A DNA stretch of 64,000 nucleotides from Heliorestis convoluta (lineage in GTDB: Bacteria; Bacillota; Desulfitobacteriia; Heliobacteriales; Heliobacteriaceae): the NCBI RefSeq assembly GCF_009649955.1, contig NZ_CP045875.1, positions 2,461,501 through 2,525,500 of the forward strand. The letters are read 5' to 3'. Positions 1 to 64,000 of the stretch are shown here, one piece after another. The notes beneath the pieces were generated by a model that saw only the letters and a list, made by a program, of their open reading frames with translations, did not search any database and had not been told where the DNA came from. The position numbers and the translations under genes are program-made. Each line of letters begins with the position of its first letter. The first letter of the stretch is position 1.

Positions 1-571
1 AGCGGTCAAGCATCTGGCGAAGATATCGAACGCCTCCCTCTATATTTTGTTCTGGGTCAAAAGGATCTTGTACGCCCAGAGAGCGGGCTGTAGCTGGCAT
101 AAGCTGCATGAGACCCTGTGCTCCGGCATGAGATTGGGCCTTGGCATTGAAGTTCGATTCAGTTTTCATCACAGCCCAGACTAAGTCCGGAGGGATCTTG
201 TACTGGTGGGCTGCTTTTTCTATCAGTTGATTGTATTGATTGGATGATGCGCCAGATGCTGTTGCTCCATAAGCTCCTAGCGCTTTCTGTAGAGTCGCTG
301 TCGTCTGATTATTTACTTGCGAGATCTCTTTTATATCAATTCTTTTGTCTATGTGTTCAAGAGGTAACAAGGGCTTCGTGGGAGTCGTTAGCGGCTTCTT
401 ACCTTGCAGTGTACCTAGAGCTTGCGCTTTAATTGAAGCTTCTAAAGTAGCAGAAAAGGCTGAAAAACCTTCCGAACCAGGCAATTGGGAGCGAATTTGC
501 TCCTGAATGGCAGCTATGGCTGGGACATGAATGGAAACCACCTCCTGCCATAATATAACAGATAGAAGCAC
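1..571 (-). CDS. Lytic transglycosylase, SLT domain (3' end cut by window)
   Basis: This minus-strand gene is truncated at position 1. Its C-terminal part reads as a soluble lytic transglycosylase (SLT, goose-lysozyme-like) domain: VWAVMKTESNFNAKAQS carries the catalytic Glu, followed by GAQGLMQLMPATARSLG and a DPEQNIEGGVRYLRQML segment. Such enzymes cleave the MurNAc-GlcNAc bond of peptidoglycan, making 1,6-anhydro ends. About 100 residues of variable sequence precede the domain. The start is uncertain. GTG at 571 follows GGGAGGAAAGG at a long spacing; GTG at 541 overlaps an AGGAGG. No clear signal peptide is visible from either start. The gene begins about 25 bases after the stop of the unknown gene upstream of it, so the two probably share a transcript. 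Confidence 0.85.
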   Translation of the reverse strand, partial: MLLSVILWQEVVSIHVPAIAAIQEQIRSQLPGSEGFSAFSATLEASIKAQALGTLQGKKPLTTPTKPLLPLEHIDKRIDIKEISQVNNQTTATLQKALGAYGATASGASSNQYNQLIEKAAHQYKIPPDLVWAVMKTESNFNAKAQSHAGAQGLMQLMPATARSLGVQDPFDPEQNIEGGVRYLRQMLDR

Positions 572-596
572 CTCTGTAAAGAGATACCTTTCCTCC

Positions 597-1076
597 CTAT
601 AGAGCTTCCTCGGGAGGAAGATGGAGATAGGGTGGCAAACGAAGCTCAGGCCGTTCTAGTATATCAGCGGGATGTGGGACAGGCAGTATAATATCATATA
701 CTTCGTCACCCTGTTCATCAACTTGTACTTGGATCAAAGATAATTTTAATAGTAAATCAACAGATTGAGTTACATTGGCAGGAAAAGTCCACCCTTTGCG
801 CTCACAAAGCTTTTGAAGTAGCCATTGATTGATTTCTATTTCTGTATTTTCAGCATGCCAGGGCGTAAAAGGACGGTCGTAGAGTTCATACCGAGCCCTA
901 GAGCCTCGCAAATCTGTTTCAGCGATTCGACAGAGAGCGCGGTATAAGGATAGAGCGGTTGGCGGCAGATAGTGAGGCCAATTGTATTCATAGAAGGTAG
1001 AAGGGATACGAATCAAGCCTTGACGTTTATGACTTAGTTCTTGACGTAGACCGGGCATAGGTGTTGGTGAGGACAT
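597..1076 (-). CDS. Hypothetical protein, possible winged-helix fold
   Basis: A 159-residue protein that I do not recognise. It starts at ATG 1076 with GAGG about 11 bases upstream and has no membrane segment or signal peptide. The middle (about residues 40-125) looks like a compact helical unit with a helix-turn-helix flavour, including WLLQKLCERKGW and VTQSVDLLLKLSLIQV, followed by a short beta-like stretch. That pattern resembles winged-helix replication or regulatory proteins, but no diagnostic motif is present. The C terminus is rich in Pro and Leu. It probably forms a two-gene unit with the transglycosylase that follows it. Confidence 0.6.
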   Translation of the reverse strand: MSSPTPMPGLRQELSHKRQGLIRIPSTFYEYNWPHYLPPTALSLYRALCRIAETDLRGSRARYELYDRPFTPWHAENTEIEINQWLLQKLCERKGWTFPANVTQSVDLLLKLSLIQVQVDEQGDEVYDIILPVPHPADILERPELRLPPYLHLPPEEAL

Positions 1077-1211
1077 AGAGATATCAACCTCACTTCCAAA
1101 ACGGTTTTTTTGTATCCCCTACTTTTCTCTTATTATTACGGAAAATCCTGCCGGACAAGATACATGGACGTGAAAGAAAGCATATGATGAAGTCACGAAG
1201 AGGGAAGGTGC

Positions 1212-1454
1212 GTGAGTACGATGACTGCAACGTCTCTACGACCCCGCTGTGCCGCCTGTCAGGAAACACCTGAAGGAGGGCTTCATGATGGTCTCTGGGT
1301 AAAAGGATTGTTCATCTGTTCTCGCTGCTGTGAAACATTACCCCATTGGTTGGGTGATGAAGTAGAATATGCAAGGTTGAAAGAATCTCTTAAGTGTTCC
1401 TGGCGAGGCAATCCTGACTGGCGTAAATATTTGGCCATTGCAGAAAACCCATGA
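1212..1454 (+). CDS. gin: Sigma-G inhibitor Gin (CsfB) family zinc protein
   Basis: This 80-residue protein has two CxxC pairs (Cys13/16 and Cys36/39) separated by GGLHDGLWVKGLF, the zinc-binding arrangement of the Gin/CsfB family. In Bacillus, Gin binds sigma-G and keeps it inactive until engulfment. In B. subtilis csfB also lies just before the YaaO-type decarboxylase and tmk, as here, which supports the call. The start could be GTG 1212 or ATG 1221; AGGGAAGG at about 1202-1209 suits either. Family membership rests on length, Cys pattern and gene order rather than on any catalytic motif. Confidence 0.75.
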   Translation: MSTMTATSLRPRCAACQETPEGGLHDGLWVKGLFICSRCCETLPHWLGDEVEYARLKESLKCSWRGNPDWRKYLAIAENP

Positions 1455-1496
1455 TACAATAAATCTAGGTAGTAAAGCGACATGGAGGATGACAGA

Positions 1497-2975
1497 TTGA
1501 GTGAGAGGCCTCTGTGGCAGGCTCTACAGCGTTACCATCAGGAAAATATAAGAGGGTTTCATATGCCTGGTCATGGAAAAGGACGTGCTTTTTTGGAATG
1601 GCCTTGTGATCCTACGCTGGATATGACAGAAGTGCCAGGCTTAGATGATTTACACAGCCCTGATGGCGTGATCGCCCAGGCAGAAGCGCGTGCTGCCCAT
1701 GCTTTTGGTGCGGAGAAAACTTTTTTTCTCGTTCAGGGTGCAACGGTTGGATTACAGGCACTTTCTCTTGCTTTTTTAAGAGAAGGCGATGAAATTATTT
1801 TGCCACGCCATAGCCATCGGTCTATTTTCGGAGGTCTTGTCTTGTCTGGTGCAAGACCTTCTTATTTGCCTTCTATCTGCGAAGAAGTAACAGGTCTTCC
1901 TGTAGGGACCGACCTATCCGCTCTCGATTCTATTGGGAAAAAAGGGACTGATAACGTTAAGGCATTGCTTGCTTTGCGACCGACCTATTGGGGAACGGTA
2001 GAAGACTTAGAAGGATGGGTGAAAAAGGCACAAGCATGGAAGAAGCCTTTATGGGTTGATGAAGCGCATGGGGCTGCTTTTTCTTTTTCTTCCGCTTTGC
2101 CATCAACGGCATTACAACAAGGTGCCCAAGCTGTTGTGCAAGGCAGTCACAAGACCTTGCCCGTTCTTACCCAGGGAGCCATGCTTCATCTTGGAAAAGA
2201 TGGCGCCCTTCATTCTAAAGTGTGTCATAAAAAGGCTGAACTTGTTCGAAAAGCCCTAACAATTCTGCAAACGACGAGTCCTTCTTACTTGCTTCTCTCT
2301 TCTCTTGATCTAGCACGAGCTCGTATGGAAGAAGAGGGAGAGTTTTTATGGCAAAAGACTGTAGAACGGGCTGCTTTTTTACGTCATAGGTTGAATCGTG
2401 TCAAAGGAATTTATTGCTGGGGCGAAGAAGTAAAGGCCTATCCTACCGTTACAGAGTGGGACCCAACGAAGCTACTTGTTGTATTGAAAGAATCTTATCT
2501 AACAGGGTATCAGCTTCAAAAATTGCTACGAGAAAAGTGGGCCATTGAAGCAGAATTGGCTGGACCTAACTATTTACTCTTTCTTCTATCCCCTTTTGAT
2601 CATCCGGAAAACGATCAAGCACTGCTAGAAGCTTTTCAAAGCCTACACTTCTTTACAGAAGGAATAATAGAACGAGAAAGCAGAGAAGTTGTGTCTCGGC
2701 TTTTTCATCAGGGGCAACAAGAAGGCATAGAAGTACTTTGTACACCGCGAGAAGCTTTTTTGGCATCTCGTCGTCTCGTTTCTTTTGAAGAAGCTTTGCA
2801 TCAGATTTCGGCCCAGTTTATTTGTCCTTATCCGCCTGGGATTCCCTTGGTTGCGCCAGGTGAGTTAATCACACCAGCTCTTTGGGAAGTTGTGCGAGAG
2901 CTTCGAAGAATGGGTGTGCACTGGCAAGGTGCGTACGATGGACAATTACATAAGATTGCCGTTGTTGATATATGA
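1497..2975 (+). CDS. Orn/Lys/Arg decarboxylase family PLP enzyme (YaaO-like)
   Basis: A fold-type I PLP enzyme of about 490 residues in the ornithine/lysine/arginine decarboxylase family. The N-terminal HMPGHGKG motif, the glycine-rich cofactor region, VDEAHGAAF and the PLP-lysine motif GSHKTLPVLTQGA are all visible. A C-terminal decarboxylase domain ends in CPYPPGIPLVAPGE, typical of the family. Relatives make cadaverine, agmatine or putrescine; the substrate cannot be told here. I prefer the TTG start at 1497 because GGAGG lies 8 bases upstream; ATG 1482 has no good SD. The stop overlaps the ATG of tmk (ATGA), so the two are likely co-translated. Confidence 0.88.
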   Translation: MSERPLWQALQRYHQENIRGFHMPGHGKGRAFLEWPCDPTLDMTEVPGLDDLHSPDGVIAQAEARAAHAFGAEKTFFLVQGATVGLQALSLAFLREGDEIILPRHSHRSIFGGLVLSGARPSYLPSICEEVTGLPVGTDLSALDSIGKKGTDNVKALLALRPTYWGTVEDLEGWVKKAQAWKKPLWVDEAHGAAFSFSSALPSTALQQGAQAVVQGSHKTLPVLTQGAMLHLGKDGALHSKVCHKKAELVRKALTILQTTSPSYLLLSSLDLARARMEEEGEFLWQKTVERAAFLRHRLNRVKGIYCWGEEVKAYPTVTEWDPTKLLVVLKESYLTGYQLQKLLREKWAIEAELAGPNYLLFLLSPFDHPENDQALLEAFQSLHFFTEGIIERESREVVSRLFHQGQQEGIEVLCTPREAFLASRRLVSFEEALHQISAQFICPYPPGIPLVAPGELITPALWEVVRELRRMGVHWQGAYDGQLHKIAVVDI

Positions 2976-3634
2976 ATGGTGGTTATGACATGACAGGAAT
3001 TTTTATTACTTTCGAAGGCGCTGACGGTGCCGGAAAAACTACGCAATTGGACATGCTTACGACTTCTTTTCAAATGATAGGCCAAGAAGTAATTCGGACG
3101 AGGGAGCCTGGGGGGACTGTAATTGGTGAGGCTATCCGTCATCTTTTGCTAGATCCATCTATGGGTAGCATGGGTGCTGAAACGGAGATCTTCCTTTATG
3201 AAGCAGCGCGAGCACAGCTTGTTAGAGAAGTAATTAAGCCAGCTTTGCTGAAAGGCCAGGTGGTACTTTGTGATCGTTTTACTGACTCAACAATGGCTTA
3301 TCAAGGGTTTGGCCGAGGCTTAGAAAGGGCGATGATCGATCCGTTAAACGATCTAGCAACAGGTGGCATGAAACCGCACAGAACGTTTTTGTTAGATCTT
3401 GACCCACAAGTGGGTTTGCAAAGACTGCAAGCCAAAAGAGGTGCCGATCGGCTAGAACAGGAAAATCTTCTCTTTCACCAGCGTGTGCGAGAAGGTTTTT
3501 TGACAATTGCTCAAAAAGATAACAATCGGATCAAAGTGATTTCAGCCGATGGCAGTGCCGTCGCAGTACACCAAGCAATCGTAGAATCATTGCGTGAGCT
3601 GTCGCCTACTTTGCCTTTTTGTAGCACTTGTTAA
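2972..3634 (+). CDS. tmk: Thymidylate kinase
   Basis: Phosphorylates dTMP to dTDP in the pathway to dTTP, in the cytoplasm. The P-loop GADGAGKTTQ, the TREPGGT substrate loop, the DRFTDSTMAYQG motif and a LID region rich in Arg are all present at normal family length (about 214-220 residues). The start is either ATG 2972, overlapping the previous stop, or ATG 2990, which has GGTGG seven bases upstream; the second gives the more typical N terminus. The order decarboxylase-tmk-holB matches Bacillus. The C terminus ends in a slightly unusual CSTC. Confidence 0.96.
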   Translation: MNGGYDMTGIFITFEGADGAGKTTQLDMLTTSFQMIGQEVIRTREPGGTVIGEAIRHLLLDPSMGSMGAETEIFLYEAARAQLVREVIKPALLKGQVVLCDRFTDSTMAYQGFGRGLERAMIDPLNDLATGGMKPHRTFLLDLDPQVGLQRLQAKRGADRLEQENLLFHQRVREGFLTIAQKDNNRIKVISADGSAVAVHQAIVESLRELSPTLPFCSTC

Positions 3635-3667
3635 GGAAGACTATTACGTTTAGAAAGGCCGATCAAG

Positions 3668-4639
3668 GTGAAACTATCTCAGATAAGGGGTCAAGAGCGA
3701 GCCATTGAACAGTTGCAAAAAGCCCTTTTACAGCAGCGTATTGTTCATGCTTATCTTTTTTCTGGGCCCCCTGGCGTAGGGAAAATGAGGACGGCTCGAG
3801 CTTTTGCGCAGTCCATTCTTTGCTTGAACATAGAAGGCGTCGATGCTTGTCAGGTTTGCTCTTCTTGTTTACAGTTTGTCAGCTCAAATCATGCAGCTTT
3901 TTACGATATCGAGCCTGATGGCACAACGATTAAGATAGAACAAATTCGAAAGTTACAGAAATGGCTTCGCTATCGTCCCTATGTAGGTCAATACAGAGTG
4001 GTTTTACTACAGAAAGCAGAATTGATGCAAGAGCCAGCGGCCAATGCGCTGTTGAAGGTGTTAGAAGAACCGCCTAACTCTACAATTTTTATTCTTGTAT
4101 CCAACCGGGGTCATGGTCTTTTACCGACCATTTTATCACGTTGTATGCCTGTCTATTTCAATCTCTTACCGGATCTCGTGATTGCTGACTATCTTCAGGA
4201 AAAAGGCATCACGAATGAGAAGATTCCTTTATTTACTTTGCTAGCTCGAGGTTGCCTCTTACAAGCAATGGAATTGGCGGAAGGAGGTTTACCAGAAGGT
4301 CGAGAAAAAGCAATCTATATTCTAGAAAGAATCACTCAAATGAGTGAAAGGGATATATTTGCTATGGCCGATGAATGGGATAAGAATAAAGAAGGTCTCA
4401 CAGAACTCTTCGATTACTTGGCTCTGTTATTGCGGGATCTGCTCTTGTTGCGAGAAGGTCTTACTCATATGCTCATTAACCAAGATCAAAACTGGGGGAA
4501 TATGGCCTATCAAAGCAATCAATTGCTCTTGGCCATGGACCATGTCCTAGAAGGGCGTCGTAATTTAGAAAGCAATGCCAGTGCCAAGTTGATTTTTGAA
4601 GATTTGATGATAAAGTTAGGGAAAGCCATGAAATCATGA
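3668..4639 (+). CDS. holB: DNA polymerase III, delta' subunit
   Basis: Clamp-loader subunit of the replicative polymerase, 323 residues. Seen in order are the AAA+ region with GPPGVGKM (about residues 33-40), a four-cysteine zinc module (Cys52, 61, 64, 67), and KVLEEPPNSTIFILVS followed by LSRC, the SRC motif. The Walker A has Met where Ser/Thr normally follows Lys, consistent with a delta' subunit that does not hydrolyse ATP. GTG start with AAAGG about 8 bases upstream. It lies between tmk and ricT as in Bacillus. Confidence 0.94.
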   Translation: MKLSQIRGQERAIEQLQKALLQQRIVHAYLFSGPPGVGKMRTARAFAQSILCLNIEGVDACQVCSSCLQFVSSNHAAFYDIEPDGTTIKIEQIRKLQKWLRYRPYVGQYRVVLLQKAELMQEPAANALLKVLEEPPNSTIFILVSNRGHGLLPTILSRCMPVYFNLLPDLVIADYLQEKGITNEKIPLFTLLARGCLLQAMELAEGGLPEGREKAIYILERITQMSERDIFAMADEWDKNKEGLTELFDYLALLLRDLLLLREGLTHMLINQDQNWGNMAYQSNQLLLAMDHVLEGRRNLESNASAKLIFEDLMIKLGKAMKS

Positions 4640-4655
4640 AAAAGGAGCTGATAGA

Positions 4656-5372
4656 TTGATCAAAATTGTGGGTGTTCGCTTTAAGAAAACCGGTAAGATA
4701 TACTACTTTGATCCCAGTGAACTAGAAATCCAAGTTCATGATCGATTGATTGTAGAAACAGCGAGAGGTATTGAGTTTGGTGAGGCTGTAATTGGTCCAC
4801 GGCAGGTACCGGAAGAAGATGTTGTCAATCCTTTGAAGAAAGTGTTGCGGATAGCAACAGAAGAAGATATAAAGCAAGTAGAAGAAAATCAAGAGAAAGA
4901 ATCAAAAGCCTACGAGATCTGTCAAAAGAAAATCGTACAGCACCAGTTGCCGATGAAACTAGTTGACGTAGAATATACTTTTGATTCCTCCAAAATCATT
5001 TTTTACTTCACCGCCGATGGTCGTGTTGATTTTCGTGAGTTGGTCAAAGACTTGGCCGCTGTCTTCCGGACTCGGATTGAATTGCGTCAAATTGGTGTTC
5101 GTGACGAAGCAAAAATGATCGGTGGAATTGGTTGTTGCGGTCGCGTACTTTGTTGCGCTTCTTTCCTTGGCGACTTTGAGCCTGTCTCGATTCGGATGGC
5201 AAAAGATCAGAATCTTTCATTAAATCCCACGAAAATTTCAGGTATCTGTGGTCGCTTAATGTGTTGTTTGAAGTTTGAAAACGATTGCTATGGACCTAAA
5301 GAAAAACAATGTTGTAAGCGAAAAGAGAAGGGGCCGGAAAAGAACGAAGATTTCGAGGAATGTGGAGATTGA
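4656..5372 (+). CDS. ricT: RicT/YaaT, PSP1-domain regulator
   Basis: A 238-residue PSP1 C-terminal-domain protein. In Bacillus, RicT (YaaT) forms the RicAFT (Y) complex, which binds Fe-S clusters and affects sporulation phosphorelay and RNase Y-dependent RNA processing. The cysteine-rich C-terminal half shows IGCCGRVLCC and ICGRLMCCLKFEN plus a terminal CYGPKEKQCC. These are candidate cluster ligands. The charged tail (KRKEKGPEKNEDFEE) is low-complexity. TTG start with AAAGGAG 8-9 bases upstream. Gene order holB-ricT-yabA is conserved among Firmicutes. Confidence 0.92.
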   Translation: MIKIVGVRFKKTGKIYYFDPSELEIQVHDRLIVETARGIEFGEAVIGPRQVPEEDVVNPLKKVLRIATEEDIKQVEENQEKESKAYEICQKKIVQHQLPMKLVDVEYTFDSSKIIFYFTADGRVDFRELVKDLAAVFRTRIELRQIGVRDEAKMIGGIGCCGRVLCCASFLGDFEPVSIRMAKDQNLSLNPTKISGICGRLMCCLKFENDCYGPKEKQCCKRKEKGPEKNEDFEECGD

Positions 5373-5422
5373 GAGCTTTGTATTTCCCCATTGCTTCTCC
5401 ATCTTCATAGGAGGTGCTTGAG

Positions 5423-5737
5423 GTGAAGAAGATTACGAGTCGATTGATTGCTTTAGAAGAGCAAATGCAAAAAATACTCGTTGAAATAGAAGCCTTGAAG
5501 ATGGAAGCGTATACCTTAGAAGAAGAAAATGATCGTTTACGAGCCGTAAAAGCGGCCAATTTAACGGTAGAGGCTTTGACACAAGTTGAAAGTAATGTGA
5601 AGAAGATACAAGGAGAAGGTTATGACAATTTGAGTAACCTTTACAAAGAAGGATTTCACATTTGTCATGTTCACTTTGGACAACCTCGAAGTGGGGAAGA
5701 TTGCCTGTTTTGCATGAGCTTTTTGCATAAAGAGTAA
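5423..5737 (+). CDS. yabA: Replication initiation control protein YabA
   Basis: YabA binds DnaA and the sliding clamp DnaN to limit re-initiation. The protein has an N-terminal coiled coil (about residues 5-50, Leu/Glu-rich heptads) and a C-terminal zinc module in which HICHVHFG and CLFC supply Cys and His ligands, as in the family. I chose GTG 5423 because AGGAGG sits 8 bases upstream; GTG 5414 would overlap that SD. The gene lies between ricT and rsmI; the Bacillus genes yabB and yazA are absent. Confidence 0.88.
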
Positions 5738-5755
5738 GGCATTGTACGGGGAGGG

Positions 5756-6625
5756 ATGACGCTGGTCGGCAAACTTAAAGTTTGTGCTACGCCCATTGGG
5801 AATTTAGAAGATATTACTTTGCGAGTGCTACAGGCTTTGCGAGAAGCCGATCTGATTGCTGCTGAAGATACAAGGCATACCCGTAAGCTCCTCAGCGCCT
5901 ACGAAATACATGGCCCCTTAACTTCGTATCATGAGCACAACAAAAAAGGAAAAGGATTGGAAATTGTCAAAAAAATCGAAGAAGGTGCCACCGTGGTGCT
6001 CGTCTCTGATGCGGGGCTACCTGGCATATCCGATCCTGGTGAAGATCTGATTCATCTCTGCATAGAGCGGAACTTGCCTGTGGAAGTTCTACCAGGTCCT
6101 TCTGCTTCTATAACTGCCCTAGTCCTATCAGGATTGCCGACGGGACGCTTTGTCTTTGAAGGGTTTTTGCCACGACAAAAAAAGGCCTATCGTCAAAGAT
6201 TGCAGGAACTTGCGAAGGAGACCCGAACGATAATCCTATATGAATCGCCTTATCGTGTTCAAGCAACGCTAGCCGATCTACAAGATCATTTTGGAGCAGA
6301 GCGACGGGCGGCCCTCGTTCGAGAGTTGACCAAAAAGTTCGAAGAAGTGCGTCGTGGCACTTTGGGTTCTTTACGTGAAGAAATCAAAGAGCCGCTCAAA
6401 GGGGAATGTAGCTTGGTAATCGGAGGTTGCGAGGGGGGCATGGAGACAGAGTCTTTGGGGGAAGGTTTGACGGAAGAGGAGCTTGCAACAGCCTTGATGA
6501 AAGAGATGGAAAGGCTACAAGCAGCAGCTATGGATCATAAAGAAGCACTAAAAAAGGCAGCGCAAAAATTAGGTCTTTCCAAACGAGAAGCCTATCGGCT
6601 AAAACTTCTCTATGAGGAAAGATAA
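5756..6625 (+). CDS. rsmI: 16S rRNA (cytidine1402-2'-O)-methyltransferase
   Basis: RsmI methylates the 2'-O of C1402 in the ribosomal decoding centre using S-adenosylmethionine. The tetrapyrrole-methylase-like fold is clear: ATPIGNLEDIT, the AEDTRHTRKLL motif, SDAGLPGISDPG and LPGPSA. Length (289 residues) is normal. ATG 5756 sits almost against GGGGAGGG, a spacing too short to be ideal. The third codon, CTG at 5762, is at ideal distance and could be the true initiator. A perfect hairpin follows the stop. Confidence 0.94.
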   Translation: MTLVGKLKVCATPIGNLEDITLRVLQALREADLIAAEDTRHTRKLLSAYEIHGPLTSYHEHNKKGKGLEIVKKIEEGATVVLVSDAGLPGISDPGEDLIHLCIERNLPVEVLPGPSASITALVLSGLPTGRFVFEGFLPRQKKAYRQRLQELAKETRTIILYESPYRVQATLADLQDHFGAERRAALVRELTKKFEEVRRGTLGSLREEIKEPLKGECSLVIGGCEGGMETESLGEGLTEEELATALMKEMERLQAAAMDHKEALKKAAQKLGLSKREAYRLKLLYEER

Positions 6626-6627
6626 AA

Positions 6628-6664
6628 ATATCAATGGGACGGGTTAAACCCGTCCCATTGATAT
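6628..6664. terminator. Perfect 17-bp hairpin between rsmI and abrB
   Basis: Two perfectly complementary 17-base arms flank a TAA loop. On the minus strand the stem is followed by TTTTTATC, so it can end abrB transcription; on the plus strand it follows rsmI. A second weaker hairpin (GGGCA/TGCCC with a T-rich tail, about 6677-6704) follows on the plus strand. Together they isolate the two convergent genes. Confidence 0.8.
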
Positions 6665-6741
6665 GAAATATTTTAATGGGCAAATCAAGAAAAATGCCCT
6701 TTCTTTTGCTTTGTTGGGAATAATGATACTATGTAACCCGA

Positions 6742-6989
6742 TTAGCTAGCATTTTGAGCCATTGTTATGGCACATTCTTTACAGACAATTTTGCCGCGGA
6801 AGTTTTGAACATCTACGGCGCTACCACAGAAAACACAAGCAGGCTCGTACTTTCTTAAGATAATCTTTTCATGATCAACGTAGATTTCAAGAGCATCTTT
6901 TTCATCAATGCCAGTGTGCGACGCAATTCGATTGGGATTACAACACGACCTAGTTCATCAACTTTGCGGACAATACCGGTGGACTTCAT
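6742..6989 (-). CDS. abrB: AbrB-family transition regulator, frameshifted as read
   Basis: On the minus strand, ATG 6989 (after GGGGGTAAG) opens an AbrB/SpoVT-type DNA-binding domain: STGIVRKVDELGRVVIPIEL, then RRTL. At 6911-6912 the frame breaks. Adding one C to the CC run restores GIDEKDALEIYVDHEKIIL, a zinc-like CVFCG...CKEC pair and a stop at 6742, for 82 residues in all. AbrB proteins are swapped-hairpin dimeric repressors of post-exponential genes. As read, the protein would be truncated. The intact remainder makes a recent deletion or a sequencing error more likely than decay. It is divergent from metG, as in Bacillus. Confidence 0.85.
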
Positions 6990-7096
6990 TTTCTTACCCC
7001 CTTTTTTCTACATTTTTCGACACGGAACAACCTAATGGTACCAAGCATCCAGTAACAGTCAAGCCATTTTGTTTGGAAAAAGAAGCTCGCATATAA

Positions 7097-9150
<2,054 letters not shown>

Positions 9151-9151
9151 A

Positions 9152-9928
9152 GTGAGACTTTTTGATACTCATGCCCACATGGATGACAAATCCTTTCTCC
9201 ATGATCGCGATGAAATATTGCAAAAGGCTCGCAAATCAGGTGTAGAACTGTTTATGAATGTAGGATACGATCTACCTTCGTCAGAACGCTCGATTGCCCT
9301 CGCTGAAGAATATTCTTTTATTTATGCTTCTGTTGGTATTCATCCTCACGATGCCAAAAATGTAACGGAGGATACCTATCTAGCTATAGAAAAATTAGCG
9401 GCCCATGAAAAAGTGGTAGCACTTGGTGAAATGGGACTGGACTATTATCGTGATTTGTCGCCGCGAGAGGTACAGCAAGAAGTTTTTGTGGAACAGTTGC
9501 ATTTAGCGCGTCACCTACAAAAGCCTGTTATTATTCACGATCGAGATGCTCATGGTGATATTATGCAGCTTCTTGATCAGGAAGCCAAAGGCATGCGCGG
9601 CGTACTTCATTGCTTTTCCGGCAGCTGGGAGATGGCTCGTTATTGCTTAGAGCGAGACTTTTATATCTCTATTGCCGGGCCTGTTACGTACACAAATGCC
9701 CGTCAATTGCTAGAAATTGCACAGAAAGTACCGATCCAGCGCTTGCTGGTAGAGACAGACTCCCCTTATCTTTCCCCCCACCCTTTCCGAGGGAAGAGAA
9801 ATGATGTAAGCAACGTTGCATTGGTAGTTCAAAAAATTGCAGAACTACGGCAAGAAGATCCAGACCTGTTGGCAGAGCAATGTCTGCGTAACGGTTGCGA
9901 ACTTTTTGGAATTTCTTGGACAGGCTAG
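9152..9928 (+). CDS. tatD: TatD-family metal-dependent DNase
   Basis: TatD/YabD hydrolase, 258 residues, a TIM-barrel metal enzyme with deoxyribonuclease activity in studied homologues. All family motifs are visible: DTHAHMDD (metal HxH), GEMGLDYYRD, VIIHDRDA, HCFSGS and VETDSPYLSP. GTG start one base after the metG stop, so it is co-transcribed with metG. The same pair occurs in Bacillus (metS-yabD). Confidence 0.95.
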   Translation: MRLFDTHAHMDDKSFLHDRDEILQKARKSGVELFMNVGYDLPSSERSIALAEEYSFIYASVGIHPHDAKNVTEDTYLAIEKLAAHEKVVALGEMGLDYYRDLSPREVQQEVFVEQLHLARHLQKPVIIHDRDAHGDIMQLLDQEAKGMRGVLHCFSGSWEMARYCLERDFYISIAGPVTYTNARQLLEIAQKVPIQRLLVETDSPYLSPHPFRGKRNDVSNVALVVQKIAELRQEDPDLLAEQCLRNGCELFGISWTG

Positions 9929-9956
9929 TTTCTACCAAAAAATCTTGCTTATTCAT

Positions 9957-10017
9957 AAAGAACTCTTTTTGGTCTGATGGAATTATATCCATCGGAACAA
10001 AAGGAGTTCTTTTTTTA
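9957..10017 (+). terminator. Rho-independent terminator after tatD
   Basis: A long imperfect stem has outer arms AAAGAACTC (9957-9965) and GAGTTCTTT (10004-10012), with inner arms GATGGA/TCCATC. It ends in seven T residues. It closes the metG-tatD unit. Confidence 0.85.
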
Positions 10018-10101
10018 TACATAAAAACATAAAAATGGAAAAGAGTGGGTTGAAATTCCCTTTTAGATAGAACTTTTATATTCGAAAGAGGAGGTCTATG
10101 G

Positions 10102-10923
10102 TTGAAAGAACATGATTGTGAGAAAGAGAGGCCCCCATCGAGAGACCGAAAAGTTTGGGCTCTAGGAGCTACCATCTTCGTCGGTGCCTTGATTCTACCT
10201 TTATGGGCTTATGAGCATAATGAAGCTCCACCGACGGTAGAAAACAGCATAGAGATATCCCATGAGGATGTTGCCAAGGAGGGGGCACTCTTTTTTGGGC
10301 AATCAATCGAAAAAGAGAGCATAGAGCCTCAAATGATTGCTGAAATGGTACTAAATACACCTCTTCTAGAAGTAAGTGAAGACAATGAGCAGAAGGGTCA
10401 GACCCGAAGAACAGTCCTAGCTTCGCGAGGCGGTTCTCGGGAGGCAGCTAGAGATGTAGCTAGAGATGTAGCTGTAGCAGAGACCAAGGAGATGCAAGAA
10501 GAGGCAATCGAGATGAAAGAGCCAGTGGTTCCTGAAGTTGCGACAAATGAAGCGGTAGATATAACCAAAACTGAGAATAGAGCTGAAAGAACAGCATCTG
10601 TAGCAGAGGGTCTAGAGAATGCTGCAGCCATTGAAGCAATGACGGGTTTGTCTGTTACGGCAACAATGCAAGTTGAAGCAACAGCGTATACGCATACAGG
10701 AAACAGAACCTTCTCTGGAAAATGGCCCAAAGTGGGATTAATAGCCGTTGATCCTAGGGTCATTCCCATGGGGACAAAACTCTATGTGGAAGGATACGGA
10801 ATAGCAGAAGCAGCCGATACAGGTGGCGCTATAAAAGGTGCGATGATTGACGTTTTTTTTGATACTCGAGAAGAGTGTATCCTCTGGGGGCGGCGTCAAG
10901 TAACCATACATATTTTAAGATAG
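10102..10923 (+). CDS. Membrane-anchored 3D-domain protein
   Basis: A 273-residue protein with one N-terminal membrane segment (about residues 18-36), a long acidic and repetitive spacer (residues 40-190, including AARDVARDVA), and a C-terminal 3D domain. The 3D domain is a double-psi beta barrel like that of MltA/RlpA, with three Asp residues visible in AVDPRVIPMG, AADTGGAIKG and MIDVFFDT. This suggests a cell-wall hydrolase or binding role outside the membrane. TTG start with GAGGAGG 7 bases upstream. The next gene carries a close copy of the 3D domain but also DUF348 and G5 domains, so this one looks like a shortened paralogue. Confidence 0.82.
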   Translation: MKEHDCEKERPPSRDRKVWALGATIFVGALILPLWAYEHNEAPPTVENSIEISHEDVAKEGALFFGQSIEKESIEPQMIAEMVLNTPLLEVSEDNEQKGQTRRTVLASRGGSREAARDVARDVAVAETKEMQEEAIEMKEPVVPEVATNEAVDITKTENRAERTASVAEGLENAAAIEAMTGLSVTATMQVEATAYTHTGNRTFSGKWPKVGLIAVDPRVIPMGTKLYVEGYGIAEAADTGGAIKGAMIDVFFDTREECILWGRRQVTIHILR

Positions 10924-10934
10924 TACAAGATTGG

Positions 10935-10965
10935 AAAGAGGCTTCCTAAGGAGGCCTCTTTTTAT
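10935..10965 (+). terminator. Rho-independent terminator
   Basis: AAAGAGGC (10935-10942) pairs with GCCTCTTT (10954-10961), with further pairing of TTCC/GGA and a small loop. The tail is TTTTTAT. It ends the first 3D-domain gene. Confidence 0.85.
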
Positions 10966-11011
10966 ACATAGAATTCCAGGGAATGAAAAAGATAAAAAGT
11001 AGCTTTTAACT

Positions 11012-11040
11012 TTGACAAACTTTTCCTACGGCGTTACAAT
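11012..11040 (+). promoter_or_regulatory. Near-perfect sigma-A promoter for yabE
   Basis: TTGACA (11012-11017), a 17-base spacer and TACAAT (11035-11040) match the vegetative consensus at 11 of 12 positions. The predicted start lies near 11047, giving a leader of about 40 bases before ATG 11087. The gene therefore has its own promoter between two terminators. Confidence 0.85.
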
Positions 11041-11086
11041 AGAAAAAGTCCAGAGAGCTTGGACTTGTTTGAAAGGGGGACCTGTC

Positions 11087-12121
11087 ATGCCTGAAGAGGC
11101 TACTGGAACAACCGAGCAACAAGGAAAGTCTCTTTCGTGGATTGAGACATGGACGCAAAGGATGGATAAGAAAAAGAAAGGCCTATCCATCGCTGTTGCT
11201 AGCGTCCTATGCCTGCTATTAGCATTTGGGGTATATCAGTGGTTGGAGAATGAAGTCACCATCTATGTAGACGGCGAAGAAGTCATTGTGAACACATTTG
11301 CAAAAACGGTTGACGCAGTGTTAGTAGAAGCAGCGATTGAGCTCGGTGCAATGGACAAAGTAGAACCGGCTCTAGAAGAGACAATTGCAGACGGCACAGT
11401 CATACATATTGAAAGAGCCTTTACCGTAACCGTTCTCGCCGATGGGGAAAAGCAGGAATTGTTGACGACGACAGAAAAGGTAGAAACGTTGTTAGAACGC
11501 TTGGCCCTTGAACTAGGCCCCCTTGATCGAGTGGAGCCGGCGCTCGGTGAAATGGTAAGTGAGCCAGAAGAGATCCGAATTGTTCGTGTCACGCAAAAAG
11601 AAATTCGAGAAGAAGAGTCCCTTCCTTTTACGGTGGAACAGCGCCCCGATAACACTTTAGAAAAGGGCCTGCGCCGTGTAGCTTCTCGCGGTCGTAACGG
11701 CTTGGCGCAGTCGACCATTCGCGTCACTTACGAAGACGGTATTCCTGTACGCCGGGAAGTGTTGTCTCGAGAAATCGTTCGTGAGCCTGTAACGCAAGTG
11801 GTAGCGATGGGAACTATTGATCGGGTCTCTAGAGGTGGTTTGAACTTTCGCTTTCAAGAAGTTCGTCACATGGTAGCAACAGCCTATACGCATACGGGTC
11901 GCAATACGGCATCGGGTGTCTACCCCCAAGTGGGTATGGTTGCTGTAGATACCAATGTCATTCCTATGGGGACCCGACTTTACGTAGAAGGATATGGTTA
12001 TGCAAGAGCCGCTGATCGCGGTAGTGCGATTATCGGGGATAAAATCGACCTTTTTATGGAGACATCTAATGAGGCGCGGCGCTGGGGTGTACGAACTGTG
12101 AAAGTATACATATTGGAATAA
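11087..12121 (+). CDS. yabE: YabE-like DUF348/G5/3D cell-wall protein
   Basis: A 344-residue secreted or anchored protein. After a cytoplasmic start there is a membrane segment (about residues 30-50), two DUF348 repeats (VTIYVDGEEVIVNTFAKTVD; FTVTVLADGEKQELLTTTEK), a G5-like region (RVTYEDGIPVRREVLSREIV) and a C-terminal 3D domain (HMVATAYTHTGRNTASG to the end). This is the layout of B. subtilis YabE and is related to RpfB. A muralytic or autolysin role is inferred. ATG 11087 follows AAAGGGGGACC. Its place between tatD and rnmV is conserved. Confidence 0.9.
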   Translation: MPEEATGTTEQQGKSLSWIETWTQRMDKKKKGLSIAVASVLCLLLAFGVYQWLENEVTIYVDGEEVIVNTFAKTVDAVLVEAAIELGAMDKVEPALEETIADGTVIHIERAFTVTVLADGEKQELLTTTEKVETLLERLALELGPLDRVEPALGEMVSEPEEIRIVRVTQKEIREEESLPFTVEQRPDNTLEKGLRRVASRGRNGLAQSTIRVTYEDGIPVRREVLSREIVREPVTQVVAMGTIDRVSRGGLNFRFQEVRHMVATAYTHTGRNTASGVYPQVGMVAVDTNVIPMGTRLYVEGYGYARAADRGSAIIGDKIDLFMETSNEARRWGVRTVKVYILE

Positions 12122-12181
12122 TTATCCTTGCTATGCTCCGACCGGGCATGGCGGGTTAATGCGAAAATGATTTGGATCTCG

Positions 12182-12208
12182 CCTGCCTCCCCATAGGGCA
12201 GGTTTTTT
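12182..12208 (+). terminator. Rho-independent terminator after yabE
   Basis: CCTGCC (12182-12187) pairs with GGCAGG (12197-12202), followed by six T residues. It lies between yabE and rnmV. Confidence 0.8.
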
Positions 12209-12252
12209 CGTGTTATAATGTTAATGGCAGCTCGCCTTGAGGAGATGAAGTC

Positions 12253-12816
12253 TTGACAAAAGAAAAAATTGGTGAAGTCATTGTCGTAGAAGGCCGAGAT
12301 GATTTGATAGCCGTAAAAAAGGCAGTAGAAGCCCAAGTCATTATTACACAAGGTCTCGGTCTTAGTCCCAAGACAGTGGCTCTGATTCAAGAAGCGCAGA
12401 AACGTTGTGGTGTCATTGTTTTCACCGACCCTGATGGACCTGGCGAGCGAATTCGGCGATGGATTACAGAAGCGGTGCCTGGTGTGAAGCATGCTTTTCT
12501 ACCCCTTTCGCAGGCCAGAGAAGCAAGGAAAGTAGGCATTGAACATGCCTCTACCGATGACATTCGCCAGGCTTTGTTACAAGTCCGCTCCCCCGGACAA
12601 GCCTCTGCTGGCTTTACCAGAGAAGATATGCGCAACTGGAAGCTAGAAGGTAGCCCCGAAGCAGCATGGCGTCGACAAGCTTTGGGAGAACGCTTGGGAA
12701 TGGGACATGCCAATGCGAAACAGTTTCTACAACGCCTGAATCATTTCGCCATCTCTAGGGCAGAAGTGGAAGAGGCGTTAGCGAAGATAGGAGAAAAGCC
12801 GTGTCAAGAGAAATAA
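12253..12816 (+). CDS. rnmV: Ribonuclease M5
   Basis: RNase M5 matures 5S rRNA in low-GC Gram-positives. The N-terminal TOPRIM domain is clear: VVEGRDDLIAVKKA holds the catalytic Glu, and VIVFTDPDGPGERIR holds the DxD. Length (187 residues) is normal. TTG start with GGAG 8 bases upstream. The gene overlaps rsmA by 16 bases, as in many Firmicutes where the two rRNA-processing genes are linked. Confidence 0.95.
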   Translation: MTKEKIGEVIVVEGRDDLIAVKKAVEAQVIITQGLGLSPKTVALIQEAQKRCGVIVFTDPDGPGERIRRWITEAVPGVKHAFLPLSQAREARKVGIEHASTDDIRQALLQVRSPGQASAGFTREDMRNWKLEGSPEAAWRRQALGERLGMGHANAKQFLQRLNHFAISRAEVEEALAKIGEKPCQEK

Positions 12817-13664
12817 GAGAACGTCTAGCTCGCTATGGCATACGAGCTAAAAAAGGCTTAGGTCAGAACTTTTTGGTCGATAAACAGTATGTTCAAAAAA
12901 TCATAGATGCTGCACAACTGCAAGCAGGGTCTGTTGTTGTTGAGATTGGACCAGGTCCTGCGACGCTAACGCCCTATCTAGCCCAAGAAGTAGGTTCATC
13001 CGGTAAGGTCATTGCCATTGAAGTCGATGAAGCATTGCGAGAACTTTTAACAGACTTTGCCAGTGAATTCCCACAGGTGAAAATTCACTGGCAAGATGCT
13101 TTGCAAGTCGACTATGATCAACTTACAGAGCCCTATTTACCACCAGGAGGATCTTTTGTCCTTGTGGCCAATTTGCCTTACTATATTACCACACCGATTA
13201 TTATGCACTTGCTAGAAAGTAAGTTTTCCTATTCTCATCTTGTTGTGATGGTACAAAAAGAAGTGGCCCAGCGAATTGTGTCGCCACCTGGAAATAAGAA
13301 CTATGGTGCTCTTTCCGTAGCGGTACAATTTCACTGCCATGTTGATCTGGTTACAACCGTTCCACCCGGTGCTTTCGTACCAGCCCCGAAAGTTAGTTCT
13401 GCTGTAGTGCGATTGGAGCGCCGTAAGGTACCACCCGTATCGTTGCTCGATGAACGTTATTTTTTCCAAACTGTTCGTGCCGCATTTAACCAGCGACGCA
13501 AGACTTTGCTCAATGCCTTGTCGTCTCTTGATACAAAGCTTACTAAAGCAGAGTTGGCTTCTCTTTTGGCCAATAAAAATATTGATCCAACTCGACGAGG
13601 AGAGACGCTTTCCCTGGATGAATTTGCAATTGTAGCAAACGCTTTGACAGAAGTGAAAAAATGA
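12801..13664 (+). CDS. rsmA: 16S rRNA (A1518/A1519-N6)-dimethyltransferase
   Basis: KsgA/RsmA dimethylates two adjacent adenines near the 3' end of 16S rRNA during small-subunit assembly. Seen are KKGLGQNFLVDK, the SAM motif VVEIGPGPATLT, the acidic residue in AIEVDEAL, and the catalytic LVANLPYYITTPI (NLPY). Length (287 residues) is standard. GTG start with GGAG 8 bases upstream, inside the end of rnmV. A terminator follows at 13722-13771. Confidence 0.96.
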   Translation: MSREIRERLARYGIRAKKGLGQNFLVDKQYVQKIIDAAQLQAGSVVVEIGPGPATLTPYLAQEVGSSGKVIAIEVDEALRELLTDFASEFPQVKIHWQDALQVDYDQLTEPYLPPGGSFVLVANLPYYITTPIIMHLLESKFSYSHLVVMVQKEVAQRIVSPPGNKNYGALSVAVQFHCHVDLVTTVPPGAFVPAPKVSSAVVRLERRKVPPVSLLDERYFFQTVRAAFNQRRKTLLNALSSLDTKLTKAELASLLANKNIDPTRRGETLSLDEFAIVANALTEVKK

Positions 13665-13686
13665 CTGGAATTAACAAAATAGGGTA

Positions 13687-13715
13687 TTGCCAAAGTCTGT
13701 AGGAATCCCTATAAT
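13687..13715 (+). promoter_or_regulatory. Strong sigma-A-type promoter abutting a terminator
   Basis: TTGCCA (13687-13692), a 17-base spacer and a perfect TATAAT (13710-13715). Transcription would start near 13722, exactly where the 5' arm of the next hairpin begins. It could make a terminated RNA of about 50 bases or feed glnB by read-through. Confidence 0.55.
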
Positions 13716-13721
13716 AAAATC

Positions 13722-13772
13722 AAGACAGAGACGTCGGATGCACAAACATCGACTTCTCTGTCTTTTTTTTTC
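13722..13772 (+). terminator. Rho-independent terminator between rsmA and glnB
   Basis: AAGACAGAG (13722-13730) pairs with CTCTGTCTT (13756-13764). Inner pairing of about eight bases has one mismatch and one bulge, and CACAAA is the loop. A run of T ends it. Confidence 0.85.
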
Positions 13773-13863
13773 TGGCGACAGCGCTAGGGGAACTGTTATG
13801 ACGTTCTAGGAAAGGGCTGTCACGGAGCTAGAGGCATCATTTTTATAAAATCTACTATATTGA

Positions 13864-14216
<353 letters not shown>

Positions 14217-14270
14217 GATTTATTATTTTTAATCTGGAATTTTTAAGTACTTTTTGCCGGGGAGCAATGA

Positions 14271-14321
14271 AGCTCTCGAGGAAAGCGATTGGGTTGGCTT
14301 TCCTCGAGAGCTTTTTGTTTT
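14271..14321 (+). terminator. Perfect 16-bp terminator between glnB and amt
   Basis: A 16-base perfect stem (14271-14286 with 14297-14312) and a 10-base loop are followed by TTTTGTTTTT. It sits about 40 bases before the amt start, so amt either has its own promoter inside this region or is expressed by read-through. Confidence 0.85.
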
Positions 14322-14361
14322 TCACTTGAATTTAGGGAACAAGCATAAGGAGGAGAATCTC

Positions 14362-15792
14362 ATGATAAACAGAGTGAATAGAATCTTTAATGCAACGAGT
14401 TGGACAGCAGTCGGTATATTTTTCATATTAATTTTGCTAGGTCTTATTATGCCTTTTGCAGCGATAGCAGCGCCGGATGCAGACGGTGCATTGGCCATAG
14501 ATACAGGTGATACCGCTTTTATTATTCTATGTGCAGCTCTCGTTATGTTAATGACGCCTGCCCTTTCTTTGTTCTATGGCGGTATGGTGCGTAAGAAAAA
14601 CGTCTTGAGCACCATGATGCATAGCTTTATGGCCATTTGTGTTGTCTCTATTGTCTGGGTTCTATATGGCTACTCTTTGGCTTTTGCTCCTGATGTAGCA
14701 GGCGTTGTAGGAAATCTAGACTGGGCTGGCTTAATCGGTGTCGGCTTAGCACCCAATCCAGATATTGTGGAAACGATTCCACACCTGCTTTTTGCGGCTT
14801 TTCAGTTGATGTTTGCCATTATTACGGTTGCAATTATTAGTGGTTCTTTTGCTGAACGAATTCGCTTTCCTGCTTTTTTGCTTTTTATTGCCATCTGGGT
14901 TACTGTTATCTACGCACCACTGGCTCACTGGGTTTGGGGCGGTGGTTGGATAGATGAGATGGGTGCTCTTGACTTCGCCGGTGGTACTGTCGTTCATATT
15001 AGTTCCGGTGTGACGGGTCTTGTCTTAGCCATTTTATTAGGAAAGCGTCGTGGTTGGGGGACTGTTTCCATGGCACCTCATCAACTGCCCATGACTGTTT
15101 TAGGCGGCGCTCTCCTTTGGTTTGGTTGGTTTGGTTTTAATGCTGGTAGTGCTCTAGCCGCCGATGGTATTGCTGCCTTGGCTTTTATAACAACGAACAC
15201 AGCGACAGCAGCCGGTGCTTTAGGCTGGATTGCTTATGAATGGATTCGTCAGGGCAAACCAACAATGCTTGGGGCTGTTTCGGGGGCCATTGCAGGTCTT
15301 GTTGCAATTACACCTGCGGCAGGCTTTGTAACACCTCTTGCAGCTATTCCCATGGGCTTTATTTCTGGTGTTATTTGCTACTATGCCATTTTAATGAAAA
15401 ATCGTCTCGGCTATGATGATTCTCTGGATGCTTTTGGCATTCATGGTGTTGGTGGTACCTGGGGCGCTCTGGCTACAGGCCTTTTTGCAACAACCATGGT
15501 CAATGCTGATGGAGCCGATGGACTTTTCTACGGAAATCCTGAATTGGTAGTAATCCAGATAATTGCCGTTATAGCTACCTTTATCTTTGCCGGTGTGGGC
15601 ACATTCCTTATCTACCATCTTGTTAACTCCATTGTAAAAATGAGAGTGAGTGCAGAGGATGAAGAAGTTGGCCTCGATGTCAGTCAACATGGTGAAGAAG
15701 CCTATGGTTTCCTTAATCCTAGCAGTAGTATTTCAACGACAGGTACAGGTGGATCAAATACAACGACTCCTCAAAAAACAATCTCTTCATAG
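14362..15792 (+). CDS. amt: Ammonium transporter Amt
   Basis: A 476-residue Amt/Mep/Rh channel that imports ammonium at the cytoplasmic membrane. An N-terminal hydrophobic segment (about residues 13-38) probably acts as a signal or first helix, followed by about 11 membrane helices. Family motifs include MTPALSLFYGGMVRKKNVLS, FAGGTVVHISSG and DDSLDAFGIHGVGGTWG (pore His). The cytoplasmic tail after residue 430 is long and Ser/Thr-rich. ATG 14362 follows AAGGAGGAG. It lies just after glnB. Confidence 0.96.
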   Translation: MINRVNRIFNATSWTAVGIFFILILLGLIMPFAAIAAPDADGALAIDTGDTAFIILCAALVMLMTPALSLFYGGMVRKKNVLSTMMHSFMAICVVSIVWVLYGYSLAFAPDVAGVVGNLDWAGLIGVGLAPNPDIVETIPHLLFAAFQLMFAIITVAIISGSFAERIRFPAFLLFIAIWVTVIYAPLAHWVWGGGWIDEMGALDFAGGTVVHISSGVTGLVLAILLGKRRGWGTVSMAPHQLPMTVLGGALLWFGWFGFNAGSALAADGIAALAFITTNTATAAGALGWIAYEWIRQGKPTMLGAVSGAIAGLVAITPAAGFVTPLAAIPMGFISGVICYYAILMKNRLGYDDSLDAFGIHGVGGTWGALATGLFATTMVNADGADGLFYGNPELVVIQIIAVIATFIFAGVGTFLIYHLVNSIVKMRVSAEDEEVGLDVSQHGEEAYGFLNPSSSISTTGTGGSNTTTPQKTISS

Positions 15793-15865
15793 TCATAAAA
15801 CCACACAGACCCTTCAAGGAAAATCCTTTACAAGGGAATCAAAGAAATATATGGTATGTATTCGA

Positions 15866-15906
15866 CAGGGCAGAAAAGAACGATTTCTATCTGCCCTGCT
15901 TTTCTG
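15866..15906 (+). terminator. Terminator after amt
   Basis: CAGGGCAGA (15866-15874) pairs with TCTGCCCTG (15890-15898), with a 15-base loop and a weak tail CTTTTCTG. Confidence 0.6.
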
Positions 15907-16033
15907 TCACAATTTCCTCTAACTGTAGAATCTTAACTGTCGCCTTCAATCACGCCCCTACTTTTTTTCTCATACTGATAATACTGACGCAGATGTCGAC
16001 GAGTTTTTGAATATTGTGGGGGAGATGTAATAT

Positions 16034-16873
16034 ATGGAGGAACGACGAGTCGGAACCATCGTAACCCGGAACTCCTATGGCAATGATGTTTTTTTCCGTA
16101 TTGTGGCGATTCGAGCAGGGGAGGAAGAACCGGAAGCGCTGTTAGAAGGCTTAGATGTTCGCTTGATAGCCGATGCGCCTTGTAGCGATTTAGATGCACC
16201 GCCGTTGCTTGAAATTTTTCGATACAAGCAAAGGTTACTCGTTCGCCACCATAAACGTATTGCCAGTTTGCTGCAAGGGTATCAGGAAAAGGGATATTTG
16301 CAGGGAAAGACGGAGCGAGACAAAGAAGAACCGAGACAACCGAGACCCGGATCGGTTTTACACATTGATGGAAACAAAGACTACCTAGCCTTATGTATGG
16401 ATACGTACAAACAATTACAAATTTCAGCCGTTGGGGTTCATCGCGAAGAACATGATTTTCCCCAGATTGTGTCAGACTATTTAACGCAAAGGCCTTTTGA
16501 TATACTTGTAATCACAGGCCACGATAGCTTGCTCAAACATCAAAGTGACTTAGAATCAATTGATTCGTACCGCAGTTCCCGATATTTTGTGGAAGCGGTC
16601 CGTAGAGCAAGAATGATAGTGCCCAATCCAGAAGATCTAGTTATTTTTTCAGGTGCTTGTCAATCTTACTATGAAGCCATTCTAAATGCCGGTGCTAACT
16701 TTGCTACTTCACCAGACCGAGTGATGATCCATGCGCTAGATCCTGTCTTTATCGCGCAAAAAGTGGCTTACACACCACGGGATGAATATGTAGAAGTAAC
16801 AGAAGCGGTTGCGAGTACGATTACAGGCGCTGAAGGCGTCGGCGGTGTTACAACAAGAGGTTGCTTTCGGTAG
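16034..16873 (+). CDS. yabG: Sporulation-specific protease YabG
   Basis: YabG is a cysteine-type protease that processes spore coat proteins in the mother cell. The 279-residue protein matches the family in length. Its landmarks are GTIVTRNSYGNDVFFRI, PGSVLHIDGNKDYL, FDILVITGHDSL and FSGACQSYYEAILNAGANFA (conserved His and Cys). ATG 16034 follows GGGGGAGATG. In Bacillus it lies just after ksgA; here glnB-amt are inserted between. It is good evidence that the organism can make endospores or descends from spore formers. Confidence 0.93.
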   Translation: MEERRVGTIVTRNSYGNDVFFRIVAIRAGEEEPEALLEGLDVRLIADAPCSDLDAPPLLEIFRYKQRLLVRHHKRIASLLQGYQEKGYLQGKTERDKEEPRQPRPGSVLHIDGNKDYLALCMDTYKQLQISAVGVHREEHDFPQIVSDYLTQRPFDILVITGHDSLLKHQSDLESIDSYRSSRYFVEAVRRARMIVPNPEDLVIFSGACQSYYEAILNAGANFATSPDRVMIHALDPVFIAQKVAYTPRDEYVEVTEAVASTITGAEGVGGVTTRGCFR

Positions 16874-16884
16874 CTGAAAAAAAG

Positions 16885-16927
16885 AAAAAAGCCCTGCTGT
16901 CAAAATCTTGATAGGCAGGGCTTTTTT
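16885..16927. terminator. Bidirectional terminator between yabG and the ferredoxin-like gene
   Basis: A 13-base perfect outer stem (16885-16897 with 16915-16927) has A-runs on one side and T-runs on the other, so it can stop transcription from both converging genes. Confidence 0.85.
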
Positions 16928-16942
16928 ACAACTATTTCACTT

Positions 16943-17614
16943 TCACTTTTTTTCTGTACTCCTGTTGTGAGAAGAAAGGGGAGACAGAAGTGGAGGTGCC
17001 TCCTTTGTAAGAACAGAGTTGCGATCGAGCCAAGCGCGGAAACGTTCTTGAGAAGAAGGCCCTTCGTTCATCGTTGCGGTCAGATAAGGCTCTAATAAGG
17101 CTAGAATGTTTTGTATAACTTCATCATGGGAAAGATAATGGCCCACAGGAATAGCAAAAGCAGGTTGGCGGCCTAATTTGCCTCCTACCAGCAAAGACCA
17201 ACCACTTTTCCCCTCTTCTAGGGTGCCTGTTGGGCAAACTTCAATACAGCGACCACAGGCCAGACAGTGCTCTGAAAAATGAGGCCCTTGGTCGAGAAGG
17301 TGTACGTACTTTTCAGGGCAAGCTTTCACACAAGCTTGGCAGTGAATACAGGGGTGGTCTGTAATAACTGGTTTTTGCCGTCCTTGTAAGCCAAAATCTC
17401 GCACTTGTGGTTGAGAACAGCTATTGGGGCAACAAGAAAGGGAAAAGCGAAGCATGCTGTGATGACTAGATACGTTATGTCCTTCCAGACGCCTTTCTAA
17501 GATCTCCTGTAGTGAAAGAAGAAGTTCTTGTGCGGAAAGGACTGCATAGGAACAGTTCTGGTTTCCACGGCAAGTATCTATCTTAAAAGGTGGTAAAACA
17601 GGCGCTTGACTCAT
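16943..17614 (-). CDS. Sulfite/nitrite reductase-like 4Fe-4S ferredoxin protein
   Basis: A minus-strand protein of about 223 residues. The N-terminal half resembles the siroheme/4Fe-4S half of sulfite and nitrite reductases: DTCRGNQNC, then LSCCPNSCSQPQVRDFG. Two ferredoxin clusters follow, CIHCQACVKACP and CLACGRCIEVCP, and a C-terminal stretch with LVGGKLGRQP. The protein is much shorter than full sulfite reductases, so it may be a small assimilatory-type sulfite reductase or an electron-transfer relative. I chose ATG 17614 because GGAGG lies 8 bases upstream. It stands alone on its strand. Confidence 0.78.
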   Translation of the reverse strand: MSQAPVLPPFKIDTCRGNQNCSYAVLSAQELLLSLQEILERRLEGHNVSSHHSMLRFSLSCCPNSCSQPQVRDFGLQGRQKPVITDHPCIHCQACVKACPEKYVHLLDQGPHFSEHCLACGRCIEVCPTGTLEEGKSGWSLLVGGKLGRQPAFAIPVGHYLSHDEVIQNILALLEPYLTATMNEGPSSQERFRAWLDRNSVLTKEAPPLLSPLSSHNRSTEKK

Positions 17615-17854
17615 AGTAGTAACCTCCATTTTGTACTGCCACCATTATAGGGCCTGACTCTTATAGAAGGCTGTGAGCAAGATCAAAGCGGAGTCTATAT
17701 CATCCAAGTATGAAAGCAATTGTTCATTGGAAAAAATGAAAAGAATACATAACATGGTAGATTAGAGAGAAATATGTCGATTTTTTCTTAGTGGAAAAAA
17801 GGAGATGGGCTATCGGTCGCGGAATATCAGTAACAGAAAAACCTTGGGGAAGAG

Positions 17855-18766
17855 GTGAGCTTCATTTTACAAAAGATGGCACCGGCTAAAATAAACTTAA
17901 CTCTTGATGTTTTAGGACGACGAACCGATGGCTATCACCAAGTTGCCATGGTTATGCAAACGATCGATTTATGCGATACACTGAGGGTTCGCCGACGCGA
18001 TGACAAAAGGATTTTTTTGCATGGAGGCAATGACGAAGCGCCTCCTGATCAATCCAATCTTGTCTATCGAACGGTACAGTTAATAGCAGAAACAAAAGGC
18101 TTAAAGAGCGGCTTGGATATTTATTTGGAAAAAAAGATTCCTGTTGCAGCGGGGTTGGCCGGCGGTAGTTCTGATGCGGCAGCGATGATGAAATTGTTGA
18201 ACCAGCTTTGGGAAATGCAGCTTTCTCCACAGGATATGGAGAGAGAACTGGCAAAGCTTGGGTCCGACATTCCCTTTCTTGTGCAAGGAGGCACAGCCTT
18301 AGCTACAGGTAGAGGAGAGCAATTGCAGCCTTTACCAGCAGCACCTCCTTTTTGGGTCCTACTAATTAAACCACCTTTTGGTGTTTCTACGCCCAAGGTG
18401 TACCAGGCCTTGCAAGCACCTCTGTGGCAAGGCGAACCAGAATCTGATCAGCAGTTGGCCTTAACAGCCAATACGGTAACTATAATAGAAGCACTGCAAA
18501 AGAATTCCTATGAAGCAATGATTGCAGCACTGGGGAATGATTTAGAACAAGTTACCCTACAATGGCATCCTGAATTAAAGGAATACAAGCAGATCCTGCT
18601 TGATGCTGGCGTTGACCAAGCGATGATGTCAGGAAGCGGTCCTACGATCATGGGCTTTGTTCAAAAGGAAGAAAAAGCAAGGGCGATTGCGGATGCTGTG
18701 GCGACATTGTTCGAAAAGAAAGGTTGTCAAGTCTATGTAGCTCGTTCTCTTAATAAGGAGGAATAA
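17855..18766 (+). CDS. ispE: 4-diphosphocytidyl-2-C-methyl-D-erythritol kinase
   Basis: IspE phosphorylates CDP-methylerythritol in the MEP route to isoprenoids, needed here for farnesyl, carotenoid and quinone chains. The GHMP kinase motifs are clear: PAKINLTLDVLGRRTDGYH, PVAAGLAGGSSDAAAMM (ATP loop) and MMSGSGPTIMGF. Length (303 residues) is normal. GTG start after GGGGAAGAG. It is followed by a GntR regulator where Bacillus has purR. Confidence 0.95.
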   Translation: MSFILQKMAPAKINLTLDVLGRRTDGYHQVAMVMQTIDLCDTLRVRRRDDKRIFLHGGNDEAPPDQSNLVYRTVQLIAETKGLKSGLDIYLEKKIPVAAGLAGGSSDAAAMMKLLNQLWEMQLSPQDMERELAKLGSDIPFLVQGGTALATGRGEQLQPLPAAPPFWVLLIKPPFGVSTPKVYQALQAPLWQGEPESDQQLALTANTVTIIEALQKNSYEAMIAALGNDLEQVTLQWHPELKEYKQILLDAGVDQAMMSGSGPTIMGFVQKEEKARAIADAVATLFEKKGCQVYVARSLNKEE

Positions 18767-18770
18767 AACA

Positions 18771-19481
18771 TTGGAACGCCGATTTGTGCCCATTAAACTA
18801 GATAATTATAGACCCTTGCGCGATATCGTTTTTGAAAATTTACGAGAAGCGATTATTGAAGGTGTCTTAAAACCAGGGGAACGATTGATGGAGATTCAAT
18901 TGGCTGAGGAAATGGGTGTAAGCAGAACGCCGGTTCGAGAAGCCATTCGAAAGCTTGAATTAGAGGGTTTTATTGTGATGGTTCCTCGCAAAGGTGCTTA
19001 TGTAGCCGGTATTTCGGTTAAAGATATTACGGATGTCTTTGAGTTGAGAGCGGCCCTAGAAGCATTAGCGGCAGGGCTAGCTGCTCAACGCATTACAGAG
19101 GCAGAAATAGAAGAACTGGAAAGACTGCTTGTGCATACGTCAGGTTCTTCTTCATCAAAACAATTTGATCTGGAAGTGCTGGTGGCAGGAGATATTTCTC
19201 TTCATGATATTATTTACAAAGCCAGTCGCAATCAGAGATTGGTGCAAAATATTAATCATTTACGAGAACAACTACAACGCTTGCGGACAACTTCTTTGGC
19301 TCATCCCGGTCGAATGAGAGAAGCATGGGAAGAACATCGCAAAATTGTGGAAGCGATTTCGGAGCGCAATGTAACGCTGGCGCAGACTTTAGCTTGGGAA
19401 CATATTGAGAATGCTGAGAATAGTGTGTTGGAAGCCATGGGCGTGGTTAAAGAAAAGCTACATAGCGATGTAAAATCCTAA
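18771..19481 (+). CDS. GntR-family regulator, FadR/FCD type
   Basis: A 236-residue transcription factor. The N-terminal winged helix has GVLKPGERLMEIQLAEEMGVSRTPVREAIRKLELEG, the textbook GntR signature; from about residue 85 a helical FCD ligand-binding domain follows, with Asp and His metal ligands likely. The ligand is unknown; family members often sense organic acids. TTG start with GGAGG 9 bases upstream and four bases after ispE. It is probably co-transcribed with ispE and the next nucleotidyltransferase. Confidence 0.9.
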   Translation: MERRFVPIKLDNYRPLRDIVFENLREAIIEGVLKPGERLMEIQLAEEMGVSRTPVREAIRKLELEGFIVMVPRKGAYVAGISVKDITDVFELRAALEALAAGLAAQRITEAEIEELERLLVHTSGSSSSKQFDLEVLVAGDISLHDIIYKASRNQRLVQNINHLREQLQRLRTTSLAHPGRMREAWEEHRKIVEAISERNVTLAQTLAWEHIENAENSVLEAMGVVKEKLHSDVKS

Positions 19482-19501
19482 GGCAGGAGGCGATCAAAGC
19501 C

Positions 19502-20254
19502 GTGGATGCAATCGTATTGGCGGCAAGTCCCAACAATGGTTTATTAAAATCTTGCCATTCGGCATCCATGGAAGCGCTGATACCAATTGGATCGAGGCCT
19601 ATGGTTGAGTATGTGTTGCAAGCATTGCTGCAATGTGAGCCTATCGATCGAGTGGTACTCGTAGGGCCTTGTGAGCTAGAAAAGCGATATGAAAGCAATG
19701 ATCTTGTTCAAGTTACGGCAGGAGGCACCGACCACTTAGATAGCTTGCAAAAAGGGATAGCACTGCTTAAGGAGCCTTCTGAAGAGATTCTCGTTGTAGC
19801 CGGAGATGTACCTTTGCTTACAGCGCAGGCCATCTGTCGTTTTCTAGAGAGTTGCCGAAACAGTAACGGGGACTTGTATTACCCACTGATTCGCAGAGAA
19901 GTCAGTGAAGGCAAGTACCCTGGCATGAAGCGAACTTTTGTCAGATTGCGAGATGGGGAAGTAACAGGTGGCAACCTTCTTTTGTTCAAGAGATCCATTC
20001 TTGACTCTATTGTTGCGAAAGGCCGAGAATTTATTAAACTACGAAAAGATCCTTTCGGTTTGGCAGGCTTACTCGGTTGGCGTTTTCTCTTATCTTTTAT
20101 GACGGGCACCTTGACGGTACAGGATGCACAAAACCGAGTTTCCGAACTTCTGGGGATAGAAGGTAGGGCTATTATTGTGGAGGATCCGGAGATTGGATTT
20201 GATATTGATAAACCTACTGATTTGGAATTGGCTAGAAAGATATTGTGTTCTTGA
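19502..20254 (+). CDS. MobA-like NTP transferase family protein
   Basis: A 250-residue protein with the nucleotidyltransferase fold: AIVLAASPNNG replaces the usual LAGGxSxRMG loop, followed by SMEALIPIGSRPMVEYVLQAL, VVAGDVPLLTA and FDIDKPTDLELAR. The glycine-rich loop is degenerate, so activity is uncertain. Its substrate is not predictable. GTG start after GCAGGAGG. It ends the ispE-gntR unit, before a terminator. Confidence 0.8.
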   Translation: MDAIVLAASPNNGLLKSCHSASMEALIPIGSRPMVEYVLQALLQCEPIDRVVLVGPCELEKRYESNDLVQVTAGGTDHLDSLQKGIALLKEPSEEILVVAGDVPLLTAQAICRFLESCRNSNGDLYYPLIRREVSEGKYPGMKRTFVRLRDGEVTGGNLLLFKRSILDSIVAKGREFIKLRKDPFGLAGLLGWRFLLSFMTGTLTVQDAQNRVSELLGIEGRAIIVEDPEIGFDIDKPTDLELARKILCS

Positions 20255-20261
20255 GAAAAGT

Positions 20262-20297
20262 AAGCTACTGACAAAGTCAGTAGCTTTTATTTTTTTC
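20262..20297 (+). terminator. Rho-independent terminator
   Basis: An 11-base perfect stem AAGCTACTGAC/GTCAGTAGCTT with an AAA loop, then TTTATTTTTTT. It ends the ispE-gntR-nucleotidyltransferase unit. Confidence 0.9.
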
Positions 20298-20316
20298 ACC
20301 GATTCATTGGCAACTT

Positions 20317-20404
20317 CATACAATGGGGTAGAAAAAGAACCTCCCTCTTTCTAAAGGGAAAGAAAAAAAGGAGGCTCACCGAATTACAGGCTTCGTCATA
20401 CAAT
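20317..20404 (+). promoter_or_regulatory. Two CATACAAT elements (sigma-E -10 like)
   Basis: CATACAAT occurs at 20317-20324 and again at 20397-20404, in front of a possible SPOCS protein. The octamer equals the -10 consensus of the mother-cell sporulation factor sigma-E. The matching -35 regions are weak, so assignment is tentative. Confidence 0.35.
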
Positions 20405-20474
20405 GTGGCGAGCCGTATGGATTCGAGGGTTCAAAACTTGTCGTAGACGTAGGTAATAAAGAAGGAGGATGTTC

Positions 20475-21053
20475 ATGGATATCAAGAACGGCACCATCGA
20501 GTTGTTTGCCCAAGTCGTGGTGGCCAAGAACGTTCAGAAGGATGAACCCATTTTGTTCGATGCGGCCCCTCATTGTCATGTGGGCCCCAAAGAAGTCTGC
20601 CTGGAGAACATTGATGGATCACCCATCGTTGCCATTGAAAACATCATCTTTGACTTTGATCGTCGTGATCCAGAAGATCTTGTCGTCAATATGAACGGAA
20701 ACGTAACAGTAACTTTGAATTATGATCTTGTTTTTCTTGTGAAAGATGCCAAAGGGGAGAGAGCTGTTCGCGTTTGCCCAGGCAGCTTTACAAAGATTAT
20801 TCAATTGCACGAGTTTTGTCCTTCCTTAACACCGGCTGAGCTAGCTGAAGAAGTAGAAGATGCTGAAGTACTGGTGCGTAACGTTCGTTTTGATGTTGTG
20901 TTACGCCGCAATGAGAAGTGTGAAGTAAAGCCAAGTGTGCTCGGTACACCTGTTGATGTACTCGTTTTTGCTGATATTATTGTTAAATTAACGCGCTTTA
21001 CCGATGTCATTGTAGTTGGTGAATTGGATACGCTGATCGACAAAGACTGCTAG
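20475..21053 (+). CDS. Conserved hypothetical, possible SPOCS-type protein
   Basis: A 192-residue acidic, beta-rich protein without signal peptide or membrane segment. Two related blocks are visible, around GNVTVTLNYDLVFLV and around VDVLVFADIIVKLTRFTDVIVV. Their alternation of beta strands, with Tyr/Phe and a hydrophobic end, reminds me of the SPOCS (DUF3794) domain of SipL and other spore-coat proteins. That is a guess from pattern only. ATG 20475 has GGAGG 6 bases upstream; ATG 20469 would overlap it. A terminator follows. The sigma-E-like boxes upstream would fit a sporulation role. Confidence 0.55.
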   Translation: MDIKNGTIELFAQVVVAKNVQKDEPILFDAAPHCHVGPKEVCLENIDGSPIVAIENIIFDFDRRDPEDLVVNMNGNVTVTLNYDLVFLVKDAKGERAVRVCPGSFTKIIQLHEFCPSLTPAELAEEVEDAEVLVRNVRFDVVLRRNEKCEVKPSVLGTPVDVLVFADIIVKLTRFTDVIVVGELDTLIDKDC

Positions 21054-21070
21054 TAAATTGCCTCTCTTGA

Positions 21071-21104
21071 GGGAGCTTGGCCACCCCAAGCTCTTTAATT
21101 TTTT
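21071..21104 (+). terminator. Rho-independent terminator
   Basis: GAGCTTGG (21073-21080) pairs with CCAAGCTC (21086-21093), with a five-base loop and a TTTAATTTTTT tail. Confidence 0.85.
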
Positions 21105-21148
21105 GGCTTGCAGGAGGTGACTTACTGAAAAGGTAAGGAGGCACTATA

Positions 21149-21400
21149 ATGGTTCGAACGAAAGAAAATATTCTAAAGGCCCTGGTCTACGAGCAAGCTG
21201 CTTATTACAATTACCGTAAGTTTGCAGATGAGGCTAAAAAAGAAGGCCTTCCAGAAGTTGTTGAAGTCTTTCAAGAACTGGCCAGTCAGGAGCTAGAGCA
21301 TAAAAATAAATTGCTCAGTCAACTTAAGAAATTAGTTCCTCCTGATCTAACCCGTGGAAAAAGAAAGCTATCGCTCATTCCAGGTCCCTCGAAGTCCTGA
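21149..21400 (+). CDS. Small ferritin-like/rubrerythrin-type protein
   Basis: An 83-residue protein consisting mainly of two predicted helices with YEQAAYYNYRKFADEA and VFQELASQELEHKNKLLSQL. The paired Glu residues and ExxH spacing are those of one half of a ferritin-like diiron four-helix bundle. A dimer could form the full bundle, as in short rubrerythrin-like proteins. The tail is basic. ATG 21149 follows AAGGAGG. It lies between two terminators and is therefore its own unit. Metal binding and function are inferred. Confidence 0.68.
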   Translation: MVRTKENILKALVYEQAAYYNYRKFADEAKKEGLPEVVEVFQELASQELEHKNKLLSQLKKLVPPDLTRGKRKLSLIPGPSKS

Positions 21401-21414
21401 GAAGTTTCGTTCTT

Positions 21415-21458
21415 AAAAACTCTTTGTCTCATGATAGACAGAGAGTTTTTTGTTTTTT
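21415..21458 (+). terminator. Rho-independent terminator
   Basis: A 15-base stem with one wobble pair (21415-21429 with 21436-21450), a six-base loop, then TGTTTTTT. Confidence 0.9.
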
Positions 21459-21564
21459 AAAGAAAGACAAGGAAGTGCATACTTTGTGGCTAATAATGGT
21501 AAAATTAGCATTGTAATGCTATATATTGACAATAAGATGATTTTTTCAAGAGGAGTACCAGTCA

Positions 21565-22791
21565 ATGAATGATGCCCAGAAGGGATTGACTTTTCGCGAT
21601 ATCGAAGCAGCAGCTGAGAGATTGTCTGGAAAGATACGGCGCACTCCACTAGAAGTTTCGCGCAGTTTTAGTCAGTTAAGTGAGCGAGAGGTCTTACTAA
21701 AGTGTGAAAACTTACAGCTTACAGGCTCTTTTAAGGTACGCGGCGCTTTTAACAAAATATTAAGTTTAACAAATCAAGAAAAAGAAAGAGGTGTTATAGC
21801 AGCATCAGCAGGCAACCACGCCCAAGGTGTGGCCTTAGCTTCTGCAATGGCTCACGTAGCTTCTACCATTGTAATGCCGAAAGGAGCACCCATTGCGAAA
21901 GTAGAAGCAACAAAAGCCTATGGAGCTTCTGTTATTTTGCATGGTCATAGTTATGATGAGGCTTATGAATATGCTCGAGAAATACAAAAAGAAAAAGGCT
22001 CTATTTTTGTGCATGCTTTTGATGACCAGGCTATTATTGCAGGACAAGCTGTTGTGGGGTTGGAGATAGTAGAAGAGCTGTCACAATTGGATGGCATTGT
22101 TGTGCCTGTAGGAGGCGGTGGCCTGATTAGCGGCTTGGCTTTTGCTGTCAAAACGTTACGTCCCGAAGTCTCTATTATTGGTGTTCAGACGGAAGCTGCA
22201 CCGGCGATGGTTCACTCTAAAAAAGTACAAAGTCACAGAACAGTCCAATGTCAGGCTACCATCGCCGATGGCATTGCCGTAGCTTGTCCCGGTTCCCTCA
22301 ACTTTGAGCTGGTAGATCGTTTTGTCGATGATATGGTGACAGTGGAGGAAGAAATGATTGCTTCTGCTGTTGTTCTTCTTTTGGAACGAGCTAAAATGGT
22401 GGTAGAAGGAGCCGGCGCAGCAGCTCTTGCAGCTCTAGTAAGCAAAAAAGTGGGAAATGCCGGGGAGCGGTGGGTGGCTGTTTTATCAGGTGGCAACATG
22501 GATATAACCTCGGTAGCCAAAATTATCGAATATGGTCTTGTGCGAAGTGGCCGGCGCTGGGAGTTTCGTATTGTTTTGCCCGATAGGCCCGGTGCTTTAC
22601 AGCATTTGCTGGCCGAAGTTGCCCATGGTGGTGCCAATATTATTGCTGTGCTCCATGATAGATTGCGACCCGGTCTTTCGCTAAGTCAGGCTGAGGTTAT
22701 CGTAACCTTAGAGACACGTGATCACGACCACATCCGAGAATTGAGAGAAAGGCTTTTGCATAAAGGTTACAGGATAGAAAGAAATGTTTGA
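21565..22791 (+). CDS. ilvA: Threonine ammonia-lyase (threonine dehydratase)
   Basis: Converts threonine to 2-oxobutanoate with PLP, the first step toward isoleucine or a catabolic route. Seen are SFKVRGAFNKI (PLP lysine), SAGNHAQGVALA, VPVGGGGLISGLA and a C-terminal ACT-like domain (about residues 325-408, starting EFRIVLPDRPGALQHLLAEV). The length (408) fits the short IlvA/TdcB type with one ACT domain. ATG 21565 follows GAGGAG. I saw no T-box in the roughly 105 bases upstream. Confidence 0.94.
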   Translation: MNDAQKGLTFRDIEAAAERLSGKIRRTPLEVSRSFSQLSEREVLLKCENLQLTGSFKVRGAFNKILSLTNQEKERGVIAASAGNHAQGVALASAMAHVASTIVMPKGAPIAKVEATKAYGASVILHGHSYDEAYEYAREIQKEKGSIFVHAFDDQAIIAGQAVVGLEIVEELSQLDGIVVPVGGGGLISGLAFAVKTLRPEVSIIGVQTEAAPAMVHSKKVQSHRTVQCQATIADGIAVACPGSLNFELVDRFVDDMVTVEEEMIASAVVLLLERAKMVVEGAGAAALAALVSKKVGNAGERWVAVLSGGNMDITSVAKIIEYGLVRSGRRWEFRIVLPDRPGALQHLLAEVAHGGANIIAVLHDRLRPGLSLSQAEVIVTLETRDHDHIRELRERLLHKGYRIERNV

Positions 22792-22839
22792 TAGGAAAGT
22801 GATGGTGGTGTCTAGAAAAGTTTACATTTTACAAAAAGA

Positions 22840-22868
22840 TTGACAATATGTTAGACAAAATTTTTACT
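22840..22868 (+). promoter_or_regulatory. Candidate sigma-A promoter for spoVG
   Basis: TTGACA (22840-22845) is perfect. After 17 bases comes TTTACT (22863-22868), which matches the -10 at four of six positions. In Bacillus spoVG uses sigma-H; no convincing sigma-H match is seen here. Confidence 0.45.
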
Positions 22869-22959
22869 GCAAAATTAATCTTCCATTGAAGGTATTAACT
22901 GCCAGAGGTCGAATATTGATCCTAAGACAACTATGTAAAGCAGGGAAGGTGGTGAAACC

Positions 22960-23229
22960 GTGAATATCACCGACATTCGCGTCAGAAAAGTTAATCTTGA
23001 AGGTAAAATGAAGGCGATTGTGTCTGTTACATTTGACAATGCTTTTGTTATACACGATGTGAAAGTCGTGGAAGGCCAGAAGGGTCTATTTGTAGCAATG
23101 CCCAGTCGTAAAACACCAGAAGGTGAGTATAGGGATATTGCTCATCCCATTTCATCGAATGCTCGTGAGATTATTTCTAAAGCTGTTTTAGATGCTTACA
23201 AAACAGCGATGGCCAATGCCATTGCTTAA
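22960..23229 (+). CDS. spoVG: RNA-binding regulator SpoVG
   Basis: SpoVG (89 residues) affects septation and virulence or sporulation genes in Firmicutes and binds nucleic acid. The family is highly conserved: [50 protein letters not shown] and the C-terminal helix are all present. GTG start with AAGGTGG upstream. It precedes glmU and prs as in Bacillus, apart from the opposite-strand gene inserted between. Confidence 0.97.
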
Positions 23230-23240
23230 TTCTGCAGAAA

Positions 23241-23288
23241 AAAGCAAAAAGAAGAGATGCACTAGGGCATCTCTTCTTTTTGCTTTTT
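23241..23288. terminator. Perfect 20-bp bidirectional terminator
   Basis: Arms 23241-23260 and 23267-23286 are fully complementary around the loop ACTAGG, with A- and T-rich ends. It terminates spoVG and the converging minus-strand gene, whose stop codon it abuts. Confidence 0.92.
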
Positions 23289-24625
23289 CACGTTTCTTGC
23301 TCTAGAAGCCAGCTTTCTCTCAGATCAATGTCTTCAAGCCACTCCTGCGACTGTTCTATCATCTCCCAGAGGGGCAGGATTGAAGAAGACAGTTCGTTAT
23401 ATAGAGGCAGTTTCTCAAGATCTTTGCGTAAATGCTGGCAGAGAGGGCGAAAGTAGTCTTTTTCGCCACGATAAAAGGATCGGCAAGCGTTGAGATCGGC
23501 AAAATAGTCTAAAGGCAATTGATCTGCAGAGAGAGCTACAACTTTGGCCAGACTGAGAGCGGCCAAAGTGACTTCGGGAGAAACGAGCCAGCTTCCTGGA
23601 GACCGGTACTCAAATCGTTTCGGCCCTTTTAAGCGAATATCTCCGATGTAGCCATAATAACGTCGTCTTTTTATAGCAGTGTTGCTTTTTTCGACAAGAT
23701 ATAGTGGAATGAGCAAGTAGTTATCAAGGGCTCGCATGACCTGAAAAGAGAGAGGGACTCCACCGAAGTGGATGTGCCCACCAATGGGAAAGTGTTGAAA
23801 GGGTTGAGAACCGGCTAGTAAACGGTACCGTTTGTTTTTTAATTTTTTAGAAGCTCTTCCTAGTAAGGTGCGAATGGATTCAGTGAGTTTATAGGGGGAG
23901 CTTTGTGGTGCTGGCCGCAATTCACCGATAGAACGGCGATTGTCACAACCGATGGTACCTTGCAGTGTGAAAAAGCGACTGGCAGGAATTAATTTCCCAG
24001 TACGTATATTTTTAATCATAAATTCAGGGTCTGCACCAAGTAAGACTTTTTCATCTGATGTGACTGTAATCAATCTTCCGTCTGGGTTACCTACAAGAGA
24101 GCTGCTATTTGTTCTTCTCGCGATATATTGTCCTATGGCTTCTGCATATGCTTTGGCTAAAGAGGGTGTTAAGGCAGGCGCAGACATAACTTTTTTTACT
24201 CTGATTCGCCCTCTTGCAGGAATGGCTACTTTAACAGCGCCCAAATCAAGTCGGGCTAAATACATGGCTCTTAGAGCCGTTCCGAGAGCCCGCTGCCGTT
24301 CATTTTGACTAAACTGTTTTGCACTTTGTGTCGCTATAATAAATCCATCTATGATGTGAACGATCATTTCACGGGAATCACGTGCCTGTGAATTGAAGGG
24401 AAGACGGTGTAGCTTATAAAGCGCGGCTAGTTTTTTGGCTTGAAGCCCTTGAATAACAGAGCTTTTATTGATGGTTAGAACAGTACCTTCTTCCCCTTCG
24501 CTATTACCAAAACGCAGCAAAATTTTTGGTGGTAGTTCCGGGAAAGTGGTGCCTTCTTGGCATCGAAGTGCTTGGGCTAAGCGGCGGGCGGATAACTGAT
24601 TTCGGTGTAAGACAAGTAAACTCAA
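23288..24625 (-). CDS. Phage-type amidoligase-like protein (COOH-NH2 ligase family)
   Basis: A 445-residue minus-strand protein. The C-terminal two-thirds carries LLGADPEFMI, GCDNRRSIGELRPAPQSSP and FPIGGHIHFGG. These are acidic and His motifs of the glutamine-synthetase-like carboxylate-amine ligases, best matching the phiEco32-type amidoligases. A pair of beta-like modules with many basic residues precedes them. Members are thought to join carboxyls to amines in peptides or cell-wall components; the substrate here is unknown. TTG 24625 has GAGGTG 6 bases upstream, better than the longer frame to 24679. A perfect palindrome lies just before the SD. Confidence 0.72.
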   Translation of the reverse strand: MSLLVLHRNQLSARRLAQALRCQEGTTFPELPPKILLRFGNSEGEEGTVLTINKSSVIQGLQAKKLAALYKLHRLPFNSQARDSREMIVHIIDGFIIATQSAKQFSQNERQRALGTALRAMYLARLDLGAVKVAIPARGRIRVKKVMSAPALTPSLAKAYAEAIGQYIARRTNSSSLVGNPDGRLITVTSDEKVLLGADPEFMIKNIRTGKLIPASRFFTLQGTIGCDNRRSIGELRPAPQSSPYKLTESIRTLLGRASKKLKNKRYRLLAGSQPFQHFPIGGHIHFGGVPLSFQVMRALDNYLLIPLYLVEKSNTAIKRRRYYGYIGDIRLKGPKRFEYRSPGSWLVSPEVTLAALSLAKVVALSADQLPLDYFADLNACRSFYRGEKDYFRPLCQHLRKDLEKLPLYNELSSSILPLWEMIEQSQEWLEDIDLRESWLLEQET

Positions 24626-24638
24626 TGGTTTCACCTCG

Positions 24639-24656
24639 CCGACAAAATTTTGTCGG
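24639..24656. promoter_or_regulatory. Perfect 18-bp palindrome, possible operator
   Basis: CCGACAAAATTTTGTCGG reads identically on both strands. It lies a few bases before the SD of the amidoligase-like gene and about 120 bases before glmU on the other strand. It could be a dimeric repressor site or an mRNA hairpin. Confidence 0.5.
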
Positions 24657-24778
24657 ATAAAAAGGAAACGACGCGTCAATGTGGAATAGTAGACGAAGAC
24701 TTACCGGCTTTTGCATAATCTATTGAAATATGCGAGAGTATGGGGGTAATGAGCGATGTCAGTACGGGAGGAGCTAGG

Positions 24779-26161
24779 ATGAATAAACGGACGGCAATCG
24801 TCCTCGCAGCAGGGAAGGGGACACGGATGAAGTCTCTGCGCCCTAAAGTACTACATGAGGTCGCTGGCCAACCGTTGATCGCCCATGTACTGGAGGCGAT
24901 TGGCGCTTGCGGAGTTGAAAAGCCTGTTGTTGTGATTGGCCATGGTGGAGAAGAAGTGCAAGCCTATCTGGGTGAGAAGGCTCTTTATGCCTGGCAAAGA
25001 GAGCAATGCGGAACCGGTCATGCTGTGATGATGGCACAAGATTTTCTGGCCAATGATGTTGAGACCGTAATGGTCCTCTGTGGTGATACACCCTTGTTTC
25101 AGGCAAAAACTTTAGAGGCTCTCTTCTTGGCTCACGAAAAGCAAGGTGCCTTGGCAACGGTGTTGACGGCCCAGATGGCTGATCCGACTGGTTATGGTCG
25201 CATTATTCGAGATGATACTGGCGCTTTGTTGGCCATTGTTGAGGAAAAAGATGGGTCGCCCGCGCAACGAGCCATTAAAGAGATTAATGCAGGTACGTAC
25301 TGTTTTAACAAAGATGCGCTGCGAAAGGTACTTGGTCAATTGAGGCCGAACAATGCTCAAGGAGAGTATTATTTGACCGATGTTTTGGCTCTTTTACGTC
25401 AAGAAGGCACGGTGACGGCCTATCAGGTTGATGATGCCAGTGAAGTTCTGGGGATTAACAATCGCCAACAATTGGCAGAAGCTGAGAGATTGATGCAACA
25501 GCGTTTGAGAGCCCAATGGATGGATGCTGGCGTAACGATGATCGATCCTTCTTCTGTGTGGCTTCATCGACAGGTTACGATTGAGCCAGATACGGTACTA
25601 TATCCACAGACTTTTTTAGAAGGCACTGTTACAATAGGAAGTGGTTCAGTCATTGGTCCAGGCACTCGGATCAAAGATAGCTTCATTGGTGCCCAAGTGC
25701 ATATCCAGAATTCCATCGTACTAGAAAGTCAGATTGGTGACGGCTCTACAATTGGCCCTTTTGCTTATATTCGACCGGGTACCCGGTTGGAGCAAGACGT
25801 GAAAGTGGGAGACTTTGTAGAAATTAAGAAGTCCCATATTGGAAAAGGCTCTAAAGTACCTCATTTAAGCTACGTTGGAGATGCGATCATTGGGTCTGAT
25901 GTAAATGTTGGTGCTGGTACGATAACATGCAATTATGATGGGGAAAATAAATTTCAAAGCATTGTTGAAGATGGCGTTTTCATCGGTTCAAACTCCAATC
26001 TTGTGGCACCGGTGACAATAGGCGCAGGTGCTGTGATTGGCGCAGGCTCTACGATTACAAAAAATGTGCCTTCTGGTGCACTTGCTGTAGAACGGAGCCG
26101 GCAAGTAACAAAAGAGGGGTATCAGGAAATTCGTCGAAAAAAATGCTGCAAAAAAAAGTAA
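24779..26161 (+). CDS. glmU: Bifunctional UDP-GlcNAc pyrophosphorylase/GlcN-1-P acetyltransferase
   Basis: GlmU makes UDP-N-acetylglucosamine for peptidoglycan. The N-terminal uridyltransferase domain has VLAAGKGTRMKSLRPKVLHEVAG, QREQCGTGHAVM and LCGDTPL. The C-terminal left-handed beta helix (from about residue 255) shows hexapeptide repeats and GAGTITCNYDGENK. Length (460) is standard. ATG 24779 follows GGGAGGAG; an upstream in-frame ATG at 24740 lacks an SD. It is followed by prs, as in Bacillus. Confidence 0.96.
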   Translation: MNKRTAIVLAAGKGTRMKSLRPKVLHEVAGQPLIAHVLEAIGACGVEKPVVVIGHGGEEVQAYLGEKALYAWQREQCGTGHAVMMAQDFLANDVETVMVLCGDTPLFQAKTLEALFLAHEKQGALATVLTAQMADPTGYGRIIRDDTGALLAIVEEKDGSPAQRAIKEINAGTYCFNKDALRKVLGQLRPNNAQGEYYLTDVLALLRQEGTVTAYQVDDASEVLGINNRQQLAEAERLMQQRLRAQWMDAGVTMIDPSSVWLHRQVTIEPDTVLYPQTFLEGTVTIGSGSVIGPGTRIKDSFIGAQVHIQNSIVLESQIGDGSTIGPFAYIRPGTRLEQDVKVGDFVEIKKSHIGKGSKVPHLSYVGDAIIGSDVNVGAGTITCNYDGENKFQSIVEDGVFIGSNSNLVAPVTIGAGAVIGAGSTITKNVPSGALAVERSRQVTKEGYQEIRRKKCCKKK

Positions 26162-26186
26162 ATGAACCGTTCTCAGGAGGTGCCCA

Positions 26187-27134
26187 ATGTCTTTTTTTAA
26201 TAAAAAGTTAAAAATTTTTACTGCCAATGCAAATCCTGCGCTAGCCGAAGAAATTGCGGAGTACTTAGGTGTTTCGGTGGGCTCGTCACAAGTTAAAACT
26301 TTCAGTGATGGCGAGATTCAAGTAGAGATTGACGAGAGTGTTCGAGGGGCTGATGTTTTTGTAGTGCAGCCTACCTGTCAACCTGTGAACGAGCATATCA
26401 TGGAGCTACTCATTATGGTAGATGCTTTGAGACGAGCTTCGGCTCGTCGAATTACTGCAGTCCTTCCATATTACGGATACGCGCGACAGGACCGGAAGGT
26501 GCGTGCTCGAGCACCAATTTCTGCTAAACTTTGCGCCAATATCTTAACAGCCGCAGGTGCGCGGCGTGTTGTTACAATGGACCTGCATGCGGGACAAATT
26601 CAAGGCTTCTTTGATATTCCCGTGGATCACTTGCCGGGCGTACCCATTTTGGCAGAATACTTTTTGAACAAAGGGCTACAGGACATTGTTGTGGTGTCAC
26701 CTGATCTAGGTGGTGTTACAAGGGCACGTGATCTAGCAGAGCGGATCGGTGCTTCTTTAGCCATTATTGACAAGCGTCGCCCCGAACCGAATGTGTCAGA
26801 AGTAATGAACGTAATTGGTGATATCAAAGGCAAGACTGTTGTCATTACAGACGATATTATTGATACGGCAGGAACGATTGTGAATGCTGTAGACGCACTC
26901 TTAGAGCGCGGTGCACGAGATGTATATGCTTGTGCCACCCATCCTGTCTTATCAGGACCGGCCATTGAGCGAATTGGCAAATCGCCCTTAAAAGAGTTGA
27001 TTGTAACGAATACAATTCCGCTCGGCGATGAGAAAAGAATCGATAAGGTGCGCGTACTGTCCGTGGCACCTCTTTTGGGTGAAGCGATTATTCGAATCCA
27101 TGAAGACTTATCGGTTAGCAAATTGTTTGATTAA
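26187..27134 (+). CDS. prs: Ribose-phosphate pyrophosphokinase
   Basis: Makes PRPP for nucleotide, histidine and tryptophan synthesis. It has 315 residues, with [25 protein letters not shown] (catalytic loop), [13 protein letters not shown] and the PRPP-binding [17 protein letters not shown] 26187 follows CAGGAGG. It is coupled to glmU and ends in a terminator at 27145. Confidence 0.97.
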
Positions 27135-27144
27135 ATTTACAAAA

Positions 27145-27180
27145 AAGGGAAGGGGTCGATGGTCCCCCTCCCTTCTTTAT
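27145..27180. terminator. Terminator after prs
   Basis: AAGGGAAGGGG pairs with CCCCCTCCCTT apart from one A/C mismatch, followed by CTTTATTTAT. It overlaps the stop of the converging PRC-barrel gene. Confidence 0.75.
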
Positions 27181-28088
27181 TTATCCTGATCCTTTTCGAT
27201 TTTTTCTTTTTTTTCTATCTCTTTCTCTTCTTCCGCGGAGATAATGAGAACTTCGGGTGATGATGCATTGTCGCTAGAATCACTTTGGCTCATTGAGGGA
27301 AGGCTTTTGTCGTTTTCCGTGAGAGATGGCGTTGGCTGTACCTGGGTAGACTCTTCTCCTGCTTTGTATTTCCCTAGATTGACTGTTGCTTGGGTGGGTG
27401 CTTGTCCTGAAGGTCCTTCTTGATAAAAAAGGCTGCCAGTGGAATCCCCTCTTTTTTCTCCTTTAGAGAATTTTTCCCAGGACTGACTCAGCTTTTCGCT
27501 CCACTCTTTGCTAAGTAGGACTGTGCTATCCCAGAAGTGCCCTGTTTTTTCTGATGCTTTCTTGAACGTTTCTTCTACGGGATTTTCAACGACTGCAAGA
27601 TCGGTCAGAGAGGCTTCATGAACGAGAATCATATTCTGACTGATGGTGCGTATGGAGCGGGCAGGCAGCACCGCTTTGTTCTGAAACCAGTTGTCACCAA
27701 AGCTGCCGCGAAGTTCGATGGATATGATTTTTCCAGTATAGCGATCTAGGTAGTATTCATTGACAATGCCGATTTTTTCACCTTCTGTGGTGAGCACCTT
27801 GTTGCCAATGATGGCAATTTTCTCTTTGAACAGTTGAAATAGCTGTGGCAGATTGGTCGCTTTTTGAACCTGGTTGGCTTTATCCACGATGATAGCGGCT
27901 TCTCCAATCGAGTGAACTTTACTGAAGGGGATTACTTTCTGTTCTCGAAACAGGCCCTTTTGATCCACCTGTAAAGCAACCACTTCCATGGCTTTGGGGT
28001 CTACAATCAATCCGCGCACGGTTCCTATTTTTTGTCCTTCTTCCAGGCTTACGATGGGCCTTGTGAGTAAACTTTTGCTAGCTAGCAT
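27177..28088 (-). CDS. PRC-barrel domain protein
   Basis: A 303-residue protein with two PRC-barrel units at the N terminus: LTRPIVSLEEGQKIGTVRGLIVDPK (about residues 8-70) and IIGNKVLTTEGEKIGIVNEYYLD (about 92-155). The rest is a hydrophilic, low-complexity tail ending in Glu/Lys repeats. The PRC barrel is the fold of the photosynthetic reaction-centre H subunit and of RimM; heliobacterial reaction centres have no H subunit, so a link to photosynthesis is not implied. The SD (AAAGGAGG) lies inside a GAGGT-CCCC-ACCTC mini-hairpin. Function unknown. Confidence 0.8.
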   Translation of the reverse strand: MLASKSLLTRPIVSLEEGQKIGTVRGLIVDPKAMEVVALQVDQKGLFREQKVIPFSKVHSIGEAAIIVDKANQVQKATNLPQLFQLFKEKIAIIGNKVLTTEGEKIGIVNEYYLDRYTGKIISIELRGSFGDNWFQNKAVLPARSIRTISQNMILVHEASLTDLAVVENPVEETFKKASEKTGHFWDSTVLLSKEWSEKLSQSWEKFSKGEKRGDSTGSLFYQEGPSGQAPTQATVNLGKYKAGEESTQVQPTPSLTENDKSLPSMSQSDSSDNASSPEVLIISAEEEKEIEKKEKIEKDQDK

Positions 28089-28250
28089 GAGGTGGGGACC
28101 TCCTTTAGCTTGTTTTCTTCTTCATTTTTATGCCTAGAAGGGTAGAGTAATGACCGATTTTACCTTCTTCTTTGCGATTGCAATAGCACCTTTTGGGCCA
28201 TACTAGAAGGTGGAAAAGTCTATAATGTAATTGCAAAGGTGGTTCAAACA

Positions 28251-28913
28251 ATGGAGGTCATTCCATTAAAAGTTCAAAAAAGGGAACGAGGTAGTCGTGG
28301 TCAACTGAATAAAATGCGCAACCAAGGTCTATTGCCGGCTGTGTTGTATGGCAAGCAGAAAGACGACTTGTTGCTATCTGTCCCTGTAAAAGATTTACAA
28401 ACAATCCTTCATTCGGAAGGAGGACTCAATAGCATCATTGCTCTGCAACTAGAAGGACAGGCAAGTGAAGACAAACATACCGTTGTGGTGAGAGACATTC
28501 AACGAGATCCCATTACGCGTTCTTTTAACCATGTTGATTTTCAGCAAATCAACATGAATGAAGTAATCTCGGCTGAGTTGCCGATTCACTTTGTTGGTGA
28601 ATCCGTCGGCGTTAACGCCGGTGGCGTTATTCAACATGGTATTCGGTCTTTGCAAGTAGAAGGTATGCCAGCTCAATTGCCCGGGCGTATTGACGTAGAT
28701 ATTACTCAACTTGATCTACATGATAAGCTCTTTGTTCGAGATATTCAGGCACCGGAAGGGATTGAGATTACCTCTGATCCGGAACAGGTTGTTCTTTCCA
28801 TTGTGGTCCCACGGGCTGTTATAGAGAAAGAAGAAGTTACAGAAACGACAGAAGCGACTGCAGATGAAGAACGGACGGATGGGGCCAAGGAAGAGGAAAA
28901 AGAAGGGGAGTAG
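28251..28913 (+). CDS. rplY: Ribosomal protein L25 / general stress protein Ctc
   Basis: A 220-residue bL25 of the TL5/Ctc type that binds 5S rRNA. The N-terminal L25 domain contains RGSRGQLNKMRNQGLLPAVLYG and VVRDIQRDPITRSFNHVDFQ. The C-terminal beta domain ends near EQVVLSIVVPR, followed by an acidic tail. ATG 28251 has AAAGG 10 bases upstream; GTG 28239 overlaps that SD. It lies between prs and pth as ctc does in Bacillus. Whether it is stress-induced cannot be seen. Confidence 0.94.
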   Translation: MEVIPLKVQKRERGSRGQLNKMRNQGLLPAVLYGKQKDDLLLSVPVKDLQTILHSEGGLNSIIALQLEGQASEDKHTVVVRDIQRDPITRSFNHVDFQQINMNEVISAELPIHFVGESVGVNAGGVIQHGIRSLQVEGMPAQLPGRIDVDITQLDLHDKLFVRDIQAPEGIEITSDPEQVVLSIVVPRAVIEKEEVTETTEATADEERTDGAKEEEKEGE

Positions 28914-28914
28914 A

Positions 28915-28946
28915 AAAAAGCCGTCCTTGTCTGGGGCGGCTTTTTC
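28915..28946 (+). terminator. Rho-independent terminator after rplY
   Basis: AAAAAGCCG pairs with CGGCTTTTT, extended by CC/GG pairs, before TTTTTC. Confidence 0.85.
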
Positions 28947-29015
28947 TTACATAAAGTGTGAAAAAAAAGGGTATGACGTAAGAAGCAAGAAGTACTCCTA
29001 AAGGAGGCGATTGCA

Positions 29016-29582
29016 ATGAAGGCAATTATTGGACTTGGCAATCCAGGGAGAGAGTATGAAAGGACCCGACATAATGTTGGTTTTATGGTCCTTGATCGAT
29101 TGGCTCAGAACTGGGAAATAAACAACTATTCGTCGAAATTTCAAGGCGCTTTTGCAGAGAAGTTTGTCGGAACTGAAAAAGTGATCTTGTTGAAGCCCCA
29201 AACGTATATGAACCTGAGCGGACAAGCGGTGGCATCGCTTGCTAGTTTTTATAAGCTAGAACCTCAAGATTTGCTCGTTGTCTATGACGATCTTGATCTT
29301 GCTGTGGGGCGCATTCGGATTCGAGCACGAGGCAGCAGTGGTGGACACAATGGAATCAAGTCCATTATAGGCCATCTTGGCAGTGAGTTCTTTCCACGCT
29401 TAAAGATGGGGATAGGCAGACCGCCGGTGGGGCGTTCTGCTGCTTCTTATGTGCTAGAGCCCTTTGCAAAAGATGAAGAAGAGGGTTTAGATGCTATGAC
29501 GGAACAAGCTTGTGAAGCCATTGAATTGTGGCTATTAAAAGGCACGACAGAAGCAATGAATCGCTTTAATGCAAAAAGTTAA
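29016..29582 (+). CDS. pth: Peptidyl-tRNA hydrolase
   Basis: Releases tRNA from stalled peptidyl-tRNA. It has 188 residues with IGLGNPGREYERTRHNVGFM (catalytic His in the RHN motif), LLKPQTYMNLSG, VVYDDLDL and RGSSGGHNGIKSI. ATG 29016 has AAAGGAGG upstream. Its last 17 bases overlap the end of the converging nucleotidyltransferase gene, so there is no terminator space between them. Confidence 0.97.
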   Translation: MKAIIGLGNPGREYERTRHNVGFMVLDRLAQNWEINNYSSKFQGAFAEKFVGTEKVILLKPQTYMNLSGQAVASLASFYKLEPQDLLVVYDDLDLAVGRIRIRARGSSGGHNGIKSIIGHLGSEFFPRLKMGIGRPPVGRSAASYVLEPFAKDEEEGLDAMTEQACEAIELWLLKGTTEAMNRFNAKS

Positions 29583-30300
29583 GAAGAACGGCTAGTCGGA
29601 TTTTTTCTTCGAGCCACTTTTTCGTTTTGATTTGAACAAGTTCGTTGTTATAATACCTCTCTAAACTTTGAAGGCGCCTTACTTTTTCTTGAAGATAGCA
29701 ATCAATCTCTTTGTTGTCGATGGCACCACTTTTTAAGGCCAACAAGGGCCCCCTCTCTTCTTCGGGGTACCAGATGGCTCGCCCAAAATCCCATTCATAG
29801 TGATAATACCGCTCAAGCAAGTCAAGGAGACGGTAGGCGTGCAGAGCCTCTTTTGTGTCGTAGCCTTTTTGGGCTACTGCATCTTTCGTAGTCGCAGTGC
29901 CTTTGCGCAAATTCTTGATTTTTTCCTTGCTATGACCGATACAAGCGCGATAGAGACCTGGCCTGTTCATAGATGCCAGTTTTTCTCTTTTTTCGATTAA
30001 CTGCTCAAGCAAGTCATGATAACGAGGTGTAGCATATACTTTGATACTGAAGAGGATTTCTAAAAAATAAGGATTGCCTTTTCCAAGCAGTTGACAGAAT
30101 CGTCTGATATCATGAACTGTGAAATCTCGCTCTGGAGAGTTATGAGACTGTGTATAGTAGGTGCCATCGTATAAATCGTCGAAAGAAGGAGAAACCAAAT
30201 ACTTCCAATCCTCGTCAGAATTGGCTTCCTTGAGGTTGTAATTAGGAGAACCTACTAAAGCGGCTATGACGACGCTTCGACCGTCAAATGATTGCTCCAA
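29566..30300 (-). CDS. RlaP-type predicted nucleotidyltransferase
   Basis: A 244-residue protein of the DNA polymerase beta-like nucleotidyltransferase superfamily, RlaP/YcgL type. It has VVIAALVGSPNYNLKEANSDEDWKYLV (the GS...SDxD catalytic loop), then a helical C-terminal domain with AYRLLDLLERYY. In some phages and bacteria RlaP proteins act with RNA ligases; no partner is adjacent here. TTG 30300 follows AAGGAGG. The gene sits on the minus strand between pth and mfd, where Bacillus has yabK/fin. A real function is not predictable. Confidence 0.82.
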   Translation of the reverse strand: MEQSFDGRSVVIAALVGSPNYNLKEANSDEDWKYLVSPSFDDLYDGTYYTQSHNSPERDFTVHDIRRFCQLLGKGNPYFLEILFSIKVYATPRYHDLLEQLIEKREKLASMNRPGLYRACIGHSKEKIKNLRKGTATTKDAVAQKGYDTKEALHAYRLLDLLERYYHYEWDFGRAIWYPEEERGPLLALKSGAIDNKEIDCYLQEKVRRLQSLERYYNNELVQIKTKKWLEEKIRLAVLLNFLH

Positions 30301-30349
30301 GGAAAGAACCTCCTTACTTTTCTCAGCAAAGGTAGGGAGCGGCTTCTGC

Positions 30350-30379
30350 TTGACCGAAGAAGTTTATTCAATCTATAAT
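30350..30379 (+). promoter_or_regulatory. Sigma-A promoter for mfd
   Basis: TTGACC (30350-30355), an 18-base spacer and a perfect TATAAT (30374-30379). The start near 30386 gives a leader of about 100 bases carrying a hairpin. Confidence 0.75.
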
Positions 30380-30392
30380 GGGAACGAATTGA

Positions 30393-30425
30393 GCACCCCT
30401 ATTCCCCCCAATGGAATAGGGGTGC
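30393..30425 (+). promoter_or_regulatory. 13-bp perfect hairpin in the mfd leader
   Basis: GCACCCCTATTCC pairs perfectly with GGAATAGGGGTGC around a CCCCAAT loop, and GGGAAC/GTTCCC can extend it. No T-run follows, so it is unlikely to be a terminator. It lies just after the predicted transcription start and may stabilise the 5' end of the mRNA. Confidence 0.6.
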
Positions 30426-30483
30426 CTGTTCCCCTGTCCATTATGGTGCATACGATGGGTCTGGGGGAGAGAGGAGAGAGAGA

Positions 30484-33400
30484 ATGATCCAAGAGTTGCA
30501 TCGAGGCAACCTTTTTGAGTATATGGCTCATACAGCAGAATTTCAGCGCCTCTGGGCTTTGTGGGCTGGGAAATCAAAAGCCTACAGTGTAGTAGGCCTT
30601 TCTACGAGCCAGAAGACATTGTTGATGGCGACGATGGTTCGTCAGTCAAGTAGACCTCTTTTTGTGGTTACCTATAGTGCTTATCAGGCGAAAAAGATGA
30701 TAGAGGATTTACAGACTTTTTTGCCTGATGAGGAAATCTTATTCTTCCCAGCTACTGAAGTAATGCCTTATGAGGTTCTTTCTTCGAGTCATGAATTGGC
30801 GACACAAAGGCTCAGGGTGTTAACGCGCTTGGCACGCAAAGAGCCTGTTACGGTGGTAACGACTGTCGATGCTCTGCTCAAAAAGCTGGTTCCACCAAGA
30901 GTTATGGAACGAAGCCTGCTATCTTTTTCCTGTGGTCAGATCATGAATATTGGTAATATTGTGTCAGAACTTCATGATTTAGGCTATGAGCGGGCACCTC
31001 TCGTGGAGCGGCGAGGACAATTTTCCTTGCGTGGTGGGATTTTGGATATTTATCCCATGAACCAGGAAGTGCCGGCGCGCATTGAGTTTTTTGATGATGA
31101 AGTTGATACGATTCGGATTTTCGATCTTGACTCACAGCGTTCTCAAGAAAAAGTATCTTTTTACGAAATCGGACCGGCTCGTGAAATGCTATTGTCCACT
31201 CGGGAACGAGAAGAAGGTCGATGTCGCCTTCAGGCAGAGACAAAAAGCGTCATCGAGAAACTTTTAGAGAAAAAACAAGAAGAAGCGGCGGCGCGATTGC
31301 AGGAAAAAATGGAGTCCTATGTGGCACAGCTAGAAGCCGGTATCTGGGTAGAAGGTATGGAACAATTTCAGAACTTTTTCTACCCCGATCAAGTCACTTT
31401 GCTTGATTACGCACATCCTGAAAGCTTGCTCTATTGGGACGAGCCGATGCGTATGGAAGAGTCAGCTGAGGCAAAGGGAAAAGAAATTGAAGAAACATTT
31501 ATCCATTTGTTAGCAGCAGGAGGCGCTTTACCAGTACAGCAGACCAACTATCTTACCTATCAAGATATCATGGCTCATCTTAAGGGAAAAGCGCTTTTCT
31601 TTCTTTCTTTGTTGCCTAAAAAGATTGCTACGGTAAAGCTGGAGAATACGATCCATTTCACAGGCAAAACAATGCATTCTTTTATGGGCAAATTGAATAT
31701 GCTGGCTGAGGAGCTTCAAGGTTTTCGGCAAAAGAAATATGCTACTGTCTTGGTGGTAGCAACAAAGGCAAGGCAAAGTCACGTAATCCAAGTATTGCGC
31801 GACTATGGCGTGGAAAGCTACGCTTTGGGAGCGATTGATGACACTTTAGAGCCCGGAACGATTGCTGTCGTTGTGGGTGCCTTAGAAGGCGGCATGGAGT
31901 TGCCCCAGAGTAAGTTGCTTGTAATTACAGATAGTGAGATTTTTGGGCGAGAGAAAAAAGCAAGAAAGACGAAGAAAAGTCGAGAAGGTGCTAAGATAGA
32001 TTCATTTCTCGATCTTTCAGTCGGTGATTATGTCGTTCATGTCAATCATGGGATTGGTCGCTACGTTGGCGTAGAAAAGCTTGTTGTCGGTGGCTTTCAT
32101 AAAGATTACTTGGTTGTTAAGTATGCCGGAGAAGATCGACTTTACGTTCCTACGGAGCAAGTCCATTTAATTCAAAAATACGTCGGTGCCGAAGGGGTCG
32201 CGCCGAAAGTGTATCGTCTCGGCGGGAACGACTGGCAAAAAGTAAAGAATAAAGTGAAAGAGTCTGTCCGAGAGATGGCTGGAGAGCTGTTAAAGCTTTA
32301 TGCAGCACGAGAGAGCCAGAGAGGGACCGCTTTTTCTTCTGATACGTCATGGCAGCGAGAGTTTGAAGAAAGCTTTATGTACGAAGAGACGCCTGATCAG
32401 CTTCGCTCAATCGAAGAAGTAAAAAAGGATATGGAGAAGATAAAGCCCATGGATCGCTTGCTTTGTGGTGATGTGGGCTATGGCAAAACAGAAGTAGCCA
32501 TTCGAGCTGCTTTTAAAGCCGTCTGTGATAACAAACAAGTGGCCATTTTAGTTCCGACGACCATATTAGCGCAACAACATTACAATACTTTTCGGGAGCG
32601 GTTTCGCAATTACCCTGAGATTCAAGTAGAAATGCTTTCTCGATTCCGCTCGGCCAAAGAACAAAAAGCAACGATTGAAGGCTTGAAACTAGGTACTGTT
32701 GATGTGGTGATAGGCACCCACCGACTTGTATCGAATGACATTCGCTTTAAAGATCTAGGTCTTTTAATTATTGATGAAGAGCAGCGATTTGGTGTAGCCC
32801 ATAAAGAGAAAATTAAACAACTGCGTACCAATGTGGATGTACTAACTTTATCGGCTACGCCCATACCAAGGACACTCCATATGTCCTTAGTCGGTCTTCG
32901 CGATATGTCTACCATTGAAACGCCGCCAGAAGATCGTTATCCCGTTCAAACCTATGTGGTCGAGCATAGTTATGAGATGATTCGAGAAGCCATTCGTCGT
33001 GAATTAGGACGTGGTGGTCAAGTTTATTATGTGCGCAATCGTGTGGAAGATCTCGATCGGATTGTACGAGATTTGAATAAGCTTGTTCCCGAAGCTCGAA
33101 TTGCAATAGGTCATGGTAAGATGCGGGAAGATCAACTTGAGCAGGTTATGATGGACTTTTTAGAAGGGGAATATAATGTTCTCGTCTGTACAACGATTAT
33201 CGAAACAGGGCTCGATGTTCCCAATGTGAATACCTTGATCGTAGATGGTGCTGATATGATGGGACTGTCCCAGCTATACCAGTTGCGAGGTCGTGTAGGT
33301 CGCTCTAACCGATTGGCTTATGCCTATTTTACCTACAGAAAAGATAAAGTGCTGACGGAAGTGGCTGAAAAGCGCTTGCACGCGATTCGGGAGTTTACCG

Positions 33401-34125
33401 AACTTGGTTCCGGTTTTAAGATTGCCATGCGCGATCTGGAAATTCGAGGTGTGGGCAATTTGCTGGGCCCTGAGCAGCATGGACAGATGGTATCAGTTGG
33501 TTTTGATTTGTATTGTCGCCTGCTAGAGGAGGCGATTCAGGAGTTAAAAGGAGATAATGGAGAGAAAAAGGAAGAACTGTCAGAGTTGACGTTGGAACTG
33601 AAAGTGGATGCTTTCATTCCAGATAGCTATATCGCTGATTCTGCCTCAAAAGTGCAGATTTACAAACGCTTGTTATCCCTACGAAAACTAGAAGACGTGG
33701 ATGCACTTGAAGAAGAGCTCATCGATCGCTATGGTGATTTACCGGATTCTGTCCATAACCTGGTTCTGCTTAGCAAAGTTAGGGTGCGAGGTGCCTTGGT
33801 GTCTCTTGCTTCAATCCATCAGTCAAAAGATTCTTTGAGTCTCCGCTTTTTGCCGCAGGCACAGTTAAACAGTATGGCCATTGCAGAAGTATTGAAGCTA
33901 GACCGAAAAATCAAGTTTTCCAATGGTGGATATGAAATGTTGCTAAAAACAACAGCCCTGCAGGGGCGGGAAATCCTGCTACTACTCGATAAAATGATTG
34001 CTGCCTTGCATAAAGGGCTTGAAAAAGCTTCTTCGACGGAGCAAGCTGCCTCAATGGAACAAAAAGTTGCTTCCGTTCCAAAAGCAGCAGCGACATCGAC
34101 TCTTGTGTGGCCACCGTCGCGGTAA
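30484..34125 (+). CDS. mfd: Transcription-repair coupling factor Mfd
   Basis: Mfd removes RNA polymerase stalled at DNA damage and recruits UvrA. The full 1213 residues are present. A UvrB-like N-terminal region has LRGGILDIYPMN, the polymerase-binding domain contains VGDYVVHVNHGIGRYVG, and the helicase core has CGDVGYGKTEVAIRAAF (Walker A), IIDEEQRFG and QLRGRVGRSNRLAYAY. The D7 domain and a Ser/Ala/Thr-rich tail follow. ATG 30484 has a purine-rich SD. Own promoter upstream, terminator downstream. Confidence 0.98.
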   Translation: MIQELHRGNLFEYMAHTAEFQRLWALWAGKSKAYSVVGLSTSQKTLLMATMVRQSSRPLFVVTYSAYQAKKMIEDLQTFLPDEEILFFPATEVMPYEVLSSSHELATQRLRVLTRLARKEPVTVVTTVDALLKKLVPPRVMERSLLSFSCGQIMNIGNIVSELHDLGYERAPLVERRGQFSLRGGILDIYPMNQEVPARIEFFDDEVDTIRIFDLDSQRSQEKVSFYEIGPAREMLLSTREREEGRCRLQAETKSVIEKLLEKKQEEAAARLQEKMESYVAQLEAGIWVEGMEQFQNFFYPDQVTLLDYAHPESLLYWDEPMRMEESAEAKGKEIEETFIHLLAAGGALPVQQTNYLTYQDIMAHLKGKALFFLSLLPKKIATVKLENTIHFTGKTMHSFMGKLNMLAEELQGFRQKKYATVLVVATKARQSHVIQVLRDYGVESYALGAIDDTLEPGTIAVVVGALEGGMELPQSKLLVITDSEIFGREKKARKTKKSREGAKIDSFLDLSVGDYVVHVNHGIGRYVGVEKLVVGGFHKDYLVVKYAGEDRLYVPTEQVHLIQKYVGAEGVAPKVYRLGGNDWQKVKNKVKESVREMAGELLKLYAARESQRGTAFSSDTSWQREFEESFMYEETPDQLRSIEEVKKDMEKIKPMDRLLCGDVGYGKTEVAIRAAFKAVCDNKQVAILVPTTILAQQHYNTFRERFRNYPEIQVEMLSRFRSAKEQKATIEGLKLGTVDVVIGTHRLVSNDIRFKDLGLLIIDEEQRFGVAHKEKIKQLRTNVDVLTLSATPIPRTLHMSLVGLRDMSTIETPPEDRYPVQTYVVEHSYEMIREAIRRELGRGGQVYYVRNRVEDLDRIVRDLNKLVPEARIAIGHGKMREDQLEQVMMDFLEGEYNVLVCTTIIETGLDVPNVNTLIVDGADMMGLSQLYQLRGRVGRSNRLAYAYFTYRKDKVLTEVAEKRLHAIREFTELGSGFKIAMRDLEIRGVGNLLGPEQHGQMVSVGFDLYCRLLEEAIQELKGDNGEKKEELSELTLELKVDAFIPDSYIADSASKVQIYKRLLSLRKLEDVDALEEELIDRYGDLPDSVHNLVLLSKVRVRGALVSLASIHQSKDSLSLRFLPQAQLNSMAIAEVLKLDRKIKFSNGGYEMLLKTTALQGREILLLLDKMIAALHKGLEKASSTEQAASMEQKVASVPKAAATSTLVWPPSR

Positions 34126-34184
34126 AGGAAGGAATCGCAATTCTTGCGTTCAGTCTGAAGGAAAATTTCTACTTTTTAAGCAAC

Positions 34185-34216
34185 AAAAACACCCAACGAA
34201 GGCTGGGTGTTTTTTA
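34185..34216 (+). terminator. Rho-independent terminator after mfd
   Basis: AAAAACACCCA pairs with TGGGTGTTTTT around an eight-base loop, followed by T residues. Confidence 0.88.
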
Positions 34217-34285
34217 CATTTTGCTTGCTGCACCAGTTTAAGAATGTTATAATCGTTGCAATAGTGAAGAAAGGGGCAAGAATTG

Positions 34286-35221
34286 TTGAAAAAATATTTA
34301 CGGCTTTATATGGGTGTTCTTATAGCACTCCTATCGTTAACTTTGTTAGCAGGCTGTTCTGGAAACTCTGTAGTTGCAACTGTGAATGGAGAATCGTTGT
34401 ATCGCCATGAGCTAGACAAGCGTGTGGATCGTTACAAAATGGAATTGGCGGCCCGTGGTGTTACGGAAAATAACAAAGACATGATCGCTATGATGGAACA
34501 GCAAGAGCTAGAGCGTATGATTGAAGAAAAGCTTTATGAACAAGAAGCGATTAAATTGAATATTCAAGTTACTGATGAGCAAGTAGAAGAAGAATTGGCA
34601 AAAGAGAAGATGCGCTTTCAGTCAGAAGAAGAATATTTAGCAGCTCTTCAACAAGTTGAGCTGACAGATCAAGAATTCAGAGAAATTATTCGAGAAGGCA
34701 TTATGCTCTATGAGCTTTTTGAGCATATTACGGCAGATATAGAAGTATCTGAAGAAGATATGCGACAATATTATGAGGCTCACCCTGAAAAGTTTGTAGA
34801 GCCAGAGCAAGTGGAAGCTTCTCATATTCTAGTTGAATCAGAAGAAGAAGCAAGGGAGATTATTGCTCAACTGAGAGCGGGCGCTAATTTTGCCCAGTTG
34901 GCCAAGGATACGTCAATTGATCAAGTATCTGGTGAAAGAGGTGGCGAATTGGGCTTTTTCACTAGAGAAGACATGGTAGAAGAATTTGCCAACGCTGCCT
35001 TCTCTTTGAACATTGGTCAATACAGCCAAGAACCTGTACCTTCTCTCTTTGGTTATCATATTATTCTTGTGCAAGACAAAAAAGCAGAGAAGAAACTGAC
35101 TTTTGAGGAAGCAAGAACACAATTGCAGATTGAGCTTCCAACAGAGAAAAAAGTAGAGAAATTTGAAAGCTGGTTCGAACAAGTAAAATCAATGGCTGAA
35201 ATCGAAAGAAAAATTGCATAG
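34286..35221 (+). CDS. PrsA/SurA-type peptidyl-prolyl isomerase lipoprotein
   Basis: An extracytoplasmic foldase of about 311 residues. The N terminus has a basic start, a hydrophobic core and the lipobox LLAGC, so it should be lipid-anchored. A SurA-N-like helical part follows (NGESLYRHELDKR, EQQELERMIEEKLYEQEAIKL). A parvulin domain then begins at EASHILVESEEEAREIIAQL and includes GGELGFFTREDMVEEFANAAF and GYHIILVQDKK. Likely helps secreted proteins fold. TTG 34286 or 34283 follows AAAGGGG. It occupies the interval between mfd and spoVT. Confidence 0.9.
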   Translation: MKKYLRLYMGVLIALLSLTLLAGCSGNSVVATVNGESLYRHELDKRVDRYKMELAARGVTENNKDMIAMMEQQELERMIEEKLYEQEAIKLNIQVTDEQVEEELAKEKMRFQSEEEYLAALQQVELTDQEFREIIREGIMLYELFEHITADIEVSEEDMRQYYEAHPEKFVEPEQVEASHILVESEEEAREIIAQLRAGANFAQLAKDTSIDQVSGERGGELGFFTREDMVEEFANAAFSLNIGQYSQEPVPSLFGYHIILVQDKKAEKKLTFEEARTQLQIELPTEKKVEKFESWFEQVKSMAEIERKIA

Positions 35222-35230
35222 CTTTTTTTC

Positions 35231-35272
35231 TATCCCCGGATAATTTTTAGAGTTATTCGGGGATATACTTTT
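35231..35272 (+). terminator. Terminator after the foldase gene
   Basis: TATCCCCGGATAA pairs with TTATTCGGGGATA with one wobble, and a short T-rich tail (CTTTTTATG) follows. Confidence 0.7.
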
Positions 35273-35340
35273 TATGGGGTAAAGAGTCATCGATCCATTG
35301 ATTTGGTGAGGTGCAGTGATGGCATCTCAATGGAAAAAAA

Positions 35341-35371
35341 TGAATAACCCTTTGAGGTGAGATATATACTA
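35341..35371 (+). promoter_or_regulatory. Sigma-G-type promoter for spoVT
   Basis: TGAATA (35341-35346), an 18-base spacer and TATACTA (35365-35371) agree closely with the forespore sigma-G consensus (TGAATA / CATACTA). In Bacillus spoVT is a sigma-G gene. It lies about 50 bases before the spoVT ATG. Confidence 0.75.
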
Positions 35372-35421
35372 TCACTGAACCGCACCCCGATAAAGGCCCA
35401 AAAAGGAGGGATGGGAAAGGG

Positions 35422-35985
35422 ATGAAAGCAACGGGCATCGTACGGCGAATCGATGATCTCGGTCGCGTTGTAATTCCAAAGGAAATACGTAGAACCTTAC
35501 GTATCCGTGAAGGTGATCCCTTAGAGATTTTCGTTGACCGTGAAGGCGAAGTTATCTTAAAGAAGTACTCGCCCATTGGAGAATTAGGGGATTTTGCAAA
35601 GGAATATGCTGACTCCTTAAGTGAGGCCACGGGGCATATTGCTTGTATTGCCGATCGAGATAATATAATCGCTGTGGCAGGAGCTCCGAAAAAAGAGTTC
35701 CTTGGAAAACCGATAGGTCCTGCAGTGGAACGAGTCATGGAAGAGCGTAAAGCTGTACTCATCCATAAACCTGGCGAGCATACCCATTGCAAAGGTTGTC
35801 CATCGACAGAAGAAGAAATGGACTGTAAGTTTACGGCTGAAGTCATTGCGCCAATTATTGCAGAAGGCGATCCTATAGGAGCTGTTCTTTTGGCTTCCAA
35901 AGATCCCAATGCGAAAATGGGAGATATGGAGATCAAGCTTGCTGAAACGGCTGCTGGTTTTCTAGCAAAGCAAATGGAGCAGTAG
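35422..35985 (+). CDS. spoVT: Stage V sporulation regulator SpoVT
   Basis: Forespore-specific transcription regulator, 187 residues. N-terminal AbrB domain: MKATGIVRRIDDLGRVVIPKEIRRTLRIREGDPLEIFVD. The C-terminal GAF-like domain includes HIACIADRDNIIAVAGAPKKE and a CKGC...C region. ATG 35422 follows AAAGGG; AGGAGG lies slightly further up. The preceding sigma-G promoter fits its role in late sporulation. It is followed by a hairpin and a flippase gene, as in Bacillus (spoVT-yabM). Confidence 0.97.
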   Translation: MKATGIVRRIDDLGRVVIPKEIRRTLRIREGDPLEIFVDREGEVILKKYSPIGELGDFAKEYADSLSEATGHIACIADRDNIIAVAGAPKKEFLGKPIGPAVERVMEERKAVLIHKPGEHTHCKGCPSTEEEMDCKFTAEVIAPIIAEGDPIGAVLLASKDPNAKMGDMEIKLAETAAGFLAKQMEQ

Positions 35986-36013
35986 CTTTTTCTGATCGGA
36001 AAAGTGGAGTGCG

Positions 36014-36039
36014 AAAGCATAACCTTGGGGTTATGCTTT
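36014..36039 (+). terminator. 11-bp hairpin between spoVT and the flippase gene
   Basis: AAAGCATAACC (36014-36024) pairs perfectly with GGTTATGCTTT around TTGG. There is no following T-run, so termination may be partial. Confidence 0.5.
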
Positions 36040-36057
36040 GCCGCGTTATCGGGGGTG

Positions 36058-37713
36058 ATGCCCATCAGCTCATGGTGGTCTTCGACAGGTAGCCGACGCT
36101 TGTTGACGGGAGCTTTGTGGCTCACGGCAGCAGGTGTGATTAGCAAGTTTCTAGGTGCTTTTTATCGAATACCGCTGGCTCGAATTTTAGGTCCTGAAGG
36201 TGTGGGTCTTTACCAGATGGCCTATCCTCTTTATACGATGGTGCTCAATCTTGCGACAGCCGGTCTGCCTGTAGCAATTTCCGTTCTTGTGGCTCGAAAA
36301 TCAGCACAGGGAGATCATAGCAATGCTCTGCGTATCTTTACAGCTTCCTTCTGGCTTCTTTTTGTCTTGGGTTTAGGTGCTACATATCTTCTCTACATGT
36401 ATGCTGAAGTACTGGCTGTGCGCATTCTGAAAGATGAACGAGCAATTTACTCGCTCTGGGCTGTAGCACCAGCTATTTTTCTTGCTTCTATGATGGCAGC
36501 AATTCGTGGCTATTTTCAAGGTTATCAGCAAATGATGCCGACGGCACTGTCTCAAGTTGCTGAGCAACTAGTACGAGTTGGCACAATCTTGCTTTTAACA
36601 ATTTTTTTGATGGATAAAGGGATAGAACTAGCCGCTGCCGGCGCGACTTTTGGCGCTGTAACAGGTGGTTTAGCTGGATTGATGGTGTTACTTTTTCTGT
36701 TCTATCGTTGGAAAGGCAACCTTTCTTTTCGGAGTTCAGTGTACCACAATGAAATGATCCGAGAAGTGGCCATGACTCGTTCCGAGGCTTTGCAAGGAAA
36801 ATCCAGCTATTTGTCACTATGGAAATCCCTGTTGCTCTTATCTATGCCAATTGCCTTAGGAGGCCTTGTCACGCCAGTTATGCAAACGGTGGATGCTGTA
36901 TTGATTCCGCGGGGGTTGCAACTGACGGGCTATACAGCACCGGAAGCGGCAGCCATGTTTGGTGAATTTTCAGGGATGGCAACAGTGTTGATTTTTTTGC
37001 CAACGATGGTAACAGGTGCTGTAGGCTCTAGTCTTGTTCCTGCCATATCAAGTGCCTGGTCTGCTGGAAATCAGCAGTTGGCGCGGGAAAACTATGTTAC
37101 AGCATTGCGCTTGGTCACCATTATATCCTGGCCAGCTGCGGTTGGTCTTGCTGTATTGGCACTGCCGATCTGTACGCTTCTCTTTCACGCGCCCGGTGCT
37201 GCTAGCTCTTTGACCTGGTTAGCACCGGCTGTTGTATTTACAGCTTTCTACCAAGTGGCTACAGCAGGGCTTCAAGGCATGGGTCGAACTTTTTTCCCTG
37301 TTATTGCTCTAGCGCTGGGAGCTTTTATCAAAGGTGCGTTTAACTTATGGGCTTTACCCGTCTATGGTTTAGCTGGAGCGGCCGTAGGAAGCAATGTCGC
37401 TTTTGGCTTGGCAGCATTGATGACAGTGAGCTATCTACACTGGCGCAGCCCTTTTGGCTTTTCTTGGCTTTTTACCTTGTTCAAGCCAGCTGTTGCTGCT
37501 ACAATAATGGGAGTCTATGCGGCTACCATGCTACCTTACCTAACCGATTGGCTCGGTCCCTGGCCTGGGTTACTGCTCGTCGTCTTATCATCGGGTCTGG
37601 TTTACTTGATGACGTTGTTGGCTGTTGGTGGCCTAAGAAGCAGCGATCTGGCGGCGTTGCCTAGAGTAGGTCCGAAGCTGGCACAATGGCAACGTAGATT
37701 TTGGGGTCGTTGA
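36058..37713 (+). CDS. SpoVB/MurJ-type polysaccharide flippase (YabM-like)
   Basis: A membrane protein of about 551 residues and roughly 14 helices in the MVF/MOP exporter group. The start region LLTGALWLTAAGVISKFLGAFYRIPLARILGPEGVGLYQMAYP is characteristic of SpoVB-like lipid flippases that move polysaccharide or cortex precursors. ATG 36058 lies directly after GGGGG; the frame is open back to GTG 36004, but that would place the hairpin in the coding region. It corresponds to yabM between spoVT and yabN in Bacillus. The exact lipid substrate is not predictable. Confidence 0.88.
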   Translation: MPISSWWSSTGSRRLLTGALWLTAAGVISKFLGAFYRIPLARILGPEGVGLYQMAYPLYTMVLNLATAGLPVAISVLVARKSAQGDHSNALRIFTASFWLLFVLGLGATYLLYMYAEVLAVRILKDERAIYSLWAVAPAIFLASMMAAIRGYFQGYQQMMPTALSQVAEQLVRVGTILLLTIFLMDKGIELAAAGATFGAVTGGLAGLMVLLFLFYRWKGNLSFRSSVYHNEMIREVAMTRSEALQGKSSYLSLWKSLLLLSMPIALGGLVTPVMQTVDAVLIPRGLQLTGYTAPEAAAMFGEFSGMATVLIFLPTMVTGAVGSSLVPAISSAWSAGNQQLARENYVTALRLVTIISWPAAVGLAVLALPICTLLFHAPGAASSLTWLAPAVVFTAFYQVATAGLQGMGRTFFPVIALALGAFIKGAFNLWALPVYGLAGAAVGSNVAFGLAALMTVSYLHWRSPFGFSWLFTLFKPAVAATIMGVYAATMLPYLTDWLGPWPGLLLVVLSSGLVYLMTLLAVGGLRSSDLAALPRVGPKLAQWQRRFWGR

Positions 37714-37760
37714 TCTGTTGCGTCCAAAGCAGAAGTTGCATTGTAGGGAGGACTTTGTCT

Positions 37761-39302
37761 ATGGCTCCAGCGATAGAAATAGTTGGATTGGGTGCGGGTT
37801 CACCGGGACACTTGACATTGGCCGGCTGGCAGGCCTTGTGCTCTGCTCGCCGTCTTTTTTTGCGCACTCGTATTCATCCTACCGTTGAATATCTGGAAAA
37901 AGAGGGCTTGTCATTTCACAGCTTTGACGATCTTTACGAAAAAGCTACTTCTTTTGATACCCTATACGCAGACATAGCGCACATTCTTTGTCAGGAAGCT
38001 TTAAAAGGACCCATTACCTTTGCGGTACCAGGTCATCCTTTTGTCGGAGAGCGAGTTGTACCTTTATTGCTCGAAGCGGCAAAAAAAGAAAACCTGGAGG
38101 TTTCAATTATTGCAGGCACGAGCTTCCTAGAAGCGATGTACCCACTTTTGCAAATGGATCCGGCCCAGGGCTTTCTTTTGCTCGACGCTTTGGCTCTCCA
38201 AGAGGAAGATCTCATGCCTGGAAAAGAAACAATTGTTACGCAGATTCATTCGACCTTCGTTGCTTCTGATGTGAAGTTAACGTTGATGGAGCAATATCCT
38301 GATGATCACGAAGTCGTCGTTGTCAGAGCTGCCGGTGTTGAGGGACTAGAAAAAGTGGCCAAGCTTCCATTGTATGAACTTGATCACCTCTCTTGGATCG
38401 ATCATCTCACATCGCTCTATGTGCCGTCATTGCCTGCAAGGATTTTCGATAAGGGAAAAAAGCAGGATGATCTGGTACATCGGGAAAGCTCTGTCAGGCC
38501 TCTTATGGATGTAATGAAGACATTACTAGGGCCTGAAGGATGTCCCTGGGATAGAAAGCAGACGCATCAATCTTTGAAGCCTTATCTAATAGAAGAAGCC
38601 TATGAAGTATTGGAAGCAATTGATGAAAAAGATCCGCAAAAGCTGCAAGATGAATTGGGCGATCTATTGTTACAAGTCCTTTTCCATGCTTTGTTGGCTA
38701 CTGAAAAAGGACACTTTGGTATGGGCGATGTTGTTCAGTCTATCACCGAGAAAATGATACGACGCCACCCTCACGTCTTTGGCAACGTGCAAGTCAGTGG
38801 TGCCGATGAAGTACTTCTGAACTGGGAAGCGATTAAAGCGCAAGAAAAAGGTCAGGGAGAGAAAGAAAAGGGTCAACCTTCTCTGTTAGATGCTTTGACT
38901 GTGACGCTTCCGGCTTTACTAAGAGCGGAAAAAGTACAAAAAAAAGCGTCTGTTGTAGGTTTTGACTGGATAGACTGGCAGGGGCCTCGTGACAAAGTGA
39001 TGGAAGAGTGGAAAGAGCTAGTAGAAGCCGTTGACCTTGGCGATGAAAAAGCTTGTCAAGAGGAACTGGGCGATCTTCTTTTTGCTGTTGTAAATATAGC
39101 TCGCTTTTTGAAAGTAAACCCAGAAGAAGCTTTGCAACGGACAACTGATAAATTTATAAGAAGATTTCAATATATAGAGGATGTATGTAGAAAAGAAGGG
39201 AAAACAATGTCTTCTTGTTCCCTTGCTGAGCTTGATCAAAAGTGGGAAGAAGCAAAAAGAAGAGAGAAAATGGACAAGAACCAGACCAAAAGAGAGAAAT
39301 AA
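37761..39302 (+). CDS. mazG: Tetrapyrrole methylase domain-MazG fusion (YabN)
   Basis: A 513-residue fusion. The N-terminal SAM-methylase-like domain (IVGLGAGSPGHLTLAGW, VPGHPFVGERVV) is of YabN type and of unknown substrate. The C-terminal MazG nucleotide pyrophosphohydrolase has two all-helical repeats with EEAYEVLEAI, DELGDLLLQVLFHALLA and EELGDLLFAVVNIARFL. It probably removes non-canonical NTPs. ATG 37761 follows GGGAGG. Order matches Bacillus yabM-yabN-yabO, with a hup gene inserted. Confidence 0.94.
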   Translation: MAPAIEIVGLGAGSPGHLTLAGWQALCSARRLFLRTRIHPTVEYLEKEGLSFHSFDDLYEKATSFDTLYADIAHILCQEALKGPITFAVPGHPFVGERVVPLLLEAAKKENLEVSIIAGTSFLEAMYPLLQMDPAQGFLLLDALALQEEDLMPGKETIVTQIHSTFVASDVKLTLMEQYPDDHEVVVVRAAGVEGLEKVAKLPLYELDHLSWIDHLTSLYVPSLPARIFDKGKKQDDLVHRESSVRPLMDVMKTLLGPEGCPWDRKQTHQSLKPYLIEEAYEVLEAIDEKDPQKLQDELGDLLLQVLFHALLATEKGHFGMGDVVQSITEKMIRRHPHVFGNVQVSGADEVLLNWEAIKAQEKGQGEKEKGQPSLLDALTVTLPALLRAEKVQKKASVVGFDWIDWQGPRDKVMEEWKELVEAVDLGDEKACQEELGDLLFAVVNIARFLKVNPEEALQRTTDKFIRRFQYIEDVCRKEGKTMSSCSLAELDQKWEEAKRREKMDKNQTKREK

Positions 39303-39429
39303 TTACAGAAAAATGACTCTCTGAGGAATATCTTTCCTGAATATGTCGAAAATATTAATAAACCCTGAAGGAAAAGAAGGGTTTGCAGCGAATACTCATA
39401 CGAACATTTCAAAGCTAGGAGGGGTTTGG

Positions 39430-39708
39430 GTGAACAAGACCGAGTTAATCAGTGCGGTCGCTGAGAAAACCCAACTATCGAAGAAAGATACGGAAAAAGC
39501 AATCAATGCCTTCTTTTCAGTCGTAGAAGAGTCCTTAAAAGCTGGTGATAAAGTGCAGCTTGTTGGTTTCGGAACTTTTGAAACACGGGAAAGAAGTTCT
39601 CGCACAGGCAGGAATCCTCATACAGGGGAAACTATCACAATTGATGCTTCTGTTGTACCTGCTTTTAAAGCCGGTAAAACATTAAAGGATGCTATTGCTT
39701 CTAAGTAA
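39430..39708 (+). CDS. hup: HU-family DNA-binding protein
   Basis: A 92-residue HU/IHF nucleoid protein: [29 protein letters not shown], then [23 protein letters not shown] (DNA-binding arm) and [17 protein letters not shown] 39430 follows AGGAGGGG and gives the canonical N terminus; the frame extends upstream to 39343 but without support. It lies between mazG and rqcP, a placement common in Clostridia. Confidence 0.96.
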
Positions 39709-39744
39709 TTTTTTTGGGTAGATAGGTATCTTGTCATGCAGGAC

Positions 39745-39776
39745 AATCAGGTTTCCCGTGGGAACCTGATTTTTGA
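39745..39776 (+). terminator. Rho-independent terminator after hup
   Basis: AATCAGGTT and CCC pair with GGG and AACCTGATT, with one bulged T, ending in TTTTTG. Confidence 0.8.
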
Positions 39777-39791
39777 TCGTGAGGTGTTTTT

Positions 39792-40058
39792 TTGCGGATC
39801 GATAAGTTTCTAAAAGTATCTCGAATTATCAAAAGGCGAACGCTGGCCAAAGAAGTCTGTGATGGTGGACGTATACAGGTAAATGGTCGTCCTGCCAAAG
39901 CCGGCACAGAGATTAAAGTCGGCGATCGCGTTGTGATTCAATTTCCGCGAAAGCGTTTAGAAATAGAGATTAAAGCAGTAAAGGACAGTGCCCGTGTAGA
40001 AGAGGCGCCAACCCTTTATGAGGTTTTGCAAGAAGAATTTACATCGGAAACTGAATAA
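39792..40058 (+). CDS. rqcP: S4-domain RNA-binding protein RqcP (YabO)
   Basis: An 88-residue protein whose first 60 residues form an S4 RNA-binding fold: MRIDKFLKVSRIIKRRTLAKEVCDGGRIQVNGRPAK. RqcP works with RqcH to add alanine tails to stalled nascent chains on 50S subunits. The acidic C-terminal tail is ordinary for the family. TTG start with GTGAGGTG upstream. It precedes yabP, as in Bacillus. Confidence 0.93.
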   Translation: MRIDKFLKVSRIIKRRTLAKEVCDGGRIQVNGRPAKAGTEIKVGDRVVIQFPRKRLEIEIKAVKDSARVEEAPTLYEVLQEEFTSETE

Positions 40059-40111
40059 GGTTCTACTGAATAAGCCTGCCCACATATTCATGTTGGGGAG
40101 GCTTATTCAGT
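40050..40111 (+). repeat. Duplicated arm and long hairpin between rqcP and yabP
   Basis: ACTGAATAAG occurs at 40050-40059 (covering the rqcP stop) and at 40065-40074. A single complementary arm ends at 40111 (CTTATTCAGT). The second copy gives an imperfect stem of about 20 pairs; the first copy could give a competing, longer-looped stem. The right arm borders the yabP SD. Confidence 0.6.
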
Positions 40112-40126
40112 GGAGGGGGGAAAGGA

Positions 40127-40414
40127 ATGAACGATCGAGCAGTCAAGCATGGCTTCGTTGTGTCAGAGCGTAAAAGCATTCAAATTGAAGGGGTAACACA
40201 AGTTGGTGCTTTTGATGAGGAAGAGATCTATCTGGTAACTCTGGGTGGACCTTTGTTGCTAAAGGGAGAAGGTTTACAGATTACGCAGCTTAATTTAGAT
40301 GATCAAATCCTTGCTGTGGAAGGGTATATAAAGTCGGTGCAGTACTTAGAAGAGAATTCCCCCCAGAATTATAAACAGAAAGGCAAGAATCTGATCAGTA
40401 GGTTATTACGATGA
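40127..40414 (+). CDS. yabP: Sporulation protein YabP
   Basis: A 95-residue YabP/YqfC-family protein, needed for sporulation in the mother cell. Motifs: ERKSIQIEGVTQVGAFDEEEIYLVTLGGPLLLKGEGLQI and ILAVEGYIKSVQYLEEN. ATG 40127 follows GGAGGGGGG. It is paired with yabQ as in Bacillus. The family has no known enzyme activity. Confidence 0.94.
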   Translation: MNDRAVKHGFVVSERKSIQIEGVTQVGAFDEEEIYLVTLGGPLLLKGEGLQITQLNLDDQILAVEGYIKSVQYLEENSPQNYKQKGKNLISRLLR

Positions 40415-40454
40415 ACTTTTTCATCCCTGTAGAAGGCGAGGGGAGGGTTGAGAG

Positions 40455-41018
40455 GTGACACCTCTGGCCCAGCAGATTTATGATTTTCTATTGTCTTCTG
40501 TAGGGGGTGTGATAATAGGTGCTGGCTTTGATCTCTATCGCACCCTCATTCGGGTAGGATATCGTCGTTGGTGGGTCGCTCTAGCCGATGTGATCATTTG
40601 GCTCATGGGTGCCTTGCTTTTCTTCTTACTTTTATTCTGGGGAAACTGGGGCGAAATACGAGCTTATGTTTTTTTAGGTCTTGCGACGGGACTGCTTCTT
40701 TACTTTCGCTATCTTTCTGGAGAAGTGCGCGCTTTTTGGGAAGGTATGCTGGAGTTGATATTACACATTTTGCGCACCCTTTTTTACGTCCTTACTTTTC
40801 CGTTTATTTACTTGTATCAACTACTAGTGCGTGTAGTTCGTTATTTGCTGAAAAAAAGCCATGCCTTTTGGCAATGGTATCTTCGCCGCTGGGGTCGCCC
40901 AATAGGGTCTATGGCTAAAAAGATACGTGGAAGGTGGCGCAACTTCTGGCGTACTTGTCGTCAAAAGCTGGGGCGATGGCGGCGAAGACCGCCTGCTGAT
41001 CCGCCTTCTATGGGATAA
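40455..41018 (+). CDS. yabQ: Spore cortex protein YabQ
   Basis: A 187-residue membrane protein with about five hydrophobic segments: residues 10-28, 42-65, 72-90, 98-130 and more weakly later. A very basic C terminus follows (WRNFWRTCRQKLGRWRRR). In Bacillus YabQ is needed for spore cortex formation. The N-terminal QIYDFLLSSVGGVIIGAGFDLYRTL is typical. GTG 40455 follows GAGAGG. It is longer than many YabQ proteins because of the basic tail. Confidence 0.88.
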   Translation: MTPLAQQIYDFLLSSVGGVIIGAGFDLYRTLIRVGYRRWWVALADVIIWLMGALLFFLLLFWGNWGEIRAYVFLGLATGLLLYFRYLSGEVRAFWEGMLELILHILRTLFYVLTFPFIYLYQLLVRVVRYLLKKSHAFWQWYLRRWGRPIGSMAKKIRGRWRNFWRTCRQKLGRWRRRPPADPPSMG

Positions 41019-41113
41019 GCTTATTTCAAAACTTCGCATTTTTGATACAAATAGAAAAGGGTTTTTTTCCTCTTTATAGAAAAGAGCAATGGTAAATTGT
41101 GCTTTGATGCGAG

Positions 41114-41419
41114 GTGATTGCCCTGAAGAAGACCAGCAAGGCATCCTTTCTATCTCTAAAAAGCCTGCTATTTTTTTTGTTGGTTTTTCTCTTTTTGCTG
41201 GCTTCGATTCCGCCTTATCTACAACAACGGCAATTGGTTCAAGAAGCAGAAACGCTGCAAGCAGAGATTGAAGTACTTCGTCAAGAGCGGATGAAGCTAG
41301 AACAACATAAAGCTTGGCTCTCTACCGATGAATATGTTGAGCAGGTGGCTCGACAACAACTGGGTTTGGTTAGGCCTGGAGAAGTCGTTATTATTAGAGC
41401 TAGAGATGACATGCGATGA
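41114..41419 (+). CDS. divIC: Septum-formation initiator DivIC/FtsB-like protein
   Basis: A 101-residue bitopic protein. A short cytoplasmic end, one membrane helix (about residues 16-36) and an extracellular coiled coil (residues 38-70, QLVQEAETLQAEIEVLRQERMKLEQHK) are followed by the LGLVRPGEVVI motif common to DivIC/FtsB. It links the divisome proteins FtsL and DivIB. GTG 41114 lies within GAGGTG; CTG 41123 would have ideal SD spacing. It follows yabQ as in Bacillus. Confidence 0.9.
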   Translation: MIALKKTSKASFLSLKSLLFFLLVFLFLLASIPPYLQQRQLVQEAETLQAEIEVLRQERMKLEQHKAWLSTDEYVEQVARQQLGLVRPGEVVIIRARDDMR

Positions 41420-41448
41420 GCCTTCTTTGCCGTAGTTTCAGAAAAGCC

Positions 41449-41494
41449 AAAAAAGCATTTCTACCTTGTACGGAAGGTGGAAATGCTTTTTTTA
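41449..41494 (+). terminator. Strong terminator after divIC
   Basis: AAAAAAGCATTTC and ACCTT pair with AAGGT and GAAATGCTTTTTT around GTACGG, with one mismatch. A T-run ends it. Confidence 0.9.
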
Positions 41495-41504
41495 TGAAGA
41501 AAGG

Positions 41505-42434
41505 ATGATAGTTCTGTTGGAACATGAAAAACGCTATGGTGCCATTGATATCGGCTCTAACTCCCTTCGCTTTCTCGTCGCATCAGTGCAAGCAGGAAGG
41601 CTTCTGCCTTTGTGGAGGCATTTAGAGACGACACGGTTAGGGCAAAAGGTAGACCAAGATGGTAGACTGTCTCCAGAAGCCATCGAGCGAACAATAGAAG
41701 CTTTACGACGAGGCCTTGAAGTTATGAAAGAGCAAGCTCTTGCTACGCCTTATATCGCTGCTTTTGCAACAAGCGCTGTTCGAGAGGCAACAAACGGCCA
41801 ACTTTTTTGTGATAGAGTGCAAAGAGAACTAGGCCTTTCTGTTAAAGTTCTTTCTGGTGAAATGGAAGGGCGCCTTAGTTATGAAGGTGCTTTGGTGATG
41901 ATGGATTCTAAGAGTCTCGATGGCAAGGTACCCGTTGTTATTGATATTGGTGGTGGCAGCACAGAAGTGGTCTGGTATGACCAATCTTGGTGGAGGAAAA
42001 GCCTACCATTAGGAGCCTTGCGGGTTACAGAAAGAAAATGGTCTGCTCGGGAAATTGTACAAGCTTGGCAGCCTCTTACAACAATCTTGCAAGAACAATT
42101 GCGGGGAAAAGCTCCACTTCTCGTTGGTGTAGGTGGTACTGTCACGACCTTAGGCGCTATGGTGTTAAAAATGTCTGTCTATGATCCCGACCGAGTTCAC
42201 GGCACAAGGCTGTCTTTAGAACAAACGAAAAGCTATGCCAAAGAATTGGCGCTTTTGTCGACGGAAGAGCGTAAAAAAATTGCCGGTCTTCAGCCCGAAA
42301 GAGCTGATATAATACCGGCAGGTGTAGAGGTGCTTGCTCAATTTATGGAGCATGCAGGCTTTTCTTCTGTTGTAGTTAGTGAAACAGACTTACTCCACCA
42401 GGCCTTGTGGGAAATAGCAAAAGGTCGCTGGTAG
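41505..42434 (+). CDS. ppx: Ppx/GppA-family exopolyphosphatase
   Basis: A phosphatase of about 305-309 residues in the ASKHA superfamily that hydrolyses polyphosphate or pppGpp. It shows GAIDIGSNSLRFLVA (phosphate loop 1), FATSAVREATNG, PVVIDIGGGSTEVVWY (loop 2) and VGVGGTVTTLGAM. Only the N-terminal two domains are present, the short Ppx form. ATG 41505 sits in AAAGGATGA; TTG 41517 has better spacing. It lies tail-to-tail with gatD. Confidence 0.92.
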   Translation: MIVLLEHEKRYGAIDIGSNSLRFLVASVQAGRLLPLWRHLETTRLGQKVDQDGRLSPEAIERTIEALRRGLEVMKEQALATPYIAAFATSAVREATNGQLFCDRVQRELGLSVKVLSGEMEGRLSYEGALVMMDSKSLDGKVPVVIDIGGGSTEVVWYDQSWWRKSLPLGALRVTERKWSAREIVQAWQPLTTILQEQLRGKAPLLVGVGGTVTTLGAMVLKMSVYDPDRVHGTRLSLEQTKSYAKELALLSTEERKKIAGLQPERADIIPAGVEVLAQFMEHAGFSSVVVSETDLLHQALWEIAKGRW

Positions 42435-42439
42435 TGCCT

Positions 42440-43207
42440 TTAAGAGAAGCGCTTTACAACGGACTGATGGGCTTTCTGCTCCCATAGATCAGGCAAAGGC
42501 TCAAGCTGGCCTTTGCCATATTTGCGTTCTAGTGCTTTGGTAAGGAGCCAATCAGCAAAAGCGGGATTTTTCGGCAAGATGGGACCATGGAGATAGGTAC
42601 CCACAGCGTTTTTATAGATGGCACCTTCTCCTTTGTCCTGGCCGTTGTTGCCATGGCCTGCTATTATTTGGGCCAAAGGTACTGTTGTCTCGCTAGAGCC
42701 TAAGTAGGTTTTACCAGAGTGATTTTCGAAGCCTACTAAAGTGATGTTGGGACCAAGCAGAGGAATTCGAGCAACTACATTTCCGATTAAACGGTTTTTT
42801 CCAGCTTCTGTCCAAGCATCAAAGAGACCAAGACCAGGCATTTCATCGCCTTCTTGTGTTTTGTAGTATTTTCCAAGTAGTTGATAGCCACCACAAACGG
42901 CGAGCAAGGGCAGACCTTCTTCTGTGGCTTCGACCAATGCGGGACCTTTGTAAGCTTTAAAATCTTGAAAAAGAAGTGTTTGTTCTCTGTCGGAGCCTCC
43001 GCCCATAAAGACGATGTCGATGGTGGAAAAGTCAACTTTGTCGCCCAAAGAAGCTTGAACGATGGTAAACTCAATATGACGCCATTGGCATCGACGCGAT
43101 AAAGCAATGATGTTGCCACGATCTCCATACAAATTTAACAAATCAGGGTAGAGATGAAGCAACTGTAGGGATACTTTTTTCTCCGTTGTAAGGGGGGTTG
43201 CTATCAT
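42440..43207 (-). CDS. gatD: Lipid II isoglutaminyl synthase, glutaminase subunit GatD
   Basis: GatD provides ammonia to MurT for amidation of the D-glutamate of lipid II. It is a CobB/CobQ-type class I amidotransferase of 255 residues: HLYPDLLNLYGDRGN, FMGGGSDREQTLL, nucleophile Cys in LAVCGGYQLLGKYY and the His in GTYLHGPILPKNP. It is downstream of murT by 18 bases, so the pair should be co-expressed. ATG 43207; the local SD is weak (AAGGGGGG further up). Confidence 0.94.
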   Translation of the reverse strand: MIATPLTTEKKVSLQLLHLYPDLLNLYGDRGNIIALSRRCQWRHIEFTIVQASLGDKVDFSTIDIVFMGGGSDREQTLLFQDFKAYKGPALVEATEEGLPLLAVCGGYQLLGKYYKTQEGDEMPGLGLFDAWTEAGKNRLIGNVVARIPLLGPNITLVGFENHSGKTYLGSSETTVPLAQIIAGHGNNGQDKGEGAIYKNAVGTYLHGPILPKNPAFADWLLTKALERKYGKGQLEPLPDLWEQKAHQSVVKRFS

Positions 43208-43225
43208 GATACACCACGCTTTCCC

Positions 43226-44629
43226 TTATTCTTCCCAGTACTTAGGAGAGTAACCCAGGCGGGTTAGCGTTGTTTTGGCAGCTAGCAATGCTGTGTAAGT
43301 AGGAAGGATATACAAAGTTTCACCAGGACCTGTAGCTTCGATCGTGCTGGCAATGGCTTCATCGATACTCGCAATGAATTGAATTTTCTGGGCAGGCAGT
43401 CCGGCGTAGGAAAGTCGGAGAGCCATGTCTTCTCCCCGAAGGCCCGAAGTGGCGATGCTCTGGAGTTGAGGGGCAATTTGCTCTAAGCTCTCAAAATCAG
43501 CATCCCAAAGCCAGGAAATGTCGCGACCATCGGCGGCGTTATCTTGAATCATAATGAGCAATCGCTTGGGTCCTTCATTTTGTCGGAGCGTTCGAATCAC
43601 TTCATCACAACCGGTAGGATTTTTGATTAAAGCTAGAAAAGCTTTCCGCTCAGCACCGATGTCAAGGCGCTCCATTCTCCCGAAATTGGTACGATACCCC
43701 TCAAGGCCCATTTGCATCGAACTTTGGGTTGTCTTCATATGGGATGCTGCAGCGATAGCTGCCAAAGCGTTGTAAATGTTGTAAAAACCAGGGGTCGATA
43801 AAGTGATGGAAAGAAGCCCTTGTGGCGTTTCCAGGGAAAAGCTAGAGCCTTCTTCGCCTTTTAATTCGATGTCAGTAATACGCACTTGCGGTTTTGGTCG
43901 TTGGAAGCCACAATGTGGACAGTGGTAATGACCAAGTTGACCAAAATAGTACCATTCATACTGTAGCGGTTTGCCGCAGAGGCGACAAAAGCGAGTTTCA
44001 GCCGATTGTGACATATCCTTATTGCCATAAGAGCGGCTTTCAATACCGTAGTAGAGAATCGGTCCTCGGTGTTTAACACCTAGAGAAGCTACAAGCGGAT
44101 CATCTGCATTTAAGATAATAAGTGATTGGGGAGGGAGCTTTTGAAGTGATTTCTTAACAAGCTCTACTGTTTTATCCAATTCACCAAAGCGATCCAGTTG
44201 ATCTCGAAAAAAGTTCGTAACCACAACAGCTCGAGGTTTTACTTCTTCTGTTAGAGAAGGGACTGTAGCTTCGTCGACTTCAATAATCCCTAAGTCGCTG
44301 CCAATCTGACCACCGACAGAGGCCGATTGAATAAAAGCTGTTGTAATGCCGCTGATCAAGTTAGCGCCGGCTCGATTGTGCGTCAGTGTTAGGCCTGCTT
44401 TTTCCATAATGGCGGCAAGCATTTTGGATGTTGTCGTTTTCCCATTGGTACCTGTAACGACAATGGCTCCTTTTTTTAATTGACTCGCTAGGGAGGATAA
44501 CATTTGTGGGGCAATTTTACGACCGACCATGCCGGGTAGGGATGTGCCGCCATGACCGATATGACGATTGACCGTAATAGCTACCTTTCCCAGCCATAAA
44601 GCTGTAAGAAGTCGAGGAGAAGGGAACAA
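43226..44629 (-). CDS. murT: Lipid II isoglutaminyl synthase, MurT ligase subunit
   Basis: MurT is a Mur-ligase-like enzyme acting with GatD to amidate lipid II. In its 467 residues are VVTGTNGKTTTSKML (P-loop), the inserted zinc ribbon CRLCG...CPHCG (about residues 224-245) diagnostic for MurT, and a C-terminal DUF1727-like domain. TTG 44629 follows GGAGGTGAC. It is divergent from hemA across about 300 bases. Confidence 0.94.
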   Translation of the reverse strand: MFPSPRLLTALWLGKVAITVNRHIGHGGTSLPGMVGRKIAPQMLSSLASQLKKGAIVVTGTNGKTTTSKMLAAIMEKAGLTLTHNRAGANLISGITTAFIQSASVGGQIGSDLGIIEVDEATVPSLTEEVKPRAVVVTNFFRDQLDRFGELDKTVELVKKSLQKLPPQSLIILNADDPLVASLGVKHRGPILYYGIESRSYGNKDMSQSAETRFCRLCGKPLQYEWYYFGQLGHYHCPHCGFQRPKPQVRITDIELKGEEGSSFSLETPQGLLSITLSTPGFYNIYNALAAIAAASHMKTTQSSMQMGLEGYRTNFGRMERLDIGAERKAFLALIKNPTGCDEVIRTLRQNEGPKRLLIMIQDNAADGRDISWLWDADFESLEQIAPQLQSIATSGLRGEDMALRLSYAGLPAQKIQFIASIDEAIASTIEATGPGETLYILPTYTALLAAKTTLTRLGYSPKYWEE

Positions 44630-44934
44630 AAAGTCACCTCCTAAGTGAATTGCTATTGGTATGAAATATTTCTTCTCGCATTATAAGTATTATAGCACTT
44701 TTTTGATTAGACAAACGGATAGAGGATTCTAAAAAGGTTTTTACTACATAGATAAAACAAAGACATAAAAAACATTATTAATATTTTCCCTTACACTCTT
44801 CCATCACAGTGCACTATTTAGTAAAATAGTAACAAGCGCATATGGAGTCCTGACCTGCAATGTTACATGGTACACTTGTTCCTGGGAAAGCCTTGGCGTT
44901 GGGATGAAAATTCCTCAATGAGAGGGTGGAGCCA
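44630..44934. other. Divergent control region murT / hemA
   Basis: This non-coding stretch is A/T-rich. It holds two TATAAT-like boxes on the minus strand (44680-44694) and a CTATTT-AGTA-AAATAG inverted repeat (44815-44830) on the hemA side. I found no convincing complete -35/-10 pair, tRNA or riboswitch core. Confidence 0.5.
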
Positions 44935-46269
44935 TTGTTTATCCTCGTCGTTGGATTGAACCACAAGTCAGCCACTGTGGAGATCCGCGAAAAGCTATCT
45001 TTTTCAGAAAACGAAATATGTGACGCGTCTATTCAGTTAAGGGAAGAAAAGTCAATTGAAGGTTGCTGTATCTTATCTACTTGCAACCGTACGGAGATTT
45101 ATGCCGCCTGCACCGATCTCGAAAGAGGACTGGCCTCTGTAAAAAAGTTTCTCTTAGACCGAGGAGAGCTTTCGAGTGAAGAGTTTAGTCGCTATTTCTA
45201 CGTTCATACTTTGTATGATGCCATTCGCCATCTTTTCCGTGTAGCGTCAGGTCTGGACTCTATGGTTCTTGGAGAGACCCAAATTCTTGGACAGGTACGA
45301 ACAGCCTATCAGAGAGCTTGTAGTGAGAAAGTAAGCAATGGAATTATCAATACATGGTTCCAACAAGCTATTACGGTAGGAAAGCGAGTTCGCACCGAGA
45401 CCGGAATCGACCAATTGCCTGTATCGACTTCTTATACGGCCGTTGAATTAGCACGTCAGGTTTTTGGCGATCTATCAGGTTGCAATGCTATGGTCTTAGG
45501 AGCCGGCAAAATGAGTGAGCTTACGCTGAAGCACCTAGTTGCGCAGGGTGTACAGAAAATCCTCATTGCCAATCGCTCCATCGAAAAAGCAGAAGAACTG
45601 GCATCACGTTGTGACGGAGAAGCCATTCCTTTTTCGCAAGTCTATGAGCGTATGAGTGAAGCTGATATCGTCATTTCCTGTACTGCAGCAACCCATTACG
45701 TGATTCGTCGTTCTTTTGTTGAAGAAGTAATGGACAGGCGAGCCCAGAAACCGATGTTCCTTATTGACATTGCTGTACCCCGTGACATTGACCCAGAAGT
45801 AGCCCAGGTATCAGGTGTCCATCTCTATGACATTGATGATTTGCAAAATGTAATTGATCAGAATTTAGAAGCGCGGCGCAAGGCAGCCATTGAAGCGGAA
45901 AATATTATTAATAAAGAAATTCATCAGTTTCTCCGCTGGTTGAACTCATTATTTGTTATTCCTACTATTATTGCCTTGAAAAGCAAAGGTAACGAGATCA
46001 AAGAAAAAGAACTGAATCGTGCTCTTTCCAAGTTAAAAAACCTTTCCGAGAAAGAGAAGAAAGTTGTAAGTTCTTTGGCCAGTTCCATTGTAAATCAGTT
46101 GATTCATGATCCCATTACGCAAATTCGTCAATATGCTGCAATGCCGGAAGGGCACTTGTATTCTGAGATCTTACAGAATTTGTTCTGCCTTGATGTGCCA
46201 GGACAACGTCAAAAGCACGTGGGACATCGTAAGCAAGAATATGTCGAAAAAATTCGCTGTCACGGATAA
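44935..46269 (+). CDS. hemA: Glutamyl-tRNA reductase
   Basis: HemA reduces glutamyl-tRNA to glutamate-1-semialdehyde, the first committed step of the C5 route to tetrapyrroles (heme, bacteriochlorophyll g, cobalamin). Its 444 residues include ILSTCNRTEIYA (catalytic Cys), VASGLDSMVLGETQILGQV, VLGAGKMSELTLKHL (NADPH site) and FLIDIAVPRDIDPEV. TTG 44935 gives the canonical start (FILVVGLNHKSA) and has GAGGG upstream; GTG 44926 would overlap it. The other hem genes are not adjacent here. It opens the photosynthesis cluster. Confidence 0.95.
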   Translation: MFILVVGLNHKSATVEIREKLSFSENEICDASIQLREEKSIEGCCILSTCNRTEIYAACTDLERGLASVKKFLLDRGELSSEEFSRYFYVHTLYDAIRHLFRVASGLDSMVLGETQILGQVRTAYQRACSEKVSNGIINTWFQQAITVGKRVRTETGIDQLPVSTSYTAVELARQVFGDLSGCNAMVLGAGKMSELTLKHLVAQGVQKILIANRSIEKAEELASRCDGEAIPFSQVYERMSEADIVISCTAATHYVIRRSFVEEVMDRRAQKPMFLIDIAVPRDIDPEVAQVSGVHLYDIDDLQNVIDQNLEARRKAAIEAENIINKEIHQFLRWLNSLFVIPTIIALKSKGNEIKEKELNRALSKLKNLSEKEKKVVSSLASSIVNQLIHDPITQIRQYAAMPEGHLYSEILQNLFCLDVPGQRQKHVGHRKQEYVEKIRCHG

Positions 46270-46459
46270 TTACGAAGGTTTTCGATTGACTTTGTTATCA
46301 CATAGGAAAAAGGTTTGGTAACTTCTTGCTAGCAATGAGATTGTATGCACATTTATAAGAAAAATTTTTAACAAAACGTAAAAATAGCATTAACAAAGAT
46401 CTAGTAACGATTTTGCTTGAAAAACAGCTTTTTTTGCGTAAAATGGACACTCTAGACTA

Positions 46460-46489
46460 TTGACTGTATATAAAGAAAGAAATTACAAT
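46460..46489 (+). promoter_or_regulatory. Sigma-A-type promoter for petJ
   Basis: TTGACT (46460-46465), an 18-base spacer and TACAAT (46484-46489), each one base from consensus. The start would be near 46496, giving a 25-base leader. Confidence 0.7.
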
Positions 46490-46520
46490 TAATATTGAAC
46501 TATATAGAGGGGGTGAAGTA

Positions 46521-46991
46521 GTGAAAAAACTACAACTGATTGGTCTAACTGGTATTCTTGGTCTTTCCATGGTAGCGCTTACTGCTTGTGGAGGTTCCAC
46601 GCCAGCACCGGCTCCTCAAGATGAAGAAGAGGTTATTGAGGTGCCAGCGGAAGAGGAAGCTGCTGAAGAGACTGCAGAAGAAGCTGAGGAAGCTGCAGAG
46701 GAAGCTGCAGAAGAAGGCGCTAGCCAAGTATCAGCTGCTGACTTAGAAAAAGGCAAAGCACTGTACATGGGAAGAGCAGCTTGTATCGCTTGTCATAAGC
46801 TAGGTGACGAAGGCCTTGTTGAGATCGGTCCTAACTTGGGTGATACTGGATCCAAGTTCACATCTGAAGAATTGGTGCAAATCATGATTGATCCTTCAGG
46901 TATGGGTCTAGACGCTTCAATGCCACCTGCGCCTATGCTAAACGATGAAGAGAAGAAGCTTGTTGCTGACTTCTTAGCATCTCTGAAGTAG
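46521..46991 (+). CDS. petJ: Membrane-anchored cytochrome c553
   Basis: Lipid-anchored cytochrome that carries electrons from the cytochrome bc complex to the reaction-centre P800. Signal peptide with lipobox LTAC (Cys23), then an acidic Ala/Glu-rich tether (about residues 34-67) that probably lets the heme domain swing. The heme motif is CIACH (88-92) and Met134 in ASMPPAP is the likely sixth ligand. In heliobacteria this protein is the direct donor to P800. GTG 46521 follows GAGGGGGTG. Own promoter and terminator; monocistronic. Confidence 0.94.
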   Translation: MKKLQLIGLTGILGLSMVALTACGGSTPAPAPQDEEEVIEVPAEEEAAEETAEEAEEAAEEAAEEGASQVSAADLEKGKALYMGRAACIACHKLGDEGLVEIGPNLGDTGSKFTSEELVQIMIDPSGMGLDASMPPAPMLNDEEKKLVADFLASLK

Positions 46992-47430
46992 CTTGCTTTC
47001 CTCTTGCGTACAGGGGAATACATAGCGATAGTTTTATTGATTAGTAAAGATGCCCCTACGGGGGCTCTTTTTTGTTCCCCTTAGAACGTGGAAATATAAT
47101 CCTGAAAAATCGTTAGACCATGAGAAACAACCGCTTAAAGTCTAAAAATACTGAATACGTTGCAGCACTTTTGTTAATGGTCTATACATAAAATAAATAA
47201 CGTGTTATTATACCATCGCGGGAAAATTTTATCTCATTAGGCATAGCATAGACCAAGCCTGTATATGTAGATTTTCGCTGCACAATGAACTTTACTCAAC
47301 ACACTGCTACCCCGGCGATCCGTTTATTCCACATTGTGTAACGAAAATGCGGGTAATGGAGGTTGCAGCTATGTAATATGGGAGCATGAAGAGTAGTTCA
47401 AGAACTTTACTATCAAAAGGAGGGGACATC
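46992..47430. other. Terminator of petJ and upstream region of the pet operon
   Basis: A GCCCC-TACG-GGGGC hairpin with a T-run (47052-47072) ends petJ. The rest of the 440 bases has no gene. It holds an AATAAC-GT-GTTATT inverted repeat (47196-47209) and ATTGTGTAAC (47333-47342), the latter also seen before bchM. I see no confident promoter. Confidence 0.6.
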
Positions 47431-47649
47431 ATGAAAGCACCAGATACTAAGGCGGGTACGATCAACTTGATCTTTCTTTCTGTCATAGCCCTGGTACTGC
47501 TTGGGCTCATGTTTCGAAGTTTCATGATGGGCGATTACGACGGAGCAACCATTTATATGGGCTTTTTGTTCATCAACTTTGGACTGGCTCTCTACACCTT
47601 TCGAGTGGCAGTCTTTGATGGTACTGGTTATAAGGAGGTCAAAGAATAA
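47431..47649 (+). CDS. Small two-helix membrane protein, first gene of the pet operon
   Basis: A 72-residue protein I do not recognise. It has two hydrophobic segments (about residues 10-29 and 38-57), short charged ends and no cysteine or heme motif. ATG 47431 has a perfect AAAGGAGG. Its stop overlaps the petC start (TAATG), so it is translated together with the Rieske protein. By analogy with the small single-helix Pet subunits of plastid b6f complexes, it may be a small subunit or assembly factor. This is inference from position alone. Confidence 0.75.
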   Translation: MKAPDTKAGTINLIFLSVIALVLLGLMFRSFMMGDYDGATIYMGFLFINFGLALYTFRVAVFDGTGYKEVKE

Positions 47650-48101
47650 TGGACAACAATGTATCTAGGAGGAAGTTTCTGGGTGGTTTAATCGCTGTGC
47701 CCACAGTAGCTGCACTGGCAGCACCATTGGCGGCTGTAGGTGCTTATGTATATCCTCCAGATTCATTTTTACAACCACCAAAGCCCAAAAAAGTAGGTAA
47801 CATTGCCGACTTAAAACCTTGGGATTCCATTCAATTTGGCTACAACCAAGCACCTGCTATGGTAATTAAGACAGACACCGATGATGTTGTAGCGTATTAT
47901 CTAAAGTGCACCCATCTTGGTTGTACTGTAGAAGTTCCACAAGGCAATTTAGATGGACAACAACTGGTTTGTCCTTGTCATGGTGGATATTTTGATCCTC
48001 TGGGCAATAACACAGGTGGTCCACCACCGACGCCTCTGAAGCAACTGGCCGTCACCATCGATGAGAACGGCGATATTATCGTTGAAGAAAGGATGGCGTA
48101 A
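47649..48101 (+). CDS. petC: Rieske iron-sulfur protein of the cytochrome bc complex
   Basis: Transfers electrons from menaquinol to the cytochrome c subunit. A twin-arginine signal (SRRKFLGG) and uncleaved N-terminal helix lead to a soluble Rieske domain with CTHLGC (Cys87, His89) and CPCHGG (Cys108, His111), plus disulphide Cys92/Cys110. A Pro-rich loop GPPPTPL closes the fold. Length (150 residues) is normal for heliobacteria. Co-translated with the preceding gene and two bases before petB. Confidence 0.97.
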   Translation: MDNNVSRRKFLGGLIAVPTVAALAAPLAAVGAYVYPPDSFLQPPKPKKVGNIADLKPWDSIQFGYNQAPAMVIKTDTDDVVAYYLKCTHLGCTVEVPQGNLDGQQLVCPCHGGYFDPLGNNTGGPPPTPLKQLAVTIDENGDIIVEERMA

Positions 48102-48103
48102 GG

Positions 48104-48745
48104 ATGAACTGGCTAGAGGAACGTTTACCGGGTATTGGCAAAGTAGTGAAAGATGTTAAAGAACACCCTGTCCCATCTCACACACTGAATGTTTTTTACT
48201 GCTTAGGTGGATTGACGCTTGTTGCATTTATTGTACAAGTTGTGACTGGTGTTTTCCTCGCAATGTACTACAAGCCTACACCAGAAGCTGCTTTTGCCAG
48301 CGTTCAAATGATTACCAATGAAGTTCGCTTTGGTTCTATGATGCGCTCTATCCATCACTGGGCTGCTAACTTCATGGTTATCTTCTGCTTCTTGCATATG
48401 ATGAGAGTCTACTATACAGGAAGCTTTAAGAAGCCCCGTGAAATGAACTGGGTTGCTGGATCTTTCTTGTTTATCCTAACCATTGTTATGGCCTTTACAG
48501 GCTACATACTGCCCTATGAGCAACTGTCTTATTGGGGTGCTGTTATCGGTGTTGAAACAGCGGGAGCTTTACCTGTTGTTGGTGAAATGACGAAAATCAT
48601 GATGCAGGGCGGTATTACCGTTTCTGAAGAGATGCTTAGTCGTTTTTACGTGCTTCATGTTCTTGTCCTACCAGCAATTACAATTGCCTTTTTAGTAGCT
48701 CACTTTATTATGATTCGTGTTCAAGGCATCTCTGATCCGATGTAA
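48104..48745 (+). CDS. petB: Cytochrome b6
   Basis: A four-helix membrane protein of 213 residues. The b-heme ligands are His84/His98 and His185/His200, with the x13 and x14 spacing of b6. Cys33 in FYCLGG is the residue that binds the extra covalent heme ci in b6-type proteins. Together with petD it is the split cytochrome b of the green-lineage type. ATG 48104 directly follows petC. Confidence 0.97.
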   Translation: MNWLEERLPGIGKVVKDVKEHPVPSHTLNVFYCLGGLTLVAFIVQVVTGVFLAMYYKPTPEAAFASVQMITNEVRFGSMMRSIHHWAANFMVIFCFLHMMRVYYTGSFKKPREMNWVAGSFLFILTIVMAFTGYILPYEQLSYWGAVIGVETAGALPVVGEMTKIMMQGGITVSEEMLSRFYVLHVLVLPAITIAFLVAHFIMIRVQGISDPM

Positions 48746-48757
48746 GGGGGGACGAAA

Positions 48758-49153
48758 GTGGAAAAGCAAAAAAAGTTTACGATACCTTTTATGCCGACGC
48801 ATATTACTACTGAAGCGGCTGTAACCATGGTTTTTATTGGGGTCTTGTTGATTATGTCTGGTGCTTTCCCCAAATTGATGCACGCACCAGCAGATCCGCT
48901 CGTAACGCCGATGAACTTAAAGCCTGAATGGTATATTCTTTGGGGCTATGCCATCCTTGAAATGGTACCGAATAAACTGTTAGGCGTAATATTGCCTGGG
49001 GTCTTGCTTGGTCTGTTAGTTGTTGTGCCATGGTTAGAGAGAAACCCTCATCGTCATCCGAAGAAAAGGGTTTTTGCTGTTACTGTCTTCTCTGCCATGA
49101 TTGTTCTCGTTGCCATATTGACCTACATCGGCGCAACTATTCAGTTTGGATAA
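48758..49153 (+). CDS. petD: Cytochrome bc complex subunit IV
   Basis: The C-terminal part of a split cytochrome b, 131 residues with three membrane helices. The quinol-site motif PEWY is present (KPEWYILWGYAILE). GTG 48758 follows AGGGGGGAC. Its fusion partner in bc1-type proteins is separate here, as in b6f. Confidence 0.96.
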   Translation: MEKQKKFTIPFMPTHITTEAAVTMVFIGVLLIMSGAFPKLMHAPADPLVTPMNLKPEWYILWGYAILEMVPNKLLGVILPGVLLGLLVVVPWLERNPHRHPKKRVFAVTVFSAMIVLVAILTYIGATIQFG

Positions 49154-49206
49154 ATGTGAAGTAGCTATTTTTTGGCAGTGAGAGATAAGAGCGAGGAGGA
49201 TTCAAG

Positions 49207-49908
49207 TTGGACAACCGTAAATTAATTTTGTTTGCTTCATCAGCCCTCCTGCTGGTTGGGTTGCTGATGACCCCGCTTTTGCAAGCAAAGGGTCAGGACT
49301 TTCAGGGTTCTCAGATCTATAAGACCTATTGTTATGAGTGTCATGGCGTAGAAGGTCGTGGTATTGATGGGCTACGCACAGCCACATTGAACAATGAAGG
49401 TTTCTTAGAAGTAGCTGACGATGATTATTGGGAGAAAACGATTCGCTTAGGTCGAGTTGTTCATGAAATGCCTGGCTTTGGACCGGAAGTTATCACCGAT
49501 AGACAACTAACCTATCTAGTTGACTATATCCGCTCATGGGCTCCTAATGTGCAACCTATAGAATTCAGTGATGAGGTTATTGCAGGAGATCCTGTGAAAG
49601 GGAAAGAATACTATGGTATGCTTTGTGCGGCCTGTCATGGACCGCATGGAGAAGGCCTGCTAGGACCGTCATTGACAGACCCAGCATTTTTAGCTTCTGC
49701 GAGCGACAACTTTATTTTGCAATCTACGATCAAAGGTCGCCCAGACACAACGATGCCTGGTTATCCGGATTCACAGGATCTACGCAATGTCGTTGCATTT
49801 CTCCGTACTTTTGAAGTGGAATTAGAAGATGGAGAACTGCCTGAAGATCTAGTTCTACCAGGGCAGTTTGTAGAAGAAGAGACTGAAGATGCTGAAGAAG
49901 CACAATAA
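49207..49908 (+). CDS. petA: Diheme cytochrome c of the heliobacterial bc complex
   Basis: The heliobacterial complex has a diheme cytochrome c in place of cytochrome f or c1. The 233-residue protein has an N-terminal membrane anchor (residues 6-27) and two cytochrome c modules: CYECH (42-46) with Met88 in HEMPGFG, and CAACH (140-144) with Met183 in TTMPGYP. The halves are similar, indicating a duplication. The tail is acidic. TTG 49207 follows GCGAGGAGG. Last core gene of the pet operon. Confidence 0.94.
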   Translation: MDNRKLILFASSALLLVGLLMTPLLQAKGQDFQGSQIYKTYCYECHGVEGRGIDGLRTATLNNEGFLEVADDDYWEKTIRLGRVVHEMPGFGPEVITDRQLTYLVDYIRSWAPNVQPIEFSDEVIAGDPVKGKEYYGMLCAACHGPHGEGLLGPSLTDPAFLASASDNFILQSTIKGRPDTTMPGYPDSQDLRNVVAFLRTFEVELEDGELPEDLVLPGQFVEEETEDAEEAQ

Positions 49909-49960
49909 TCATTTTTTAATGTAAGATTTATAGGGAAAGCAATCCTTGAGGAGGGGTAGA

Positions 49961-50221
49961 ATGATGAGAAAACTACTGAATTTCTTATTATACTGGAGGA
50001 ATTTTATTTTCTTATTATTCTATGCCCTCCTTGCTGCTTTTTCTTTTGATCTGGTTATGTCCTATTTTAGGCGATGGTTGCAAGGGGAAAGTGATAGTCT
50101 TTTCTTTGCATTGCTTGGATTGGGCGGTTTGATTGTCGGTTGTTATGGTCTTATGCGTTTTATATACCATCAGGATAAAAAGCGAGGTAGATTAAAACGA
50201 CAAATCCGTTGGTTAGAGTAA
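49961..50221 (+). CDS. Small two-helix membrane protein after petA
   Basis: An 85-86-residue protein, unknown to me. It has aromatic-rich helices at about residues 10-34 and 48-68 and a strongly basic C-terminal tail (KKRGRLKRQIRWLE) likely on the inside. ATG 49961 or 49964 follows GAGGAGGGG. It starts 52 bases after petA without an obvious terminator, so it may be the last gene of the pet operon. It is a second candidate small subunit or assembly factor of the complex. Confidence 0.72.
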   Translation: MMRKLLNFLLYWRNFIFLLFYALLAAFSFDLVMSYFRRWLQGESDSLFFALLGLGGLIVGCYGLMRFIYHQDKKRGRLKRQIRWLE

Positions 50222-50358
50222 TTGCTTCCCAACGGATTGTGAGCAGCTAACGCATCTGTTTTTTTGTCGCCTCTTCGGACCACGGATCCAATTCTGTATA
50301 CTTTATTTTAATTAACTAAGTGCGAAATTACGCGTTAGCAATATCTAGGGGGTCTGAG

Positions 50359-50832
50359 ATGGTTGCAGTTAGAGATCTATTTAAATTAGTGGCGGCGCTT
50401 TTGATATGTCTATATGCTAGTTGGCTGGGAGCAAAGTATACATTATCCTCCTTTGTATGGTATCACAACTTGAACAAGCCCTGGTTTAATCCTGCGGCTC
50501 ATACCTTTGAACCTGTATGGCTTATTCTTTATACGATGATGAGCCTGTCGCTTTTTTTAGTATGGAGACAAAGTCCTCAAAAAGATGTGCGCTTTGCTCT
50601 ATTCTTATTTGGTCTGCAGCTCGCTCTTAACGTGATGTGGTCTTGGATATTTTTTGGCCTACAATCCCCATTTTGGGCAACTGTCGAGATTGTGCTTCTG
50701 ATGTTTGTGATCGGAGTCACGATTTTTTACTTTTACCGCTATTCAAAGTGGGCAGCTATTTTACTGGTCCCTTACTTCTTAAGAACAGGTTATGAGGCCC
50801 TTTTGACATTTCTAATTTGGAGAATGAATTAG
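50359..50832 (+). CDS. tspO: TspO/MBR tryptophan-rich membrane protein
   Basis: A 157-residue, five-helix protein of the TspO/peripheral benzodiazepine receptor family, which binds porphyrins and helps control tetrapyrrole flow in phototrophs. WYHNLNKPWFNPAAHTFEPVWLILYTMM matches the family core; WSWIFFGLQSPFWATVEI corresponds to the WNxxFF region. ATG 50359 follows AGGGGG. It sits between the pet operon and bchJ, which supports a tetrapyrrole-related role. Confidence 0.9.
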   Translation: MVAVRDLFKLVAALLICLYASWLGAKYTLSSFVWYHNLNKPWFNPAAHTFEPVWLILYTMMSLSLFLVWRQSPQKDVRFALFLFGLQLALNVMWSWIFFGLQSPFWATVEIVLLMFVIGVTIFYFYRYSKWAAILLVPYFLRTGYEALLTFLIWRMN

Positions 50833-50881
50833 TTGATAAAGCTAGTTATAACTTTTTTAGCGTCTTTGATTACGTAAACTG

Positions 50882-50910
50882 TTGATCAATCTTAGCTTAT
50901 CTTGTATAAT
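50882..50910 (+). promoter_or_regulatory. Sigma-A-type promoter before bchJ
   Basis: TTGATC (50882-50887), a 17-base spacer and a perfect TATAAT (50905-50910). The leader holds CCTCA/TGAGG, a small hairpin that partly covers the SD GAGGGTG. Confidence 0.65.
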
Positions 50911-50962
50911 TCAACCAAATAGACGAATCGGTGCAACCTCATACGATGAGGGTGATTAACTA

Positions 50963-51553
50963 ATGACTATGGATACATCAAAAATTGGTCCTAATTCAAT
51001 TATCCAAACGGTCAAAGCGTTGCGCGAAGCGCAAGGTGAAGAAAAAGTTCATAAATTGTTACATAATGCAGAATTAGAAAAATATCTTCAAATATTACCA
51101 TCAGAGATGGTTGATGAAGAAGAATTCATCAGACTGGTACATGCCCTAGTTGAACTTTGTGGGTATGATGTAGCGAAAAAGGTTCTGCGAACTTCCGGGC
51201 AGTACACAGGTACATATTTACTTGAAAATAGAATTCCCAGAGTGGCCCAATGGTTGTTTGGAGTGGTGCCTAAATCTGTAGGCATGAATTTATTCCTAAA
51301 AGCAATTGGTAAAAACGCTTGGACTTTTGTTGGAAGTGGTAGCTTTACATATCAAGTTCAAGGGAATGAATCGTACATAAAGATTGAGAACTCCATCAAT
51401 AGCCGTGGGCTTCGTGCAGAAGAGCCGCTCTGCGCTTTCTATACAGGTACATTCGAAAAATTATTTCAAACTCTGATAGACCGGAAACTACAAGTGAATG
51501 AAAGTAAATGCATAGCTTGTGGTGACAATTTTTGCTACTTTGAAGTGAAGTAA
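50963..51553 (+). CDS. bchJ: BchJ, V4R-domain protein of bacteriochlorophyll synthesis
   Basis: A 196-residue protein with the V4R (4-vinyl reductase) fold at its C-terminal half: AWTFVGSGSFTYQVQGNESYIKIENS and FYTGTFEKLFQTL, ending in CIACGDNFCYFEV. BchJ was first named 4-vinyl reductase but is now thought to be an accessory or carrier protein; BchX/BciA/BciB do the reduction in other bacteria. bacteriochlorophyll g keeps an altered vinyl group, which makes its role here unclear. ATG 50963. Confidence 0.9.
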   Translation: MTMDTSKIGPNSIIQTVKALREAQGEEKVHKLLHNAELEKYLQILPSEMVDEEEFIRLVHALVELCGYDVAKKVLRTSGQYTGTYLLENRIPRVAQWLFGVVPKSVGMNLFLKAIGKNAWTFVGSGSFTYQVQGNESYIKIENSINSRGLRAEEPLCAFYTGTFEKLFQTLIDRKLQVNESKCIACGDNFCYFEVK

Positions 51554-51718
51554 TATCTGAAAATAATACATTTTGACTTTTGGACAGGTGTTCTAAAAGG
51601 ACAAAGTAGACAATACACTTCAAGCAAGAATGAAGTCACACACATAGGTGAAACAATCATCGCTTCTGAGATGAGGTGTTCGTTCCTATCAGTTTAATGA
51701 TGGAATGGGAGTGCCGAA

Positions 51719-52651
51719 ATGAGTGTTGAGATAAAAGAGCAAAGCGACAATAGAAAAGCTTTGCAGGAACAAGAAGCCCCTACCTACACACTGTGGCAGA
51801 TTCGCTTACAATTAACAAAGCCCCTTACTTGGGTTGGTCCTGTCTGGGCCGTTGCAGTTGGTACTGTCGGTGCTGCGCAAGCTGACCTAAGCATTGCAAC
51901 GATTCTTTGGTCCTTTGCACTTATGTTTTTAATAGGCCCTCTCGTCCTTGGAATGGGACAGTCCATTAATGACTACTATGACGCTGATGTAGATGCTATT
52001 AATGAACCCCATCGACCTTGCGCTCGGGAACCTAGATTCAAAGAACTTGCTATAGTTAATGTTTTTGTCTTGGGTATAGCTTCTCTTATTTTGTCTTTTT
52101 TCTTTTTTCCGATTGAGATATTTTATCTTGTTGCAGTAGGTCTCCTGGTTGCCTACATCTACAGCGCACCGCCCTTGCGACTAAAGCAAAACGGTTGGTG
52201 GGGGAACAGTGCTTGTGCACTAACTTATGTATCGCTACCATGGATTGCTGCGCTTTATCTTTTTGATAGTTTTTCAACAAATCAATTAATTCTTGCTCTC
52301 ATATATGCGATTGGTTCTCATGGCATGATGACCTTAAATGACTTCAAGAGTGTTGAAGGCGACAAGCGTAGTGGCCTCAAATCAATCGTTGTTTTATATG
52401 GTGTAGAAGGTGGACTTAAAGTATTACTCGCCATGATGACAATCTCGCAGCTCTTAGCTGCAGCCTTTGTTGCTTATCATGGTCAATACATAGGTGCAAC
52501 CATTCTAGTTGTATTGTGGTTAGCACAGTTTCCTTTTCAGCCCAAGCTGAAAAAGGATCCTAAAGCAATGGCGCCCTGGTATAACGCGACAGCCAATAGC
52601 TTCTTTATTATTGCTATGATGGTTGCTGCGTATAGCCTTAAACATTTATAA
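51719..52651 (+). CDS. bchG: Bacteriochlorophyll synthase (farnesyl-transferring)
   Basis: A UbiA-type prenyltransferase of 310 residues with about eight helices. It attaches the isoprenoid alcohol, farnesol in heliobacteria, to the bacteriochlorophyllide. The diphosphate-binding motif GQSINDYYDADVDAINEPHRP and the second Asp motif NDFKSVEGDKRSGLKS are both clear. ATG 51719 follows GGGAG. It lies directly before the pshA leader, consistent with pigment and reaction centre being made together. Confidence 0.95.
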   Translation: MSVEIKEQSDNRKALQEQEAPTYTLWQIRLQLTKPLTWVGPVWAVAVGTVGAAQADLSIATILWSFALMFLIGPLVLGMGQSINDYYDADVDAINEPHRPCAREPRFKELAIVNVFVLGIASLILSFFFFPIEIFYLVAVGLLVAYIYSAPPLRLKQNGWWGNSACALTYVSLPWIAALYLFDSFSTNQLILALIYAIGSHGMMTLNDFKSVEGDKRSGLKSIVVLYGVEGGLKVLLAMMTISQLLAAAFVAYHGQYIGATILVVLWLAQFPFQPKLKKDPKAMAPWYNATANSFFIIAMMVAAYSLKHL

Positions 52652-52700
52652 CTTTTTGATGGCACTAAATCCTTCCTTATCTTTTACAAGGACTTAGATG

Positions 52701-52849
52701 CTGTCGGGGTGCAACAAAGCTCATGTGAATGAGCGGAAAATACAGGAGGTGAAAAGAGAGTCTTTCTAACTACTCCAGGCCCCTAAGTGCACTTAACACA
52801 TTTTTTTATACTTTAATTTATTGGCACTTATCTTTTCTGTCGGGGCGCA
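52701..52849 (+). repeat. Direct repeat in the pshA upstream region
   Basis: CTGTCGGGGTGCA (52701-52713) and CTGTCGGGGCGCA (52837-52849) match at 12 of 13 bases, 136 bases apart. The second lies about 40 bases before the pshA start, probably in the mRNA leader. TATACT (52807-52812) lies between them. Confidence 0.55.
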
Positions 52850-52890
52850 GAACATTGAAAACTTCATACTTGGGTAAAGGAGGTTGTTCT

Positions 52891-54717
52891 ATGTCAACTG
52901 CAGGTGCGGACATGAAAGTCCAAGTCTTTGATTGGTTCAAAGACAAAGTACCCAGTAGTAGATCCGACATTATGCGCGCACATACCAACCATTTAGGTAT
53001 TGTCGCGGGTTTTGTATCTTTCTTCTTAGTTCACCATTTGAGTTGGGACAACAGTGAGGTTCTGTGGGCACCATCCACATTCTTTTATGCCCGTCTTTAT
53101 CAATTAGGTATGGATGCATCTCCTCTTAGTGGCGATGCTCTGATGGTTGCTCGTTTACACCTTCTTGCTGCTGTAATTCTCTGGGCCATTGGTCACTTCT
53201 ACAAGTTTGACAGAGAGCCACTAGAGAAAGTAACAATGGGTAAAGCACTCGTTGCTCAATTCCACTTCCTCGCACTTATTGCTACTCTATGGGGTATTCA
53301 GATGGCATTCATTGGCGGAGTCTTAAGAGACGTCGATGGTACTGTTATGGGTCCCACAGGTCTAGACTTTAATATGTTCGGGGATATAACCGCGGCTAAA
53401 ATGGCAGCGAACCACATCGCTATCGGTGCCGCCTTCTTCCTAGGTGGTATATTCCACCACTTTGCTGGCTTTAACAAAGGCTTCTTCCGCCACTTTGACC
53501 ACAAAGATGGTTGGGAAGCAGTCCTCGGCGTAAGCTTGCAAGTATTGGCGTTCCACTTTGCAACTGTTGTCTTTGCTATGATCATCTGGGACGACCCAGT
53601 TCTCGGATTCGGCTTCATGCAGCAGTATGCAATGTCTGAATACGCTTCAGAAACCATTCGTGAGCTTTCCACAGGAAACCCTGGCTACTTGATCAAGCAA
53701 GTTATTCTTGGTCACTTAGTATTTGGTGTTATGTTCCTCTGTGGTGGTACTTTCCACGCTGCACACTACCTCTTCAGAGCGACCAACGATCCAGAGTTGG
53801 CAGAGCAACTGAAAGGCTACAAGATGTACCAGTGGTGCTTCGATTATGAGTTCCAGAAGAAATTCTTGGCTCTCATTATGTTCGGTGCCTTCTTGCCCAT
53901 CCTTGTGTCTTACGGTATTGCAACGCACAACACCATTGCTGACATTCATGCGAACTCTACCATTGGTATGTTTGCAAACATGGATTACATCAGCTATGGT
54001 ACACCTCTCCATGATGCTATCTTTGGTTCTCAAGGTAACGTCAGTGACTTCATCGCTGCACACGCCATTGCCGGTGGTCTCCACTTTATGATGGTTCCAC
54101 TGTGGCGGATGGCCTTCTTCAGCAAAGTATCTCCTTGGACTCAAAAAGTGGGTATGAAAGCCAAGCGTGACGCTGAATTCCCTTGCTTAGGTCCTGCATA
54201 CGGCGGTACTTGCTCCATCTCCCTTGTTGACCAGTTCTATCTGGCTATCTTCTTCTCACTCCAAGTAATTGCACCAGCATGGTTCTACATTGATGGTGCA
54301 TGGATGGGCTCCTTCGTAGCAACTTCCAGTGACGTCTACAGAAACGTTCTGGCTGCTTACCAGGCTGACCCAACCAGCTACGCTCTCCACTCCGTATCTG
54401 CTCTGAGCAATGAAGGTTACTTCAGCTACATCATTTCTCAGACTGTACGCATGTTCCGTTACTATGATGGTCACATGATTCAAGCACTCTTAGGTGCACA
54501 CTTCATCTGGGCTTTCACATTCTCCATGCTCTTCCAATACCGCGGATCCCGCGACGAAGGTGCTATGGTCCTCAAGTGGGCTCACGAGAAGCTTGGCGTA
54601 GGCTTTGCTGGCAAAGTTTACAACCGTGCTCTTAGCTTGAAAGAAGGTAAAGCTATCGGTACATTCTTGTTCTTTAAGATGACCGTACTTTGCATGTGGA
54701 CCCTCGCAATGGTGTAG
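52891..54717 (+). CDS. pshA: Reaction-centre core polypeptide PshA
   Basis: The single subunit of the homodimeric type I reaction centre. It has 608 residues and about 11 membrane helices. The Fx-binding loop FPCLGPAYGGTC has Cys432 and Cys441, as in PSI (C-x8-C). His-rich helices supply chlorophyll ligands. ATG 52891 follows a perfect AAAGGAGG. Codon use differs from neighbours: C-ending codons such as TTC, CAC, AAC and GAC dominate, as expected for a very abundant protein. It ends at a strong terminator. Confidence 0.99.
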   Translation: MSTAGADMKVQVFDWFKDKVPSSRSDIMRAHTNHLGIVAGFVSFFLVHHLSWDNSEVLWAPSTFFYARLYQLGMDASPLSGDALMVARLHLLAAVILWAIGHFYKFDREPLEKVTMGKALVAQFHFLALIATLWGIQMAFIGGVLRDVDGTVMGPTGLDFNMFGDITAAKMAANHIAIGAAFFLGGIFHHFAGFNKGFFRHFDHKDGWEAVLGVSLQVLAFHFATVVFAMIIWDDPVLGFGFMQQYAMSEYASETIRELSTGNPGYLIKQVILGHLVFGVMFLCGGTFHAAHYLFRATNDPELAEQLKGYKMYQWCFDYEFQKKFLALIMFGAFLPILVSYGIATHNTIADIHANSTIGMFANMDYISYGTPLHDAIFGSQGNVSDFIAAHAIAGGLHFMMVPLWRMAFFSKVSPWTQKVGMKAKRDAEFPCLGPAYGGTCSISLVDQFYLAIFFSLQVIAPAWFYIDGAWMGSFVATSSDVYRNVLAAYQADPTSYALHSVSALSNEGYFSYIISQTVRMFRYYDGHMIQALLGAHFIWAFTFSMLFQYRGSRDEGAMVLKWAHEKLGVGFAGKVYNRALSLKEGKAIGTFLFFKMTVLCMWTLAMV

Positions 54718-54731
54718 ACCTTTCGACTCTC

Positions 54732-54763
54732 ACCCCTGCGCCCTAAGGGGCGCAGGGGTTTTT
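54732..54763 (+). terminator. GC-rich terminator after pshA
   Basis: ACCCCTGCGCCC (54732-54743) pairs with GGGCGCAGGGGT (54748-54759), loop TAAG, then TTTT. It separates pshA from the bch operon. Confidence 0.92.
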
Positions 54764-54930
54764 AAGCTCTTGGGCAGATTTTTTTCAAGCTTTTTCGATA
54801 ATATTGGACAAAAAACACGCGAGATTAGCCGAATTGTGTAACATATGGCTATGCTCAGCATAAAATCCATCATTTTTCTCCATCTCCATGGTGGATACTA
54901 TAAATGGAAGGATTTATGGAGGTGAAATCC
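54764..54930 (+). promoter_or_regulatory. Upstream region of the bchM operon
   Basis: This region holds ATTGTGTAAC (54833-54842), also found before the pet operon, and TATGCT-C-AGCATA (54850-54862), a perfect inverted repeat around one base. ACTATAAATGG just before the gene may be a -10, but no good -35 is visible. Confidence 0.5.
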
Positions 54931-55611
54931 GTGGCGAAAGAATTCAAACAATACGGCCAACAGCAGAGACGGATTAAGGAATATTTCGATGGAGAAGCCT
55001 TCGGCCGCTGGGCCGCCATCAGCACTGGTAAAGGCAATAATTTTGCGCAACGTAAACTAATCGAAGGAAGACAGGAAATACATGACTGTCTCATGGAATG
55101 GATCGAGCCTTTAGAAGGCAAGTCTGTTTTAGATGCTGGTTGTGGTGCTGGTTTTTTATCTGATCACTTTGCGCAACAAGGTGCCATTGTAAAGGGAATT
55201 GACATATCTACAAAAATGATTGCAATGGCAAAAGAAAGAGGTCAAAAGAACACATCATTTGAAGTTTGCGATCTCATGTCTGAAAAAGGCGAGTATGATA
55301 TACTCGTATCAATGGATGTACTTATCCACTATTCTTTAGATGATATGCCCCAATTGTTGTCCCATGTTCTGGGTCGGGCGAGGGAAAGAGCGTACATATC
55401 TTTTGCTCCATCAACAGCTTGGTTTCGTTTCTTAAAAGTAATAGGGGAAAAATTCTCAGGAAGTTCTAAGACAACAAGTGCCTATTTGCATCCTATCCAG
55501 GATATCGAAAGAATATTAAATGAACTTGGATATAAAATTACGCGAAAAAAATTAGTCTCCAACATCATTTACAATGCTGTTTTAGTGGAGATTTATCCAA
55601 GTAAAAACTAG
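54931..55611 (+). CDS. bchM: Mg-protoporphyrin IX O-methyltransferase
   Basis: BchM methylates the C13 propionate of Mg-protoporphyrin IX with SAM. The 226-residue protein has the SAM motif SVLDAGCGAGFLSDHFAQQG, VSMDVLIHY (motif IV) and the C-terminal SSKTTSAYLHPIQD region. The N-terminal VKEYFDGxxF-like motif (IKEYFDGEAFGRW) is typical of BchM/ChlM. GTG 54931 has GGAGG 8 bases upstream. First gene of the bchMELNBID run; 10 bases precede bchE. Confidence 0.95.
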   Translation: MAKEFKQYGQQQRRIKEYFDGEAFGRWAAISTGKGNNFAQRKLIEGRQEIHDCLMEWIEPLEGKSVLDAGCGAGFLSDHFAQQGAIVKGIDISTKMIAMAKERGQKNTSFEVCDLMSEKGEYDILVSMDVLIHYSLDDMPQLLSHVLGRARERAYISFAPSTAWFRFLKVIGEKFSGSSKTTSAYLHPIQDIERILNELGYKITRKKLVSNIIYNAVLVEIYPSKN

Positions 55612-55621
55612 GAGGCTTGCC

Positions 55622-57304
55622 ATGCGCATTCTACTTATTCAACCAAATTATCATTGTGGTGGCGCAGAGATTGCCGGTAACTGGCCCCCGAGCTGGGCTC
55701 CTTACATCGGTGGTACTCTCAAAAAAGCAGGGTATACCAACATAAAATTCATTGATGCCATGTGCGAAGATCTCCCCGATGATATCTTGGGTGAAATTAT
55801 ACGTCGAAATCAACCGGATGTTGTAATGGCCAGTGCTATTACTCCGATGATTTATAAAGCTCAAGATACTTTGAAAGTAGTCAAGGACATCAACCCCAAT
55901 ACCAAAACAATTTTAGGTGGTATTCACCCGACTTTTATGTATTCCCAGGTTCTCAATGAAGCACCCTGGATTGACTATATTGTTCGTGGTGAAGGCGAAG
56001 AAATCATTATTAACTTAATGGATGTTATTGCAGCTGGCAGTGATCTCAAGGACCGCAAAAATGTAAAAGGGATTGCTTACTTAGAAGACGGACAAGTCGT
56101 TGCTACACCAGCGCATCCTCCCATTGCTGATCTTGATACATTAACACCAGACTGGAGCATTCTTGACTGGGACAAATACATCTACATTCCCTTGAATACG
56201 CGAGTCGCTGTTCCTAACTTTGCAAGAGGATGTCCTTTTACTTGTCGTTTTTGCTCACAATGGAAGTTCTGGAGAACCTATCGTGTTCGAGATCCGAAGA
56301 AGTTTGTTGATGAAATAGAAATTCTAGTAAAAGAACATAAGATCGGATTTTTTATTCTAGCTGATGAAGAACCAACGATTAATCGTGATAAATTCGTAGC
56401 CATGTGTCAAGAAATGATTGATCGTAAAGTGAACGTACACTGGGGCATTAACACTCGAGTCACCGACATTTTACGAGATGCTCATTTACTACCTTTTTAC
56501 AGAAAAGCAGGATTGCTTCACGTTTCTTTAGGAACAGAGGCAGCAACTCAAATGAACTTAAACTTGTTCCGTAAAGAAACAACAATGGAAGAGAACAAAA
56601 GAGCCATTGATATGTTAAAAGCCAATGGCATGGTAGCAGAAGCACAGTTCATTATGGGTCTTGAAAATGAGACGCCACAAACGATTGAAGAAACATTTAA
56701 GCTTGCCTTACATTGGAACCCTGATATGGTGAACTGGAACATGTATACGCCCTGGCCCTTCTCTGAGATGTTTGAAGAGCTTGGAGATAAAGTCGAAGTT
56801 CGAGATTATTCTAAGTACAACTTCGTAACGCCCATTATGCAGCCCGATGATATGGATCGTGAAGAAGTCTTAAAAGGTGTCTTACGCAGCTATGCGCGTT
56901 TCTATATGCGTAAAAGCTTTTTAAGCTATCCCTTTATCAAAGATCCATTTAAGCGGAAGTACATGATGGGATGCTTAAAAGCGTTTATCAAAATGACTGC
57001 TAATAAGCGCTTCTATGATCTTGGTCGTGTTAAATACAAAGGTTTATCGGCTGATGTTGATCTAGGCTTTGATAAGTCAAAAATGTTAACAAAAGAAGAA
57101 ATCAAAGTTTTACGAGCCAATCGACAAGAAGTAGAAGCCGATGTTGACTTCAAAGGTACTGTTTCTGCTTGCGGAGCGCCACGGGACTTGCCTGATTATA
57201 AAGAAGAAATTGCAGCTTGTGGAGCACCACGGGATTTGCCAGAATACAAAGAAGGCGACAATGACAAAGACAATACTAATAGGAGAGGCATGATTAAAAT
57301 ATGA
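55622..57304 (+). CDS. bchE: Anaerobic Mg-protoporphyrin monomethyl ester cyclase BchE
   Basis: An oxygen-independent cyclase that closes ring E, using radical SAM chemistry with cobalamin. The 560-residue protein has a B12-binding-like N terminus ([22 protein letters not shown]) and a radical SAM centre CPFTCRFC (Cys204, 208, 211). The C terminus is unusual: a 16-residue unit with ACGAPRDLP is repeated (see below). ATG 55622 follows ACTAGGAGG. Its stop overlaps the bchL start (ATGA). Confidence 0.97.
57167..57256 (+). repeat. 48-base tandem repeat in bchE
   Basis: Two copies start at 57167 and 57215 (period 48 bases, second copy partial). Each encodes ACGAPRDLP followed by D/E-YKE. Synonymous differences (such as TGC/TGT and GCG/GCA) between the copies suggest the duplication is not very recent. 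Confidence 0.8.
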
Positions 57305-58053
57305 TCATTGCCAATTATGGTAAAGGCGGCGTCGGAAAATCAACAACAACATCCAACCTGGCTGTAGCTATGGCCAGGTTGGGTAAAAAAGTACTACAAA
57401 TTGGTTGTGATCCGAAAAGTGACTCAACCTTTACAATTGCAGGTCGCATGATTCCGACGGTCGTAGAAATCTTAGATAAACACAATTATCATTATGAATC
57501 GATTGAACCGGAGGATCTTGTTTTCCCTGGTTATGCCGGTGTTCATGTCGTTGAAACAGGCGGTCCTCCTGCTGGAAGCGGTTGTGGAGGTTACGTCGTT
57601 GGCGAAACAGTAAAGTTACTAGAAACTCTTAATTTACTTAATAAATATGACGTTATCTTTTTCGATGTACTGGGCGATGTTGTCTGTGGTGGCTTCGCAG
57701 CGCCCCTTCAGTATGCTGATCTTGCTTGTGTTGTTTCATCGAACGACTTTGATGCTCTTTTTGCAGCCAACCGTATTTGTGACAGTGTCGTAGAGAAGAA
57801 CATGTCTGGTTATAACGTCAAGCTTGCTGGCGTCATTGGCAATCGCTGTGACCAGCAAGATTTGCTACAAACTTTTTGTAAACATACAGGTGCGCCACTT
57901 ATCGGTGTTGTTCCAAGAGCAGAAGATGTTCGAAAGTCACGGGTAAAAGGATATACCCTCTTTGAATTAGAGGAGATGGGGGAACCGGTAGAAGAACTAA
58001 CGGCAGAATTCCTAAAAATGGCCCAATATCTGCTCAATGATCCTCCGGCGTAA
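57301..58053 (+). CDS. bchL: Protochlorophyllide reductase ATPase BchL
   Basis: A NifH-like iron protein, homodimeric, that donates electrons to BchNB in the dark-operative reductase. Its 250 residues include [15 protein letters not shown] (P-loop), and the cluster ligands Cys95 (GSGCGG) and Cys129 (VVCGGFAAP). ATG 57301 overlaps the bchE stop by four bases. It lacks the N-terminal extension of proteobacterial BchL. Confidence 0.97.
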
Positions 58054-58111
58054 TTCCCAATGTGGTTGGAACTCGGGAGATGTTCGAAATTTTCCGAGGG
58101 GAGGACGGTCC

Positions 58112-59425
58112 GTGGAAGGAATCCAGCGCGAAAGCGGGTGCCTAAATACCTTTTGCCCCATCGCTAGTGTTGCCTGGTTACACCGAAAGATTAAAGATTC
58201 GTTTTTTCTCATAGTTGGTACTCATACTTGTGCTCACTTCATTCAAACAGCTCTTGATGTTATGGTTTATGCCCATTCTCGATTTGGCTTTGCTGTACTT
58301 GAAGAGTCCGATCTGGTAGCCCCCTCTTTGACCAAAGAGTTAGAATCTGTCGTTGATCAAGTTGTTGCAGAATGGAACCCCAAAGTTATTTTTGTAATGA
58401 CAACTTGTAGTGTCGATATCTTAAAAATGGATCTGGATGTCTCTTGTAAAGAGCTGTCTAAAAAGCTGGAATTCCCCGTACTACCCACACCGGCTTCTGG
58501 CATCGATGGCATTTTTACACAAGGAGAAGACAAAGTCTTAAAGGCTTTACTTCCTTTTTGCCCTAAAGAAGAACAAGAAACAAAAAAACAACAAACGGAA
58601 GAGCGAAAAAGCAAATGGTTTTTCTTTAATAAAGAAGAAGAAAGTAAGTCCGAAAAACCAAAAAAAGCGAATCTTTTGCTCCTTGGAGCTGTCACTGACG
58701 GAACGGCGCAACAGCTACAGTGGGAGCTAAAACGCTTGGGAATAGAAAATGTTGACGTATTTCCCGAAAGTGATCTAACGAAAATGCCTGTAATCAACGA
58801 ACATACGGTCATTGCTCCTTTACAACCTTACCTAAATGATACGTTAGCTACGATTCGACGTGAACGAGGAGCGACCGTTTTATCAACTTTATATCCTATC
58901 GGACCAGACGGAACGGCGCAGTTTTTACAGGATATTTGCAATCACTTCAATGTAGACGCTACAGCCGTTAAAGAGAGAGAAGAACAGACTTGGCAAGAGT
59001 TAGAGTCACAAAGAGCGATGATTCGTGGCAAAAAAGTTATGTTCCTCGGTGATAACTTGCTAGAGCTTCCTTTAGCCCGTTTTCTTATAGCTTGTGGTGC
59101 AGAAGTTGTTGAAGTTGGAACGCCTTATATTCACAACAAAGATATGAAAGCAGAGCTCGAGAGACTCTCTGAAAGCAAAGTATCTATTGTAGAAAGTCCT
59201 GACTTTCACCGTCAACTAAAGCGTATCAAAGAATACGATCCTGATCTCATTATTACGGGATTGGCTTTATGCAATCCCCTTGAAGCAATGGGCTATCGTA
59301 CAGCTTGGTCTATTGAGTTTACCTTTTCTCAAATACACGGATTTGTAAATTCAATTGACTTAATTAAGATGTTTACCAAGCCATTGAGGAAATGGCAGAC
59401 GTTGCAGGAGCATGGATGGAATTGA
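58112..59425 (+). CDS. bchN: Protochlorophyllide reductase subunit BchN
   Basis: NifD-like subunit forming the active site with BchB. From GTG 58112 (SD GGGAGG 8 bases upstream) the protein has 437 residues. Likely 4Fe-4S ligands are Cys15, Cys40 and Cys99, with nearly the spacing of the Rhodobacter enzyme. Residues about 150-188 form a Lys/Glu/Gln-rich insertion that is probably a disordered loop. The frame is open back to 58037 inside bchL, but without SD support. Confidence 0.95.
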
Positions 59426-59460
59426 CAAGAAATTAAATGGAACCCCAGGGGTGAATGGTA

Positions 59461-60984
59461 TTGAAATTAGCCTACTGGATGTATGAAGGTACAGCCTTGT
59501 CGGGCATTGCTCGCGTTACTGGTAGCATGAAAAAGATACATACGGTGATTCATGGTCCCCAGGGAGACAGCTATATCAGTGTTATGTTTTCCATGCTGGA
59601 AAGATTTCATGAACTGCCACCTTTTACACTATCGGCCATTGGTCGAAGAGAGATGGCCAAAGGCTCACGAGCTAGATTGGTAGAAACAGTGCTGCGAGTT
59701 GATCAAGAGCATCAACCAGATGTTATTGTGATAACACCGACTTGCTCTTCCACACTTCTTCAAGAGGACTTACAAGCTGTTGCTCATACCCTGCAAGCTC
59801 GAACAAAAGCTACGTTACTTGTACCAAAAGTAAACGCTTTTCGAGACTTAGAGCATTATGCGATGGACCAGTTTCTTACACAAATGGTCAGCACCTTTGC
59901 AGAAGAGAGAAGTAAGACCGAAAGGTTCTCTGTCAATATTATAGGACCTTCTTATTTAGGTTTTCAGCAACTTCATGACCTAGAAGAAATCAAAAAAACC
60001 TTCGATTTACTTGGAATTGATGTGAACCTTGTAATCCCCTATGGTGCTTCTGTTGCTGACCTTCGCAATGTAACAAAAGCTCACTTGAATGTGTCTCTAT
60101 ACGGGGAATATGGCTCAGGGCTTTGTAAGTATCTTCAAGAACACTTTGGAATGGAATACCTGTCTATAACACCTTTAGGTATTCGAATGACAGGACGATT
60201 TCTAGAGGAAATTGGAGAAAAGGCTGCCATTGATGTAAAGCCTTATATTCGTCAACAAGTAAGCCCAGCTTCTCTCATCTCCCGTTGTGTCAAGTCTGTT
60301 GATGCCCTTTCTTCTCTTTATGGCAAAAGGGCCGTTGTTTTTGGTGACTATAGTCATGCTGTTGGGGTTACCTATTTGTTACGAGAAATTGGACTCAAAG
60401 TTGAGTGGGCTGGAACGTACATGACCTCAATGGAAAAGCAATTTCAAGCAGAGCTAGAAGGCTTGACGGAGGAAGTTTTTGTTTGTGACGACTTCCAAAA
60501 AATCAGCAACAAGATCAAAGAAACGCAGCCAGATATTGTCTTTGGTACGCAGATGGAAAGACACAGCTCAGCACGTCATGATTTGCCTTGTGTCGTGATC
60601 AGCAGTCCTGCTCATATTCTTAACTTCCCTCTCTATTCAGCGCCTATTTTAGGATATGGTGGTATGGCACGAATTCTCGATACGATCAACGGCACCATCA
60701 AATTAGGATTAGAAGAGCATCTTGTCAATATGTTTGGTGAAGACAATAAAGAGGCGGAAGAGACTTCTGCATTGCAAACAGCAAGCGCTGCGCAGGCGAA
60801 TGTTCAAAGCCTACAAGGCGGCGAACTGCCATGGACACCTGAAGCTATGAATACATTAAAGCAAATTCCCTTTTTCGTTAGAGGAAAAGTTCAGCGGAAT
60901 ACAGAAACCTATGCAAGAGAAAAAGGACATAAAGAGGTTACGCTAGAAGTGATTTATGCAGCCAAAGCCTACTTTGAAAAGTAG
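59461..60984 (+). CDS. bchB: Protochlorophyllide reductase subunit BchB
   Basis: The NifK-like subunit. From TTG 59461 it has 507 residues, and the aspartate cluster ligand falls at exactly Asp36 (HGPQGDSY), its position in the known structure. This supports TTG over ATG 59455. A C-terminal light-independent reductase domain follows ([23 protein letters not shown]). It sits between bchN and bchI. Confidence 0.96.
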
Positions 60985-61029
60985 TGCATTGGCTGCAACG
61001 GTTATCGCTAAGGGGAGGAAAAATACGCA

Positions 61030-62124
61030 ATGATACTAGCGGCTACTGAACATAACAACAGGCAGCAATCAAGAGCGGTAAAATCGCCAACCTATCCCTT
61101 TACAGCCATCATCGGACAAGAAGAGATGAAGTTGGCTTTGATTTTAAATGTTATCGATCCTCGGATTGGTGGCGTTATGATTATGGGCGATCGAGGTACA
61201 GGAAAATCAACAACAGTCCGTGCTTTAGCAGAATTGTTGCCAGAAGTTCCTATGGTCTCCGATTGCCCTTTCGGTTGTCATCCACAAAGAAAAAATGAGA
61301 TGTGCTCTAGCTGCCGTGAACGCTTTGCTGTTGAAGGAGAGCTCCCAACAGTCTATCGAGAGACGAAAGTGATTGATCTGCCTCTCGGTGCAACGGAAGA
61401 TCGTGTTTGCGGAACCATTGATATTCAAAAAGCACTTTCAGAAGGTGTAAAAGCTTTTGAGCCCGGACTCTTGGCCCAAGCCAACCGAGGCTTTCTCTAC
61501 GTTGACGAAGTAAACTTATTAGATGACCATCTTGTAGATGTTCTTCTCGATTGTGCTGCTTCTGGTGTTAACGTGGTAGAACGAGAAGGCATTAGTGTGC
61601 GTCACCCTGCACGCTTTGTCTTAGTCGGATCTGGCAATCCAGAAGAAGGGGAATTGCGACCACAACTTCTTGATCGTTTTGGTTTACATGCACAGATTCG
61701 AACACTACGTGACGCTTCCAAACGAGTGGCTATTATTCGAAGCCGTAGTGACTTTGACCAAGATCCAGATGCTTTTTCTGCAAAGTATCTGGAATCACAA
61801 AAAGAGTTGCAGAATAAGATTGTCCATGCCCAGGAATTGCTTTCCGATGTCTTTATTAGTGATGATCTACTCGAAAAAATCGCACAACTATGCATTGATT
61901 TAGAGATTGATGGGCACCGAGGTGAACTGGTTCTATCAAGAGCTGCCAAAGCTTTAGCAGCCTTTGAAGGTAGAACGGAAGTGCAAGATGAAGATGTACA
62001 ACGCATTGCAGTCATGGGGTTACGACATCGTTTGCGGAAAGATCCTTTAGCAACGATGGACAATGGCAGACGGGTTCAGGAAAAAGTGGCAGAAATATTT
62101 GGAGTTGAGAAGGCGGGAGCATGA
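61030..62124 (+). CDS. bchI: Mg-chelatase ATPase subunit BchI
   Basis: AAA+ subunit of the enzyme that inserts Mg into protoporphyrin IX. It has 364 residues with Walker A GDRGTGKS (53-60), a CPFGCHPQ...CSSC insertion, Walker [10 protein letters not shown] and the sensor-like [19 protein letters not shown]. It forms hexamers that work with BchD and BchH. ATG 61030 follows GGGGAGG. It overlaps bchD by ATGA. Confidence 0.97.
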
Positions 62125-64000
62125 GAGCGCAAAGCTTGCCCTTTGCGGCAGTAACAGGTCAGGATGTAGCCAAACTCGCATTAACACTGGTAGCCGTTGA
62201 TCCGGCCTTAAAAGGTCTATCAATTGCGGGTCGGCGTGGGACTGGCAAAACAGTCCTGGCACGAGGTCTACAATATTTGTTACCTTCTATTGAACAAATA
62301 GAAGGCTGTCTCTGCCATTGCGATCCAAAACGGTCCCGAGCCTGGTGCAGTGATTGTCAGCAAAAATATATTGACGAGGAAACCCTATCAGTTCGCCAAA
62401 CGAAAGCGCCTTTTGTCGAGTTACCTTTGGGAACAACAGAAGATAGACTTCTCGGTGCAGTCGATGTAGAAAAAGCCCTTGGGGCAGGTAGTCGCTCCTG
62501 GCAACCTGGTTTGCTAGGCGAGGCCAACAGAGGCGTTCTCTATATTGATCAACTGAATCTGCTTGATGACAGTCTCGTTAACTCCCTATTCGACGTTATG
62601 TCTGGTATGACTCGTCTAGAAAGAGAAGGCATATCAGTCCAATATCCATCAGACTTTATTCTTGTTGGAACCTACGATCCAGAAGAAGGCCCTTTGCGGG
62701 CTCATTTAGCGGATCGCCTTGCCATACATGTAAGCAGTGTTGCTATCTTAGAACTTGAGAAAAGATTGGAAATTTTGAGGCGTCAAGAACTATTCCATGA
62801 TGATCAAGATGCTTTTACGGAGCTATATAGAGAAGATCAGGAACAACTGCTGCGCAAGATAGAAGAGGCTCGAAAAAAGCTTGATGAAGTAGAAATTACG
62901 GACGAGCAAGTATTATATCTTATTGGGCAGGCGCTGAAAAGGCAAGTACCAGGTCACCGTTCTGATCTCTTCTCAGTTCGTCTGGCGAAAGCGCATGCTG
63001 CTTTACAAGGTCGCAAAAAGGTAGAACCTATTGATTTGGCCATCGCCGTCGAATTGGTAATCAAACCACGTCAGCTCGTTGATGTACCAGAGAACGAAGA
63101 GATGGAACCACCACCACCACCACCTCCACCGCCGCCGCCGCCACCAGAACAAGAAGAGAACCAAGAAGAGAAACCACCAGAGCCGCCACAGCAGAATGAA
63201 GAAACGGTAATGCTGCCAGAAGAATTTTTCTTTGATAGTGAAGAAGTTGCTGTGGACGATGAATTGCTCGCATTGCAAAACAAAGTACAAAAGCAAGCAA
63301 GAGGCGGATCCCATGGTAAGCAAAAAAGCTTAGAGCGAGGTCGTTATACAAGAGCACTTTTGCCACCGCCAGGTAAACCAACAAAAGTTGCTGTCGATGC
63401 GACGTTGCGAGCGGCAGCACCTTTTCAAAGCCAGCGACGAGCATCGGGGAAATACGGTGATCGTCAAATCATTGTTACAGAATCCGATCTGAGAACAAAG
63501 CAGTTTGTCCGAAAATCGGGAGCCTTAATTATATTTGTTGTTGATGCAAGCGGTAGCATGGCTTTTAATCGCATTCGTAGTGCGAAAGGGGCTGTAGCAA
63601 CGCTACTCAATGAAGCCTATGTGAACCGTGATAAAGTAGCAATGGTTATATTCCGAGGTCAAGAAGCAGAAGTTATTGTACCACCAACTCGCAGTGTTGA
63701 GTTGGCAAAGAAGCGATTTGATCAGGTGCCCGTTGGTGGCGCTTCTCCATTGGCCAGTGCGATTGCCCAAGCCCTCGAACTGGGAGTCAAAGCTACAGGA
63801 AGCGATGTTGGGCAAGTTATCATTACTTTGCTAACAGATGGTCGTGGCAATATACCACTAAATCCTCAAGAAGGAAAAAAGATGAATCGTGAACAGTTGA
63901 ATGAAGAAGTACTTGCCATTAGCAGAATGGTGGCGGAAAACGGCTTCTCCATGCTGGTAATTGATTCGGCCAATCGCTTTACATCAACAGGTTTTGCCCA
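62121..64000 (+). CDS. bchD: Mg-chelatase subunit BchD (3' end cut by window)
   Basis: Partial gene, 626 residues in view. The N-terminal AAA+ half has an intact Walker A (GRRGTGKT, 37-44) but Walker B reads LYIDQLNLL, with Gln in place of the catalytic Glu. This fits a BchD that binds but hardly hydrolyses ATP. A 13-proline run (63098-63136) and an acidic linker lead to an integrin-I domain with the metal site DASGSM. ATG 62121 overlaps the bchI stop, so the pair is co-translated. Confidence 0.96.

Follow-up and report, generated by a model that had tools for sequence, protein, structure and literature searches.

The window, the 64,000-nucleotide stretch of the Heliorestis convoluta genome (3,218,981 bases in a single contig) analyzed here, contains in order petJ, a terminator-like hairpin, petX, petC, petB, petD, petA, a second small membrane open reading frame (ORF), and tspO. 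We use the name petX for the ORF at positions 47431–47649 (plus strand), whose 72-amino acid product, PetX, has two transmembrane (TM) segments by hydropathy. The gap between petJ and petX holds the terminator-like hairpin and a T run (47052–47075, plus strand; hairpin 47052–47065), which separate petX from petJ and make it the first gene of the pet operon. The genes that follow on the plus strand encode a Rieske iron–sulfur protein with the twin-arginine motif SRRKFLGG (petC, 47649–48101), cytochrome b6 (petB, 48104–48745), subunit IV as identified by sequence comparison (petD, 48758–49153), and a diheme cytochrome c with two CxxCH motifs (petA, 49207–49908). Directly 3′ of petA lies a second small two-TM protein of 86 amino acids (49961–50221, plus strand), which occupies the same place in all eight heliobacteria with petB and is found in no other of 61 relatives, making it a candidate partner of the diheme cytochrome. 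A TspO/MBR family protein (50356–50832, plus strand) lies 3′ of the pet operon in heliobacteria. A plasmid search returned no match.

The petX ATG at 47431 is preceded by a strong ribosome-binding site, AAAGGAGGGG (about 47416–47425, plus strand), and sequence comparison places a purine-rich site 5′ of petX in all heliobacteria. A longer in-frame ORF opens at 47386, but it lacks a ribosome site, and an antisense ORF at 47307–47525 was considered spurious. The petX stop codon (TAA, 47647–47649) overlaps the petC start within a TAATG sequence (47647–47651, plus strand), such that the last A of the petX TAA is the A of the petC ATG and the two genes share one base, as the sequence-only reading had noted. 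That reading went on to take the overlap as translational coupling that implies stoichiometric production of PetX and the Rieske protein. That conclusion is unwarranted, because a separate consensus ribosome-binding site for petC, AAGGAGGT (47632–47639, plus strand), lies inside the last petX codons; ribosomes can probably start on petC directly, and its translation does not have to be coupled to that of petX. The site is coded by the terminal petX codons Tyr-Lys-Glu-Val, its own eight bases encoding K-E-V, and conservation of the heliobacterial PetX C-terminus is therefore dictated in part by the petC signal.

PetX is 58–92% identical to its heliobacterial relatives. Comparison with the nearest species gave a pN/pS of 0.042/0.480 and comparison with a further genome (G005) a dN/dS of about 0.1; petX is under strong purifying selection as a whole protein. 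Together with the retention of its position in 21 genomes, these data indicate a real gene rather than a chance ORF. A single-sequence AlphaFold2 model (mean pLDDT 84) contains two long helices, residues 6–32 and 36–64, packed as a helical hairpin. The earlier proposal of a real two-helix membrane protein that opens the pet operon is thus borne out by its ribosome site, hydropathy, model, selection, and upstream terminator-like hairpin. An alignment of 21 members defines a family of 70–81 amino acids with two TM segments, in which position 29 is Arg or Lys, position 44 is Gly, position 57 is aromatic, and position 58 is Arg or Lys in 21 of 21 sequences; position 31 is aromatic in 19 of 21 (F in the window protein) and L in the other two. 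These residues form a motif at the end of helix 1 ([RK]29-x-[WFY]31), a glycine within helix 2, and an aromatic–basic pair at the end of helix 2 ([FWY]57-[RK]58). In nearly all members basic residues are more numerous in the two tails combined than in the loop, and both ends of PetX are probably cytoplasmic, an orientation toward which the charges point weakly because the tails are also acidic and the positive-inside signal from loop and tail is slight.

PetX and 17 relatives, scanned against Pfam and NCBIfam, gave only sub-threshold matches to unrelated membrane families, the best Pfam resemblance being to Phage holin family 2 (13.8 bits against a gathering cut-off of 32). Searches of the PDB with the protein sequence and with a profile found no meaningful match, and a fold search with the predicted hairpin retrieved generic hairpins only, with E above 1. 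Whether PetX is undescribed, as had been claimed, is uncertain: no family model was found, and no description of PetX turned up in the literature searched, but the photosynthesis gene cluster of Heliobacillus mobilis reportedly has a gene called petX in the corresponding position. Occurrence of that gene in the nos and nap operons of other Bacillota is not known to have been described. A review of the heliobacterial Rieske/cytb complex reportedly allows for additional small subunits.

Several known systems invite comparison. The PetG, PetL, PetM, and PetN proteins of cytochrome b6f are, like PetX, small, hydrophobic, and associated with a complex of split cytochrome b6/subunit IV and a Rieske protein, and a peripheral packing role is likely in both cases. 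However, they are single-helix proteins, whereas PetX has two helices within 70–81 residues and is encoded with petC; PetX has no Pfam match to any of the four, and the H. convoluta genome contains no PetG above cut-off. The Bacillus menaquinol:cytochrome c reductase QcrABC resembles the pet operon in being a Bacillota operon for a split cytochrome b6 and a Rieske protein, but it belongs to another petB clade, carries its cytochrome c as a fusion with the subunit IV part, and has no PetX 5′ of the Rieske gene.

Among 61 relatives, petX lies directly 5′ of petC in each of the eight petB-containing heliobacteria, in line with the expectation that homologues should always adjoin petC; the refuting outcome named by the sequence-only reading, a lack of homologues in other heliobacteria, did not occur. 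A ninth member of the heliobacterial family (G003; 2.1 Mb, 87% complete) has no petX and is not an exception to the rule because petB is also missing; it may be non-phototrophic, or its genome incomplete. The first matches outside heliobacteria were weak (E about 0.006–0.008, two genomes), and both were directly 5′ of the Rieske gene. A profile built from these sequences identified PetX in 13 genomes beyond the eight heliobacterial ones, all from non-heliobacterial Bacillota and always directly 5′ of petC, for a total of 21 genomes in eight families.

The presence of PetX coincides with one type of petB. At class level, PetX was found in 15 of 83 genomes, exactly the 15 with the top-scoring petB group among the 61 of these genomes in which petB was scored. 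At phylum level, the 12 true matches among 398 genomes were exactly the 12 with a high-scoring petB. Co-occurrence with the complex core is thus strict at both levels (15/15 and 12/12). One additional phylum-level match (G189, E 7e-4) was discarded as chance, since it contains a stop and its genome has no petB. The petB of PetX genomes scored about 354 bits or more in the phylum search and the next petB 288, a gap that is not by itself independent evidence because some of the sequences behind the petB profile came from genomes that bear PetX. A petB tree is a better test of the co-occurrence. In a tree of 48 sequences, with outgroups drawn from a petB search of genome contigs that returned mostly Bacilli and other petB clades and no heliobacteria, the PetX-bearing petB (20 sequences used) are monophyletic, set apart from the rest by a branch supported at 97/96, and the presence of PetX requires one change. 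Scanned members of the family score at least 87 bits against the 21-member PetX profile, and every ORF of 125 petB loci without PetX scores at most 10.3 bits; these loci, from Bacilli, Chloroflexota, and other petB clades, contain no recognizable PetX.

Other small proteins sit in the corresponding place. A Methanoperedens two-TM protein of 91 amino acids lies immediately 5′ of the Rieske gene (locus L080, positions 4180–4455; also L088, L089, and L091), and in the midpoint-rooted tree the PetX clade has the Methanoperedens petB clade as its sister group, though the 91-amino acid protein has no detectable homology to PetX. A different petB clade, which includes the second Carboxydocella complex, has an unrelated two-TM protein of 64–65 amino acids 5′ of its Rieske gene (L086, 4235–4432; L168, 705–899). 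Like PetX, the 91-amino acid Methanoperedens ORF and the 65-amino acid ORF of the second Carboxydocella petB are directly 5′ of a Rieske–petB pair, but hhalign probabilities against PetX of 1.4 and 0.2, respectively, give no indication of homology. It is conceivable, though rather unlikely in our estimation, that PetX is the founding example of a set of two-helix subunits, these two proteins included, that take up one and the same position by the Rieske anchor across several subtypes of menaquinol Rieske/cytochrome b complex; such subunits would be a general component that has escaped notice, and their inheritance or recruitment would not have depended on the terminal acceptor.

The order petX–petC–petB–petD is constant across the 21 genomes of eight families, and petX and petC overlap by 1–20 nt in 20 of the 21 and abut (0 nt) in the remaining one. 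What lies beside this cassette changes. In heliobacteria the partner is the diheme petA. In Desulfitobacteriaceae-type genomes and further families, monoheme cytochromes c flank the cassette on both sides, and wherever the sequence stretch extended far enough a protein of 627–634 amino acids is found nearby; the one tested is a Sec-dependent clade II NosZ (TIGR04246, 905 bits; cut-off 625). A published comparison places Rieske, cytochrome b, and unknown-function genes in the nos clusters of Desulfosporosinus and Desulfitobacterium (PMC11096178). In Carboxydocella thermautotrophica (G131) and three further genomes, the cassette is accompanied by NapG/NapH-like ferredoxin proteins, a molybdopterin enzyme, or both, and the two molybdopterin enzymes tested are NapA (TIGR01706, 1068 and 1102 bits; cut-off 930). 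The constancy of the cassette while its partner changes argues that PetX is tied to the quinol-oxidizing core rather than to photosynthesis or to any one acceptor. Judged by gene content, PetX follows that core through operons for photosynthesis, nitrous oxide respiration, and nitrate respiration.

We propose, with a probability of roughly 0.6, that PetX is a small accessory structural subunit of one menaquinol-oxidizing Rieske/cytochrome b6–subunit IV subtype, in which it would stabilize the region of the Rieske anchor and cytochrome b6. The earlier suggestion of a small subunit of the heliobacterial bc complex stands as a good candidate, but “heliobacterial” is too narrow, as PetX also accompanies this petB clade in the nos and nap operons of other Bacillota. 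From the conservation, gene position, co-occurrence, selection, and predicted hairpin described above, we infer that PetX belongs to the complex, lies in the orientation given below, touches the Rieske anchor, and has a stabilizing role. PetX would be made just ahead of the Rieske protein, presumably from the same mRNA, and would insert as a two-helix hairpin with both ends probably in the cytoplasm; helix 1 would end near the outer face at [RK]29-x-[WFY]31 and helix 2 near the cytoplasmic face at [FWY]57-[RK]58. The hairpin would most likely pack alongside cytochrome b6 and the anchor helix of the Rieske protein, where it may stabilize the Rieske subunit or organize boundary lipids. As part of the quinol-oxidizing core, it would be retained when the acceptor is swapped among diheme cytochrome c, NosZ, and NapA. 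Other petB clades function without a recognizable PetX, and the basic chemistry therefore does not require this protein.

A dedicated assembly factor would leave the same genomic pattern, and small membrane proteins encoded next to the genes of a complex are often such factors. PetX might hold cytochrome b6 or the Rieske precursor and then leave instead of remaining as a permanent subunit, acting during cofactor insertion, Tat export, or membrane release of the Rieske protein. The location of petX directly 5′ of a Rieske gene with a twin-arginine motif, the conserved overlap, and the clade-wide co-occurrence all fit this explanation, which accounts for the genomic data almost as well as a subunit does. 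We nevertheless regard it as improbable, if still a serious candidate: the cytochrome b6 and Rieske clients are also found in clades without PetX, PetX has no homology to a known factor in the Pfam and NCBIfam scans, and constant association with the core together with overlap with a structural gene would be more usual for a subunit. A third explanation concerns the RNA more than the protein. The petC ribosome site lies within petX in codons that are conserved, and it encodes the YKEV tail of the heliobacterial proteins, as expected if petX were mainly a leader whose own translation sets that of petC and whose product is of little importance; yet purifying selection spans the whole hairpin, and non-heliobacterial members keep the TM-boundary residues and not the YKEV tail, which is confined to heliobacteria. 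These observations make a mere leader extremely improbable.

PetX could also be the separately encoded counterpart of a domain known from elsewhere. The actinobacterial Rieske protein QcrA has three TM helices, and its N-terminal region (QcrA_N), like PetX, brings two extra TM helices to a Rieske protein, so that PetX plus PetC would correspond to QcrA by simple helix arithmetic (2 + 1 = 3). Two Mycobacterium smegmatis supercomplex chains ranked second and third in the Foldseek search (E above 1), and VIA-align gave chain 9qef_E a Z of 8.3, within the level stated for common helical arrangements; the 9qef chains may or may not be QcrA. However, PetX is a separate gene, the Pfam QcrA_N model (PF19297) matches none of 17 members at E 0.1 and does not match petX when searched against the H. 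convoluta genome, and a helical hairpin is so common a shape that PetX resembles QcrA_N only as any hairpin would. We consider this correspondence very unlikely and retain an accessory structural subunit as the preferred explanation.

What this analysis adds is the breadth of the PetX family, together with the findings that it matches one petB clade exactly and that it does not depend on the partner module. From the genomic data, PetX is probably a component of this type of quinol-oxidizing complex that has gone unnoticed. We know of no solved structure of the heliobacterial bc complex, and a search of solved Rieske proteins found no close match; PetX offers a concrete target for structural and deletion work in heliobacteria and in N2O-reducing Desulfitobacterium. 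A core-linked small subunit common to phototrophs and to N2O and nitrate respiration operons would mark one lineage of the complex, and its distribution suggests that the module heliobacteria use for cyclic photosynthesis is a clostridial respiratory one that they either recruited or share.
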